From Paraprevotella sp. (lineage in GTDB: Bacteria > Bacteroidota > Bacteroidia > Bacteroidales > Bacteroidaceae): a stretch of 51,579 bases of DNA. The position numbers and the translations under genes are program-made. The DNA lies in NCBI GenBank assembly GCA_017937925.1, contig JAGBCQ010000028.1, positions 1 through 51,579 on the forward strand. The letters run 5' to 3'. This document shows, in pieces, positions 1-51,579 of this stretch (position 1 is its first letter; the number at the start of each line of letters is the position of its first letter). The notes under the pieces were generated by a model, which was not told the origin of the DNA, did not search any database, and saw only the letters and a program-made list of their open reading frames with translations.

Positions 1-1590
1 GATAGTACGAAACTTTCCATCCCCTTGTCCCAATTGCCAACGGGAGTGAACCAATTGACCGTTCATGACGGAGAGGGTAGAATCTATGCCGACCGTTTAG
101 TTTTTGTACGCCATGCCGAACTTCCGACAACGACGTTACAGGTTGAAGGCTTAAAGAACCAATACGCGCCTTACGAAGAAATAGAATTAAAGTTATCCCT
201 AAACGATACATCAGCAATAACCGGTAGCCATGTTTCCTTGTCCGTTCGCGACCGTTCGACGGATGAGCCAAGTCACGATGATGGAACGATGCTGACGGAG
301 ATGTTGTTGGGTAGTGAGTTGAAAGGCTTTGTAGAGAGTCCCGGTTATTACTTTGAGATGGACGACAGCATTCATCGCAAACATTTGGACCTGTTGATGA
401 TGGTACAGGGTTGGCGTCGTTATGAATGGCGTAAGATGGCTGATGTTGAGCGTTTTGACTTGCCTTATCTGCCTGAGAAATTCCAGACGATTGGTGGGTG
501 TGTTAATAAACATAGGGAAAATTATGATATTGATTTCAAGAAAGCCAGTAACTTGAAAAATGAAGTAAACGTGTGGGCAATGTTCGCACAAGGCAAGGAT
601 GTTTATGAATTGATGCAACCAACAAATGGAGGCACATTCTATTTCCGTATTCCGAAAATATATGGTTCTTATACTTTATTTCTGTCGGCAGCCAAGCAAA
701 CGCAAGGTATTGATTATATCATCAAAAGACGTCAGAAAGATTTTATGGATGAAGAGGCGTATTCTGACTTTTATGTGAAGTTGGATAATTTTTATCCATT
801 TTATGCAAAACCATATAATTACTATCAAGATTCGGCTCCCGAGAGAATATTCCATGAAGGTGATGATGGTTCTTCAGTACATGATTTCACGAATAGAACA
901 TTAGAGACTGTTGTTATCAAGAGTAAACGTAACGGCTTGCGCAGATATGATAAATCAAAACCGGCTATGGTGATAGATGCATACGAGGCATACAATATGT
1001 TACAAGATTATGGTATCTATTCTGCGCCGATGGAGGAATTAACTATAAATAAATTGCCATCACTGATATCACAGCTTTATGTTGGTGATATGAATTTGTA
1101 TCGTTCCTATTTTGTTCAAGTACGTTACAATGGAAGACCTTATATAACAAAAGATGGAGGTTATACATTTTCTATAAATATAAATAAAGACAATAAGTTA
1201 ATGAGCAGATTAGACAAATGTTATATCTATACTGATTATTGTCCGCGAGAGCAAGGCAGTTGGAAATATCAGCAAGACAATCAGCCGGAAGTGATAATAG
1301 ATTTAAGGACTTATCCAAATGATGGCTATTATCCGATATGTCGCGACCGCCGTATCATCTTGAAGGGTTACTCTGTTTGTGATGATTTTTACAGTCCCGA
1401 TTATAGTCAAAAACCGCTTCCTGAAGTGAAGGACTACCGTCGTACGTTATTGTGGATACCCAACGTCCGATTCAATCAAAACGGTCAGGCAATAGTCCGC
1501 CTATATAACAACAGTAAACCATCTGTTCTAAGTCTAGAAGCAGAGGGCATAACGAGCAAAGGCAGTGCGGTTGTGTATAAGACAGAATAA
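1..1590 (+). CDS. Macroglobulin-like / TonB-plug surface protein, 3' part (5' end outside window)
   Basis: The reading frame is open from base 1, so the gene starts upstream of the window; the first in-frame start-like codon (TTG at 25) is not a real start. The beginning resembles the end of an MG2-type beta domain (PTGVNQLTVHDGEGRIYADR). The middle, around RNGLRRYDKSKPAMVIDAYE, resembles a TonB-dependent-receptor plug-like segment. The end (RRTLLWIPNVRFNQNGQAIV...) resembles the last beta domain of Bacteroidota proteins annotated as macroglobulin/carboxypeptidase-regulatory plug proteins. Such proteins are usually exported to the cell envelope, and their substrate is unknown. Family assignment is from remembered motifs, not a search. 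Nothing here indicates truncation other than the window edge. Confidence 0.6.
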   Translation, partial: DSTKLSIPLSQLPTGVNQLTVHDGEGRIYADRLVFVRHAELPTTTLQVEGLKNQYAPYEEIELKLSLNDTSAITGSHVSLSVRDRSTDEPSHDDGTMLTEMLLGSELKGFVESPGYYFEMDDSIHRKHLDLLMMVQGWRRYEWRKMADVERFDLPYLPEKFQTIGGCVNKHRENYDIDFKKASNLKNEVNVWAMFAQGKDVYELMQPTNGGTFYFRIPKIYGSYTLFLSAAKQTQGIDYIIKRRQKDFMDEEAYSDFYVKLDNFYPFYAKPYNYYQDSAPERIFHEGDDGSSVHDFTNRTLETVVIKSKRNGLRRYDKSKPAMVIDAYEAYNMLQDYGIYSAPMEELTINKLPSLISQLYVGDMNLYRSYFVQVRYNGRPYITKDGGYTFSININKDNKLMSRLDKCYIYTDYCPREQGSWKYQQDNQPEVIIDLRTYPNDGYYPICRDRRIILKGYSVCDDFYSPDYSQKPLPEVKDYRRTLLWIPNVRFNQNGQAIVRLYNNSKPSVLSLEAEGITSKGSAVVYKTE

Positions 1591-1733
1591 ACTCACAAAT
1601 TTTAAAAATATTTCATGTATTTAGAGTGATTTCAGAAAAATGCGAATATTCGTATCAATCCATTCTGACCGTTACAACTTGTTTATCAGTAAAATAACTT
1701 GTTTTTGAGAGAATGAAAATGCGAACTCTTTTC

Positions 1734-1765
1734 TTTGGTTTTTTCTGTTGCATTACTTATTTTTG
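1734..1765 (+). promoter_or_regulatory. Bacteroidota-type promoter (TTTG-N20-TATTTTTG)
   Basis: TTTG at 1734-1737 and TATTTTTG at 1758-1765 match the Bacteroidota -33/-7 consensus with a 20-nt spacer. Transcription would start near 1772, about 35 nt before the ATG at 1806. The rest of the 1591-1805 gap is AT-rich with no gene that I can see. Confidence 0.6.
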
Positions 1766-1805
1766 CAAAAACATGAGTTTAAATTCGGTTTATATAGATT
1801 AAGAT

Positions 1806-2471
1806 ATGGCAAAGGAGCATGTTTTAATTAAGTTCTTGACAAGAATATTTTTACCATTGTTAATCATTGGTGTGTATTTGTTAGTAGACTTTATTTTAAA
1901 TGCACTTTTTGCAAACATACAAGGTGGAGAGTCTGTAAGAGTCTCAAGTTTATTTTATCCTCTTTTCCTTTTTATCTTTCCATTGCTTTTATTGTTGCAT
2001 GGTTTGATCAGTAAAATAAGCATGTATATCACTTTTAACTTGAGACCGATGTTGTATGTGATATTGGGAGTTTTTCTTTTCTTGACTATATTATCCTGTT
2101 ATAAATCCACTTCGGTTATTGTTGCCATTAGGAGTATAGTTGATTTGGCTGTGCTTGCAGGGTTAGTTCTTTTATATTTTAAATTGTTAAATTGGGCGAG
2201 GGAAGCACAATCGAAACAGTTAAGCATAAAAATGCGATTCGGTTTAGGTTTGTTAAGTGCTATAATCATCTTTTCCTATTCCTTAATATCTCTATTGAGT
2301 AGAATGGGTTTGACGGATTATACTGTATCTATTCTATATGCCGGTAGTATTGTATCGTATGCATGGTATGTAATGATAGCGTTGTCGAGATATAATTGGC
2401 TCAAAATACTGATGCTTATAATAGCATTAGTAAACATCATACTATTAAATGATTTGTTGTCCAAATATTGA
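1806..2471 (+). CDS. Polytopic membrane protein of unknown function
   Basis: I do not recognise this family. The 221-aa product is strongly hydrophobic, with about six predicted membrane-spanning stretches separated by short basic loops (for example around residues 75-77 and 135-145). It has no obvious catalytic motif. It starts at ATG 1806 behind a clear promoter and ends 50 nt before the secreted LRR gene in the same direction, so the two could be co-transcribed. The codon usage looks AT-rich, as expected for hydrophobic Bacteroidota proteins. A role in the inner membrane is the only safe inference. Confidence 0.6.
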   Translation: MAKEHVLIKFLTRIFLPLLIIGVYLLVDFILNALFANIQGGESVRVSSLFYPLFLFIFPLLLLLHGLISKISMYITFNLRPMLYVILGVFLFLTILSCYKSTSVIVAIRSIVDLAVLAGLVLLYFKLLNWAREAQSKQLSIKMRFGLGLLSAIIIFSYSLISLLSRMGLTDYTVSILYAGSIVSYAWYVMIALSRYNWLKILMLIIALVNIILLNDLLSKY

Positions 2472-2521
2472 TGAGTAATAATTATATCATGAAATCATAG
2501 TTAAATCTAAATAATATTATT

Positions 2522-4096
2522 ATGAAAAAGATTGCTTTGTTAATGTTGGTCGGATGGATGCTGTACTCACAAACTTATGCAGCACAAACTTTTGAAAAAG
2601 GAATTTTGAAGTTTACGGTATTGGAACAGAGCCGAGAAGAGTCACAAGCAGATTCTGTCGTTAAGGTGTCAAGTATAGACCGATTGACAGCACTTTCGGC
2701 ATCACTTTTCGGTAAAGTACTGACCATACCGGGTTATGTTGAGCATAACGGTTGTAAGTATCAAGTCCGAAAAGTAGATAATGAGGCATTCAGCCATTGT
2801 GATTATATTAAGGATATTATTATAGAAGAAGGAGTGGAGGAAATCGGAGAAGCGGCATTTTCGCATTGTTTTGGTTTAAAATCCTTATCTCTGCCGTCCA
2901 CAGTAAATCATATTGATTTATCATCTTTCACTATGTGCGCCAATTTGGAAGTGATTACAGTGGCAAAGGAAAATAAATTCTTTGATTCACGCGAAAATTG
3001 TAATGCCATAATAAACAGTAAAGACAATGAGTTGTTTTTAGGTTGTCATACCAGCATAATCCCTAATGATGTCACAGGCATTGGTGAGATTGCCTTTTCT
3101 GGTTGCGTTTATCTTACCAATATCATCATTCCCGAGGGTGTGGAAAAGATCGGTGCATGTGCATTCTTTGATTGTGTGAGTCTTAAACGGATAGATTTTC
3201 CTTCAACTTTAACCAGTTTAGGACAAGGCACTTTCTCCGGATGTAGCGCTTTAAAGAGTATTGATATTCCGGAAAATGTGAATAAGATTGAAGGACATTT
3301 GTTCAACGGGTGCTTGTCCCTTACCACTATTAACGTGGATAAGAAGAATAAGGTTTATGACTCACGTCAAGGATGTAATGCCATCATAGAAACAACTAAT
3401 AACCGACTCATCTCTGCTTGTTCCACAACAAGAGTGCCTAAAGGGGTAGAAGAAATAGGAGAGTTGGCTTTTAGAGGTGTTGTTCTTACTCAAATAGAGA
3501 TTCCGGAAAGTGTAAACAGAATACATGAAAGAGCATTTAATGGAAGTGAGATTCTGAGCGCAAAAATAGGCAAGAACAATTCTGTTTATTATATGCCAGA
3601 TGGCAGTAATACGCTCATTGAAAAAGCGACCAAACGATTAGTGGTTGCCTTTCATAATCCGACCATTACTGCTGATGTAGAGATTATTGGCAAGTATGCT
3701 TTCTCGCATTGCAGATTACCTCGTATAATGGTAATTCCTGAAGGAGTTAAGGAGATAGAAGAGGATGCCTTTAGTTATACTACAGGTATTGCGAACGTTT
3801 TCTTCCCGAAATCAATGGAACAAATCGGTCGTTCTGCATTTGCCTACAGCACGATTTATACATTAGACTTCAAAAGTCCATTAAAAGAGGTAGAGTCCTA
3901 TACTTTCAAGAGATGTGACAATTTGCAAGTTGTCAATATACCTGAGGGTACTGAGGCTATACGAAGTGGGGCGTTTGCCGGTTGTCAGCGATTGTGTTCA
4001 GTAACGTTGCCCAATAGTCTGAAACAAGTAGATAAGCATGCGTTTGTCGGAACGCCATGCAACGATGCCATTCGCCGATTGCTTGATAAGCAATAA
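2522..4096 (+). CDS. Secreted BspA-type leucine-rich-repeat protein
   Basis: The 524-aa product begins with a typical signal peptide (KKIALLMLVGWMLYSQTYAA). The rest is tandem LRR_5 (BspA/TpLRR) repeats of about 23 residues with the pattern IPEGVEEIGxxAFxxCxxLxxIxLP, for example around residues 100, 195, 310 and 425. Interspersed segments such as FDSRENCNAIINS mark the longer insert repeats seen in Prevotella and Bacteroides BspA-like proteins. Proteins of this family are exported and in oral species bind matrix proteins or other bacteria; the ligand here is unknown. No C-terminal sorting domain is obvious, since the protein ends in NDAIRRLLDKQ. The start at 2522 is set by the signal peptide. 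Confidence 0.85.
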   Translation: MKKIALLMLVGWMLYSQTYAAQTFEKGILKFTVLEQSREESQADSVVKVSSIDRLTALSASLFGKVLTIPGYVEHNGCKYQVRKVDNEAFSHCDYIKDIIIEEGVEEIGEAAFSHCFGLKSLSLPSTVNHIDLSSFTMCANLEVITVAKENKFFDSRENCNAIINSKDNELFLGCHTSIIPNDVTGIGEIAFSGCVYLTNIIIPEGVEKIGACAFFDCVSLKRIDFPSTLTSLGQGTFSGCSALKSIDIPENVNKIEGHLFNGCLSLTTINVDKKNKVYDSRQGCNAIIETTNNRLISACSTTRVPKGVEEIGELAFRGVVLTQIEIPESVNRIHERAFNGSEILSAKIGKNNSVYYMPDGSNTLIEKATKRLVVAFHNPTITADVEIIGKYAFSHCRLPRIMVIPEGVKEIEEDAFSYTTGIANVFFPKSMEQIGRSAFAYSTIYTLDFKSPLKEVESYTFKRCDNLQVVNIPEGTEAIRSGAFAGCQRLCSVTLPNSLKQVDKHAFVGTPCNDAIRRLLDKQ

Positions 4097-4189
4097 AACT
4101 AGTATGATATAAAAATATGCTGCGAGGAGATTGTCAATATTTATGACAGTCTCCTTTTCTCTTCTCTCAATGAGTTTTTTTAAATCATG

Positions 4190-4350
4190 TTTCATGTTTC
4201 ATTTTTCTTCAAAACGCCTCTATTTATGCGGAGTTTGGAGTGAAACATGATGTTTCACCATGTTTCACTTTTTTGATGGACGTTCGTCATCAAAATTACC
4301 TACTGATGTCATCGCGACGACGGACGTCCGGCACTGTAACGACGGACGTT
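4190..4350. repeat. Palindrome-rich intergenic repeat, copy 1
   Basis: The 4097-4465 gap holds no gene. It contains TTTCATGTTTCAT-type runs, a perfect palindrome TGAAACATGATGTTTCA near 4241, a hairpin TTGATGGACG/CGTCATCAA near 4273, and several GACGGACGT blocks. A 23-nt stretch at 4308-4330 recurs in inverted orientation at 44545-44567, downstream of the tRNA genes. The region separates the convergent LRR and porin genes. Its role is unknown; it could be a REP-like element. Confidence 0.6.
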
Positions 4351-4465
4351 TCGCGTTTTTATGATGAACTTTCAGAATGGAATGAACCTTGTGAAGTAAA
4401 AATTTTTCAAGGCTAAAAAAGCAAAAAATGAGATTGTAATAATTTTTCTTGATTAAAGTCCGGCT

Positions 4466-6706
4466 TTAATTAAAGAAATTCCATGAAAGTCCGAAGTGGA
4501 TGTTCAGTGGATTGATAGGGTAGTGAGGCACTAAAAATGCATTCTTTGTTCCGGTACCTTCATTCACATGGTTCACGTTGACGTAGAAACGGCAATGTTT
4601 CAAATGGAAATTGACGTAAGCATTACAAATAGGGTAGTTTCCTAATTTGATGCGTGTAGTTGGGTCCTGAACAGTGAATTGTTGAACGATGGGCGCATAG
4701 TCAGGTGCGTAATATTCGGTGAAATAACGCACGTCGGCTCCCAGCTGAACACGTAAAACCTTAGCGATACGGAACACAAGGTATATGTTGCTATATGCAG
4801 TGAGTGCCGGTAGGGGGAGAATGTCCTCGTTGCTCGACTTTTGATAAGCGATTTCATTTTCCCAATTAAAGATGCCGAACTTGAAATTCTGATTGAGTTT
4901 CGCGCTGAATACTTGGACGCTGTTGCCATATTGATTTACTTGGACACTGTTGCTGTAACCTGCCAATTCGCCTTTGTCATTGTCATACCCTGTTTTTGTA
5001 GTGGCGAAGTAAGCATAGTTCTTGATGTTCTCCGCACCTACAGTCAGTTTGGTTCTAGTGCGGTCGATGGCTAGCGTTCCTTCAATACGGGTGCGGAACT
5101 CCTTATCCAAATTGTTGTCCCACCAAGCATGTTTACTGTGGTAATGACGCATATAGAAACTTGGATTCAAGTTTTTGATTGAGGCACGCGCTTCCAAACG
5201 AACGGTGTCTTTAAACAAGGGGAAATTAAGGTCGGCATTTCCTTCAATGTCGAACTGACCGATGTCTTCGCCCAACAACACCACTTCGCCGGTTACGTCA
5301 TAATGAAGTGTCTTGCCCAACCGTTTGTTTAATTGTCCGCCGACGGAAACATTGTTCTCGGAATAGCCATTTTCAACCAGCAGACCATCCTGTAGCCCCG
5401 GCATTGTGAAATGACGGTATTCGTGTGCCGCAAAAGCAGTCAAGCCGAACTTAGCCCATTTTTTGAACCCCTCGCGTATGGACACTCCCAACGTGTTCTT
5501 TATGGAGATGCCTCGTGTGCGGTCGCTCATCTTATCGGTCGGATTGCCATAGTAATTGTTGGTATAAAAATGCTCCGGCGTTGCGTAAGAATATACCGTA
5601 TGTTTTGCGTTACGGATGCGCAAGGTGTGGATAAAACTGCTCACAGGAATGAATTCCTGTACTTTTTCCTGCTTGTCGATAAATGCTTGTTTCAGTGAGT
5701 CAAGCACAAGGTTCTTATAGGTTTCGTTGGCTTGGTTATAAACGGTTCTAAGACTATCGCGCAAGCCACGCAGTAAGACAGAGTCGGCAGGCATTTCAGG
5801 TTTCAGCGAGTCGGGGACTTCAAGGTCCTTATAAAAACCTAAGTTGTAACGATGTGTGAGATAATAAGTTTGGTCCTCGTTTCTGTTCCATGATTCGGTA
5901 AGGTTGGTGGGGATGTCTTTTGACCCATACGAACGTGTGTAATCCTCCGGGTGGGTAATGTAGTTGTCATCCTCGATACCGCCGTTTTCTCCCATACGCA
6001 TGTGGTTGACACTGACCCATGCGTGCATGTCGTAGCGCTCACCACGATAATATCCGTAAACCGAACCATTGAACAGTGATGTGGCTTGGCTGTTGTAATA
6101 GCCTCTACCATAGAGATAATCCAACTTGAATCCGATACCGGAAATTTTGTTGATATTCGTGGCGAAGTACGCCCGTAAGCGGTCCTCACCGTTCTGCTTG
6201 TTACCACATGAATGGTAGGACAGGTTGGTAATGGGACTCAGAGTATTGGTAAACAGAAACTCATTGACCGGTGTGTAAAAGTAGTCAAACGGGTCAGCAA
6301 AGATAAAGTTGCTGTACGGTTTGCGGTCCATAAACAAGCGCGAAAGGCGTGGTGAACCCAAGTTGCCGAGGAAATTGTATTGTCCTGTCGGACCGGCTGT
6401 GAGATTGAAATTCTGGAAGTTGTCCGGCAAAGTGTCAACTTCGGCAGGTAATATGTTACCGAAACGTTCATCGATTTTCCATGCGAATGAACCGATGGGG
6501 TACTCTATCTCTTCCGTTTCTGTCGTGTCACGCCCCCAAATGTAACTGTCGTGATTGTGACCATCGGTGATAGGATTGCCATATTCGTCAACGGCATTTC
6601 CAAACTGGTCTGTTCCGAAGCCGCTATTATTCAACGGGAATTGTGCTTTTACAATTCCTGTTGTAATGATACCGAATACGATGAAAATTAGGATGCGCAA
6701 TCTCAT
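4466..6706 (-). CDS. Putative outer-membrane porin (Bacteroidota putative porin family)
   Basis: The 746-aa product has a signal peptide (MRLRILIFIVFG...VKAQ) when started at ATG 6706. A longer reading to 6751 would put 15 extra residues before the signal, so I prefer 6706. The body consists of alternating aromatic-rich amphipathic strands and ends in LSWNFFN, with a terminal aromatic residue as in outer-membrane barrels. The N-terminal FGTDQFGNAVDEYGNPI segment and the overall layout match the Bacteroidota putative porin family (PF14121-like). It should form a channel in the outer membrane; the substrate is unknown. It stands alone, convergent with the LRR gene. Confidence 0.75.
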   Translation of the reverse strand: MRLRILIFIVFGIITTGIVKAQFPLNNSGFGTDQFGNAVDEYGNPITDGHNHDSYIWGRDTTETEEIEYPIGSFAWKIDERFGNILPAEVDTLPDNFQNFNLTAGPTGQYNFLGNLGSPRLSRLFMDRKPYSNFIFADPFDYFYTPVNEFLFTNTLSPITNLSYHSCGNKQNGEDRLRAYFATNINKISGIGFKLDYLYGRGYYNSQATSLFNGSVYGYYRGERYDMHAWVSVNHMRMGENGGIEDDNYITHPEDYTRSYGSKDIPTNLTESWNRNEDQTYYLTHRYNLGFYKDLEVPDSLKPEMPADSVLLRGLRDSLRTVYNQANETYKNLVLDSLKQAFIDKQEKVQEFIPVSSFIHTLRIRNAKHTVYSYATPEHFYTNNYYGNPTDKMSDRTRGISIKNTLGVSIREGFKKWAKFGLTAFAAHEYRHFTMPGLQDGLLVENGYSENNVSVGGQLNKRLGKTLHYDVTGEVVLLGEDIGQFDIEGNADLNFPLFKDTVRLEARASIKNLNPSFYMRHYHSKHAWWDNNLDKEFRTRIEGTLAIDRTRTKLTVGAENIKNYAYFATTKTGYDNDKGELAGYSNSVQVNQYGNSVQVFSAKLNQNFKFGIFNWENEIAYQKSSNEDILPLPALTAYSNIYLVFRIAKVLRVQLGADVRYFTEYYAPDYAPIVQQFTVQDPTTRIKLGNYPICNAYVNFHLKHCRFYVNVNHVNEGTGTKNAFLVPHYPINPLNIHFGLSWNFFN

Positions 6707-6808
6707 AACGGGTGCAAAGATACGAAGAAAAAATAAAAGAGAGTGTGTCAATATGAAAAATGACTACGTTTTGTGGCTTCGACGGAGCTAAGCAACGAGC
6801 AATGTCTA

Positions 6809-7048
6809 TTAGAACAAGAAGCGCAAGAAGAACTCAACGACCTTGAATATCATGCCCACACCAACGATTGCCATTCCTGTCAAGCGGTGTTCGGGATAGG
6901 CAAAATACATTATTAAACCGACGACTGCGCACGCTAAAAATATGATGTTTAGTGCGGCTCGTGCTTTTTCTATGTTGAACTTACTTTTGTTGGAGCGTTC
7001 CTTTCTCGTTGCCTCCTCAATGTGGCGTTCTATTTCTTCTCTGTTCAT
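6809..7048 (-). CDS. Small membrane protein, unknown
   Basis: The 79-aa product has a charged N-terminal helix (NREEIERHIEEATRKERSNK) followed by two hydrophobic segments at about residues 33-50 and 56-77. The family looks like a conserved Bacteroidota small hypothetical, but I cannot name it. The start at 7048 gives a sensible soluble N-terminus. It lies about 180 nt from the DUF4468 gene on the same strand, and the gap 7049-7226 holds no other gene that I can see. Confidence 0.6.
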   Translation of the reverse strand: MNREEIERHIEEATRKERSNKSKFNIEKARAALNIIFLACAVVGLIMYFAYPEHRLTGMAIVGVGMIFKVVEFFLRFLF

Positions 7049-7226
7049 TGGATGCGTTCTTATTCTAAATGGGAAAGGGAGTATGTCTATATAGAACTTA
7101 CAATCTTATTTGGCGTCATTCTAAACGTATGTGAAGAATCTCAGTGTTGAACACCTCGTCACTTCACTCTGCCGGAATTACATAACGATTGCGCATCAAT
7201 GCCTTGACATCCCCCTTTACCGTCAA

Positions 7227-7850
7227 TTACTTTATGATTTTAGTGGCTTTGGGTTTTACTACCGGTTCGGGAACTTCAAAAGCCTCTCTTGCTCCGGTAA
7301 AGATGGTTTCAACTCTATCCACGGTTTTTCTTCTGAACTTTCCTGTCCCCCACAAAAGTTTGGTTTTTGCTTTGTTGAGTGCATTCTCGTCGTTAATCCA
7401 TTCCTCAGCGCGATAAGTCCTTCCGTTGTTACCTTCCAAATCTTCCTCGTAGTAGTAACTGATTTGGTTGATTACCATACTACATTGTCCGTTAGTGCAG
7501 TTGATGGTAAACATATAACGGAAACGGGTGCGGTCAAGGTTGAATGGTTTCTTTTTGAAAATCATCCATTCCTCAAAGCGTCCTACCAACTGTCCTTTGA
7601 CTGAGTCGTCAAGGATGATTTGGGTACGACGGAGTTGGTTCTCTTCCTTGGTGAGTTTTTGCAGATAGGCTTTCATCACATTGTAAATTTCCGTTTGTGA
7701 TTTGTTCTCAGCGGCAAAGGTCTGTTGGAAAATCACCTGTCCGTTTACTTCGGGAACGGCTCCTGCCAAATATTTGCTATCGTCTCTCTTTTCCTTAGCG
7801 AAAAGGGTGAACGGCATACAAAGCAATGCTAACAATAGTATCTTCTTCAT
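7227..7850 (-). CDS. DUF4468 domain secreted protein
   Basis: Started at ATG 7850, the 207-aa product has a signal peptide (MKKILLLALLCMPFTLFA); an upstream ATG at 7877 would add nine polar residues and is unlikely. The mature part contains the DUF4468 TBP-like fold pattern: VNGQVIFQQTFAAENKSQTEIYN near the N-terminus, then the strand FRYMFTINCTNGQCSMVINQ and the helix YRAEEWINDENALNK. DUF4468 proteins are Bacteroidota envelope proteins of unknown function. The C-terminus is basic and lysine-rich (KPKATKIIK). It is divergent from riboflavin synthase. Confidence 0.8.
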   Translation of the reverse strand: MKKILLLALLCMPFTLFAKEKRDDSKYLAGAVPEVNGQVIFQQTFAAENKSQTEIYNVMKAYLQKLTKEENQLRRTQIILDDSVKGQLVGRFEEWMIFKKKPFNLDRTRFRYMFTINCTNGQCSMVINQISYYYEEDLEGNNGRTYRAEEWINDENALNKAKTKLLWGTGKFRRKTVDRVETIFTGAREAFEVPEPVVKPKATKIIK

Positions 7851-7967
7851 GTTTTTGTTTTTATAAGTTCTCGGCAAATTTAATAAAAGAAAGTTTATCT
7901 GGGGTGTCCTTTGCGATGTTTTATGTTTTTTTTATAAGTTTTCTTTTCGTCTTCACGCCCTTTGCGC

Positions 7968-7975
7968 TATCTTTG
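7968..7975 (+). promoter_or_regulatory. -7 element TATCTTTG upstream of ribE
   Basis: TATCTTTG is a perfect TAnnTTTG match, 38 nt before the riboflavin synthase ATG. The -33 region is T-rich but has no exact TTTG. No FMN riboswitch is visible in the short leader. Confidence 0.55.
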
Positions 7976-8012
7976 CCTGAAATAGGAATTTTAATGAAAT
8001 AAAGAAATAATT

Positions 8013-8621
8013 ATGTTCTCAGGAATAGTAGAGGAGTTCGCTTATGTGGTAGCGATAGAAAAAGAGCAGGAGAATTTGCATTTCACTTTGAAATGTTCGT
8101 TCGTAGATGAGTTGAAGATTGACCAAAGTGTTGCCCACAACGGAGTATGTCTGACAGTGGTGCGCATTGAGAACGGTACCTACACCGTAACGGCCATGAA
8201 GGAAACTTTAGAGCGCTCTAATTTAGGACTTTTGCAGGTGGGAGATAAAGTAAATGTCGAACGTTCGATGATGATGAACGGACGTTTGGACGGCCATATT
8301 GTTCAAGGTCATGTGGACTGCAAGGCAGAGTGTATTTCGGTAGAGGATGCCGAAGGAAGTCATGTCTATACCTTCCGTCATCCGTTCGATAAGGAGATGG
8401 CAAAACGCGGGTACTTCTGTGTGGATAAAGGTTCGGTAACAGTCAATGGCGTCAGTCTTACGGTTTGTAATCCGACCGATGATACGTTCCAAGTGTGCAT
8501 CATACCTTATACCTACGAGCATACCAACTTCCACACATTCCGTCCCGGCTCGTTCGTAAACATAGAGTTCGATATTATCGGCAAGTATTTGAGCCGAATG
8601 AACTCTTTGGTGTCTGAGTAG
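8013..8621 (+). CDS. ribE: Riboflavin synthase (alpha subunit)
   Basis: This 202-aa enzyme converts two molecules of 6,7-dimethyl-8-ribityllumazine to riboflavin, the last step of riboflavin synthesis in the cytoplasm. It has the N-terminal MFSGIVEE signature and two lumazine-binding beta-barrel halves. The first carries VAHNGVCLTV and HIVQGHVD, the second SVTVNGVSLTV and NIEFDIIGKY. The length is normal for the family. It stands alone rather than in a rib operon, convergent with yihY and separated from it by a hairpin. Confidence 0.95.
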   Translation: MFSGIVEEFAYVVAIEKEQENLHFTLKCSFVDELKIDQSVAHNGVCLTVVRIENGTYTVTAMKETLERSNLGLLQVGDKVNVERSMMMNGRLDGHIVQGHVDCKAECISVEDAEGSHVYTFRHPFDKEMAKRGYFCVDKGSVTVNGVSLTVCNPTDDTFQVCIIPYTYEHTNFHTFRPGSFVNIEFDIIGKYLSRMNSLVSE

Positions 8622-8648
8622 GTAGTAGAAAAAGAGTGATATTTTAGG

Positions 8649-8684
8649 TTCCGTACTGTCTTAGATGTCTTTAAGCAGTACGGA
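8649..8684. terminator. Bidirectional hairpin between ribE and yihY
   Basis: TTCCGTACTG (8649-8658) pairs perfectly with CAGTACGGAA (8675-8684). The stem overlaps the stop codon and last codons of yihY (stop at 8661-8663). It probably terminates ribE and perhaps also yihY. Confidence 0.6.
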
Positions 8685-9971
8685 ATCTTCATTTTTAGTG
8701 AGGCTCTTGCGAATATTTTGAATACACTTCCATTCAGTATTGTCTTGATTAACGGGAGCAAAATCAATACCTATATTGTCAATTCTGTTCAGTACCATCC
8801 CAACGGTAATGTGGTTGATGTCCTCAGCAGGGATGAATCGGTCCGGTTTGCTTTGACTAGAATCTTCAACAATCACAATCAATTGCATTTTTTCAAGTTC
8901 TTGTATAACCCTATAAACAATGCCTATCGGAAGTCCTGTTTCTGTAGTCAGTCCGTTGATGGTGTAAGGGCTCATGCCTTTCTCAAAGCGTTTGCAAATT
9001 TTTGACATAAGAAGGAGGACGATTGTGTCGTACGAACTTCTGCTGATTTTGTTCAGTCCTTTAGAGAAGAAATACGTGCGCATATTCTGATTGGCATACG
9101 ACAATTGTGCGCCAAGCAAGCAGACCATCCACGATAAGTTGACCCATAGCATGAATAACGGCAACGCGGCGAATGAACCATAGATGGCATTATAACTTGC
9201 TACCCAGATTTGCGAATGAATGTATAAGTACTGCAGTAATTGAAAGGCGGCACCCGCTACAAAACCCGGTAGGACGGCATGTTTGAAACGGATGTCCGTA
9301 TTGGGCATATACATATAGAGGGCAGTAAACATCAAACCACTTAACACGTAAGGTGAGAGGGTGATGATGAGTTTTACAGTCGAACTGAGAACCATATAAT
9401 CGACATAGTCGTTGGCTATGGTGGCGAAGAACAAGGACAAACCGCTACTGATGATAATAAGGATAGGGAGTAGGAGTAAAACGCTGACATAGTCTGTTAT
9501 CTTGCGGTAGATGGACCGTTGATTTTTAACTCCCCAAATGGTATTCAATGCCGTTTCTATGTTTGACGTCAGTTGGATTACCGTATATAGTAACAATAAC
9601 AAACCGAATCCGATGAATATGCCACTTTTGGTATAGTCCAAATAAGTGTTGATAAAATTCAGGATGATGTCCGCAAATTCTTGGTTCGCGCTCAGATTTT
9701 CCTTTATCTTCAGTTCGATGATGCTGCCATATCCCAATCCGCGACCGATGGCAAAAATGATGGCTAAAATGGGGACGGTGGCTAACATAGTAGAGTAGGT
9801 GAGTGCAGAGGCATGACTATTGATGTGTTTGGAAAGAAAACACTCGACAGTGATGACAATCCTGCGTAAGAGGTTAAGCGCGAATCGTTTTAATGGCGAA
9901 AGGTTTTGGTCGTGAATGAGCCAAATCTGACGGGTGAAGAATGATTCTATTTGGTGGAAGTTAAACATCAT
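8661..9971 (-). CDS. YihY/BrkB-family inner-membrane protein
   Basis: The 436-aa product has the YihY/virulence-factor BrkB pattern: an N-terminal helix with SKHINSHASALTYSTMLATV, six predicted membrane helices, and the AAFQLLQYLYI...IYGSFAALPLFMLWVNLSW region. It was once misnamed RNase BN; the present function is unknown. A C-terminal cytoplasmic extension of about 130 residues (from about SRSSYDTIVLLLMSKICKRF) resembles a winged helix, as is common in Bacteroidota members. The start at 9971 precedes a soluble N-terminus, and RNase P RNA lies 41 nt upstream on the same strand. Confidence 0.85.
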   Translation of the reverse strand: MMFNFHQIESFFTRQIWLIHDQNLSPLKRFALNLLRRIVITVECFLSKHINSHASALTYSTMLATVPILAIIFAIGRGLGYGSIIELKIKENLSANQEFADIILNFINTYLDYTKSGIFIGFGLLLLLYTVIQLTSNIETALNTIWGVKNQRSIYRKITDYVSVLLLLPILIIISSGLSLFFATIANDYVDYMVLSSTVKLIITLSPYVLSGLMFTALYMYMPNTDIRFKHAVLPGFVAGAAFQLLQYLYIHSQIWVASYNAIYGSFAALPLFMLWVNLSWMVCLLGAQLSYANQNMRTYFFSKGLNKISRSSYDTIVLLLMSKICKRFEKGMSPYTINGLTTETGLPIGIVYRVIQELEKMQLIVIVEDSSQSKPDRFIPAEDINHITVGMVLNRIDNIGIDFAPVNQDNTEWKCIQNIRKSLTKNEDSVLLKDI

Positions 9972-10012
9972 AAGCGGACATCGTTGTTAGTTGGTTTTTA
10001 GGTAATAAAAAG

Positions 10013-10385
10013 AAGAAACAGTCAACCTATAAGCCGGGTTCTGTACTCTGTAATGCAGAGTGCTTGTCATTTATCCGGACCATACGTCACCGCATGGCTC
10101 TATCGTTCTACCCTCCGGCTCGGGCGGGCTACCCTCTCTTTTGTGCGCCGGTTTACGCGAACTTTCAACTTCCAGAATGCACGGCTCGGATGTCACCATC
10201 CGACCGGTGGGCTCTTACCCCACCTTCTCACCCTTACCTTAAATAATATAAGGCGGTCGTTCTCTTCTGCATGGTCTAACCCTCACGGACTACTTCCCGT
10301 TAAGAAGTGGAATGCCCTGTGTTGCCCGGACTTTCCTCAACTGACGTGCGTCAGCAGCGACAAGCCGGTCAACTGTTTCTTGTTT
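10013..10385 (-). ncRNA. rnpB: RNase P RNA (type A-like)
   Basis: This is the catalytic RNA that matures tRNA 5' ends. The conserved GAGGAAAGTCCGGGC block reads on the minus strand near 10335-10322, and the 3' CAGAACCCGGCTTATAGGTT block near 10040-10021. The 5' strand AAGAAACAGTTGACC (10381-10367) pairs with GGTTGACTGTTTCTT (10027-10013) to form a 15-bp P1 helix with two wobbles, which sets the ends. A perfect promoter lies just upstream. Small open frames here are not genes. Confidence 0.95.
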
Positions 10386-10391
10386 CGCCGA

Positions 10392-10422
10392 CAAAATTAC
10401 GCCTTTTTCATGAGCTTGCAAA
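10392..10422 (-). promoter_or_regulatory. rnpB promoter
   Basis: On the minus strand TTTTG (10422-10419 region), a 19-nt spacer and TAATTTTG (10399-10392) match the Bacteroidota consensus. The expected start site near 10385 agrees with the 5' end of the P1 helix. Confidence 0.75.
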
Positions 10423-10594
10423 ATAATATGGTAAACGAATGTAAAAAACGTGCGGTAGGGTTTTAATCGCTGTTAATCCCATAGGTGGCTCTGTTAAAAG
10501 ATGGCAAAAAGGACAACGCTTTCATACAAATAAAACATTTTTGGAGTTATTTTTGTGTATGACAAACGTGAATAGTAACATTAAAAACAATATT

Positions 10595-12061
10595 ATGACA
10601 ATTAAAACAATGAACAAAACAGCAAGACAAGTATTAGGAACGGCTTCCTTATTCTTGGGAAGTCTTTGTGTGATGAGTTGTGTGGAGTCTCCCTGTCAGG
10701 CACAACCGGCACCTGTGGCCGCACCATCAGGGTTGGTGGATTTGACTTATGCGGCTGAAACATCGGTCAATGCCGTTGTATATATAAAGGTAACTACCAA
10801 TAGCAAGACCAAAACGGTCAGAGTGCAGGACCCATTCTCTGATTTCTTCGGTGACTTCTTCGGATTCGGAGGTGGCGGAACACAACGCCGTCAGATTCAA
10901 ACACCCAAGCGTGAAGGTTCCGGTTCGGGAGTAATTATCTCGGCAGATGGATATATTGTAACCAATAACCATGTCGTAAGCGAAGCTGATGAGTTGTTGG
11001 TAAAATTGAATGATAACAGAGAATTCAAAGGTCGCATCATCGGAACCGACGAGCAGACGGACTTGGCACTGATTAAGATAGAAGGAAAGAACTTCCCGAC
11101 GTTGCCTATTGGTAATTCCGATGATTTGAAGTTGGGCGAGTGGGTGCTTGCCGTTGGTAATCCGTTTAACTTGACATCAACCGTGACAGCGGGTATCGTC
11201 AGTGCAAAAGCACGTTCTATGGGAGCCAACTCAATAGAGAGTTTTATACAGACCGATGCTGCCATTAACAAAGGAAACTCCGGTGGTGCTTTGGTGAATG
11301 CAAAAGGCGAATTGGTGGGAATCAATGCCATGATTTACTCACAGACAGGTTCTTATACAGGTTATGGTTTCGCTATTCCTACAACTATCATGAATAAGGT
11401 GGTAGCCGATTTGAAAGAGTTTGGCATTGTACAACGTGCGCAATTAGGTGTCAAAGGTAACGATGTGTCGGCATATATTGACAATGAAAAAGCCAAAGGT
11501 AATGAAGTGGACCTAGGAACGGTAAACGGAGTATATGTGGCTGAAGTTGTGGAAAATGGTACTGCCGATGAAGCCGGACTGAGAGAAGGTGATGTTGTCG
11601 TGGCTATCAATGGCAAGGATGTAAAGAAAATGGCTGAATTGCAAGAGGCTATCAGTATGTTGCGTCCCGGTGACAAAGTAAAAATAACCTATATGCGTAA
11701 CAAGAAGAAAGAGAACGTAACGGTGGTACTTCGCAATGCGCAAGGTAATACGAAGGTGTTGGAACAATTGGATATGGATCAATTCGGTGCAGCGTTGCGC
11801 CCCATTGAGGAACAGACCAAGCAACAATTGAATTTGCCATACGGACTGGAAGTAGTGGCTGTAAAGAAAGGAAAAATGGCGGATGCGGGAGTGACCAAAG
11901 GATTGATACTTTTGCAAATCAACGACCGTCCGATGCGAACCATGGAAGACTTTGATGAAGTGGTGAAGGAAACAAATCGTTCGTCCGACCGCACGCTCTG
12001 GATTCGTGCTATAACACAAAGCGGTATTAAAAAGAGTTTGGTAATTGACCTCAGTGAATAA
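10595..12061 (+). CDS. Periplasmic Do-family serine protease (DegP/HtrA)
   Basis: The 488-aa product degrades or refolds misfolded envelope proteins. It has an N-terminal export signal (TASLFLGSLCVMSC...) and a trypsin-like domain with the triad visible as His in TNNHVV, Asp in TDLALIKI and Ser in KGNSGGALV. Two PDZ domains follow, with cores around NGVYVAEVVENGTADEAGL and YGLEVVAVKKGKMADAGV. A degenerate promoter (TATTTTG, 10548-10554) lies downstream of an in-frame TTG at 10541, so that start is ruled out. ATG 10595 or 10610 remain possible. A strong terminator follows, so the gene is monocistronic. Confidence 0.93.
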   Translation: MTIKTMNKTARQVLGTASLFLGSLCVMSCVESPCQAQPAPVAAPSGLVDLTYAAETSVNAVVYIKVTTNSKTKTVRVQDPFSDFFGDFFGFGGGGTQRRQIQTPKREGSGSGVIISADGYIVTNNHVVSEADELLVKLNDNREFKGRIIGTDEQTDLALIKIEGKNFPTLPIGNSDDLKLGEWVLAVGNPFNLTSTVTAGIVSAKARSMGANSIESFIQTDAAINKGNSGGALVNAKGELVGINAMIYSQTGSYTGYGFAIPTTIMNKVVADLKEFGIVQRAQLGVKGNDVSAYIDNEKAKGNEVDLGTVNGVYVAEVVENGTADEAGLREGDVVVAINGKDVKKMAELQEAISMLRPGDKVKITYMRNKKKENVTVVLRNAQGNTKVLEQLDMDQFGAALRPIEEQTKQQLNLPYGLEVVAVKKGKMADAGVTKGLILLQINDRPMRTMEDFDEVVKETNRSSDRTLWIRAITQSGIKKSLVIDLSE

Positions 12062-12077
12062 ATTACAATAGAGAAGT

Positions 12078-12118
12078 GCCGTCCTTTTGGAAAAATCCGA
12101 AAGGACGGCTTTTTTTTT
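12078..12118 (+). terminator. Intrinsic terminator after htrA
   Basis: GCCGTCCTTT pairs with AAAGGACGGC across a 12-nt loop, followed by nine T residues. Confidence 0.9.
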
Positions 12119-12183
12119 GAAGAAAAACGACTTGTTTTTGAATTTTTATGCGCTTGCGACTATATTAAATGAGAAATTTGTTG

Positions 12184-12191
12184 TAATTTTG
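12184..12191 (+). promoter_or_regulatory. -7 element TAATTTTG of rpoD
   Basis: A perfect TAnnTTTG match 24 nt before the ATG at 12215. It overlaps a possible GTG start at 12191 and so argues against that upstream start. Confidence 0.6.
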
Positions 12192-12214
12192 TGCGTTTAA
12201 TATGTTTTTTAGGA

Positions 12215-13075
12215 ATGAGACAATTAAAGATTACCAAAAGTATCACCAATCGTGAGAGCGCGTCGCTCGATAAGTATTTACAGGAAATCGGTCGTGAGGA
12301 CCTGATTACAGTTGAAGAAGAAGTAGAGTTGGCGCAACGTATCCGTAAAGGTGATCGTGTAGCACTCGAAAAACTGACACGTGCCAATTTGCGTTTTGTC
12401 GTTTCGGTGGCGAAGCAATATCAGAATCAAGGATTGAGCTTACCAGACTTAATTAACGAAGGTAACTTGGGCTTGATTAAAGCCGCAGAGAAATTTGACG
12501 AAACACGTGGTTTTAAGTTTATCAGTTACGCAGTATGGTGGATCCGTCAGTCTATTCTTCAGGCGTTGGCAGAACAAAGTCGTATAGTACGTTTGCCTTT
12601 GAATCAAGTAGGTTCTTTGAACAAAATCAGCAAGGCATTCAGCAAATTCGAGCAAGAGAATGAACGTCGCCCCAGTCCTGAAGAGTTGGCAGAAGAATTG
12701 GATATACCGGTTGATAAGATTTCCGACACATTGAAGGTGAGCGGACGTCACATTTCTGTGGATGCTCCTTTTGTGGAAGGTGAGGACAATAGTTTGTTGG
12801 ACGTATTGGTAAATGATGATTCGCCAATGGCTGACCGTTCTTTGGTGAACGAATCCTTATCAAAGGAAATCGACCGTGCTTTGTCAACATTGACTGACCG
12901 GGAGAAAGAAATCATTCAAATGTTTTTCGGAATCAACCATCAGGAAATGACGTTGGAGGAGATTGGTGACAAGTTTAACCTAACACGTGAGCGTGTTCGT
13001 CAGATTAAGGAGAAAGCCATACGCAGATTGCGTCAAAATTCAAAAAGTACAGTTCTGAAATCATATCTAGGGTAG
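12215..13075 (+). CDS. rpoD: Primary RNA polymerase sigma factor (Bacteroidota RpoD)
   Basis: The 286-aa housekeeping sigma factor directs RNA polymerase to TAnnTTTG promoters. Visible parts are region 1.2 ([20 protein letters not shown]), region 2 with [21 protein letters not shown] and the -10-recognition helix [10 protein letters not shown], region 3, and the region 4 helix-turn-helix [20 protein letters not shown]. The short length without a large region 1.1 or non-conserved insert is normal for the phylum. A terminator follows directly. Confidence 0.95.
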
Positions 13076-13098
13076 TAAAGAACCAATAATAAGTACGG

Positions 13099-13125
13099 GC
13101 GGGACTAACAAGTCCCGCTTTTTTT
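13099..13125 (+). terminator. Intrinsic terminator after rpoD
   Basis: GCGGGACT and AGTCCCGC form an 8-bp stem with an AACA loop, followed by a run of seven T. Confidence 0.9.
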
Positions 13126-13159
13126 GTCATTTTCACTTCCTTATTACTTTATAAATACC

Positions 13160-13167
13160 TATCTTTG
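13160..13167 (+). promoter_or_regulatory. -7 element TATCTTTG
   Basis: A perfect TAnnTTTG element 20 nt before the ATG at 13188. It probably serves the secreted unknown and possibly the downstream cassette. Confidence 0.55.
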
Positions 13168-13187
13168 CAAGCAATAAATACAATGGC

Positions 13188-13664
13188 ATGAACTTGAATT
13201 TTAAACGTTTGAACACGGTTTTGGGTGCTCTCTTTTTCGTGGCAACAGCGACTTTCGCTAAAGTGAATTTGACGACCGTTTATATGTTTGGATTTTCTGC
13301 GTCGTTTACGGATTCGTTGGCATACATTACCGACATACAACAATTGGATAGTGCGTATATTGACAGTAAAACGGACTTCTTGGTAGATAGAGCAGTGTAT
13401 AGCGACCAACTGCAAACTTTCATTGAGGCGATGAAAGGCGTTGAGAACAGTACTTGCGTAGTGTTCTTCCATAAGAAAAGAAGCAAACTCGTAGATGAGT
13501 TTAATAAACTCAAGAAGCAATACGCTGAGGATAGAACTGTTGTTTTGATGTCAATAGCAGGTGAGGGCTTTCGTTTTCAATCACCCAAATACATAGAACA
13601 GAAAGCTGCCAAAAATAAAGGTGAAGCAAAGGAAGGTTCTAAGAAATCTTCAAAGAAGCAATAA
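13188..13664 (+). CDS. Small exported protein of unknown function
   Basis: I do not recognise the family. The 158-aa product begins with a probable signal peptide (LNTVLGALFFVATATFA). A globular region of about 110 residues follows, with alternating hydrophobic strands (FLVDRAVYSDQL, STCVVFFHKK, RTVVLMSIAG). It ends in a lysine/serine-rich tail (KNKGEAKEGSKKSSKKQ). It lies 39 nt upstream of the HPr-kinase-like gene in the same direction and could belong to that operon. No catalytic motif is evident. Confidence 0.6.
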   Translation: MNLNFKRLNTVLGALFFVATATFAKVNLTTVYMFGFSASFTDSLAYITDIQQLDSAYIDSKTDFLVDRAVYSDQLQTFIEAMKGVENSTCVVFFHKKRSKLVDEFNKLKKQYAEDRTVVLMSIAGEGFRFQSPKYIEQKAAKNKGEAKEGSKKSSKKQ

Positions 13665-13703
13665 GCAAAGTAGCCTATATATAGAACACATTACAGCCGA
13701 AAA

Positions 13704-14588
13704 ATGGTAAGAACATTCAAATACAATATTGCAGGGCATCTTTGTGAAATCAACTTTTACGATTCTTATAACGACGAAAGTTTGATACCGTCTTTTGCTC
13801 CGTTTGTTTCAATAGAGCAAAAACCATTACTGTTTCGTATGGAGGTTGATGATAAGTTCCGTTGGAATATTCAAGGAGACGAAGTCGGACAGTTTGATTG
13901 TGGTGGCAATAACTTTGGTGTTTATCGTTTGTCTGACGGCTCATATCAGTTTGAGATACAGAATCCGCGTTGCGAACTGTGTTGTTTGATGCAAACCAAT
14001 ACTGATTTTTCAGAATGTAAAGTAGCGATTGTAGCAGAGAATATGCCGGACCGCATTTTCGGACTGAACAATGCCCTGATGTTAGTATATGCTTTTGCTT
14101 CAGCTCCTTTACGAACACTTTTAGTACATGCGTCCGTCATCAGAAATCAAGATAAAGGATATTTGTTCCTCGGTAAAAGCGGAACAGGAAAAAGTACGCA
14201 TACCAAACTTTGGCTTTCACACATTCCGGACAGTGACTTAATGAATGATGATAATCCCGTAGTGCGTGTCATTGATGGAAAGGTGTTTGTTTATGGTTCG
14301 CCGTGGAGTGGAAAGACACCTTGCTATCGTAATATAGTCGCCCCCATAGGCGCTTTCGTTCAGTTGCAACAGAAACCGGAGAATGTCATCAGACGTCTCA
14401 ACGTGTTGGAGAGTTTTTCTTATTTACTGCCGTCCATTTCTACTATGAAATGGGATAAACGCATCTATACGGAAAATTGTGATACGATTGCTGATGTAAT
14501 CAAGTTCACTCCTATTTTCCATCTGGGTTGTTTGCCGAATGAGGAAGCTGCGAATTTATCTTATCAAACGGTTTCTGATAAAAAGTGA
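13704..14588 (+). CDS. HPr-kinase-like P-loop protein
   Basis: The 294-aa product resembles HprK / serine-kinase-like P-loop proteins found beside PqqD genes in peptide-modification clusters. It has a Walker A motif GKSGTGKST at about residues 157-165, preceded by the typical LLVHASVI strand with His near 142. NDDNPVVR near 184 corresponds to the acidic Walker-B region and GSPWSGKTPCYRN to the C-terminal lid. The first 120 residues form a distinct N-terminal domain. True HPr is not encoded nearby, so the substrate is probably not HPr. The next genes (S26 peptidase, PqqD) are almost contiguous. Confidence 0.7.
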   Translation: MVRTFKYNIAGHLCEINFYDSYNDESLIPSFAPFVSIEQKPLLFRMEVDDKFRWNIQGDEVGQFDCGGNNFGVYRLSDGSYQFEIQNPRCELCCLMQTNTDFSECKVAIVAENMPDRIFGLNNALMLVYAFASAPLRTLLVHASVIRNQDKGYLFLGKSGTGKSTHTKLWLSHIPDSDLMNDDNPVVRVIDGKVFVYGSPWSGKTPCYRNIVAPIGAFVQLQQKPENVIRRLNVLESFSYLLPSISTMKWDKRIYTENCDTIADVIKFTPIFHLGCLPNEEAANLSYQTVSDKK

Positions 14589-14596
14589 TAAGTAGG

Positions 14597-15061
14597 ATGG
14601 AAGTACGGAGAATAGAAATCCCCAATGCCATATTATTGGAGCAGGTAAAAGAAGTCATAAGAAATGGTAAAACGGCGACTATAAACGTTAAGGGTTATAG
14701 TATGCGTCCTTTCTTGGATAACTCCCGTCATAAAGTACGTTTGGCGCAGGTCGGACAATTGGCGGTTGGTGATGCGATAATGGCAGAGGTCAATTCAGGG
14801 GTTTTCGTATTACATCGTATCATCGCTATCGAGGGTGATAACATTACCTTGATGGGCGATGGTAATGTTCGCGGAACCGAGAAATGTACGAAAGATGATG
14901 TCATCGGAGTAGTAACACACTACATCTATGAAAAAAAGACGGTTCCGGCAACCGATAAATGTTTGCAGAGAAAGGTTAGGATTTGGCGTAAGCTATTACC
15001 TGTACGCCGATACCTATTATATATATATAAGGTAGGAGTAAAGATTAAATCATTATTTTAA
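14597..15061 (+). CDS. S24/S26-family signal-peptidase-like protease
   Basis: The product is about 154 aa. A GTG at 14585 would overlap the upstream stop, and ATG 14597 is the likelier start. The motif KGYSMRPFL carries the probable catalytic Ser, and VFVLHRIIAIEGDNI places His where bacterial LepB has Lys. This is the Ser-His arrangement of the archaeal/ER (SEC11) type. GDGNVRGTEKC matches the box E region. There is no clear N-terminal membrane helix; a basic, hydrophobic C-terminus (RRYLLYIYKVGVKIKSLF) may attach it to the membrane. Its place between a kinase-like and a PqqD gene suggests peptide processing. Confidence 0.65.
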   Translation: MEVRRIEIPNAILLEQVKEVIRNGKTATINVKGYSMRPFLDNSRHKVRLAQVGQLAVGDAIMAEVNSGVFVLHRIIAIEGDNITLMGDGNVRGTEKCTKDDVIGVVTHYIYEKKTVPATDKCLQRKVRIWRKLLPVRRYLLYIYKVGVKIKSLF

Positions 15062-15063
15062 CG

Positions 15064-15330
15064 ATGAGAATAAAGGACGGTTTTGAACTGCGTGAGATTT
15101 GTGGTGAGTTTGTTATCCTCTCACATGGTGTGGATAATATAGATTTTAGTAAACTTATCAGTTTGAATGAGACAGCGGCACACATGTGGAAGTCAGTTGT
15201 CGATAAGGACTTTGACAACGCAATGTTGGCAGATGCGCTTTGTGAGGCGTATGAGGTCGATCGTGAAACAGCGGAGCAAGATGTGGCGCGTGTCGTTTCT
15301 CAATGGAAAGAAATAGGTTTGATAGAGTAA
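15064..15330 (+). CDS. PqqD-family peptide-binding protein
   Basis: The 88-aa product has the PqqD/RiPP-recognition-element pattern: an N-terminal beta region (FELREICGEFVILSHG), the ISLNETAAHMWKSV segment and a C-terminal helical half (YEVDRETAEQDVARVVSQWKE). Such proteins bind leader peptides for modifying enzymes. It starts 2 nt after the S26 peptidase stop and so is clearly in the same transcript. No radical-SAM enzyme or obvious precursor peptide is present in the window. Confidence 0.8.
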   Translation: MRIKDGFELREICGEFVILSHGVDNIDFSKLISLNETAAHMWKSVVDKDFDNAMLADALCEAYEVDRETAEQDVARVVSQWKEIGLIE

Positions 15331-15342
15331 ACTGATAAAATC

Positions 15343-15702
15343 ATGAATATTGAGAGCATCAGAGAATATTGCCTCAGTAAACCGTGTGCGACAGAAGATT
15401 TTCCTTTTGACGAAACCACATTGGTGTTTCGTGTTATGAATAAAATCTTTGCATGTATCTCATTGGACGACCCTGATTGGTTTTGTTTGAAGTGTGATCC
15501 GGATTATGCCATCGAACTGCGTGATCAATATTCATCAATTGTAGGCGCATGGCATTGGAACAAAAAATATTGGAATCAAATAGCCATAACACAAACTGAT
15601 GTGCCGGATGCTTTGATTCGGGACTTGATAGACCATTCCTATTCGGAAGTAGTAAAGAAATTGCCTCGTAAATTGCGCGACCAGTTACCTATTGACGATT
15701 GA
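15343..15702 (+). CDS. MmcQ/YjbR family protein
   Basis: The 119-aa product matches the MmcQ/YjbR (CyaY-like fold) family. Marks are the N-terminal IREYCLSKPCATEDFPF, the LKCDPDYAIELRDQY strand-helix, WNKKYWNQIAI and the C-terminal LIRDLIDHSYSEVVKKLP. Members are small, often called DNA-binding, and their role is unclear. It follows the PqqD gene by 12 nt and may simply share its transcript. It is convergent with the TRIC-like gene. Confidence 0.85.
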   Translation: MNIESIREYCLSKPCATEDFPFDETTLVFRVMNKIFACISLDDPDWFCLKCDPDYAIELRDQYSSIVGAWHWNKKYWNQIAITQTDVPDALIRDLIDHSYSEVVKKLPRKLRDQLPIDD

Positions 15703-15709
15703 ACGATCT

Positions 15710-16384
15710 TTATTCCTCTTCCTTTTCTTCGCCTTTTAATATCGGGAGTTGCCAATGGTACTTTACCGCCAATATGCGTATGGAAATAACGACAATGGCA
15801 GAGAGTACGGCATTTGCTTCAGCCTGTAAACCTAATGAATAGCCCGTTACGTACACGATGCCACCTGCTATGCAAGCCATAGCATAAATATCTTGGCGGA
15901 AGATGAGCGGTACTTCATTTATCAAAATGTCACGAATCACACCACCGGCTGCTCCGGTGATACTTCCCATTGTTACTGCCATCCATAATGGGTAACCCAT
16001 ATTTAAGGTTTTTTCCAAACCGATGATATTGAAAAGCGCCAATCCGATGGTGTCAAATATGAACCATGTGTTTTTCTGATTGATAAGTTTCTTACCGAAG
16101 AGTATGACCCAGAACAATGCCATGGCGCAACATATCATATATAATGAGTTGGTCATCCAAAAGGGTGGGACGCCTAACATGACGTCACGAAGTGTACCGC
16201 CTCCGATGGCTGTGGCCATACCCACGATGTATGCGCCAAACCAGTCAAACTTCTTGGCAGAAGCCAAACGAATACCGGAAATAGCGAATGCCACAGTACC
16301 GATAGACTCAATGATGACAAATGAGGTTGGGATGCGAAGGGTATTCCCCATGACTTGCAGGATGTTTAGTATTTCTTCTAACAT
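15710..16384 (-). CDS. Trimeric intracellular cation channel (TRIC/UPF0126) family protein
   Basis: The 224-aa inner-membrane protein has about seven predicted helices and the duplicated TRIC signature: GMATAIGGGTLRDVMLG in the first half and SITGAAGGVIRDILINEVP in the second. Bacterial homologues form trimeric K+-permeable channels. The C-terminus is acidic (GEEKEEE). Its ATG overlaps the last 7 nt of the upstream hydroxyacid dehydrogenase gene, so the two are co-transcribed. Confidence 0.9.
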   Translation of the reverse strand: MLEEILNILQVMGNTLRIPTSFVIIESIGTVAFAISGIRLASAKKFDWFGAYIVGMATAIGGGTLRDVMLGVPPFWMTNSLYMICCAMALFWVILFGKKLINQKNTWFIFDTIGLALFNIIGLEKTLNMGYPLWMAVTMGSITGAAGGVIRDILINEVPLIFRQDIYAMACIAGGIVYVTGYSLGLQAEANAVLSAIVVISIRILAVKYHWQLPILKGEEKEEE

Positions 16385-17337
16385 TTGTTCACTACGTTTT
16401 GTGGTTGGTTGTTTATAAATGCTTTCACATTTTCAACACAGATATTCATCAGTCGTTGACGTGCCTCTTTGCTTGCCCATGCGATATGCGGTGTGATAAA
16501 GGCATTTTTGGCTTTCAACAAAGGATTGTTATCGGAGGCAGGCTCGACGGTCAGCACGTCTGCACCATAAGCAGAAATGTGTCCTTCGTTGAGAGCGTCT
16601 GCCAAATCCTTTTCGTTGACTAGCGGACCTCTTCCTGTGTTAATGATGATACATTCACGTTTCATCAGTTTAAGGCTTTCCTTGTTGATAAGTTCTTTGG
16701 TTTGTGGTGTGAGCGGACAGTTCAAACTGATAATGTCGCAAGTCCTGAACAACTCGTTAAGTTCCACCTTTTGAACGTTAGCACCTATCTGTTCCTGACT
16801 TTTGGAGGTGTATGCGCAAACTGTCATACCGAATGCTTTTGCGATGCGTGCGACAGCCTTACCAATATTTCCCAAGCCAATGACACCGAAGCGTTTGCCG
16901 GACAATTCAGTCAGCGGAGAGTCCCAATAACAAAAATCTATATTGGAGCTCCATCGACCATTCTTGTTTTCCGAAGTGTAATGTTCCACTCGGTTTGTGA
17001 TAGTCAGTAGGTGAGCGAAAACCATCTGTGCTACCGATGGAGTACTGTATGCCGGAATGTTACAAACATATATGCCTCTTTCATTAGCGGCTTCTATGTC
17101 AACCACGTTGTAACCGGTAGCAAGAACACCGATGTATTTCAGTTTTGGGAGCTGACTGATGTGTTCACTTTTTATGATGGTCTTGTTGGTCAGGATGATT
17201 TCGGCATTGATGGAGCGTTGAATGACTTCTTTCTCAGGCGTTCTGTCATACACTTTCAAATCACCCAATTGCTCTAACCCGTCCCACGATATATCACCGG
17301 GATTTAAGGTATATCCGTCCAATACTACTATTTTCAT
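16378..17337 (-). CDS. D-2-hydroxyacid dehydrogenase (NAD-dependent; glycerate-dehydrogenase-like)
   Basis: The 319-aa cytoplasmic enzyme reduces or oxidises 2-hydroxyacids, probably hydroxypyruvate/glycerate. The Rossmann motif is VIGLGNIGKAVARIAKAFGM. The catalytic Arg lies in INTGRGPLVNE, the Glu in GADVLTVEP and the His in FITPHIAWAS. The YIGVLATGYNVVDIEAANERG segment is typical of the family. It is followed by the TRIC gene (7-nt overlap) and preceded 9 nt away by the DUF5103 gene, forming a three-gene minus-strand operon. Confidence 0.9.
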   Translation of the reverse strand: MKIVVLDGYTLNPGDISWDGLEQLGDLKVYDRTPEKEVIQRSINAEIILTNKTIIKSEHISQLPKLKYIGVLATGYNVVDIEAANERGIYVCNIPAYSTPSVAQMVFAHLLTITNRVEHYTSENKNGRWSSNIDFCYWDSPLTELSGKRFGVIGLGNIGKAVARIAKAFGMTVCAYTSKSQEQIGANVQKVELNELFRTCDIISLNCPLTPQTKELINKESLKLMKRECIIINTGRGPLVNEKDLADALNEGHISAYGADVLTVEPASDNNPLLKAKNAFITPHIAWASKEARQRLMNICVENVKAFINNQPQNVVNKC

Positions 17338-17346
17338 CCTATTCCC

Positions 17347-18600
17347 TTAATTGTTGATTTTGAAATTCATGCGGCGATAACCCACTAATTTGTCATAACG
17401 TCCACCGTTGGGGCGGTGGTAAACCAATATGATATATTCGTTTTCAGTCTCATAGAAGTTCCCATCCGTACGTACAGTGTTGCCGGTAGTACTTCCATTA
17501 GGAACAAAGAGGTAGTTGTAATTGTAATAGCCTTGTTTGAGTAAAACGGTAGCCTCGTACATCTGTTTGCTGTGATTGTACGTCATTTTATATTCCGGCA
17601 AGAAGCGGTTATATGTCCATGCTCCGTTGATGTAAACATCGCCATTAGGAATTTCAGGGCATTGCAGACTGAAATGCGTGAAGATATAATCGCTTGTAAT
17701 TTCGTTGTCATAGTCATCGCTGTTCCTGATGATAAAAGCTCCATTTTGATCCTCGTCGTATATATAGTTCCTGCCCGGCAAATCAGTGTAGAGTGTCGCA
17801 TGATAGTACGGGTCGAACCATTGCATCAAATCAACGTTGAGAGTAGGGATATGGACGTCCAAAATTTCGAATTTTCGGTATTCGTTACCTGCCGGAAATA
17901 TGAGTTGACGATTATGCGTAAACTCTATCTTCTTCATCGTTTGTATGTTCGGACGAGGATTGATAACACAGTTGTCAGTTCGTCTATTCTGCATGACGAC
18001 GGTTTTTAATTCACGATGTGGGTCGATAATGTTTATCAAACCGTAATTGATTGAAAAACTGATTTGTTGGTGAGATTTATTGAAGTCTATATCCGTATTG
18101 GAACTGACCTCAGCTCCGATGCCGACGCCCGGCTCAACCAAACTAAAACAAGTTGTCAGAACAGGAACAGGTTCGTCATCTTCATCATTTAAGATGGTGA
18201 CTTTATAGTTGCCCGATAGTTTAAGTGAGATGTCCTCGTTAGGAATTCTAAGCGAGTAGTGTGTGTAGAGCATAGTTGTGTTGAAGCTCTTTTCGAAATC
18301 CTCAATGGGTTGGTTGTTAAATCCATTCATATAGTCGGATTCAAAAATCTCTGACGAGACGGACCAATCAGAGTTGCAATGCTCAACCTTATATATATAT
18401 CGGTGATATTCGTGAGTGAACTCATCAAAACTAATCTCCACATGATTGCCACCACCTAAATTCATGATAGGAGGTAAGAGAGGGTCGTTGTTGACAATGA
18501 CTTGCAAGGAGTGAATCTCCTTGTCGAGTATTTCATGTTGTTGTGCGACGGCGATAATTGTGGAGAGTGTCGCTATTATCAGCAATTTAAAGCGTCTCAT
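17347..18600 (-). CDS. DUF5103 (type 9 secretion plug-like) exported protein
   Basis: The 417-aa product has a signal peptide (FKLLIIATLSTIIAVAQ) and matches the Bacteroidota DUF5103 family. Diagnostic stretches are SLQVIVNNDPLLPPIMNLGG, YRYIYKVEHCNSDW-like text near residue 66, and the C-terminal GYYNYNYLFVP followed by the YEIL-like strand. Pfam text links the N-terminal domain to a type IX secretion plug protein; I treat that as a name, not a demonstrated function. It heads the operon with the dehydrogenase and TRIC channel. Confidence 0.8.
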   Translation of the reverse strand: MRRFKLLIIATLSTIIAVAQQHEILDKEIHSLQVIVNNDPLLPPIMNLGGGNHVEISFDEFTHEYHRYIYKVEHCNSDWSVSSEIFESDYMNGFNNQPIEDFEKSFNTTMLYTHYSLRIPNEDISLKLSGNYKVTILNDEDDEPVPVLTTCFSLVEPGVGIGAEVSSNTDIDFNKSHQQISFSINYGLINIIDPHRELKTVVMQNRRTDNCVINPRPNIQTMKKIEFTHNRQLIFPAGNEYRKFEILDVHIPTLNVDLMQWFDPYYHATLYTDLPGRNYIYDEDQNGAFIIRNSDDYDNEITSDYIFTHFSLQCPEIPNGDVYINGAWTYNRFLPEYKMTYNHSKQMYEATVLLKQGYYNYNYLFVPNGSTTGNTVRTDGNFYETENEYIILVYHRPNGGRYDKLVGYRRMNFKINN

Positions 18601-18686
18601 ATTGCAAAATTACTTTTTTTTCGGTTGCGTCAATACTTTTTTCTTTGAAAAAGCAAGAAGATACCGAGTTTAACGAATGAGTTTCG

Positions 18687-18694
18687 TATATTTG
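18687..18694 (+). promoter_or_regulatory. -7 element TATATTTG
   Basis: A perfect TAnnTTTG match in the divergent 18601-18708 gap, 14 nt before the ATG of the DUF1460 gene. The short leader leaves the next ATG (18724) possible as the true start. Confidence 0.5.
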
Positions 18695-18708
18695 TCTCAA
18701 TAAAACGA

Positions 18709-19614
18709 ATGAAATCAAGCAGAATGTTCATAAAAGTCGGACGTCCTACCATAGTATTAAGTTTCGTAGTATTCGTTATTTTAATGTCAGTAACGAATGT
18801 GCGCTTATTTTCTCAGTGTTATACGCCAACGGACTCTTTACTTGTAATGAACCTCCTTACAAAGGCTAAGGTTCAAAGTAAGACGATAAATATGCCTTTG
18901 TTTTTTGCACAACATCTGAAAGGAACTCCATACGTGAGTGAGACTCTTGAAATCAATGAAAAAGAGAATCTGGTGGTAAATCTGCGTGAGGTGGACTGTA
19001 CAACTTTTGTTGAATATGTATTGGCTTTGTCCTTATCAGTAGGCGAAGATTCGGTTTCATTTGAGCGATTTTGTCATTATCTTAAATGTGTAAGGTATCA
19101 AGATGGTGTGATTGACGGATATGCGTCAAGGAATCATTATTTCTCCACATGGATAGAAAGTAACGCCAAACAAGGATTTGTGCGTGAAGTACCAGCAACA
19201 TGGAGCGATGAAGATAAATCCTTAACGAAAGTCCAAAGTTTGAAAGTGGACTTTATGAGCAAACATCCTGAGCGGTATCCGATGTTGAAAAACAACAAAG
19301 AGGAGTTGAATGAAATAAAAGCATGTGAAAATTCCTTAACCGGGAGCAAAGTGGTGTATGTCCCTAAAAGTAAACTCCAAATGCTTAACGAGAAAAAAGG
19401 TTATATTGAGAATGGTGATATTTTGGCAATAGTGACCCGTATTGACGGACTTGACATTTCGCACGTAGGTTTTGCGGTATGGAAAAATGGTCGGCTACAT
19501 TTATTGAATGCTTCGAGCAAACATCAAAAAGTTGTACTTGAACCAAAACCACTGAGTGAGTATCTGAACCAATATCCTACCATGTTGGGCATCCGTGTCA
19601 TCAGGATATTATAA
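18709..19614 (+). CDS. DUF1460 N-acetylmuramoyl-L-alanine amidase-like protein
   Basis: The 301-aa exported protein starts with a basic region and one hydrophobic segment (PTIVLSFVVFVILMSV). The body matches DUF1460 (NlpC/P60-like fold): GTPYVSETLEINEKENLVV, then REVDCTTFVEYVLAL with the likely catalytic Cys, and DISHVGFAVW with the likely His. Bacteroidales members cleave the muramoyl-alanine bond in peptidoglycan fragments. ATG 18709 is used; ATG 18724 is equally compatible with the export signal. It is convergent with the transglycosylase gene. Confidence 0.85.
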   Translation: MKSSRMFIKVGRPTIVLSFVVFVILMSVTNVRLFSQCYTPTDSLLVMNLLTKAKVQSKTINMPLFFAQHLKGTPYVSETLEINEKENLVVNLREVDCTTFVEYVLALSLSVGEDSVSFERFCHYLKCVRYQDGVIDGYASRNHYFSTWIESNAKQGFVREVPATWSDEDKSLTKVQSLKVDFMSKHPERYPMLKNNKEELNEIKACENSLTGSKVVYVPKSKLQMLNEKKGYIENGDILAIVTRIDGLDISHVGFAVWKNGRLHLLNASSKHQKVVLEPKPLSEYLNQYPTMLGIRVIRIL

Positions 19615-19652
19615 TATGATTGTACTTCAGTTGATGAAAAGTATATAACCGG

Positions 19653-20327
19653 TCATTCTATCCATCTGACATTCTTCATCTGGCGCATAATGGCAGTCTG
19701 ACGTTTAAGCATATATCTTGAAGGGTTTTTCGAACTGAATTTAATCGGATTTGGAAGGGTTGCGGCTATCAGTGCGCAGTTGGTTCCTGTAAGTTCCTTT
19801 GCCGAACGATTGAAATGCTGTTGTGCAACGGCTTCAGCACCATATATTCCATCACCCATTTCAATGGAATTTAAATAAACTTCCATAATACGCTCTTTAC
19901 TCCAAAAGAGTTCAATAAGTACTGTAAAGTAAACTTCCAAACCTTTTCTAAACCATGATGAACGAGGCCACAAAAAGACATTTTTGGCAGTTTGTTGACT
20001 AATGGTGCTTGCGCCTCTACGACGTTTTCCCTTAGAATACTCGTCTGAGGCTTGTTTGATAGCCTTGAAATCGAAACCGTGATGCTTTAAAAAGAGTTGG
20101 TCCTCAGAAGCCATGACGGCAACAGGAAACTTTGAGGACATTTCTTCAAGTGGTACCCAATGATGTTTCAGTCTTATTTTCTCACCCCGCCCCACTTGTT
20201 GCGCGCAACGAATCACCATGAGAGGTGTCAATGGGACGGGCACGAAACGATAGAGAAGTACGAAAAAGATTGTACTCCCCAAAAAGGAGAGTACAATCCA
20301 ACGAGCTATAGTTTGAATTTTCTTCAT
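19653..20327 (-). CDS. mtgA: Monofunctional peptidoglycan transglycosylase
   Basis: The 224-aa inner-membrane enzyme polymerises lipid II into glycan strands. One N-terminal membrane helix (WIVLSFLGSTIFFVLLYRFV) is followed by a GT51 domain. Its motifs are VAVMASEDQLFLKHHGFD with the catalytic Glu, RRGASTISQQTAKNVFL, RKGLEVYFTVLIELFWSKER and VYLNSIEMGDGIYGAEAVA. There is no transpeptidase domain, which separates it from bifunctional PBPs. It follows the OmpA-like lipoprotein by 9 nt in the same operon, so both act at the cell wall. Confidence 0.95.
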   Translation of the reverse strand: MKKIQTIARWIVLSFLGSTIFFVLLYRFVPVPLTPLMVIRCAQQVGRGEKIRLKHHWVPLEEMSSKFPVAVMASEDQLFLKHHGFDFKAIKQASDEYSKGKRRRGASTISQQTAKNVFLWPRSSWFRKGLEVYFTVLIELFWSKERIMEVYLNSIEMGDGIYGAEAVAQQHFNRSAKELTGTNCALIAATLPNPIKFSSKNPSRYMLKRQTAIMRQMKNVRWIE

Positions 20328-20336
20328 TCCTACGAA

Positions 20337-21065
20337 TTAGTTGCCTACTTGTGCTTGAGCTGCCTCAATCATTTCTGCACTTGCGTACAAATAGACTTCA
20401 ACGCGACGATTCTGTTCGCGACCGGCAGCAGTGTTGTTGTCTGCTACAGGGTTAGCCTCGCCAAGTCCCTCTACCGACTTGATTTGTGTTGTAGAAACAC
20501 CGCATTGTGTCAAATAGTTGGACACAGAGCCTGCACGTTGTTGAGATAAAGCGATATTTTTTTGTGCGCTTTGTTCAGCAGTGCTATTCTTCCAACCTTG
20601 ATTGTCTGTGTAGCCCTTAATGGCAACGTCCATATCTTTATTCACATTTAATACAGTGCTGGCGAATTTCGCCAAAGAAGCAGTAGCGTTGCTGCTCAAC
20701 GTAGAACTACCGGTCTTGAAAAGGATGCCTGAGTCGAATGTAACTTTAACTGCTTGAAGACCGTTATTGTCAGTCACGCTTTCAACTTGTGCATTCTCAA
20801 CTTGTGCAGCGGCAGCTTTGGCTTTATCCATTTTCTTTCCAATTAAAGCACCGATACCTGTACCTATCGCAACACCTACTGCGGCACCGATACCTGCACC
20901 CTTGCCTTTATTGCCTGCAGCCAATGTACCAATCAAAGTTCCAATAGCCGCGCCGCCACCTGCGCCAATCATAGAACCTTTAGCTGTATTGTTCAAAGAA
21001 CCACCGCAACTGCTTAATACCATACATGCGCTTAAAAATATTGCGCTAAATTTAATCCCTTTCAT
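20337..21065 (-). CDS. OmpA-family lipoprotein with glycine-zipper
   Basis: The 242-aa product begins with a lipoprotein signal (FSAIFLSACMVLSSC). A glycine-rich zipper follows (GSMIGAGGGAAIGTLIGTLA and AGIGAAVGVAIGTGIGALIG, residues about 31-75), then a C-terminal OmpA domain with YTDNQGWKNS, LSQQRAGSVSNYL and GREQNRRVEVYL. The OmpA domain should bind peptidoglycan. This layout is that of YiaD-type outer-membrane lipoproteins. It is the first gene of an operon with mtgA. Confidence 0.92.
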   Translation of the reverse strand: MKGIKFSAIFLSACMVLSSCGGSLNNTAKGSMIGAGGGAAIGTLIGTLAAGNKGKGAGIGAAVGVAIGTGIGALIGKKMDKAKAAAAQVENAQVESVTDNNGLQAVKVTFDSGILFKTGSSTLSSNATASLAKFASTVLNVNKDMDVAIKGYTDNQGWKNSTAEQSAQKNIALSQQRAGSVSNYLTQCGVSTTQIKSVEGLGEANPVADNNTAAGREQNRRVEVYLYASAEMIEAAQAQVGN

Positions 21066-21096
21066 TCTGTTCAGTTTTTATTTGTTTAATCAAAAG

Positions 21097-21104
21097 CAAA
21101 AATA
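21097..21104 (-). promoter_or_regulatory. -7 element TATTTTTG (minus strand) of ompA-mtgA
   Basis: The plus-strand text CAAAAATA is TATTTTTG on the minus strand, 32 nt before the ATG at 21065. It is back to back with the proS promoter. Confidence 0.55.
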
Positions 21105-21147
21105 GAGATTTTCTTAGTAATAATCTAACAAAAAGGAAAGTTTTTAG

Positions 21148-21155
21148 TAATTTTG
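21148..21155 (+). promoter_or_regulatory. -7 element TAATTTTG of proS
   Basis: A perfect TAnnTTTG match 25 nt before the ATG at 21181. It supports that ATG over the in-frame TTG at 21169. Confidence 0.55.
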
Positions 21156-21180
21156 CATCCACGAATATTTGAAGTTAATT

Positions 21181-22662
21181 ATGGCAAAAGAACTTAAAGA
21201 CTTAACCAAGAGAAGTGTCAGCTATTCTCAATGGTATAATGAGTTGGTAGTAAAGGCTGACTTGGCAGAACAGTCAGACGTGAGAGGATGTATGGTAATA
21301 AAACCTTATGGATATGCCATTTGGGAGAAGATTCAACGTGCGCTCGATGATAAATTTAAGGAGACCGGCGTTCAGAATGCCTATTTCCCATTGTTGATTC
21401 CAAAGTCATTCTTGAGCCGTGAGGCTGAGCACGTAGAAGGATTTGCCAAAGAATGTGCTGTGGTAACACATTACCGATTAAAAACCAATGAGGAAAAGAA
21501 CGGTGTTGTAGTTGACCCGGCAGCGAAGTTGGAAGAAGAACTGATTATCCGCCCCACATCGGAAACAATCATTTGGAATACTTATAAGAATTGGATACAA
21601 AGCTATCGTGATCTGCCCATCCTTTGCAATCAATGGTGTAATGTGATGCGTTGGGAAATGCGTACCCGTTTGTTCTTACGCACGGCTGAGTTCTTGTGGC
21701 AAGAAGGTCATACTGCTCATGCAACTCGCGAGGAGGCTGAGGATAGAGCAAAGATGATGTTGAAAGTCTATGCCGATTTTGCTGAAAAATATATGGCAGT
21801 GCCGGTAGTACAAGGCGTGAAGAGCGAAACAGAGCGTTTTGCCGGAGCGTTGGATACTTATACCATTGAAGCGATGATGCAGGACGGTAAGGCATTGCAA
21901 AGTGGAACGTCACATTTCCTTGGTCAGAACTTCGGAAAAGCTTTCAATGTGCAATTCATCAATAAAGAGAATCAGTTGGAGTACGCTTGGGCAACGTCAT
22001 GGGGCGTTTCTACTCGTTTAATGGGAGCGTTGATTATGACCCATTCTGATGATAACGGATTGGTTTTGCCTCCGAAATTGGCTCCTATACAAGTCGTTAT
22101 TGTTCCTATTCATAAGAATGAAGAACAACTGAAAGCTATTGACGAAAAAGTGGATGGCATTGTTGCGCAACTCCGTGCATTAGGTATTTCAGTGAAGTAT
22201 GACAATGCTGACAATAAGCGTCCCGGATTTAAGTTCGCCGATTATGAACTGAAAGGTGTGCCAGTACGTTTGGTAATGGGAGCTCGAGATTTGGAGAATA
22301 ACACCATTGAGGTAATGCGTCGTGATACATTGGAAAAAGAAACGCGTACTTGTGACGGTATTGTTGAATACGTCAAGAACCTGTTGGATGAGATACAAGA
22401 GAATATTTATTTGAAAGCCAAGACTTATCGCGATGAACATATTTATGAGTGCGATAATTACGAGGATTTCAAAGCACGTGTGAAGGATGGCGGTTTCTTC
22501 TTATGTCATTGGGATGGAACAGCCGAGACTGAAGCTAAGATAAAAGAAGATACACAAGCAACGATTCGTTGCGTGCCGTTTGACGTTGAGCAGACACCGG
22601 GTGTTGATATGGTTAGTGGCAAACCGGCCAAATACCGTGTACTAATCGCCCGTTCGTATTGA
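21181..22662 (+). CDS. proS: Prolyl-tRNA synthetase (archaeal/eukaryotic-like type)
   Basis: The 493-aa class II synthetase charges tRNA-Pro. Motif 2 lies around [29 protein letters not shown] and motif 3 around [22 protein letters not shown]. The anticodon-binding domain starts near [15 protein letters not shown] and a C-terminal domain ends in ...[10 protein letters not shown]. It lacks the INS editing insert of the E. coli type, so it is the ProS type 3 form usual in Bacteroidota. It is monocistronic, with a strong terminator downstream. Confidence 0.96.
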
Positions 22663-22681
22663 TTCGTGTAATATCAAATAA

Positions 22682-22715
22682 TAAGACGCCGTAAGCGATT
22701 GCTTGCGGCGTCTTA
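22682..22715. terminator. Bidirectional terminator between proS and fmt
   Basis: TAAGACGCCGTAAGC and GCTTGCGGCGTCTTA form a 15-bp stem (one wobble) with a GATT loop, flanked by A- and T-rich tracts. It serves the convergent proS and fmt operons. Confidence 0.88.
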
Positions 22716-22736
22716 TATTTATAGGTTGGTATGTTA

Positions 22737-23708
22737 TTAAATCATTTGCAATTCTTCAGTTATTCTAAAACCGCGAAGAAACTCTTCTATTTGCATTCGC
22801 TTTTTACCAACAAGTTGAATCTCGTTTAAGTGAAGATACCCATCTTGCAATGCGACTTTCATATATGTTTTTCCGTCGCTGATAACCAAACCGTTTTCTT
22901 CTTCATGCTGACAGAACTCCTTGCTCGCACTGTAAATTTTTAAGGTGTATTTTTTATCTGTAGCGTCTTTCATTTCAGTCCATGCCGCAGGGTAGGGAGA
23001 CAATCCACGGATAAAATCATAAATTACTTTGACCGGCTTGTTCCAATCAATACGGCAAGTCTCCTTGAATATCTTTGGAGCGGGACGAAGTGGCTCTGAT
23101 GAAACCATCTCTTCTTGAGGAATAGGTTGTATATTACCTTTTATTATATTGTCAACGGTGTCCGTTACTAATTTTCCTCCGAGTAGCATCAGTTTATCGT
23201 GAACAATGCCTACATTATCTTCATCGGCAATAGGAATACGTACTTGTTGTATGACTTCTCCCGTATCAATCTCGTGTTTCAAAAAGAACGTCGTGATGCC
23301 GGTTTCCGTGTCACCATTGATGACAGCCCAATTGATTGGCGCAGCTCCGCGATACTGAGGAAGTAGAGAGGCATGAAGGTTGAATGTGCCTAAACGAGGC
23401 ATGGCCCATACGATTTCGGGTAACATACGGAAAGCGACTACAATCTGTAAGTCTGCATTGAGCGAACGTAATTCTTCAATAAAAGTTTCGTCCTTTAAGT
23501 TGCTCGGTTGCAAAACTTTTAGTCCATGCTCAACGGCATATTGTTTGACTGCACTCGGTTGTAGGACGTCTTGATGGCGACCCATTGGTTTGTCGGGCAT
23601 GGTGATGACACCTACGACGTTATATCCTCCTTCAACAAGGCATTTGAGGCTCTCCACTGCAAATTCGGGAGTGCCCATATATACAATCCGTAAATCTTCC
23701 TTTTTCAT
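22737..23708 (-). CDS. fmt: Methionyl-tRNA formyltransferase
   Basis: The 323-aa enzyme formylates initiator Met-tRNA using 10-formyl-THF. The N-terminal KKEDLRIVYMGTPEFAVESL, the catalytic-loop text NLHASLLPQYRGAAPINWAV and the DTGEVIQQVRIPI strand are diagnostic. The C-terminal OB-like domain follows PAPKIFKETCRIDW. ATG 23708 is chosen over 23726 because homologues begin at MKKEDLRIVYMG. It is the last gene of a long minus-strand run. Confidence 0.96.
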   Translation of the reverse strand: MKKEDLRIVYMGTPEFAVESLKCLVEGGYNVVGVITMPDKPMGRHQDVLQPSAVKQYAVEHGLKVLQPSNLKDETFIEELRSLNADLQIVVAFRMLPEIVWAMPRLGTFNLHASLLPQYRGAAPINWAVINGDTETGITTFFLKHEIDTGEVIQQVRIPIADEDNVGIVHDKLMLLGGKLVTDTVDNIIKGNIQPIPQEEMVSSEPLRPAPKIFKETCRIDWNKPVKVIYDFIRGLSPYPAAWTEMKDATDKKYTLKIYSASKEFCQHEEENGLVISDGKTYMKVALQDGYLHLNEIQLVGKKRMQIEEFLRGFRITEELQMI

Positions 23709-23718
23709 ATTTCCTATT

Positions 23719-25518
23719 TTATTCATCTGACAAGTCTGCCATCGTTTTACGGTAGTTCGTTAGAACGTGCGACTTTCTTACAAATCCCATAAATATTCCG
23801 TCCGCATCAACCACCGGCAACGTCCATGCATTTGTCTTGTCGAATGTGAGAAGCACAACATCCATAGAGTCGTTGATGTTCAAGCGTGCCACAGGTTCGC
23901 TCATCAACTCACTGATGATAAAGCGGTGGTATAACTCTTGCCGGAACATAATCGGTCGCACGTTGTCCAAATAGATGATGCCGACTAATCGGTGTTGACG
24001 GTCAACAACCGGAAAAACATCACGTCGTGACGATGATATGCTTTTTACCAATTCCCCCAAGTCCATTTCCGGATTTAGATATTCATCATACTTCTCAATG
24101 ACAGTATCCATACTCATTAAGGTAAGGATGGAGCGGTCTTTATGGTGAGTAAGGAGCTGTCCTTTTTTCGCCAACCGCATCGAATAAATGCTATGAGGTT
24201 CAAATGCTATAATCGTCAAGTAGGCGCAAACCGATACAATCATTAAGGGCATGAATAGGGCGTAACCACCCGTTAGTTCTGCTATGAGGAATATACCGGT
24301 AAGTGGAGCGTGCATCACACCGCTCATCAATCCTGCCATTCCAATCATGGCAAAGTTCTTTTCCGGTAGCTGAATACCCAAACAATGGTAAATATTCCAG
24401 ATGCGGGCAAAGACAAACCCGGAGATGCAACCTAAAAACAGACTAGGCGCAAAGATACCACCGCATCCTCCGCCACCATTTGTCGCAGTAGAGGCAAATA
24501 CCTTAAATATAAGTACCAAAATTAGGTAAAGTAATAAAAGGTTGCCGTGCCCATAGAATAGAGATTTATCCATTGAGGCGTTCCAATCTTCAGGGCCATT
24601 GCCATTAAGGAGCAAATGTATAAGGTCATATCCCTCTCCGTACAACGACGGGAAGAGGTATATCAAGATACTTAACATAATGCCACCAATAGCGAGTTTT
24701 ATATATGGATTAGAATACTTGCGGAAAATATCTTCCAATGAATTCATGGTACGTGTGAAGTACAATGAAACCAAGCCACAGAACAGTCCCAAAAGGATAT
24801 ATGCCGGAATCTTATTGACGGCAAATGCGTCTTCCAAGTGGAACTCAAAAACAGAACCTGTTCCGGAGATAGCAAATGTGATACCGGCAGCTGTAACACA
24901 AGAAATCAAAAGTGGAAGCAATGACGCCATTGTCAAGTCTATCATCAAGACTTCCAATGTAAAGACAAGTCCGGCAATGGGTGCTTTGAAAATACCCGAA
25001 ACGGCACCGGCAGCACCACAACCAACGAGTAACATCAATGTTTTGCTGTTGATACGGAACAACCGTCCTAAGTTAGACCCTATGGCTGAACCCGTCAGAA
25101 CGATAGGGGCTTCGGCACCTACCGAACCACCAAATCCGATGGTAATAGCACTTGCAATCAGACTCGAATAGGTGTTGTGAGTTTTGATTTTACTTTGTTT
25201 GCGGGCAATGGCAAACAAGATTTTTGTTACACCATGACTGATATCATCCTTTACGATGTAGCGAACGAACAACCCTGTTAAGAATATACCGATGACAGGA
25301 TATACCAAATACAAGGGGTTGGACCCTTCGGCATTAAAGTGGTAGGTCAGTAAATATTGAATCTGGTGTATGAGCCATTTAAGAAATAGGCCGGCAAACG
25401 CAGTCAATACGCCGACAATAAAACTAATCATCAGTACGAACTTGCGTTCGCTGAAGTTCATACGTCGCCATATAAACAAACGTTCGAAGAATGTAAATCT
25501 ACTTTTTAACGTATCCAT
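23719..25518 (-). CDS. ClC-family chloride channel/antiporter with CBS pair
   Basis: The 599-aa inner-membrane protein has the ClC core of about 18 helices, with GFGGSVGAEAPIVLTGSAIG carrying the external gating Glu, GIFKAPIAGLVFTLE, and GGGGCGGIFAPSLFLG. The conserved Glu suggests a Cl-/H+ exchanger rather than a pure channel, but this is inference. Two C-terminal CBS domains follow (LMSMDTVIEKYDEYLNP..., SELMSEPVARLNINDSMD...). It lies 7 nt from tsaC, so the two are probably co-transcribed. Confidence 0.93.
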   Translation of the reverse strand: MDTLKSRFTFFERLFIWRRMNFSERKFVLMISFIVGVLTAFAGLFLKWLIHQIQYLLTYHFNAEGSNPLYLVYPVIGIFLTGLFVRYIVKDDISHGVTKILFAIARKQSKIKTHNTYSSLIASAITIGFGGSVGAEAPIVLTGSAIGSNLGRLFRINSKTLMLLVGCGAAGAVSGIFKAPIAGLVFTLEVLMIDLTMASLLPLLISCVTAAGITFAISGTGSVFEFHLEDAFAVNKIPAYILLGLFCGLVSLYFTRTMNSLEDIFRKYSNPYIKLAIGGIMLSILIYLFPSLYGEGYDLIHLLLNGNGPEDWNASMDKSLFYGHGNLLLLYLILVLIFKVFASTATNGGGGCGGIFAPSLFLGCISGFVFARIWNIYHCLGIQLPEKNFAMIGMAGLMSGVMHAPLTGIFLIAELTGGYALFMPLMIVSVCAYLTIIAFEPHSIYSMRLAKKGQLLTHHKDRSILTLMSMDTVIEKYDEYLNPEMDLGELVKSISSSRRDVFPVVDRQHRLVGIIYLDNVRPIMFRQELYHRFIISELMSEPVARLNINDSMDVVLLTFDKTNAWTLPVVDADGIFMGFVRKSHVLTNYRKTMADLSDE

Positions 25519-25525
25519 TGATACT

Positions 25526-26095
25526 TCAATTTCTAATAATCTTTACTTCGCCGTCACTTCCTAATTTGATAATGCTACTAGGAACACCTTTACTTTTTTC
25601 CTTCTGTCTGGCAGTGACAATATAATCGACAGCACTCTTTATTTCGTCCGAAATTTCATAAAAATTAGCGGGTGAGGGTTCACCACTTATATTGGCAGAG
25701 GTGGATACAATGGCCTTTTGAAATCTATAACAAATTTGTTTGCTAACTTCCTCGTGAGTGACTCTCATTCCTACACTGCCATCCTCTGCTATAAGGTTTG
25801 TCGCTAAGTTTTTGGCATTGTCAAATATGATGGTCAATGGTTTGGTAGCATATTCAATCAAGTCCCATGCGACATTGGGAGCATCGCTGACGTAGCGCTG
25901 AAGTCTATTGTCCGAATCAACCAAACAAATGAGTGCTTTGCTGTCCTCACGTTGCTTGATTTGATATACACGTTTGACGGCTTCTTCGTTGGTGGCATCA
26001 CAGCCAATCCCCCAAATGGTGTCCGTCGGATAAAGTATGACTCCACCTTTTCTTAGAACTTCGACGGCGTTTCTGATATCTTCTTCAATAGACAT
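25526..26095 (-). CDS. tsaC: L-threonylcarbamoyladenylate synthase (Sua5/YrdC)
   Basis: The 189-aa cytoplasmic enzyme makes threonylcarbamoyl-AMP for tRNA t6A37. It shows GGVILYPTDTIWGIGCDATN, KRVYQIKQREDSKALICLV and IVSTSANISGEPSP, the standard YrdC motifs. It lacks the extra C-terminal Sua5 domain, so it is the short type. TsaD, which uses the product, is at 49.6 kb in the same window, but the two are not in one operon. Confidence 0.94.
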   Translation of the reverse strand: MSIEEDIRNAVEVLRKGGVILYPTDTIWGIGCDATNEEAVKRVYQIKQREDSKALICLVDSDNRLQRYVSDAPNVAWDLIEYATKPLTIIFDNAKNLATNLIAEDGSVGMRVTHEEVSKQICYRFQKAIVSTSANISGEPSPANFYEISDEIKSAVDYIVTARQKEKSKGVPSSIIKLGSDGEVKIIRN

Positions 26096-26116
26096 AAATC
26101 TTTGAGTAAAAGTTGT

Positions 26117-27682
26117 TTAAAATTCGCTTGTGAAGTGGAACTTAATATGTTCAAAGTCATTTTGTGCCATTTGCAAGACGTAGTTGCTGTCCGCTAAGAA
26201 GACATCTCTGCCTTCACGATCCTTTGCCATAAATTGGAATTTCCTCTTTTTGAAAGCCTCCAATTGTGCCGGGTCGTCACTTTCTATCCAACAAGCTTTG
26301 TATAAGCTAAGTGGTTCCCATCTACATTTAGCGTTGTATTCGTTTTCCAAACGGTATTGGATGACTTCAAACTGCAGTTGACCGACTGTTCCGATGATTT
26401 TGCGACCGTTGAATTGGTTGACGAACAACTGTGCTACACCTTCGTCCATGAGCTGCTCGATACCTTTCTGAAGTTGTTTGGTCTTCATCGGGTCAGCATT
26501 TTCAATGTACTTAAACATTTCCGGAGAGAAACTTGGCAATCCTCGGAAATGTATTTTTTCTCCTTCAGTCAGCGTATCTCCAATCTTGAAGATACCATTA
26601 TCAGGTAATCCGACGATGTCGCCCGGGTATGCTTCGTCGATAGTACTCTTCTTTTGCGCCATGAATTGTGTGGGAGACGAGAATCTCAAAGTTTTATTTT
26701 GGCGAATGTGAAGATATGGAGCATTACGAACGAATTTACCTGAGCAGACTTTACAGAATGCGATACATGACCTGTGGTTGGGGTCAATATTTGCTGTTAT
26801 CTTAAAAATGAATCCGCTGAACTTAGGTTCTTCCGGTTGTACCATTCGTTCTTCTGCTTTCGTTGGTCGTGGACTTGGAGCTATTTTGACAAAGCAATCC
26901 AACAGTTCCTTTACACCGAAATTGTTTAGAGCAGAACCAAAGAATACCGGTGCCACCTCAGCATCCAGATAGGTATTGACATCAAATTTGGGATATACAC
27001 CGTCAACAAGCTCTAGGTCCATACGCAATTTTTCAGCATCATCATTGCCGACGTGCGCTTCCAACTCGTCGCTGTTGATGTTGACTTCAACCTTTTCCGT
27101 AACCTTTTGTTTGTCAGGAGTGAAGAGGTCCAATTTTTCTTCGTATATGTTGTAAACCCCTTTGAAGCGCTGTCCTTGATTGATGGGCCAACTCAGTGGA
27201 CGTACTTTGATTTGTAATTCGTTTTCTAATTCATCCAACAGGTCGAATGGGTCTTTACCTTCTCGGTCCATCTTGTTGATGAATATGATGACAGGGGTCT
27301 TTCTCATTCTACAAACAGTCATCAACTTACGTGTTTGTGTCTCAACACCCTTGGCGCTATCTACAACGATAATAGCACTATCAACAGCGGTCAATGTACG
27401 GAATGTATCCTCAGCAAAATCCTGGTGTCCCGGTGTATCTAAGATATTCACCTTATAATCATCGTAATCAAACTCCATGACAGAGGTGGTTACAGAGATA
27501 CCGCGCTGTTTCTCTATCTCCATCCAGTCGCTGGTTGCCGTCTTTTTGATTTTATTACTTTTTACCGCTCCTGCCACTTGAATTTGGCCTCCAAAAAGGA
27601 GTAACTTCTCAGTCAGCGTGGTTTTTCCTGCGTCCGGGTGGGATATAATAGCGAAAGTCCTTCTTCTTTCAATTTCGTTCAT
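26117..27682 (-). CDS. prfC: Peptide chain release factor 3
   Basis: The 521-aa translational GTPase recycles RF1/RF2 from the ribosome. G1 is [17 protein letters not shown]2 lies in [13 protein letters not shown]3 is [13 protein letters not shown] and G4 is FINKMDREG. The C-terminal text [19 protein letters not shown] is typical of RF3. ATG 27682 ([13 protein letters not shown]) is the family start; ATG 27727 would add 15 residues and overlap the upstream rmlD gene. It lies in the run with rmlD and tsaC. Confidence 0.96.
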
Positions 27683-27699
27683 CTGAAGTCTTGTTGTGT

Positions 27700-28560
27700 T
27701 TAATTGTTTTCTAATAGACCGATGCAATCATTTAATGCATCTTCCCAATAAGGGATGTTTATGTTATAGGTATTCTTGATTTTCGTTTTGTCAAGTACCG
27801 AATAATGGGGGCGTGCCGCCGGAGTAGGGTATTCTTCGGTGTGCAACGGACGTACATGACATGTTGTGATGTTAGCAATTCGATGAATGGCTTTCGTGAA
27901 ATCGTACCATGAGATACATCCTTCATTACTGAAATGATAGATGCCCGGCGTGATGCCTTGCTTTAAGATTATGAATATTGCACGTGCCAAATCTCTTGCA
28001 TAAGTTGGTGTGCCTACTTGATCGAATATCACACCAAGATTGTCTTTCTCTCTTCCTAAGCGAATCATCGTTTTCACGAAGTTATTGCCAAACGTAGAGT
28101 ACAACCATGCTGTACGTATCACGACGGATTGTTTACATCCTGTCATTACGGCTTGTTCGCCTGCAAGTTTTGTTCGACCATAAACCGTGTTCGGGCAAGT
28201 CGGTTCCTCTTCTTTATAAGGAATATGTCCTGTTCCGTCAAACACGTAATCAGTGGAAATATGAATCATACAGCCACCTCTGCTTTCAACGGCTTTGGCT
28301 AGATAACCGGGAGCGATGTGATTCAGTATGTCACATAGTTCTTCGTTTTCTTCAGCTTTGTCAACGGCAGTATATGCGGCACAATTGATGATGCAATCAA
28401 TCTCGTGTTCATTGACAAAAGTATTTACGGCGTCACTGTTCGTTATGTCCAATTCATTGACATCGGTAAGAAAATAATTGAACTCAGGATGTTCTTTGGC
28501 CATCAGTTGTATTTCGTTGCCCAATTGACCGTTGCAGCCCGTAATGAGAATATTCTTCAT
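27700..28560 (-). CDS. rfbD: dTDP-4-dehydrorhamnose reductase
   Basis: The 286-aa short-chain dehydrogenase makes dTDP-L-rhamnose for surface glycans. The nucleotide motif is [14 protein letters not shown]. Tyr and Lys of the catalytic pair lie in [17 protein letters not shown], and [12 protein letters not shown] precedes them. No other rhamnose-pathway gene is nearby, so the pathway is scattered. It is 12 nt from the DUF4924 gene and 17 nt upstream of prfC. Confidence 0.94.
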
Positions 28561-28572
28561 ATTATATTATAC

Positions 28573-29118
28573 TTATTCAAAGTTTAAAGTTCCTTCTTTA
28601 TCTTGTTTGTAGTAGTCAGACAACATTGCGACCAATTTCGTTATGTCGGCAATGGCGCGTTGTGTTTCTTCGCCTATGGGCTTTTGTTGTAAGCGCAACA
28701 TCATTACACCGTATAAAGCTTCAAAACAAGTTTCTAATTCCGGAACCTCTTTGTTTTGGGATTTGTTTCGAAGTTCGACGATAAACGGAAGTGCTTTATA
28801 GTATGCTGCCGTGTAGAAAGGAAACTTACTTGATTTCAGTAGTTCGTTATGCAAATCAGTTAGAAAGATGACAATGTTCTTGTTTACTTGTAGATGTCCC
28901 TGAGTCTGTATTCCCTCTGCACGCATCATGTCAATCAAGTTCTTGTACCATTCTTCCAATGATTTCGCCTGTTCACCTTCTGCTTGGAATTGTTTCAAGT
29001 AACTCTCTTTTAATTTTTCTATATCTAAAGAGTGCGCCCGAACGATGTCTTCCACTTGCCACATATAAAGCAAGTATTCTGCTATATTTTTTTTCTTGAG
29101 TTGTTCTGCTATATACAT
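28573..29118 (-). CDS. DUF4924 family protein
   Basis: The 181-aa soluble, mostly helical product matches the Bacteroidota DUF4924 family: IAEQLKKKNIAEYLLYMWQV at the N-terminus, SLEEWYKNLIDMMRAEG in the middle, and FEALYGVMMLRLQQKPIGEE toward the end. The function is unknown. It is always found with no clear catalytic residues. It sits 7 nt from the LysE-type exporter and 12 nt from rfbD. Confidence 0.85.
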   Translation of the reverse strand: MYIAEQLKKKNIAEYLLYMWQVEDIVRAHSLDIEKLKESYLKQFQAEGEQAKSLEEWYKNLIDMMRAEGIQTQGHLQVNKNIVIFLTDLHNELLKSSKFPFYTAAYYKALPFIVELRNKSQNKEVPELETCFEALYGVMMLRLQQKPIGEETQRAIADITKLVAMLSDYYKQDKEGTLNFE

Positions 29119-29125
29119 AATTGCT

Positions 29126-29782
29126 TTAGAATGATAATCCGGTCAGTGTAATGATGATACCACCGATAGCAGCGACAATGACGATACTACCGATAATTCT
29201 GTTTAATATCCAAATGCCTTTCACATCAAAACGACTTCTTACCTTGTCGATAAAATATGTAAGAGTAAACCACCAAAGCAAAGCGCCGAGCGCTATAGAG
29301 AGGTAACCAATGGATTGTTGAACGAGAAAATCCGGAACTACAAATGTAAAGCGTGCAAACAACGCTACGAATAAAAATATAATTAAGGGGTTAGAGAACG
29401 TGACGAAGAATCCTGTGACCATATTGTGAACCAATGTCCCTTTTTTTGGTGAAGTAGGTCTTATGGATTTTGTTGGATTGGAGCGGTAGGTATAAATTCC
29501 GAAAATAAACATCATGACGCTTCCGATGAGTTGAAGATAGAACATATTTGTTTTGTCCTCAATGAAATCGACTACGAAACTCATGCCCAATCCCGTAATC
29601 ATCGCATATATGATGTCGCTGAATGCTGCGCCTATACCTGTTACGAAACCAAACCAACGTCCTTTGTTCAGTGTACGTTGGATGCATAGAATACCTACGG
29701 GACCCATTGGAGCTGATGCGACAATGCCGATAAGTAATCCTTTTATAATTAAATCTAAAGTACTAACAGGTTCTAACCACAT
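29126..29782 (-). CDS. LysE-family amino-acid exporter-like protein
   Basis: The 218-aa inner-membrane protein has six predicted helices and the LysE/RhtB signature ASAPMGPVGILCIQRTLNKG near residue 20, followed by GFVTGIGAAFSDIIYAMITG and FFVTFSNPLIIFLFVALFARF. Family members export amino acids; the substrate is unknown. It heads the minus-strand run LysE-DUF4924-rfbD-prfC-tsaC-clc-fmt, whose gaps are all 22 nt or less. Confidence 0.88.
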   Translation of the reverse strand: MWLEPVSTLDLIIKGLLIGIVASAPMGPVGILCIQRTLNKGRWFGFVTGIGAAFSDIIYAMITGLGMSFVVDFIEDKTNMFYLQLIGSVMMFIFGIYTYRSNPTKSIRPTSPKKGTLVHNMVTGFFVTFSNPLIIFLFVALFARFTFVVPDFLVQQSIGYLSIALGALLWWFTLTYFIDKVRSRFDVKGIWILNRIIGSIVIVAAIGGIIITLTGLSF

Positions 29783-29891
29783 AATTATTGCAAATTTGGC
29801 ACTTTTTTACGAGATAGTAAAGAAATACGCTTTCTTTTTTTGCTTTTCTTTAAAAAGGAAAGATTTTCTTCTGCTTTATGACAGAATTATC

Positions 29892-29899
29892 TATCTTTG
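29892..29899 (+). promoter_or_regulatory. -7 element TATCTTTG
   Basis: A perfect TAnnTTTG match 36 nt before the ROK kinase ATG, in the divergent gap 29783-29935. Confidence 0.55.
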
Positions 29900-29935
29900 T
29901 ACGATGATGACAATAACTTTTAAATAATAATACTT

Positions 29936-30898
29936 ATGGAAAACAAACCTTATGTTATAGGTCTGGATTTAGGAGGTACCAACTCCGTTTTTGGAATTGT
30001 AGATGCTGACGCAAAGATAGTGGCATCGACTTCTATTCGTACAAAGGGACATGCCGATGTTAATGAGTACGTTGCATGTTGTTGCGAGGCATTGCGTCCT
30101 CTGATTGAACAAGTTGGAGGTATAGATAAAATTAAAGGTATGGGTATTGGCGCTCCCAACGGAAATTATTATTCCGGAACGATTGAGCACGCTCCGAATT
30201 TGGAATGGAAGGGTATCATACCTTTGGCAAAGCTTTTCAGCGATGGTTTGGGTATCCCTGTTGTGCTGACCAATGATGCTAATGCTGCTGCGTTAGGAGA
30301 GATGATATATGGTGCAGCCAAGGGCATGAAGAACTTTATAATGATAACTCTCGGTACGGGAGTGGGCAGTGGTATTGTTGTTAATGGAGAATTGGTGTAC
30401 GGTAGTGATGGCTTTGCCGGTGAATTGGGCCATGTGATTGTTGATACTTCAGACGATGCCCGTCTTTGCGGATGTGGACGCAAGGGATGTTTGGAGGCTT
30501 ATTGTTCTGCTACCGGTGTGGCGCGTACAGCACGTGAATTCTTGGCGAAGAGAAGTGACGAGAGTGAATTGAGAAGTATTCCAATGGAGCAAATTACTTC
30601 TAAGGACGTGGCGATAGCAGCCGGACATGGTGACCAATTGGCTTGTGAGATTTATAAGTTTACCGGTGAATTGTTAGGACGTACATGCGCTAACTTTACT
30701 ACCTTCTCAAGTCCTGAAGCCTATGTGTTCTTTGGCGGACTGACAAAAGCCGGCGATTTGATTATGAATCCTATAAAGGAGGCTTACGATGCCAATGTGT
30801 TGAACATCTTTAAGGGTAAGGCACAGATTTTGATTTCTCAGTTGGACGATGCGCAAGCTGCCGTATTGGGCGCTGCTGCGTTAGCATGGAAACAATAA
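29936..30898 (+). CDS. ROK-family sugar kinase (glucokinase-like)
   Basis: The 320-aa cytoplasmic kinase has the phosphate-binding motif VIGLDLGGTNSVFGIV, the sugar-binding stretch LTNDANAAALGEMIYGA, GTGVGSGIVVNGELVYG and the zinc-binding signature CGCGRKGCLEAYCS. This layout is that of Bacteroidota glucokinase, which phosphorylates glucose to glucose-6-phosphate. It has no helix-turn-helix and so is not a ROK regulator. It is monocistronic between a good promoter and a strong terminator. Confidence 0.92.
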   Translation: MENKPYVIGLDLGGTNSVFGIVDADAKIVASTSIRTKGHADVNEYVACCCEALRPLIEQVGGIDKIKGMGIGAPNGNYYSGTIEHAPNLEWKGIIPLAKLFSDGLGIPVVLTNDANAAALGEMIYGAAKGMKNFIMITLGTGVGSGIVVNGELVYGSDGFAGELGHVIVDTSDDARLCGCGRKGCLEAYCSATGVARTAREFLAKRSDESELRSIPMEQITSKDVAIAAGHGDQLACEIYKFTGELLGRTCANFTTFSSPEAYVFFGGLTKAGDLIMNPIKEAYDANVLNIFKGKAQILISQLDDAQAAVLGAAALAWKQ

Positions 30899-30916
30899 TT
30901 ATATAGAGATAAAAAG

Positions 30917-30943
30917 AAAAAAGCCGCAATTGCGGCTTTTTTT
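30917..30943. terminator. Bidirectional terminator
   Basis: The palindrome GCCGCAATTGCGGC is flanked by A6 and T7 tracts, between the ROK gene and the convergent small gene of the zeta-like locus. Confidence 0.88.
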
Positions 30944-31097
30944 ATAGTTCGTCGGCGCTCACTTCAACAACCATACCGTCGCGAGCGATGATAAGCGTTG
31001 AATTGTTGTGCTTAGCTCGAGCGATGAGACGTTTTTGTGCGAGGCGGATACCTTCGTCAATCTTGCGTTGCATCTCGTAAACTTCCTTTTCAGTCAT
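30942..31097 (-). CDS. Small protein overlapping the zeta-toxin-like gene (candidate antitoxin)
   Basis: The product is about 51 aa (MTEKEVYEMQRKIDEGIRLA...), with a helical first half and a strand-like end (STLIIARDGMVVEVSADEL). The ATG at 31097 overlaps the stop of the kinase gene by 8 nt (ATGACTGA), which indicates translational coupling; ATG 31109 is an alternative. I think similar small proteins sit next to zeta-like kinases in other bacteria, so an antitoxin or accessory role is plausible. It has no recognised domain. Confidence 0.6.
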   Translation of the reverse strand: MTEKEVYEMQRKIDEGIRLAQKRLIARAKHNNSTLIIARDGMVVEVSADEL

Positions 31098-31692
31098 CCG
31101 TGTCCTCATTCCGGTATTTCTTTTGAAGTTTCTGAAAAACGGCTGGTTCCGCAATGTTTACTTTCTCGTCCTTCCATCCGCTTGCAATCTTATTGGCAGG
31201 ACAGACACTATTGTCGTACAAAGCCCAATAATCACAAATCGGGATGTAAAGGTTAAAGAGGTTCTTCAAACCGTTCTCGTATCTACGGTAAATCACATCT
31301 AGCGGTATGTTATGTCCGCCTTCACTGACTCTTTTTTCTACACGTTTCACAGCCTGTTCCGGTGTGCTCAGCGAGAAAAATAATAGTGTAACGAAATAAC
31401 CTCTTTTTTGTGCTTGTTGAATCAACTTGACATACGAGCGTGTGGCAAGCGTTGTCTCAAAGGCGAATGTTTCTCCTTCTCTCAGCAAATGTATGATGCG
31501 CTCTATCATAAGACGACCGGCTTGCAATGCAACGCCTTCCGGATTGAAGGGAGAGAGCCCTGCTGCGATTTCGTCGGCATTGACGAACTCTTGACAGTTG
31601 AGCATCTCAGGCAACACCGTAAAACTTGCTGTTGTTTTACCGGCGCCGTTACACCCGGCTATAATATATAAATTATGCTTCTTGTCGTTCAT
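31090..31692 (-). CDS. Zeta-toxin-family P-loop kinase
   Basis: The 200-aa product has a Walker A motif GCNGAGKTT at about residues 13-21. NADEIAAGLSPFNPEGVALQ and GRLMIERIIHLLREGETFAFETTL follow, the typical zeta-toxin/UDP-GlcNAc-kinase-like pattern, then IPLDVIYRRYENGLKNLF with the Arg-rich lid. Classical zeta toxins phosphorylate UDP-N-acetylglucosamine. The non-plasmid forms are less well known and may not be toxic. It has its own promoter and a coupled small downstream gene. Confidence 0.85.
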   Translation of the reverse strand: MNDKKHNLYIIAGCNGAGKTTASFTVLPEMLNCQEFVNADEIAAGLSPFNPEGVALQAGRLMIERIIHLLREGETFAFETTLATRSYVKLIQQAQKRGYFVTLLFFSLSTPEQAVKRVEKRVSEGGHNIPLDVIYRRYENGLKNLFNLYIPICDYWALYDNSVCPANKIASGWKDEKVNIAEPAVFQKLQKKYRNEDTDD

Positions 31693-31720
31693 ACATCTCT
31701 GTGTGTTGACATCCGTGTTG

Positions 31721-31751
31721 CAAATATAGTATTTGGTTGTGAATCTTCCAA
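31721..31751 (-). promoter_or_regulatory. Promoter of the zeta-like operon
   Basis: On the minus strand TTG (31751-31749), a 20-nt spacer and TATATTTG (31728-31721), 28 nt before the ATG. Confidence 0.6.
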
Positions 31752-31803
31752 TATTTTAAGATTTCTTTTTGAAAAATTACGGAAGTAGTCTAAAATAAAT
31801 CTT

Positions 31804-31811
31804 TACCTTTG
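31804..31811 (+). promoter_or_regulatory. -7 element TACCTTTG
   Basis: A perfect TAnnTTTG match 12 nt before ATG 31824 and 24 nt before ATG 31836 of the TrhA gene. The spacing slightly favours the second ATG. Confidence 0.5.
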
Positions 31812-31823
31812 CACAAGTTTTAA

Positions 31824-32489
31824 ATGAAATTGGTAATGGGAATTTTCTATACAAAAGGTGAAGAACGAGCTAACAGTATCACGCATGGATTCGGTATATT
31901 GTTAGGTCTGGTTGTCTGCATTTTATTTCTTGTTTATTGTTATACACGCGGCAATTCATGGGCGGAATTAAGCATTTGGTTATACATGGCGGGTATGTTA
32001 GGGTCGTACATCTGTTCTACATTATACCACGCATGGCCGATGGGAACAAAGGTGAGGAATGTTTTACGCAAATGGGACCACGCTGCTATTTATTGGCATA
32101 TCGCCGGTAGCTATTCACCTATCACCTTATTGGCGATGCGCGAGCAAGGACCTTGGGGTTGGGGACTCTTTATCTTTGTTTGGGCGTGTGCCATTTTTGG
32201 AACAGTAATGAGTTTTATCAAGCTCAAAGAGCATAGTAATTTTGAAACCATCTGTTATGTGCTGATGGGGTTGTCGGTCCTAGTGGCATTCAAACCGTTA
32301 ATGGATGCCGTAAGTCCCGAAGCGGTAGGTTGGATAATAGGCGAGGGCGTTTGTTATATTACCGGTGCTTTGTTCTATACCTTACATAAAAAGAAATATA
32401 TGCACACGGTGTTCCATGTGTTTGTACTTCTTGGTTCTGTTTGTCATATCCTTGCAGTGTGGGATATGCTCAGAGACTATTTGTCTTAA
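31824..32489 (+). CDS. trhA: PAQR / hemolysin III family membrane protein (TrhA-like)
   Basis: The 221-aa product has seven predicted membrane helices and the HlyIII/PAQR motifs: KGEERANSITHGFGI at the start, SYICSTLYHAWP and WDHAAIYWHIAGSYSPI, and a C-terminal YMHTVFHVFVLLGSVCHILAV. The conserved His residues are metal ligands in PAQR proteins. Bacterial TrhA affects membrane fluidity; haemolysis is historical. It is convergent with trmD and separated from it by 11 nt. Confidence 0.9.
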   Translation: MKLVMGIFYTKGEERANSITHGFGILLGLVVCILFLVYCYTRGNSWAELSIWLYMAGMLGSYICSTLYHAWPMGTKVRNVLRKWDHAAIYWHIAGSYSPITLLAMREQGPWGWGLFIFVWACAIFGTVMSFIKLKEHSNFETICYVLMGLSVLVAFKPLMDAVSPEAVGWIIGEGVCYITGALFYTLHKKKYMHTVFHVFVLLGSVCHILAVWDMLRDYLS

Positions 32490-32500
32490 TAAACGTTCGG

Positions 32501-33178
32501 TTATTTTTTAAGTAAGTCGGGGCGCAACGCTTTGGTGCGCTCAAAGGATTGTTGTAATTCCCATTCCTTGATTTTGGCTTCATGACCTGACAAAAGAATG
32601 TCGGGCACTTTCCAGCCGTTGTATTCGGCAGGACGTGTATAGACAGGAGCGGCCAATAGATTGTCTTGGAATGAATCGGACAAGGCGCTCTGCTCGTCAC
32701 CGATAACTCCCGGTATGATACGTACAATGGCATCGGTCATTACTGCCGCAGCCAATTCGCCACCGGTCAGTACATAATCTCCAATGCTCACTTCCTTTGT
32801 TATCAAATGTTCGCGTATTCTATAATCTATACCTTTATAGTGTCCGCATAGGATAATCAGATTCTGTGCCAATGACAGCGTGTTCGCCATTGGTTGATTG
32901 AACTGCTCTCCGTCGGGAGTCGTAAAAATCACTTCATCGTAATCGCGTTCTGCTTTGAGTGACGAAATGCAACGGTCTATCGGTTCGCATTGCATTACCA
33001 TACCGGCGAAACCGCCGAATGGGTAGTCGTCCACGCGTCGGAATTTATTGGTGGAGTAATCGCGCAGATTGTGTAAATGGATTTCCGCCAAACCTTTTTT
33101 TTGGGCGCGTCCCAATATGCTTTCTCTGACAAACCCTTCTAAGAGTTCGGGTAGTACGGTAATAATATCTATTCTCAT
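32501..33178 (-). CDS. trmD: tRNA (guanine37-N1)-methyltransferase
   Basis: The 225-aa SPOUT enzyme methylates G37 of tRNAs read by CNN codons. It shows [20 protein letters not shown] at the start, [29 protein letters not shown] and the knot motif [13 protein letters not shown]. The C-terminal [17 protein letters not shown] is typical. ATG 33178 is used; ATG 33208 would add ten atypical residues. It is not in the usual rpsP-rimM-rplS operon. Confidence 0.95.
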
Positions 33179-33306
33179 CGCAGAGTGATTTTCTGAAACT
33201 TTTTGCAAATGTAGTCATTTTGCCTAAGATATAACAGACAGAAGCCGGCTATTACTAAAAATGAATGTTAAATAATGGGTTTTTAGGACTTTTTCGGTCT
33301 GTTTGT

Positions 33307-33362
33307 TTTGCTTTTCTAAATTCTTAGATATAGTTTTGCTCGCAGAAAACTAAAAGTTTAGA
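33307..33362 (+). promoter_or_regulatory. blaI-like promoter with two CTAA-N4-TTAG operators
   Basis: TTTG (33307-33310), a 20-nt spacer and TAGTTTTG (33331-33338) form a canonical promoter. Two dyads, TCTAAATTCTTAGA (33315-33328, inside the spacer) and ACTAAAAGTTTAGA (33349-33362, after the -7 box), share CTAA-N4-TTAG with centres 34 nt apart. They are good candidates for autorepression by the BlaI-like protein. Confidence 0.7.
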
Positions 33363-33366
33363 AATT

Positions 33367-33750
33367 ATGAGCAAAAGTACGACATTGACAAAAGCAGAGA
33401 TGCAAATCATGAATATCTTATGGTCATTGCCTTCTTCCAAAGGTACCATCAATGAAGTGTTGGAATGTTATGAAGATAAGAAACCGGCTTATACGACAGT
33501 CGCCACCTTTATGAAAATTCTTTTGAATAAGGGGTTCGTTTCTTTTGAGAAAATTTCGGGGACAAAAACTCTACGGTATTATCCTTTGATAACGAAACAG
33601 GAATATACCAAACATGTACTGAATGGGGTAAAGGATGATTTGTTCGGTGGCTCTTTTTCCTCCTTGGTGCGTTTCTTTATCAAAGAGGAGCGCATATCAG
33701 ACGCAGATTTGCAAGAACTGATTGATATGATTGAAAAACAACATGAATGA
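33367..33750 (+). CDS. BlaI/MecI/CopY-family repressor
   Basis: The 127-aa winged-helix repressor has the family N-terminus LTKAEMQIMNILWSLPSSKG, the recognition-helix region KPAYTTVATFMKILLNKGFV and the C-terminal dimerisation part IKEERISDADLQELIDMIEK. In this family the sensor BlaR1 triggers cleavage of the repressor. It precedes the M56 gene by 50 nt. No beta-lactamase gene is nearby, so the signal and targets are unknown. Confidence 0.9.
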   Translation: MSKSTTLTKAEMQIMNILWSLPSSKGTINEVLECYEDKKPAYTTVATFMKILLNKGFVSFEKISGTKTLRYYPLITKQEYTKHVLNGVKDDLFGGSFSSLVRFFIKEERISDADLQELIDMIEKQHE

Positions 33751-33800
33751 TTTGAAAGGAGTATTAAAGGAGCATTAAACAAGCATTAAATATAAGATAA

Positions 33801-35195
33801 ATGGGACTATTTCTAGTTTATATCATTAAGGCGTCATTGTGTATGACATTGTTGTACCTCCCTTATGCGCTCTTATTGCGATATGAGAAGTGGCACAGTT
33901 TGAACCGTATCATGTTGCTCGGTATTTTGTCGCTTTCATTTGTCATCCCATTGCTTCAATCCGAATGGTTTGGCATGGCGGAAATGCCATTAAACGAAGC
34001 GATTACGGTAAGTCTGAATGAGACTTTTGACGAAACTGCGTCTGTTCTCATCGTGAACGACGTTGAAGAGCGTACGTTATGGCCCCTGTTCCTAGTCGGA
34101 CTTTATATCACAGGGATATTACTTTCGGTATTGGTACGCGGGTGGCAATTTGTCAGTCTGTATAGGTTCATGCCGAATGGTTGTGTATGGGAAGAGCGCA
34201 ATATTAACGGTTGGACGCTCTATTGTCATGCTCATGACGTGTCGCCTTTCAGCTGGATGAATCGCATTGTTATCTCAGAGGCTGATTATGAGAGTGATGC
34301 CGGTCGTGCCATTATGGCGCATGAAACAGCACATGTTCTGTATCGTCATTCGTATGATACACTCTTGGTTTTGATGGCAGAGACGGTCATGTGGTTCAAT
34401 CCTATTGTATGGCTTATCGAAATGGATTTGCGCTGCATCCATGAGTATCAAGCCGATGACTACGTCTTGTCACAAGGCGTCAATTCAAAAAACTATCAAA
34501 TGTATTTAATAAAAAAGGCCGTTGGCTCTCGACTGCAATCTTTTGCCAACGGCTTGAATCAAAGCACACTTAAAAAACGTATTGCAATGATGTACAAAAA
34601 GTCAAACAAGTGGGCGGCACTGAAGTATATGTACGTGCTACCCGTAGGGGCGATAGCCACAGTGGCATTCGCACATCCGGAGTTCGAGAACCGAGTAAGT
34701 AACCCGTTGAAGTCCGTTTCCGACGTCAAAGTTACGGATTTATCCGAAACCATGAAAGAAAAAGCGCATGATATTGCGCATGAGGTGGTTGCGGTATCCA
34801 GCGAAGCACCGAATGGCGAGGGAGTTGTAACGGTTTACGCATATGCTCCTAAGACGTCTGCCGATGATATGGTGCGCGACAGCGTATATCGGTTGGTCGA
34901 GGAGATGCCGAGATTTCCCGGTGGCGAAGCCAAGATGATGGAGTTTTTAGCTAAAAACGTGCAGTATCCGAAGGATGCTGTTGCGAAGGGTATCTCAGGA
35001 AAGGTGGTCGTTCAAATGATAATCCGCAGTGATGGTACTACCACCGGTCATAAGGTGGTTAAATGGGTAAATCCTTCGTTGGACGAAGAAGCCTTACGAG
35101 TGGCGCGTATGATGCCCAAATGGACACCGGGAAAGATTAAAGGTAAGGCGGTAAGCAGTGTTTTCTCATTTCCGATTCAGTTTCGCTTGCAGTAA
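33801..35195 (+). CDS. BlaR1-like M56 metallopeptidase with C-terminal TonB domain
   Basis: The 464-aa inner-membrane protein has N-terminal membrane helices (from YIIKASLCMTLLYLPYALLL), the M56 zinc motif HETAHVLYRHS with the HExxH residues near residue 172, and LRCIHEYQADDYVL, which supplies the third ligand. After a further helix (ALKYMYVLPVGAIATVAFA) comes a periplasmic linker and a TonB C-terminal domain (FPGGEAKMMEFLAKNVQYP... to FPIQFRLQ). The fusion replaces the penicillin-binding sensor of BlaR1, so it probably senses something else. It forms an operon with the BlaI-like gene. Confidence 0.92.
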   Translation: MGLFLVYIIKASLCMTLLYLPYALLLRYEKWHSLNRIMLLGILSLSFVIPLLQSEWFGMAEMPLNEAITVSLNETFDETASVLIVNDVEERTLWPLFLVGLYITGILLSVLVRGWQFVSLYRFMPNGCVWEERNINGWTLYCHAHDVSPFSWMNRIVISEADYESDAGRAIMAHETAHVLYRHSYDTLLVLMAETVMWFNPIVWLIEMDLRCIHEYQADDYVLSQGVNSKNYQMYLIKKAVGSRLQSFANGLNQSTLKKRIAMMYKKSNKWAALKYMYVLPVGAIATVAFAHPEFENRVSNPLKSVSDVKVTDLSETMKEKAHDIAHEVVAVSSEAPNGEGVVTVYAYAPKTSADDMVRDSVYRLVEEMPRFPGGEAKMMEFLAKNVQYPKDAVAKGISGKVVVQMIIRSDGTTTGHKVVKWVNPSLDEEALRVARMMPKWTPGKIKGKAVSSVFSFPIQFRLQ

Positions 35196-35227
35196 AACAA
35201 GCAGAGAAATTAAGTTAATGTTTAACA

Positions 35228-35261
35228 AGGTGGCGCCTCAAAGCGGGTGCCACCTTTTTCT
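35228..35261 (+). terminator. Terminator after the BlaI/M56 operon
   Basis: GGTGGCGCC-type left arm and GGGTGCCACC right arm (core GGTGGC/GCCACC) precede a T5 tract. Confidence 0.75.
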
Positions 35262-35289
35262 TATTAGTGTACAGTTCCTATACCTCCAA

Positions 35290-35377
35290 GTGTACACAAA
35301 AATGTACTCAGGCGTACACAAAAATGTACTCAAGTGTACACAAAAATGTACACAGGCGTACACAAAAATGTACTCCC
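35290..35377. repeat. Four tandem 22-bp repeats with internal dyad
   Basis: Units of the form GYGTACACAAAAATGTACWC plus two bases occur at 35290, 35312, 35334 and 35356. A degraded copy begins at 35267. The third unit holds a perfect 7-bp inverted repeat GTGTACA/TGTACAC with a 6-nt spacer. The array lies between the convergent M56 and flavoprotein genes. Confidence 0.85.
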
Positions 35378-35417
35378 CATTGCATTTTCTTTTTTTGCGT
35401 TCGTGATAAAAATGATG

Positions 35418-38810
<3,393 letters not shown>

Positions 38811-38843
38811 TTGAAGATTGTTGGTGGATTGTGAGATTATTTG

Positions 38844-38851
38844 TATTTTTG
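38844..38851 (+). promoter_or_regulatory. -7 element TATTTTTG of dapA
   Basis: A perfect TAnnTTTG match 28 nt before ATG 38880. Confidence 0.55.
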
Positions 38852-38879
38852 TCGCGAATTAGCTAAGAGCACTAAAAAT

Positions 38880-39773
38880 ATGGCACAAAATAAATTCAAG
38901 GGGTTAGGAATCGCATTGGTTACTCCTTTTAAATCGGACGGAAGCATTGACTACGAGGCGTTGGTGAGATTGGTGGAGTATCAAATAAAAAACGGTGTGG
39001 ATTTCCTATGTATTATGGGAACGACAGCCGAGACTCCTTGCTTATCTGCCGAAGAAAAAGCCGAACTTAAATCGTTTTTTATCGAGAGGGTAGCCGGAAG
39101 AGTTCCCTTGTTGATGGGTTGTGGAGGTAATAATACCGCAGCCATTGTCAAAGAGTTGAAAGAGGGTGATTGGAGAGGTATAGACGGCATCTTGTCCGTT
39201 TGTCCTTATTATAACAAACCTTCACAAGAGGGATTGTATCAGCATTACAAGGCTATAGCAGAGGCTTCGCCGGTACCTGTGGTATTGTACAATGTGCCGG
39301 GACGTACCGGAGTGAATATGAGTGCAGAAACTACATTGCGCCTTGCTCGCGATTTTGAAAACATTGTAGCGATAAAAGAGGCGAGTGGCAATATCACACA
39401 GATGGACGATATTATCAAGAACAAACCTAATAATTTTGACGTTATCTCCGGTGACGATGGTATTACGTTCCCGTTAATCACACTGGGAGCCGTCGGTGTT
39501 ATCTCAGTCATTGGTAATGCGTTGCCGGCTGAGTTCAGTCGTATGGTGCGTATGGCATTAAACGGAGATTATGAATATGCCCGTGTGATACATCATAAGT
39601 TTACCGAACTTTTCAAATTGTTGTTCGTTGATGGCAATCCTGCCGGCGTTAAGGCGATGCTTCACGCCATGGGGATGATTGAGAACCAACTTCGTTTACC
39701 ATTGGTTCCTACAAGGTTGACAACAATGGAAAAAATTTCAGCCATCTTGAAGGAATTGAATATCCGATATTAA
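38880..39773 (+). CDS. dapA: 4-hydroxy-tetrahydrodipicolinate synthase
   Basis: The 297-aa enzyme condenses pyruvate with aspartate semialdehyde in lysine/diaminopimelate synthesis. The Schiff-base Lys is in IVAIKEASGN, the catalytic Tyr in PVVLYNVPGRTG, and GTTAETPCLS carries the Thr pair (here GTTAETP instead of the more common GTTGE). It starts at ATG 38880 behind its own promoter, 69 nt after ligA. Confidence 0.96.
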   Translation: MAQNKFKGLGIALVTPFKSDGSIDYEALVRLVEYQIKNGVDFLCIMGTTAETPCLSAEEKAELKSFFIERVAGRVPLLMGCGGNNTAAIVKELKEGDWRGIDGILSVCPYYNKPSQEGLYQHYKAIAEASPVPVVLYNVPGRTGVNMSAETTLRLARDFENIVAIKEASGNITQMDDIIKNKPNNFDVISGDDGITFPLITLGAVGVISVIGNALPAEFSRMVRMALNGDYEYARVIHHKFTELFKLLFVDGNPAGVKAMLHAMGMIENQLRLPLVPTRLTTMEKISAILKELNIRY

Positions 39774-39810
39774 CAGATAGTTTTTATAAAAGTAGATACA
39801 TATATATAAT

Positions 39811-39838
39811 AAAGGCGCAAGGTTGAACTTGCGCCTTT
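39811..39838. terminator. Bidirectional terminator
   Basis: AAAGGCGCAAG and CTTGCGCCTTT form an 11-bp stem with a GTTGAA loop, between convergent dapA and the TPR gene. Confidence 0.88.
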
Positions 39839-39865
39839 ATTGTATGTGTTTCTTTGGGCAGGGGC

Positions 39866-41260
39866 TTATTGAGCGCCACCTGCTTTCCAGAAGTCTTCTT
39901 CTTTTTTACGTCTTGCCTTCTCAGCTTCGTAAGCAGCGTTCTGACGTTCGTATTCAGCTGTCTTCTGTTGAACCTCCTGGATCTTGGCTTTTAGACGATT
40001 GGCTGTACCTGAGATACTGACATCCTCGCTTGCTGCCTTATCGCAATAAGCAATAGCTTCAGAGAATTTCTTTGTAGAGGCAAGAATCTGAGCGCGTACC
40101 AAATTGGCTCTTCCTGAGATAGAAGGATTGTATCCTACAGCTTTGTCCAGATAAGAGAAAGCCCTGTCATTCTCGCCACTTTTTGTAAGTGCGTTAGCGA
40201 TTTTAAGTGCTATATTACCCTTTACTTGGTCGGTCTTGCACAACTCCAATGCCTTGTCAAAGAATTGTACGGACTCGGCAACTTTACCTTCTTTGTAGTA
40301 TTTCTGTCCTGTACCGATAGCAGATTCGTAACTAGGCTCAATGTTGTAAGCGTATTCTGCTGCCTTGAAATAAACAGCAGTCGTATCACAATCGTTGGCA
40401 GCCAAAAGAGTCAGAGCTGATTTCAAGTATGCCAAGTTATCCTTATTCAACTCAACCTTCGGACCGAAGATGGCAATAAGTTGTGCTGGGTCGGCAGCTT
40501 TTGATTGAGCGAACATGATTTCTATTCTGTTCAGAGTAGGGTCATATTGAGACACAATCTTCTGTGCAGCAACAGAATCGGTAGCTTCATTAGCCAAACC
40601 TAACATTTTCTGGCAAACTTCCTGGCTCTCCATGTAGTCCTTCAAGAATTGCTCGCGGAAACCATTGTTGTTGGCAAGGTATTTTTGATAAGACACTTCA
40701 AAGAACTTGTCCAAAACGAATCCCGGAACTTCCTTCGCTCCTTCGGCATTGATGAGGTCAATACCTCGACGGAACATAACGTAAGCAGTGTCTAAAGAGT
40801 AATTGTCTGCCACGCCTGCACCATAATAGGCATAGTCGAATGCCTTACGTGCAAGAATGTCGCCTCTTGTGGCGCGCTTGCTCACTCTTGTAAATGAGTT
40901 CAAAGCCTCCATATTTTGCAAACGTGTTTCATAAAGGTTCATCAATTCATTGAAGTACACCTTCTTTTTGGCTATGTCTTGTTCCTTAACAAGCACATTG
41001 GCAAGGATGGCAGCTCCGTAAGCATAGGTGCTGACTTCTGCACATGGGGCCTTAGTCAATACCAACTTCCATGGTTCGTAGGCATTCTGAAAATCTTGAG
41101 CCTTGTAGTAGTCCTTGTAAAGAACGATGTTACCTAATGTACTGATACTATCATCTCCATGTCCGATACGGTCGTAAACACTTGTTCCTTCGTATTGAGC
41201 CATTGATGATAAACCGACAGCGGCAAAACTAAGAACCGCTAAAATCTTCTTTAAATTCAT
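39866..41260 (-). CDS. Exported tetratricopeptide-repeat protein
   Basis: The 464-aa product has a signal peptide (MNLKKILAVLSFAAVGLSSMAQ) when started at ATG 41260; a promoter -7 box at 41327-41334 excludes the longer reading to 41329. The body contains TPR-like helical pairs, clearest near AESVQFFDKALELCKTDQV, DRAFSYLDKAVGYNPSISG and SEAIAYCDKAASEDVSISG. The end is a charged coiled coil (TAEYERQNAAYEAEKARRKK). It is a periplasmic scaffold-type protein with unknown partners. Confidence 0.85.
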   Translation of the reverse strand: MNLKKILAVLSFAAVGLSSMAQYEGTSVYDRIGHGDDSISTLGNIVLYKDYYKAQDFQNAYEPWKLVLTKAPCAEVSTYAYGAAILANVLVKEQDIAKKKVYFNELMNLYETRLQNMEALNSFTRVSKRATRGDILARKAFDYAYYGAGVADNYSLDTAYVMFRRGIDLINAEGAKEVPGFVLDKFFEVSYQKYLANNNGFREQFLKDYMESQEVCQKMLGLANEATDSVAAQKIVSQYDPTLNRIEIMFAQSKAADPAQLIAIFGPKVELNKDNLAYLKSALTLLAANDCDTTAVYFKAAEYAYNIEPSYESAIGTGQKYYKEGKVAESVQFFDKALELCKTDQVKGNIALKIANALTKSGENDRAFSYLDKAVGYNPSISGRANLVRAQILASTKKFSEAIAYCDKAASEDVSISGTANRLKAKIQEVQQKTAEYERQNAAYEAEKARRKKEEDFWKAGGAQ

Positions 41261-41326
41261 GTCTATTCTTTTTATATGTTTTTCTAAAGTTGTTTCGTGC
41301 TTACCAAAAGGTATGACTTCAACCGA

Positions 41327-41334
41327 CAAAGGTA
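41327..41334 (-). promoter_or_regulatory. -7 element TACCTTTG (minus strand) of the TPR gene
   Basis: The plus-strand text CAAAGGTA is TACCTTTG on the minus strand, 67 nt before ATG 41260. The rest of the 41335-41594 gap holds no gene that I can see. Confidence 0.5.
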
Positions 41335-41594
41335 CAAAATAATTCTATGTGAAAGCTATGAATAAATATAAAAACTGCTAAATGTATGCTCTTATACCTT
41401 ATTTAATTATAAAAAGATGGCTGTATCGTGAACTTAAATGATAAAATGACGTGTGAGATTGCAGTAGAAAAGTTTTTTTCGCAACTTTGTAGTCGGAAAG
41501 CAAAAAAGTACGTGATTCGCGTATGTAGTTCACACGATAATTAGAATATAAATAGAATATTTAAGTTAAGAACAAACCAATAAAATTAAATCAA

Positions 41595-41969
41595 ATGAAA
41601 GCATTACACACAGATTTGGCACCGGCAGCAATCGGTCCTTATAGTCAAGCTATTGAAGCGAATGGATTTATTTTTGCATCAGGTCAGTTGCCCATTGACC
41701 CCGCGACAGGAGACTTTGCAGTAGGTGGGGTGAAAGAACAGACACGTCAGTCGTTGACTAACGCATCTCGCATTTTGGAATCTGCCGGCGTGGATTTGTC
41801 ACACGTTGTGAAGACAACAGTATTCTTGGCTGATATGGCTGATTTTGCTGCGATGAACGAGGTATATTCCACCTTCTTTAATGCACCATTCCCGGCGCGT
41901 TCGGCAGTTGCTGTTAAGGCATTACCTAAAGGCGCATTGGTAGAGATTGAATGTATCGCAACCAAGTAA
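41595..41969 (+). CDS. RidA-family enamine/imine deaminase
   Basis: The 124-aa cytoplasmic enzyme hydrolyses reactive 2-aminoacrylate-type imines. The family marks are APAAIGPYSQAIEANGFIFA near the start, the KTTVFLADMADFAAMNEVY helix and FPARSAVAVKALPKGALVEI with the catalytic Arg, then the conserved Glu in VEIECIA. The length is normal. It is monocistronic. Confidence 0.95.
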   Translation: MKALHTDLAPAAIGPYSQAIEANGFIFASGQLPIDPATGDFAVGGVKEQTRQSLTNASRILESAGVDLSHVVKTTVFLADMADFAAMNEVYSTFFNAPFPARSAVAVKALPKGALVEIECIATK

Positions 41970-42001
41970 TAGTCAAAAAATATAGTTGTAATATGGCTCC
42001 T

Positions 42002-42202
42002 TTAATAACTGTCGTAGTGGGTTATTGAAGGAGCTTCTTGTGAGTAATTCTCATTAAAGAGGTTGCAGAGTTTATAAGCTTCGGCTACCTGTCGTTCATT
42101 GGTTATGGCACATTCGCAAATGATGGGGTTGTTCATCCATTGCATAAATCTGCCATGTTTACATTCAAGACATCTTATCATTCTTTCCTTATTTGCAGCC
42201 AT
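42002..42202 (-). CDS. Small Cys-rich conserved protein
   Basis: The 66-aa product has Cys residues in RCLECKHGRFMQW and PIICECAITNERQVA plus one in YKLCNLFNEN, spaced as a possible zinc or iron-sulfur site. I recall similar small Bacteroidota hypotheticals with a KHGRFMQW-like core, but no function. It is convergent with ridA and divergent from the zinc peptidase. Confidence 0.65.
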   Translation of the reverse strand: MAANKERMIRCLECKHGRFMQWMNNPIICECAITNERQVAEAYKLCNLFNENYSQEAPSITHYDSY

Positions 42203-42312
42203 CTTTCTTAGTCTTATCGGTTAATATTACTCTTTCTCATACAAAAGTACTAAAAATTCAAAAAAGCCAACTCTTCTTGTGGACGTTTTTACGAAATTCC
42301 ATTTATCTTCAC

Positions 42313-42320
42313 TAATTTTG
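42313..42320 (+). promoter_or_regulatory. -7 element TAATTTTG
   Basis: A perfect TAnnTTTG match with a T-rich region about 20 nt upstream, 62 nt before the zinc peptidase ATG. Confidence 0.5.
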
Positions 42321-42382
42321 CACTTGTTGGCATGATATTTGAAGAGTATCGTAGTGAAATAAACACATTAAAAAATTAAAAT

Positions 42383-43063
42383 ATGTATTGGATTTTATTT
42401 ATTGGTATTGCCTTAATTAGTTGGTTGGTGCAATACAATTTGAAAAGTAAGTTTGAGAAGTATTCGAAGATGCCTGTTTCAAACGGGATGACCGGTCGTG
42501 AAGTGGCTATTAAAATGTTGCATGAGAATGGCATCTATGATGTACAAGTCATTAGTACACCCGGTTCGTTGACCGACCATTATAATCCTCAGAATAAAAC
42601 TGTGAACCTAAGTGACGATGTGTATAACTCTTGTAGCATTGCTGCAGCAGCCGTGGCTGCTCACGAATGTGGTCATGCCGTGCAACATGCTCATGCTTAT
42701 GCTTATGCTCCGCTTAAGATGCGTAGTGCATTGGTGCCTATGGTTTCTTTTGCATCAAGTTGGGTAAGTTGGATATTACTTATCGGTATGTTGGCTCTTG
42801 AAACATTCCCTCAAATCATGCTTTTTGGTATCGGTTTGTTTGCCCTCACTACCATATTCAGTTTTGTGACTTTGCCGGTAGAAATAGACGCAAGTAAAAG
42901 GGCTGTAAGTTGGATGACAGAGTCGGGAGTTGTAAACTATCATAATCGCGGTGCTGCTGTTTCTGCTTTGCGTTCAGCTGCTTACACCTATGTTGTTGCA
43001 GCGTTGAGTTCTTTGGCAACATTGATGTACTACGTAATGATTTATATGAGTCGTCGTGATTAA
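42383..43063 (+). CDS. Membrane zinc metallopeptidase (YugP-like, Zn_peptidase_2)
   Basis: The 226-aa inner-membrane protein has the zinc site AAHECGHAVQHAHAYAYAPL (HExxH form HECGH) near residue 95. An N-terminal helix, two central helices (SWVSWILLIGMLAL, MLFGIGLFALTTIFSFVTL) and VEIDASKRAVSWM follow. Members are neutral zinc metallopeptidases of unknown substrate. It is followed 12 nt later by the antiporter and probably co-transcribed. Confidence 0.9.
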   Translation: MYWILFIGIALISWLVQYNLKSKFEKYSKMPVSNGMTGREVAIKMLHENGIYDVQVISTPGSLTDHYNPQNKTVNLSDDVYNSCSIAAAAVAAHECGHAVQHAHAYAYAPLKMRSALVPMVSFASSWVSWILLIGMLALETFPQIMLFGIGLFALTTIFSFVTLPVEIDASKRAVSWMTESGVVNYHNRGAAVSALRSAAYTYVVAALSSLATLMYYVMIYMSRRD

Positions 43064-43075
43064 AAAACATTAGAT

Positions 43076-44044
43076 ATGATAATTTCGATTCTATTGTTGA
43101 TTGTCGGTGGTGCGTTGGTGCTGTTTGGTGCAGACAGGTTGACCGATGGTGCTACTGCTTTGGCGCGACGTTTTGGCGTGACTGAAATGGTGATCGGTTT
43201 GACCGTTGTTGCTTTTGGTACATCGTTACCGGAATTTGTGACCAGCTTTATGTCAACGTTGAAGGGAAGTAGCGATATATCAATTGGTAATATCGTTGGT
43301 AGTAATATCTTCAATACTTTAGTTATTGTTGGTGCATCAGCTTTGGTTTATCCGATTGTTATTAGAAAATCAACTGTTACTAAGGATATTCCTTTTTCTG
43401 TCTTGGCATCTATCATGCTGATTGTTGTGGTTTTTGATGTCGCTTTAGACGGAGCTGCCATGAATATTCTGGCACGAACAGACGGTTTGTTGATGTTAGG
43501 TTTTTTCAGTGTCTTTATGGCATATACCTTTTTTATGGCGCGCAATACAGAAGAACTTTCAACTTCGAATGAAAGTAATGTACCGGTGAAACAAATGCCG
43601 TATTGGAAAATCTTCTTATTTATAATATTGGGATTGGCAGGATTGGTTCTTGGCGGAAATTTATTTGTCGAGTCTGCTTGCGAAATTGCACTGAGTTTGG
43701 GTATTAGTGAAACAGTAGTAGGATTGACTATTGTGGCTGCAGGTACATCATTACCGGAGTTGGCAACATCTGTAGTGGCAGCGCGTAAGGGAAGCTCTGC
43801 TATTGCTATCGGTAATGTCGTAGGAAGTAACATCTTTAACATCTTCTTTGTTATGGGTATGTGTGCCACTATTGCTCCGATGAAAGTAGGTAATATTTCT
43901 TATATTGACTTGGCGCTGATGCTTGTAAGTATGTTGATGTTGTGGGGTTTCTCATTCAGTAAACGAAAGATAGAACGATGGGAGGGAGCTTTACTAGTAA
44001 TAGTCTATCTGATTTATTTGTCTTATTTGGTGTACAATGCGTAA
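43076..44044 (+). CDS. Calcium/sodium antiporter (CaCA family, YrbG-like)
   Basis: The 322-aa inner-membrane exchanger has ten predicted helices and two inverted alpha-repeats. The first has VVAFGTSLPEFVTSF and GNIVGSNIFNTLVI, the second VAAGTSLPELATSV and GNVVGSNIFNIFFV. The paired Glu residues bind the cation. It is an exporter of Ca2+ or another cation by analogy with YrbG. It follows the zinc peptidase in one operon. Confidence 0.94.
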   Translation: MIISILLLIVGGALVLFGADRLTDGATALARRFGVTEMVIGLTVVAFGTSLPEFVTSFMSTLKGSSDISIGNIVGSNIFNTLVIVGASALVYPIVIRKSTVTKDIPFSVLASIMLIVVVFDVALDGAAMNILARTDGLLMLGFFSVFMAYTFFMARNTEELSTSNESNVPVKQMPYWKIFLFIILGLAGLVLGGNLFVESACEIALSLGISETVVGLTIVAAGTSLPELATSVVAARKGSSAIAIGNVVGSNIFNIFFVMGMCATIAPMKVGNISYIDLALMLVSMLMLWGFSFSKRKIERWEGALLVIVYLIYLSYLVYNA

Positions 44045-44093
44045 ATGATAAGCAAATGAAATAGAAGTTTTCTTGAAAAAAGTTTCTTAATCA

Positions 44094-44125
44094 TTTGCAC
44101 GTTTAAATAAAAGAGACTACCTTTG
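44094..44125 (+). promoter_or_regulatory. tRNA operon promoter
   Basis: TTTG (44094-44097), a 20-nt spacer and TACCTTTG (44118-44125), upstream of the two tRNA genes. Confidence 0.7.
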
Positions 44126-44174
44126 CAACGCATTTGAGGAACGCACCGTTTGGAGCTTGCTCATTTGGAGGTAA

Positions 44175-44261
44175 GGAAGTGTGGGTGAGTGGCTGAAACC
44201 ACCAGTTTGCTAAACTGACGTGCGGGTAACCGTACCGGGGGTTCGAATCCCCCCGCTTCCG
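44175..44261 (+). tRNA. tRNA-Ser (anticodon GCT)
   Basis: The acceptor stem GGAAGTG pairs with CGCTTCC. The anticodon loop TTGCTAA gives GCT (reads AGC/AGU). The long variable arm TGCGGGTAACCGTA and the T-arm GGGGGTTCGAATCCCCC are typical of tRNA-Ser. No CCA is encoded. Confidence 0.95.
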
Positions 44262-44270
44262 CAAAGAAAT

Positions 44271-44342
44271 GGCGCTTTCGTCTAGCGGCTAGGACACATG
44301 CCTCTCACGCATGGAACACGGGTTCGATTCCCGTAGGCGCTA
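44271..44342 (+). tRNA. tRNA-Glu (anticodon CTC)
   Basis: The anticodon stem CATGC/GCATG encloses CTCTCAC, giving CTC (GAG codons). The T-arm is ACGGGTTCGATTCCCGT. The acceptor GGCGCTT/AGGCGCT has a G1-U72 wobble. No CCA is encoded. It lies 9 nt after tRNA-Ser. Confidence 0.93.
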
Positions 44343-44351
44343 CAAAAGTAA

Positions 44352-44385
44352 AAGAGGAACTTCTGAAAGGTAGTTTCTCTTTTTT
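44352..44385 (+). terminator. Terminator after the tRNA genes
   Basis: AGAGGAACT and AGTTTCTCT form a 9-bp stem with one G-T pair, followed by T6. Confidence 0.75.
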
Positions 44386-44404
44386 GTACTATAAAATTCG
44401 TCCT

Positions 44405-44613
44405 TCATTTTATGAAACATGATGAAACATGATGTTTCACTTCAAAATCCGCATTTACAGAGGGGTTGCAAGAGAAAGTGAAACATGAAACATGATTTGA
44501 AAACATATGTAAATGCGCGCACGCGCGCGAGAGGTGTTTCATGTCGGACGTCCGTCGTCGCGATGACGAACGTCTTGCGTTTTGTTGACGGACGTCCGTC
44601 ATTTTGATGACTC
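44405..44613. repeat. Palindrome-rich intergenic repeat, copy 2
   Basis: It holds the same palindrome TGAAACATGATGTTTCA as copy 1, further GAAACATG repeats and several GACGGACGTCC blocks. The 23-nt block at 44545-44567 is the reverse complement of 4308-4330. A 16-nt alternating purine-pyrimidine run lies at 44514-44529. No gene is present in 44386-44719. Confidence 0.65.
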
Positions 44614-44719
44614 CCCGATAGTATCTTAGTGATTAAATAAAGCGGATGAATGTTAACTTATACCCCTTGTCTATTTTAGTAAATAGGACGTTGCCAATCA
44701 GCTAACTATGAATAAAAAA

Positions 44720-44750
44720 TTGGTTGTTCTCATATTAAGAGAGCAACCAA
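44720..44750 (-). terminator. Hairpin in the left inverted repeat
   Basis: TTGGTTGTTCTC and GAGAGCAACCAA form a 12-bp stem (one wobble) with loop ATATTAA. On the minus strand it is followed by T6ATT, a good intrinsic terminator for transcripts from the promoter at 44761-44792. On the plus strand T4 follows. Confidence 0.7.
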
Positions 44751-44925
44751 TTTTCAAATGCAAATGTAATTATTTAAAATCTAATAACAAAAGAAAGTTT
44801 ATAAAACATTCGTTTGTTGGTAAATGTGTTATAAATGTTTTAAATCTGTAAACGTAGATATATGCAAATATAATCAAAGAGAACGATTTATATATTTCGG
44901 TTGCTCTCTTAATATGAGATAAACC
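44722..44925. repeat. Candidate invertible promoter segment flanked by 27-nt inverted repeats
   Basis: The left repeat (44722-44748) and the right repeat (44899-44925, reverse complement) match at 25 of 27 positions, with 21 identical in a row. They flank 150 bp holding a canonical promoter on the minus strand, which now faces away from the DGR operon. The size and plan match Bacteroidales phase-variable promoters. No recombinase gene is in the window; known Bacteroidales invertases can act in trans. Confidence 0.6.
44761..44792 (-). promoter_or_regulatory. Canonical promoter pointing away from the DGR
   Basis: On the minus strand TTTTG (44792-44788), a 19-nt spacer and TACATTTG (44768-44761) match the consensus. 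It now points left to no gene. After inversion of 44749-44898 it would start near 44893, about 75 nt before ATG 44968. Confidence 0.7.
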
Positions 44926-44967
44926 GTTATAGGCATTAAATATTAATTAACGTAAAATATATTTGTT

Positions 44968-45444
44968 ATGAAGACGAAAATTTTTCTTTTTGCGATGTTA
45001 TTTACATTGGTTTCATGTTCTACAGTTTCAGCACAGTTTTACAAACGTAAGAAAGTAGCGATTACAGAAGTGGTTGACAAAACCGGTGATGTTTCCGACG
45101 GTACAAAAGTATTTGTGCGTAGCGCGTTGACCGATGCCATAACCAATTCAGATGGGTATGAAGGCTATGATAAGATTAGCTTTATGACGCTTGAAATGAA
45201 TTTTGATAAGACAGGAAGTATCTCAACCGCAACACTGACTTATGTAAAAAAGCAGTTGATGGATTATATTCTAGTTGCAGAGATTACTCCATTGGATAAA
45301 AAGACCGTATTATTAAGTGCCCGTATTGTAAATGCTTCAACAGGTAAGATTGTTGCGTCTTCCTCTGTGAGAACATACGCACATATCGATTATTTGAATC
45401 CGGCTTGCAGAAACTTAGCTTGTAAATTAGTTGGTGCCATCTAA
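44968..45444 (+). CDS. Small lipoprotein/exported protein of the DGR locus (CsgG/LpoB-like fold guess)
   Basis: The 158-aa product has an export signal with a lipobox-like LVSC (Cys 17); cleavage after VSA-Q is an alternative. The mature part aligns by eye with the N-terminal domain of the next protein: GTKVFVRSALTDAITNSDGY against GTKQLIRQSIIDACTNAEGY, with a V-x-D-type strand just before. The pattern recalls CsgG/LpoB-type envelope proteins, but this is a guess. It ends 7 nt before the DGR target and is probably the first gene of that operon. Confidence 0.7.
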   Translation: MKTKIFLFAMLFTLVSCSTVSAQFYKRKKVAITEVVDKTGDVSDGTKVFVRSALTDAITNSDGYEGYDKISFMTLEMNFDKTGSISTATLTYVKKQLMDYILVAEITPLDKKTVLLSARIVNASTGKIVASSSVRTYAHIDYLNPACRNLACKLVGAI

Positions 45445-45451
45445 ATAGGAT

Positions 45452-46825
45452 ATGATAATGAATAAGAATAACTTTTTATTGTTGCTCCTATCTATAGCTG
45501 TTTTTCTGCCACAATCTCTATTAGCACAAACCTTCAATATTTTTGCAGATGAACAAATAATGGTAGCCGGTGTAATTGACCGAAACGACAGAAAATTAAA
45601 TGAGGGCACAAAGCAACTTATCCGTCAGAGTATTATAGATGCTTGCACTAATGCGGAAGGTTATGAAATAAGCGAAGTAAATATTGATGATATAAAAACG
45701 GAATTAACTAAATTAGGCAAACCGCATACTCCGCAAAATATGTGTGAGATGATAGGTAAAAAAGCTAACGTTAAATATATAGTTTTTCCTGAAGTACGTT
45801 TGAGTACCACTGATATAAATGCCAAAGATATAAAAGTGTATATCGATGGAACTTTATTTAGGATAGAAACAGCTTCGCAAATGAGAAGTCATACGGTAGG
45901 GTGCTTTTCAAATTCACAATCATTACAGTTGGCTACTGCTGATTTGATAGAAACGTTATTGGGCGTGAAAGTGAACAGGCAGAATCTATTAGCCATAAAT
46001 ACTACCACAACTCAAACACAAGAATCATCGGATACAAATTCTAATAAAGTTCAAATAAATCAACAAGTAGAAAATCAACAGCAGTCTCAGGATTTTGTTG
46101 AAGATGCAGGAGTTGGACTTAACATGAAAATGATTTATGTAGATGGTGGGTCTTTTCAAATGGGAGCCACACCTGAACAAAATGGAGAGGCGGAGAGTAA
46201 TGAAAGCCCCGTACATACAGTGCAGTTAGAGTCATTTTATATTGCAGAATGTGAAGTGACACAGGCACAGTGGCAAAAGATTATGGGAACAACTATTTTT
46301 CAACAACGTGATAAAAGTGATGCTTCTTGGTCGGTTTATGGTGTTGGAGATAATAATCCGATGTATTATGTCAGTTGGGAAGAGGCTCAAATGTTTTGTC
46401 GTGAATTAAGTGCGATGACCGGTAAGACTTATCTGTTGCCTACAGAGGCGCAGTGGGAGTATGCCGCACGTGGTGGAAAGAAAAGCAGAGGGTATAAATA
46501 TAGTGGGAGCTATGCTATTGATGCTGTTGCATGGTATAGTAGCAATAGTGGTAGCGCAACTCATTGGGTTAAGCAGAAACGTGCCAACGAATTGGGTCTT
46601 TATGATATGAGTGGTAATGTATGGGAGTGGTGTAGTGATTGGTTTGGGAATTATTCGTCCGCAACGCAGAGCAATCCGACAGGTGCGGTTTCCGGTTCCT
46701 ACAGGGTGCTTCGCGGCGGTAGTTGGCTCAGCAAGGCTGGTAACTGTCGTGTTTCTCGTCGTGACGGTAACGCGCCTTCCGGCCGTAACTACGCTGCCGG
46801 TTTTCGTGTTGTTTGCCTCCCTTAA
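45452..46825 (+). CDS. DGR target: exported protein with C-terminal FGE-sulfatase/C-type-lectin-like variable domain
   Basis: The 457-aa product has a signal peptide (FLLLLLSIAVFLPQSLLAQ). An N-terminal domain of about 140 residues is paralogous to the preceding protein. A Gln/Asn/Ser-rich linker (about residues 190-222) follows, then a formylglycine-enzyme-like domain from about residue 225 (MIYVDGGSFQMGATPEQNG, YYVSWEEAQMFCRELS, LLPTEAQWEYAARGG, LYDMSGNVWEWCSDW). Residues 418-457 are the variable region, where 11 residues differ from the template. The FGE fold here is probably a ligand-binding lectin scaffold, not an enzyme. ATG 45458 is an alternative start. Confidence 0.92.
   Translation: MIMNKNNFLLLLLSIAVFLPQSLLAQTFNIFADEQIMVAGVIDRNDRKLNEGTKQLIRQSIIDACTNAEGYEISEVNIDDIKTELTKLGKPHTPQNMCEMIGKKANVKYIVFPEVRLSTTDINAKDIKVYIDGTLFRIETASQMRSHTVGCFSNSQSLQLATADLIETLLGVKVNRQNLLAINTTTTQTQESSDTNSNKVQINQQVENQQQSQDFVEDAGVGLNMKMIYVDGGSFQMGATPEQNGEAESNESPVHTVQLESFYIAECEVTQAQWQKIMGTTIFQQRDKSDASWSVYGVGDNNPMYYVSWEEAQMFCRELSAMTGKTYLLPTEAQWEYAARGGKKSRGYKYSGSYAIDAVAWYSSNSGSATHWVKQKRANELGLYDMSGNVWEWCSDWFGNYSSATQSNPTGAVSGSYRVLRGGSWLSKAGNCRVSRRDGNAPSGRNYAAGFRVVCLP
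46703..46823 (+). repeat. DGR variable repeat (VR)
   Basis: It aligns without gaps to the template repeat at 48363-48483 (offset 1660). There are 18 differences in 121 positions; 17 are at template adenines and one at a template T (46766). It ends at the target stop codon. The last 27 nt are identical, as expected for the initiation-of-mutagenic-homology region. Confidence 0.95.
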
Positions 46826-46853
46826 GTTCAATTAGGAGCATTTAGGAGTAAGA

Positions 46854-46876
46854 GCAGGATAAGGGACTAATCCTGC
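46854..46876. other. Hairpin downstream of VR
   Basis: GCAGGAT (46854-46860) and ATCCTGC (46870-46876) form a 7-bp stem with a 9-nt loop, 30 nt after the VR. DNA hairpins just after the VR help retrohoming in the Bordetella phage DGR, and this may be the counterpart. Confidence 0.5.
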
Positions 46877-46908
46877 GATGCGAGTAAATGTGTGTGATAA
46901 AATGATGT

Positions 46909-47373
46909 ATGCAAATAAAAATATTTGATTTGCCCTCACGAGGAGGAGAGCAAGCAGTAGAGGATTTGAATAAGTTCCTAAGAGGGCACAAAATACTTGA
47001 TGTAGATAGACAGTTTTATGTATCTTCGGATAATGTGGGACATTGGTCTATTGTGGTAACTTTTTTGTCCTCGGATATATCAAATGGTCATCAAGAAAAG
47101 AAAGAAAAAATTGATTATAGAGAGATTCTTGACCCTGTTGCATTTGATAGATTTGTCAAACTTCGTGCTATTCGAAAGAAACTAGCAGCCGATGATGCTG
47201 TGCCAGCATATGCTGTTTTTACAGATGCTGAGTTGGCTCAAATAGCTCAATTGGCAGACTTAGATGCAACAAAGGTTGCAAGGATTTCCGGTATAGGTGA
47301 GAAAAGGATAGAAAAGTACGGAAAAGTTCTTTGCGAAATGTATAAAGAGCAGGGACATGAAACGCTCAAGTGA
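46909..47373 (+). CDS. DGR accessory protein with HRDC domain
   Basis: The 154-aa product has an N-terminal region of about 70 residues (IKIFDLPSRGGEQAVEDLNK, VSSDNVGHWSIVVTFLSS) and a C-terminal HRDC domain (DPVAFDRFVKLRAIRKKLAA, VPAYAVFTDAELAQIAQL, KVARISGIGEKRIEKYG). HRDC-type proteins replace Avd in a subset of DGRs and probably bind nucleic acid and assist the RT. It overlaps the RT gene by 17 nt, so translation is coupled. No Avd-like four-helix protein is present. Confidence 0.88.
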   Translation: MQIKIFDLPSRGGEQAVEDLNKFLRGHKILDVDRQFYVSSDNVGHWSIVVTFLSSDISNGHQEKKEKIDYREILDPVAFDRFVKLRAIRKKLAADDAVPAYAVFTDAELAQIAQLADLDATKVARISGIGEKRIEKYGKVLCEMYKEQGHETLK

Positions 47374-48361
47374 TTTAATGCCTCGAATTGTTGAGGTTGA
47401 GAATCTCTTGTTGGCTTATTATAAAGCAAGACGAGGAAAACAAAGTAAGGAACCTGTAATTCATTATTCAAAAAACCTCTATTCAAATATATTGAAGTTG
47501 AGGGAAGAGTTGTGTAATGAATCTTATGTAGTGGGTCGTTACCATTATTTTAAAATATTTGATCCAAAGGAAAGACAGATATGTGCCGCATCTTTTCAAG
47601 AACGTGTTATACATCATGCTGTCATAAATGTTTGTAAACAACGTTTTGAATCTAATTTAATTTACGATACTTACGCCTCAAGAGAGGGTAAGGGTGTATA
47701 TGCCGCTATTGATAGGGCTAAATATGGATTAAGTAAATATCCTTATGTTGTTAAGCTTGACGTACGAAAATTCTTTGACTCTGTATCTCATGATGTTTTA
47801 AAAAAGCAGTTGTGTCATTTGTTTAAGGATAAAAAACTATTAAGACTTTTTGATTGTATAATAGATTCTTATGAAACAGAACCCAATAAGGGGATTCCTA
47901 TAGGAAATCTTACAAGTCAATATTTTGCCAATCTCTATTTATCTCAGTTGGATCATTATATAAAAGAGGTATTACACGTACCCGTTTATGTCCGATATAT
48001 GGACGATATGTTATTATTTGCTACGGATAGAGCCATGATAAAAAAATACATGGTGGAAGTTTTGAATTATGTAAATGATGTACTTTTTTTGAATCTTAAA
48101 CCACCGCAAATTGTGCGTACATTAAATGGAGTTTCATTTCTTGGTTATTTAGTGCGTTCAGACAAAATCTTGCTGAACAGGCGTAGTAAGATAAGGTTTA
48201 AAAGGAAGATGATGCGTTATATTAAAAATGTTGATGAGGGTAAGTGGACCCAAAAACAATATATGCAGCATGTTATTCCGCTGATGGCTTTTGCTTGTAA
48301 AGCACGTACAAGGCGCTTACGAGAGACTATCTGTGCAACAATTGAGGGTAACAATCATTAA
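47357..48361 (+). CDS. DGR reverse transcriptase
   Basis: The 334-aa RT copies the template RNA with errors at adenines. The domains run in order: [20 protein letters not shown] (RT1-2 region), [20 protein letters not shown] (RT3), the DGR-typical [17 protein letters not shown] with SQ in place of the usual QG (RT4), the active site [11 protein letters not shown] (RT5), and [11 protein letters not shown] (RT7). MKRSSDLM at 47357 is the likely start; ATG 47378 is possible. It has no maturase or endonuclease domain, which argues against a group II intron. It looks AT-richer than flanking housekeeping genes. Confidence 0.96.
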
Positions 48362-48362
48362 G

Positions 48363-48483
48363 AGGGTGCTTCGCGGCGGTAGTTGGAACAACAAAGCTAG
48401 TAACTGTCGTGTTTCTAATCGTAACTATAACACACCTTCCAACCGTAACAACAATACCGGTTTTCGTGTTGTTTGCCTCCCTT
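48363..48483 (+). repeat. DGR template repeat (TR)
   Basis: It starts 1 nt after the RT stop and copies the 3' end of the target gene in the same frame. It contains 30 adenines in 121 nt, many in AAC/AAT codons (for example TGGAACAACAAAGCTAGT), the codons that give most amino acids after A mutation. An open frame running through it (48291-48509) is not a gene. Confidence 0.95.
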
Positions 48484-48564
48484 TAGCTCAGTTTGGATGG
48501 ATCTCCTAATTGAACAGATTGTTGTCCGTTCTCTTTGAAGAGAAAAAAGGATGGGGAAACCCTA

Positions 48565-48609
48565 AAAAAGAGGTGTTAGTAAACGAATCAGTTGAAAGCT
48601 CCTCTTTTT
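48565..48609 (+). terminator. Probable terminator after the DGR
   Basis: AAAAAGAGG (48565-48573) pairs with CCTCTTTTT (48601-48609) across a 27-nt loop, ending in a T5 tract. Confidence 0.5.
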
Positions 48610-48674
48610 GACTTTCTTAATTATAGTAACGATAAAAAACTAACGTTTGTCTGTGTATTTCTATGTATTTATCG

Positions 48675-48682
48675 TAACTTTG
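48675..48682 (+). promoter_or_regulatory. -7 element TAACTTTG of map
   Basis: A perfect TAnnTTTG match 19 nt before the map ATG. Confidence 0.55.
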
Positions 48683-48701
48683 CAATGAAATCTTTAAGGT
48701 A

Positions 48702-49559
48702 ATGGTCAAAAGAATAAAAAGGAATTGGATAGTGCCTCAGGGTGTTGAACTGACGGAACTGGATAAAAAAGTGTTGGCATTTCAAGAGCAAGGTTGTTTG
48801 GTGCCAAAGAAAAGCTTGATTAAAACGGAAGAGCAGATAGAGGGGATTCGTCGAAGCGGATTGATAACAACCGGAGCGTTAGATCTTGTAGCGCAAGAAA
48901 TCCGTGCCGGTATGTCCACACAAGACATCAACGATATGGTGCATGACTATACCATAAAGCATGGAGGCATTCCGGCTCCACTTAACTATGAAGGATTTCC
49001 TAAGAGTGTATGTACTAGCGTTAATGAAGTGGTTTGTCATGGAATTCCCAGTGAATATGAAATATTAGAAGAGGGGGATATTATCAATGTAGATGTGACG
49101 ACCATTTTGGATGGGTATTACAGCGATGCCTCACGTATGTTCGTCATTGGACAGACTTCTGCCGAGAATCAAAAGTTGGTGGACGTGGCTAAGGAGTGTT
49201 TGGAAATAGGAATGAAAGCAGCCCAGCCATACGGATTTGTCGGTGATATAGGTTATGCCATTGAACGACATGCCAAAAAGAACGGATTTAGTGTAGTCCG
49301 GGATTTAAGCGGGCATGGTGTAGGATTGGAGTTTCATGAAGAACCGGATATCGACCATTATGGAAGAAGAGGTACAGGAATGTTGTTAGTTCCGGGCATG
49401 GTGTTCACTATTGAACCGATGATAAATATGGGCGATTGGAGAGTCTTTGTGGATGAGGATGATGATTGGACCGTTGTGACGGAGGATGAGTTGCCAAGTG
49501 CGCAGTGGGAGCATACATTCCTGATGACAGAACAAGGACTGGAAATTTTGACATATTGA
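48702..49559 (+). CDS. map: Methionine aminopeptidase type I
   Basis: The 285-aa enzyme removes the initiator methionine. Metal ligands are Asp in IINVDVTTILDGYYSDASRM (two Asp), His in LSGHGVGLEFHEEP, and two Glu in VFTIEPMINMG and AQWEHTFLMTEQG. An N-terminal extension of about 40 residues (IVPQGVELTELDKKVLAFQEQ) precedes the catalytic domain. The gene is translationally close to tsaD. Confidence 0.95.
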   Translation: MVKRIKRNWIVPQGVELTELDKKVLAFQEQGCLVPKKSLIKTEEQIEGIRRSGLITTGALDLVAQEIRAGMSTQDINDMVHDYTIKHGGIPAPLNYEGFPKSVCTSVNEVVCHGIPSEYEILEEGDIINVDVTTILDGYYSDASRMFVIGQTSAENQKLVDVAKECLEIGMKAAQPYGFVGDIGYAIERHAKKNGFSVVRDLSGHGVGLEFHEEPDIDHYGRRGTGMLLVPGMVFTIEPMINMGDWRVFVDEDDDWTVVTEDELPSAQWEHTFLMTEQGLEILTY

Positions 49560-49576
49560 TGATAGAACAAATGAAT

Positions 49577-50608
49577 ATGGCAGAAAAAGATATAATCATA
49601 TTAGGTATAGAGTCAAGTTGTGACGATACGTCAGCAGCTGTTATCAAAAACGGTGTTTTACTCAGTAATGTAACAGCGAGTCAAGCTGTTCATGAAGCGT
49701 ATGGTGGTGTTGTTCCCGAATTGGCGTCGCGTGCACATCAGCAAAATATAGTACCGGTAGTGGATCAAGCCTTAAAGAAAGCCGGTGTAACGAAGGAAGA
49801 TTTGTCGGCTGTGGCGTTTACAAGAGGTCCGGGATTGATGGGGTCTTTGCTTGTAGGAGTTTCGTTTGCCAAAGGGTTTGCCCGCTCTTTGGGTATCCCG
49901 ATGATAGAAGTCAATCATTTGCAAGGTCATGTGTTAGCACATTTTATTAAACAAAATGAAGATGATAATCATCAACCGGAATATCCATTCTTGTGCTTGT
50001 TGGTAAGTGGAGGAAATTCACAAATTATATTGGTTAAGGCATACAATGATATGGAAGTGTTAGGGCAGACCATTGACGATGCCGCCGGCGAAGCGATAGA
50101 CAAATGTTCGAAGGTGATGGGATTAGGTTATCCGGGCGGTCCTATTATTGACAAACTTGCCCGCATGGGCAATCCTGAGGCTTTCAAATTTGCCAAGCCC
50201 AATATACCCGGTTATGATTACAGTTTCAGTGGTCTCAAGACTTCTTTTCTGTATTCTTTAAGAGATTGGTTGAAAGAAGATCCTGACTTTATTGAACATC
50301 ACAAAGAGGATTTGGCGGCGTCGTTGGAAAATACCATCGTGGAGATTTTAATGAAGAAATTACGTTTGGCTGCCAAGGACTTAAAAATAAAACAGGTTGC
50401 TGTGGCCGGTGGTGTTTCTGCCAATAATGGATTGCGTAACGCATTTCATCAATATGCCAAAAAATATGGTTGGACGATTTTTATTCCGCCATTCGGTTAT
50501 ACGACCGATAATGCTGCTATGATTGCTATAACGGGTTATTATAAATTTATGGACAATGATTTTTGTACCATAGATTTGCCGGCGTATTCAAGAGTGACTT
50601 TAAAATAA
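49577..50608 (+). CDS. tsaD: tRNA t6A37 threonylcarbamoyltransferase TsaD
   Basis: The product is about 343 aa and transfers the threonylcarbamoyl group made by TsaC to A37 of ANN-reading tRNAs. It has ILGIESSCDDTSAAVI, the metal motif VNHLQGHVLAHF, the phosphate loop LCLLVSGGNSQIIL and GVSANNGLRNAF. The start is uncertain: ATG 49559 overlaps the map stop by one base, 49571 and 49577 also exist; 49577 matches homologues best. The TsaB/E partners are not in the window. Confidence 0.95.
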   Translation: MAEKDIIILGIESSCDDTSAAVIKNGVLLSNVTASQAVHEAYGGVVPELASRAHQQNIVPVVDQALKKAGVTKEDLSAVAFTRGPGLMGSLLVGVSFAKGFARSLGIPMIEVNHLQGHVLAHFIKQNEDDNHQPEYPFLCLLVSGGNSQIILVKAYNDMEVLGQTIDDAAGEAIDKCSKVMGLGYPGGPIIDKLARMGNPEAFKFAKPNIPGYDYSFSGLKTSFLYSLRDWLKEDPDFIEHHKEDLAASLENTIVEILMKKLRLAAKDLKIKQVAVAGGVSANNGLRNAFHQYAKKYGWTIFIPPFGYTTDNAAMIAITGYYKFMDNDFCTIDLPAYSRVTLK

Positions 50609-50620
50609 TAAAGAGTGTGT

Positions 50621-51106
50621 ATGGATGCGGCTTTGATAAAACTCTCGCAAGAGATTGGTGAATTGCTTAAATCCCAAAAACTCACCCTTAGCACGGCGGA
50701 AAGTTGTACGGCGGGAAGAATTGCGGCGGCCATTACTGCAGTATCAGGTAGTTCGATGTATTTTAACGGTAGTGTAGTCAGTTATTGTAATGAAATAAAA
50801 CGAAATGTATTGGGCGTTTCCGATGAACTTTTAGAAACAAAGGGTGCTGTTTCAAAAGAAGTGGCTTGTGCAATGCATGAAGGCATCTTAAAGGTGATGA
50901 ATACAGATTGTGCGATTGCTATTACCGGTTTTGCGGGTCCTTTAGGAGGCAAAGAAGCACCGGTAGGAACGATATGGATTGTTGTAGGAAATAAAAAAGA
51001 TGCCAGAGTAAAATTGTTGCAAGTTGATAAGGAAAGAGAAGAAAACCTTACTGAAGCGACAATTTCTGCTCTCCAACTTCTCCTGAACTTCTTAAAAAAC
51101 GCTTAG
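50621..51106 (+). CDS. pncC: Nicotinamide-nucleotide amidohydrolase (CinA C-terminal type)
   Basis: The 161-aa enzyme deamidates nicotinamide mononucleotide in NAD salvage. The signature TLSTAESCTAGRIAAAIT with the catalytic Ser, YFNGSVVSYCNEIKRNVLG, and IAITGFAGPLGGKEAPVGT are CinA-C motifs. The N-terminal CinA (MoaB-like) domain is absent. GTG 50615 is in frame but ATG 50621 is preferred. It follows tsaD by 12 nt. Confidence 0.93.
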   Translation: MDAALIKLSQEIGELLKSQKLTLSTAESCTAGRIAAAITAVSGSSMYFNGSVVSYCNEIKRNVLGVSDELLETKGAVSKEVACAMHEGILKVMNTDCAIAITGFAGPLGGKEAPVGTIWIVVGNKKDARVKLLQVDKEREENLTEATISALQLLLNFLKNA

Positions 51107-51163
51107 CACAAAAAATAAAGTGATTTTTTAGCAAAAATACTTGTAGGTTTGGATTTTAAGCCT

Positions 51164-51171
51164 TAAATTTG
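51164..51171 (+). promoter_or_regulatory. -7 element TAAATTTG of rpmB
   Basis: TAAATTTG with TTG at 51141-51143 (20-nt spacer) precedes the L28 gene by 49 nt. A ribosome-binding-like AAGGAAG lies before the ATG. Confidence 0.55.
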
Positions 51172-51220
51172 CACCCTGTTTGAAGGAAGCTAATAGAAAT
51201 TATCAAAAAGGAAGATAGAA

Positions 51221-51481
51221 ATGTCTAAGATTTGTCAAATTACCGGAAAAAAAGCCATGATTGGCAACAACGTTTCTCATTCAAAGCGTCGTACAAAAAG
51301 ACACTTTAATGTAAACTTGTTTACTAAGAAGTTCTACTATGTAGAGCAGGATTGCTGGATTAGCCTGAACATTAGTGCTGCTGGTCTGCGCTATATTAAT
51401 AAGGTAGGCCTTGATGCTGCGTTGGTAAATGCGGTTGAAAAAGGTTATTGTGATTGGAAAAGCATTAAAGTAATTGCTTAA
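51221..51481 (+). CDS. rpmB: 50S ribosomal protein L28
   Basis: The 86-aa ribosomal protein begins [20 protein letters not shown] and has [20 protein letters not shown], standard L28 text for the phylum. It is followed 18 nt later by L33, the usual rpmB-rpmG order. Confidence 0.97.
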
Positions 51482-51499
51482 TAAAAGGAGAAAAGACTT

Positions 51500-51579
51500 A
51501 TGGCAAAAAAGGCTAAAGGCAATAGAGTGCAGGTAATACTTGAATGCACTGAAATGAAAGAAAGCGGTCTTCCCGGAAC
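51500..51579 (+). CDS. rpmG: 50S ribosomal protein L33, 5' part (runs off window)
   Basis: The 26 codons visible read MAKKAKGNRVQVILECTEMK and on into KESGLPG, the L33 N-terminus. An AAAGGAG site (51484-51490) precedes the ATG at 51500. The window ends inside the gene. Confidence 0.94.
   Translation, partial: MAKKAKGNRVQVILECTEMKESGLPG

Follow-up and report, generated by a model that had tools for sequence, protein, structure and literature searches.

Complementarity between the target-site flank and the spacer RNA in HRDC-type diversity-generating retroelements

Diversity-generating retroelements (DGRs) of the HRDC type with FGE-fold targets are a kind already known, as in Treponema denticola. 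The T. denticola DGR (TvpA/TDE2269), as described in PMC4891356, resembles the locus reported here in having an FGE-fold variable protein, an HRDC gene that overlaps the reverse transcriptase (RT) gene, and exported or lipoprotein targets. In the arrangement given for it there (group 1a), the template repeat (TR) is upstream and the accessory gene lies between the TR and the RT, whereas in our locus the TR follows the RT. The DGR of Bordetella phage BPP-1, as set out in PMC3240598 and PMC12875486, is also similar to our locus in its RT, its adenine-biased pair of TR and variable repeat (VR), and its spacer RNA after the TR. A hairpin following the VR, recognized by a GC-rich stem of 7–10 bp and a 4-nt GRNA loop, was put forward in PMC3240598 as a conserved requirement, and the entry of DGR cDNA into the target is described in PMC12875486 as incompletely understood.

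We analyzed a 51,579-nucleotide stretch of Paraprevotella sp. DNA (hereafter, the window) in which an earlier note had placed a complete DGR with an FGE-fold target, its target gene, VR, HRDC accessory, RT and TR lying together in the same direction. This reading held: the target, HRDC and RT genes are intact, the VR and TR were both located, all cassette genes in the ORF list are on the + strand, and matches to PF03781, PF00570 and RVT_1 occur together with an adenine-biased TR/VR pair. These data support the presence of a chromosomal HRDC-type DGR with an FGE-fold target that, judged by its sequence, is complete. The interval proposed for it, 44968–48609, does hold the DGR, but the first ORF in this interval (44968–45444, + strand) is not the target; it encodes a 158-aa exported-type protein that resembles the target N-terminal domain.

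The target gene itself occupies 45452–46825 (+ strand). Residues 225–454 of its product form an FGE/C-type-lectin-like domain (Pfam PF03781, FGE-sulfatase, E 9.5e-53), with the VR at the 3' end of the region encoding this domain, and among solved structures the best profile match is TvpA, the variable protein of the T. denticola DGR (2y3c, E 7.5e-67); sequence profiles thus support assignment to the FGE (C-type-lectin-like) fold. The N-terminal domain matches no named family. Its N-terminus is hydrophobic and signal-peptide-like, ending in LLAQ, and the target is therefore probably exported. In phmmer searches this domain and the 158-aa protein match each other in both directions, so the latter may be a paralogue of the former; it also adjoins the target in a related locus (L008, 54% identity) and has a sub-threshold FlgO-like match (E 0.0014). 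We also considered a MITE at 44722–44925 and rejected it, a second full copy being absent from the genome assembly searched.

Downstream of the target, the 154-aa HRDC accessory protein is encoded at 46909–47373 (+ strand), with the HRDC domain at residues 80–143 (PF00570, E 3.3e-13). The 3' end of this gene overlaps the start of the RT gene (47357–48361, + strand; 334 aa; motifs [14 protein letters not shown]), whose product matches PF00078 RVT_1 (E 8.3e-17) and a phage RT PHROG (E 7.9e-97). Its translation carries both the SQ motif ([10 protein letters not shown]) and YMDD, as had been claimed. No Avd family appeared among the Pfam matches of seven window ORFs, and the accessory ORF matches HRDC only. 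An HRDC match was found in 79 of 80 related loci on genome contigs, the exception (L060) being truncated at the RT.

The TR (48363–48483, + strand) begins 2 nt past the RT stop codon and aligns without gaps, at an offset of 1660, to the VR (46703–46823, + strand). Over these 121 bp there are 18 differences, 17 of which are at TR adenines (12 A>G, 3 A>C and 2 A>T); the only other one is T>G at 46766. Changes thus affect 17 of 30 TR adenines and 1 of 91 other TR bases (hypergeometric p 8.6e-12), and no difference occurs at the 13 adenines of the VR. The counts in the earlier note were the same, letter for letter. Copies of the repeat in the genome assembly (2.06 Mb, 33 contigs, 78.6% complete) are limited to the VR and TR. 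On the basis of homology and this adenine-biased pair, the RT and the HRDC protein would make error-prone cDNA from TR RNA, misreading adenines, and this cDNA would replace the VR in the 3'-terminal part of the gene for a putatively exported FGE-fold binding protein.

The TR is followed by a spacer RNA (48484–48614, + strand; alignment A1, model R1) with conserved GGATGG, GAACAG and TTGTCC motifs and a distal TTAGT/GAA stem; the window is itself a member of the model. By-eye comparison with the BPP-1 spacer suggests that the A of GAACAG (48516, + strand) may be the priming adenosine, its counterpart in BPP-1 presumably being position A56. No Rfam family scored above its cut-off for the spacer in the searches made. 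The Phage_DGR spacer RNA (RF03022) had no match in the window, and RT-14 (RF02921) gave a weak full-length match at 48481–48610 (25.7 bits against a gathering cut-off of 48.1, E 0.85) with no match at E up to 1 in 11 related loci.

Approximately 35 nt after the VR (V; 46826–46855, + strand) are complementary to approximately 35 nt after the TR, at the start of the spacer RNA (T'; 48486–48515, + strand). In the window, 46826–46838 forms 13 bp with T' exactly, 46839–46846 forms 8 bp of which four are G-U, and GAGC at 46852–46855 forms 4 bp, giving 13 exact and 12 further pairs with a predicted energy of –28.6 kcal/mol. The inner helix is strong and the outer one, with its four G-U pairs, is short. 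Of 20,000 mononucleotide shuffles, one gave a 13-bp match, and the two segments constitute an inverted repeat with arms 1664 bp apart. The DGR in the window is thus a V:T'-pairing HRDC DGR, defined as one in which a post-VR segment is complementary to the post-TR spacer RNA. Its pairing is weaker than in most related loci; the rank of its own T' was 0.155 in the anchored test described below, which is not significant, and 0.016 in a separate test.

To place this pairing in context we used 64 loci, which are the 68 with a TR/VR pair minus four with too little flank, and which include both the window and an HRDC-less locus (L005). Exact V:T' complementarity of at least 10 bp occurred in 45 of these loci, which share ancestry so that the counts are not independent, compared with 2.4% of 4032 mispaired combinations and none of 58 HRDC-less viral DGRs. 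With L005 left out, it was confined to the post-VR and post-TR flanks (45/63); the five other flank combinations yielded no cases, and a comparison for direct repeats yielded two. When T' was anchored with the spacer-RNA model, the own T' outperformed at least 95% of the foreign ones for 51 of the 59 loci. The input for this test was 73 loci (46 of 50 model matches and 27 other model members), of which 14 had no resolvable VR and stayed unanchored, and T' identical over their first 16 bases were kept out of the foreign set. Among 19 testable loci from 29 added later (nine lacked a TR/VR pair and one had a short flank), 13 had at least 9 bp exact, although the majority closely resemble loci already counted, with L248 and L251 duplicating L039 and L065.

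The pairing also covaries. At least 12 of 14 Watson-Crick pairs were present in helix X1 in 41 of 57 loci versus 5.1% of mispaired combinations, a count that leaves out L005 (no HRDC), L013, L027, L065, L069, L070 and L083 (uncertain ends) and the four short-flank loci. Every X1 column shows 3–4 pair types among 35 distinct T' with at least 9/14 pairs. Overall, 439 of 490 X1 positions in these rows are paired, but the rows were preselected for at least 9/14 pairs with their own anchors, and our claim leans instead on the mispaired control, which had equal search freedom. Anchored counts were used because RNAalifold, run on V and T' joined end to end, gave an uninformative consensus in which the alignment had misplaced the helices. 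G-U and A-C mismatches numbered 55 and 6 in true pairs versus 497 and 268 in mispaired ones (Fisher p 1.7e-5); the excess of G-U over A-C points to pairing by RNA of the sense strand. On a midpoint-rooted FastTree tree, all 51 pairing tips lie in the best-separating RT clade (support 0.90), and 13 of 64 loci did not have the exact pairing used in that analysis. Thus, among the loci tested, V:T' pairing is restricted to one RT clade. The idea that it is common to all DGRs was rejected for those tested, since z was –1.2 for BPP-1 and averaged –0.23 for viral DGRs, with none of 58 below –3.

Together, these data establish that V and T' are complementary and that this is conserved and covarying. 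In the explanation that we prefer, T' would base-pair with V on the sense strand and this would mark the target site, a role that a hairpin has in phage-type DGRs. BPP-1 cDNA has been described as remaining attached to the spacer RNA; if that holds here, the product would be a chimera, 5'-T'(RNA)-cDNA-3', colinearly complementary to the target strand 5'-VR-V-3', which would let T' anchor the cDNA at the VR end. We think it somewhat probable that this whole explanation, an HRDC-type DGR whose spacer T' pairs with V to guide target recognition, is correct; that T' pairs with target DNA and guides homing is what we infer from the pairing. The more general proposal seems to us evenly balanced, namely that HRDC-type DGRs are RNA-guided, the spacer pairing with the sense strand beside the VR, doing the work of the hairpin and keeping co-resident DGRs on their own targets. 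In four genomes with 2–4 DGRs each, none of the 13 V rows ranked a foreign T' above its own, two of them being ties.

Another explanation, rather unlikely in our judgment yet the strongest competitor, is that V and T' pair as two RNAs, either inside one polycistronic transcript or with V on the target mRNA and T' on the TR RNA, so that the template RNA is folded, processed or primed; V and T' would then play no part in recognition of the target DNA. The G-U bias fits RNA–RNA pairing at least as well as RNA–DNA pairing, and V and T' are in one gene run in the window and most loci, with V directly before the TR in L055. However, V is present at most extra VRs examined, and those downstream of the TR keep it in L028, L042, L057, L066, L079 and others, where a single cis RNA fold would have no need of it; V also occupies the place of the BPP-1 target-site hairpin (PMC3240598). 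A third VR in L026 has no clear V, and the only copy on another contig, in L176, may not be a VR of its TR because only 16 of its 34 differences are at A.

In loci with several VRs, conservation often extends past V, to 75–110 nt, and we did not see it end at V in the flanks of second VRs. V may therefore belong to a longer site or travel by duplication. Such long conserved flanks around some V regions would suit an ordinary DGR in which the complementarity is a functionless relic of the TR having been copied from the VR, but we regard this as improbable because the variety of Watson-Crick pairs per column and the preference for the own partner point to continuing selection. It is more improbable still that a DNA-level inverted repeat, acting in inversion, recombination or termination, flanks HRDC-RT-TR by chance, since the arms do form such a repeat in the window but this would not explain the excess of G-U over A-C, and pairing survives at second VRs and in altered gene orders (L015, L055, L075).

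We also compared post-VR hairpins. The window has one at 46854–46876 (+ strand), 3' of V, with a 7-bp stem (4/7 G/C) and a 9-nt loop. It passes our strong-hairpin threshold but is not of the phage type, which has a GC-rich 7–10 bp stem and a 4-nt GRNA loop. Because the window has both features, pairing does not simply replace the hairpin there. Strong hairpins occurred in 3 of 64 related loci, the window among them, where 1.05 were expected, so we rejected such a hairpin as a rule in the HRDC clade; L005 did not enter this hairpin count. By the same measure they occurred in 25 of 58 viral DGRs, one of the 25 having a GRNA loop. In the other 33 viral DGRs both the strong hairpin and V:T' pairing are absent, indicating that the two are not simple alternatives.

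We found no earlier report of V:T' pairing in the open literature searched, the main 2018 DGR survey being outside its scope. The nearest loci compared, in Alistipes MAGs from goat, roe deer and water deer gut (L008, L009 and L010), have an HRDC gene, an FGE target and RTs 57–63% identical to ours; L008 shares the 158-aa upstream protein, and in the stretches compared no window gene beyond the cassette was matched. The BPP-1 spacer, taken from bases 1–6000 of NC_005357, has by eye a CAG...TGTCCTG core similar to that of the window, but it matches RF03022 at 104.7 bits, whereas the HRDC-type loci scanned do not. BPP-1 also differs in having Avd where the window has HRDC, a GAAA rather than a 9-nt hairpin loop, and a V:T' duplex no stronger than in shuffled sequences. 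Across the HRDC-type DGRs that we examined, the hairpin is near chance frequency, while many loci show covarying complementarity of the spacer RNA to the target site. This complementarity hints at the means by which these cassettes locate their target, offers a criterion for linking extra VRs to a TR and provides a possible rule for orthogonal targeted diversification. If HRDC-type DGRs are indeed RNA-guided, T' would serve as a brief address that can be read from the sequence, and a DGR could be redirected by altering V and T' in concert.

The earlier note had described a complete diversity-generating retroelement (DGR) with its parts in one direction, and its account of the repeats proved exact to the base: the variable repeat in the target gene (VR, 46703-46823) and the template repeat after the RT gene (TR, 48363-48483) are 121 bp each, at an offset of 1660. 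The reported adenine bias was recovered: of 18 VR/TR differences, 17 hit the 30 TR adenines and one the 91 other TR bases, and the ungapped alignment shows none at a VR adenine. Read in the target frame, the TR has A at codon position 1 or 2 in 17 of 40 codons, ten being AAY. The gene assignments also held: amino acids 225-454 of the target form an FGE domain, the next ORF has an HRDC domain, and the ORF after it, the RT, carries YMDD plus a further 10-residue motif. The host assembly (79% complete) yielded no third copy of the repeat.

The RT places the host near Alistipes, since the three best matches to it, 58-63% identical, come from Alistipes MAGs whose sources are the guts of goat, roe deer and water deer. 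A related RT (E ≤1e-20) occurs in 3 of 17 other genomes of the host genus, and one of the three is close (57%). An M24 peptidase gene lies downstream of the cassette. It and the next two genes, by our reading tsaD and cinA, keep their order in 15 of the 17 genomes, and no cassette genes were found within 1.5 kb upstream of the peptidase gene in those 15; the cassette at this site is thus seen only in the window's genome. Upstream of the target, a 158-aa ORF (44968-45444), which also adjoins the target in an Alistipes MAG locus, is similar to the target's own N-terminal domain (45530-45976), and the two look like copies of one putative exported domain. Weak FlgO and TP0183-family matches were obtained here, both under cut-off, the FlgO match of the ORF at E 0.0014. 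Farther upstream, roughly 600 bp separate the cassette from a tRNA-Ser and a tRNA-Glu gene (44175-44343). Between them and the cassette is a MITE-like 27-nt inverted repeat (44722-44925; 93%, 150 nt between arms) whose left arm holds a tight palindrome; the same assembly, 79% complete, has no second full copy. Two 31-nt near repeats (77%) at 44537-44611 are based on a GGACGTCC palindrome.

The window has a 13-bp inverted repeat between 46826-46838, 2 nt past the VR, and 48503-48515, 19 nt past the TR; it was equalled by 1 of 20,000 mononucleotide shuffles. We call the roughly 35 nt after the VR V and the roughly 35 nt after the TR T'; the full V:T' duplex has 25 bp at -28.6 kcal/mol. Related loci, mostly MAGs that share ancestry, have the same pairing in near-continuous helices, mostly stronger than that of the window. 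Exact V:T' matches of at least 10 bp occur in 45 of 64 genome loci (window and the HRDC-less L005 included) versus 2.4% of 4032 mispaired V/T' combinations; the 58 viral DGRs that have both TR and VR, all of them without an HRDC match, gave no such case. Against dinucleotide shuffles, duplex energy gave z < -3 in 46/64 genome loci and 0/58 viral loci. Post-VR with post-TR was the sole positive flank combination, being positive in 45/63 loci against 0 for the five others, with direct repeats at 2/63.

From 28 loci, the window among them, we built a covariance model (R1) of the post-TR spacer. At E ≤0.1 it detected 49 of the 54 other genome loci, with E 0.0034-0.032 for the three weakest. Among 84 other loci, BPP-1 (the Bordetella phage DGR) included, its best match reached only E 0.036, between the TR and RT of L005. 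When R1 set the TR end (28 of 73 input loci being model members), own T' outdid at least 95% of foreign T' in 51/59 loci, and at least 10 bp of exact pairing was present in 48/59. The window's rank fraction was 0.155 in this anchored test because its outer helix is poor; it was 0.016 in the earlier unanchored ranking, whose best 5% held 47/64 genome loci and 0/58 viral loci. Under strict filters R1 matched 6 of 395 genomes sampled from the class, counting that of the window. A close RT (E ≤1e-75) was found in 20 of 395 sampled from the phylum, and a single family accounts for 19 of the 20. Such cassettes are uncommon among the sampled genomes. Rfam gave nothing above cut-off for the window spacer; the BPP-1 spacer is listed there (Phage_DGR). 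A sub-threshold match to the RT-14 RNA covers that RNA's full length and falls exactly on the window spacer (48481-48610), with none in 11 related loci; the spacers of HRDC-type DGRs and RT-14 may be related. Downstream of an Algoriphagus TR (L168:2564-2663) we noted a sub-threshold SAM-riboswitch-like match (27.7 bits; cut-off 44.4).

Where one TR serves two or three VRs within a locus, the extra VRs bear V in eight loci (L028, L039, L042, L057, L059, L066 of Algoriphagus alkaliphilus, L075 and L079; within the set, L061 is cut at a contig end and the ends of L070 are uncertain). Some rank fractions in L042, L057, L075 and L079 are 0.06-0.14 because close relatives have a common T'. The third VR of L026 has no clear V. 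A copy found on a different contig (L176) has a pairing energy of -38.0 kcal/mol, with only 16 of 34 differences at A. Four genomes have two to four DGRs each, and there own T' was best or tied-best in 13 of 13 rows (two ties). The Saprospiraceae MAG ACE_BAC21 has four separate HRDC-type DGRs (L021, L030, L049, L053), each with its own V/T' match. Sequence beyond V is often also conserved between VRs, so that V may belong to a longer site.

In 41/57 loci, versus 5.1% of mispaired combinations, 12 or more of the 14 outer-helix positions form Watson-Crick pairs, and each outer-helix column has three or four types of Watson-Crick pair across the 35 distinct T' that have 9 pairs or more. When 44 non-redundant loci were aligned by Watson-Crick pairing only, the alignments contained 995 Watson-Crick pairs, 55 G-U, 6 A-C and 49 other mismatches. 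Mispaired controls had a G-U:A-C ratio of 497:268, which makes the G-U excess in true pairs (Fisher p 1.7e-5) greater than composition alone would give. The G-U pairs, read on the sense strand, suggest contact between the sense strands of T' and V in single-stranded form, with RNA on at least one side.

In the portions of Guo et al. covered (PMC3240598), a hairpin is put forward as a conserved requirement and the TR-containing transcript is named as one possible partner of its loop. A strong post-VR hairpin occurs in 25/58 viral DGRs (0.7 expected), 17 of them with a 4-nt loop, of which one is GRNA; 33/58 have neither strong hairpin nor V:T' pairing. In the genome set without L005, 3/64 loci have a strong hairpin (1.05 expected): L026, L068 and the window, which therefore has both hairpin and pairing. 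All 51 loci scored as pairing belong to a single RT clade with support 0.90. Its 67 tips take in every one of the 68 genome tips except L005, and 12 loci in it were scored non-pairing.

The main rival explanation puts V:T' pairing at the transcript level, where it would act in folding, processing or priming. The reading we favour, with moderate confidence, is that T' would serve as an anchor that recognises V. According to the parts of PMC12875486 covered, an adenine within the BPP-1 spacer primes cDNA, which thereby remains joined to the RNA. If such priming holds here, the molecule 5'-T'(RNA)-cDNA-3' would match the target strand 5'-VR-V-3' as a single colinear complement. The end of T' at 48515 faces 46826, the third base past the VR; directly after T' comes the GAACAG adenine, 48516. 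The window and BPP-1 spacers, compared by eye, have in common a CAG..TGTCC core followed by a small hairpin, the priming position in BPP-1 being A56; a MAFFT alignment did not place this core in the same way. The colinear complement and this geometry together are why we favour the anchor, and our confidence is slightly reduced because the window is among the few loci with a strong hairpin.

We found no mention of post-TR/post-VR complementarity in the open-access DGR literature, within the portions covered of PMC4891356, PMC3240598, PMC12875486, PMC6642488, PMC3521204, PMC10053308, PMC10907252, PMC8867640, PMC4372165, PMC7159879 and PMC8144416 or by term in PMC7517822, and against that literature it would be the new feature. 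The cassette is a further member of a known DGR type, HRDC with an FGE target. An HRDC match is present in 79 of 80 related genome-contig loci (the sole exception is cut off at the RT), and FGE-like ORFs in 75 of 86 sequences, a count that enters the window twice (L003, WIN) and includes some matches due to read-through of the TR. In the excerpts covered, HRDC is named among known DGR accessories (PMC10053308), and the Treponema denticola DGR is made of the same parts as the cassette in the window (PMC4891356).
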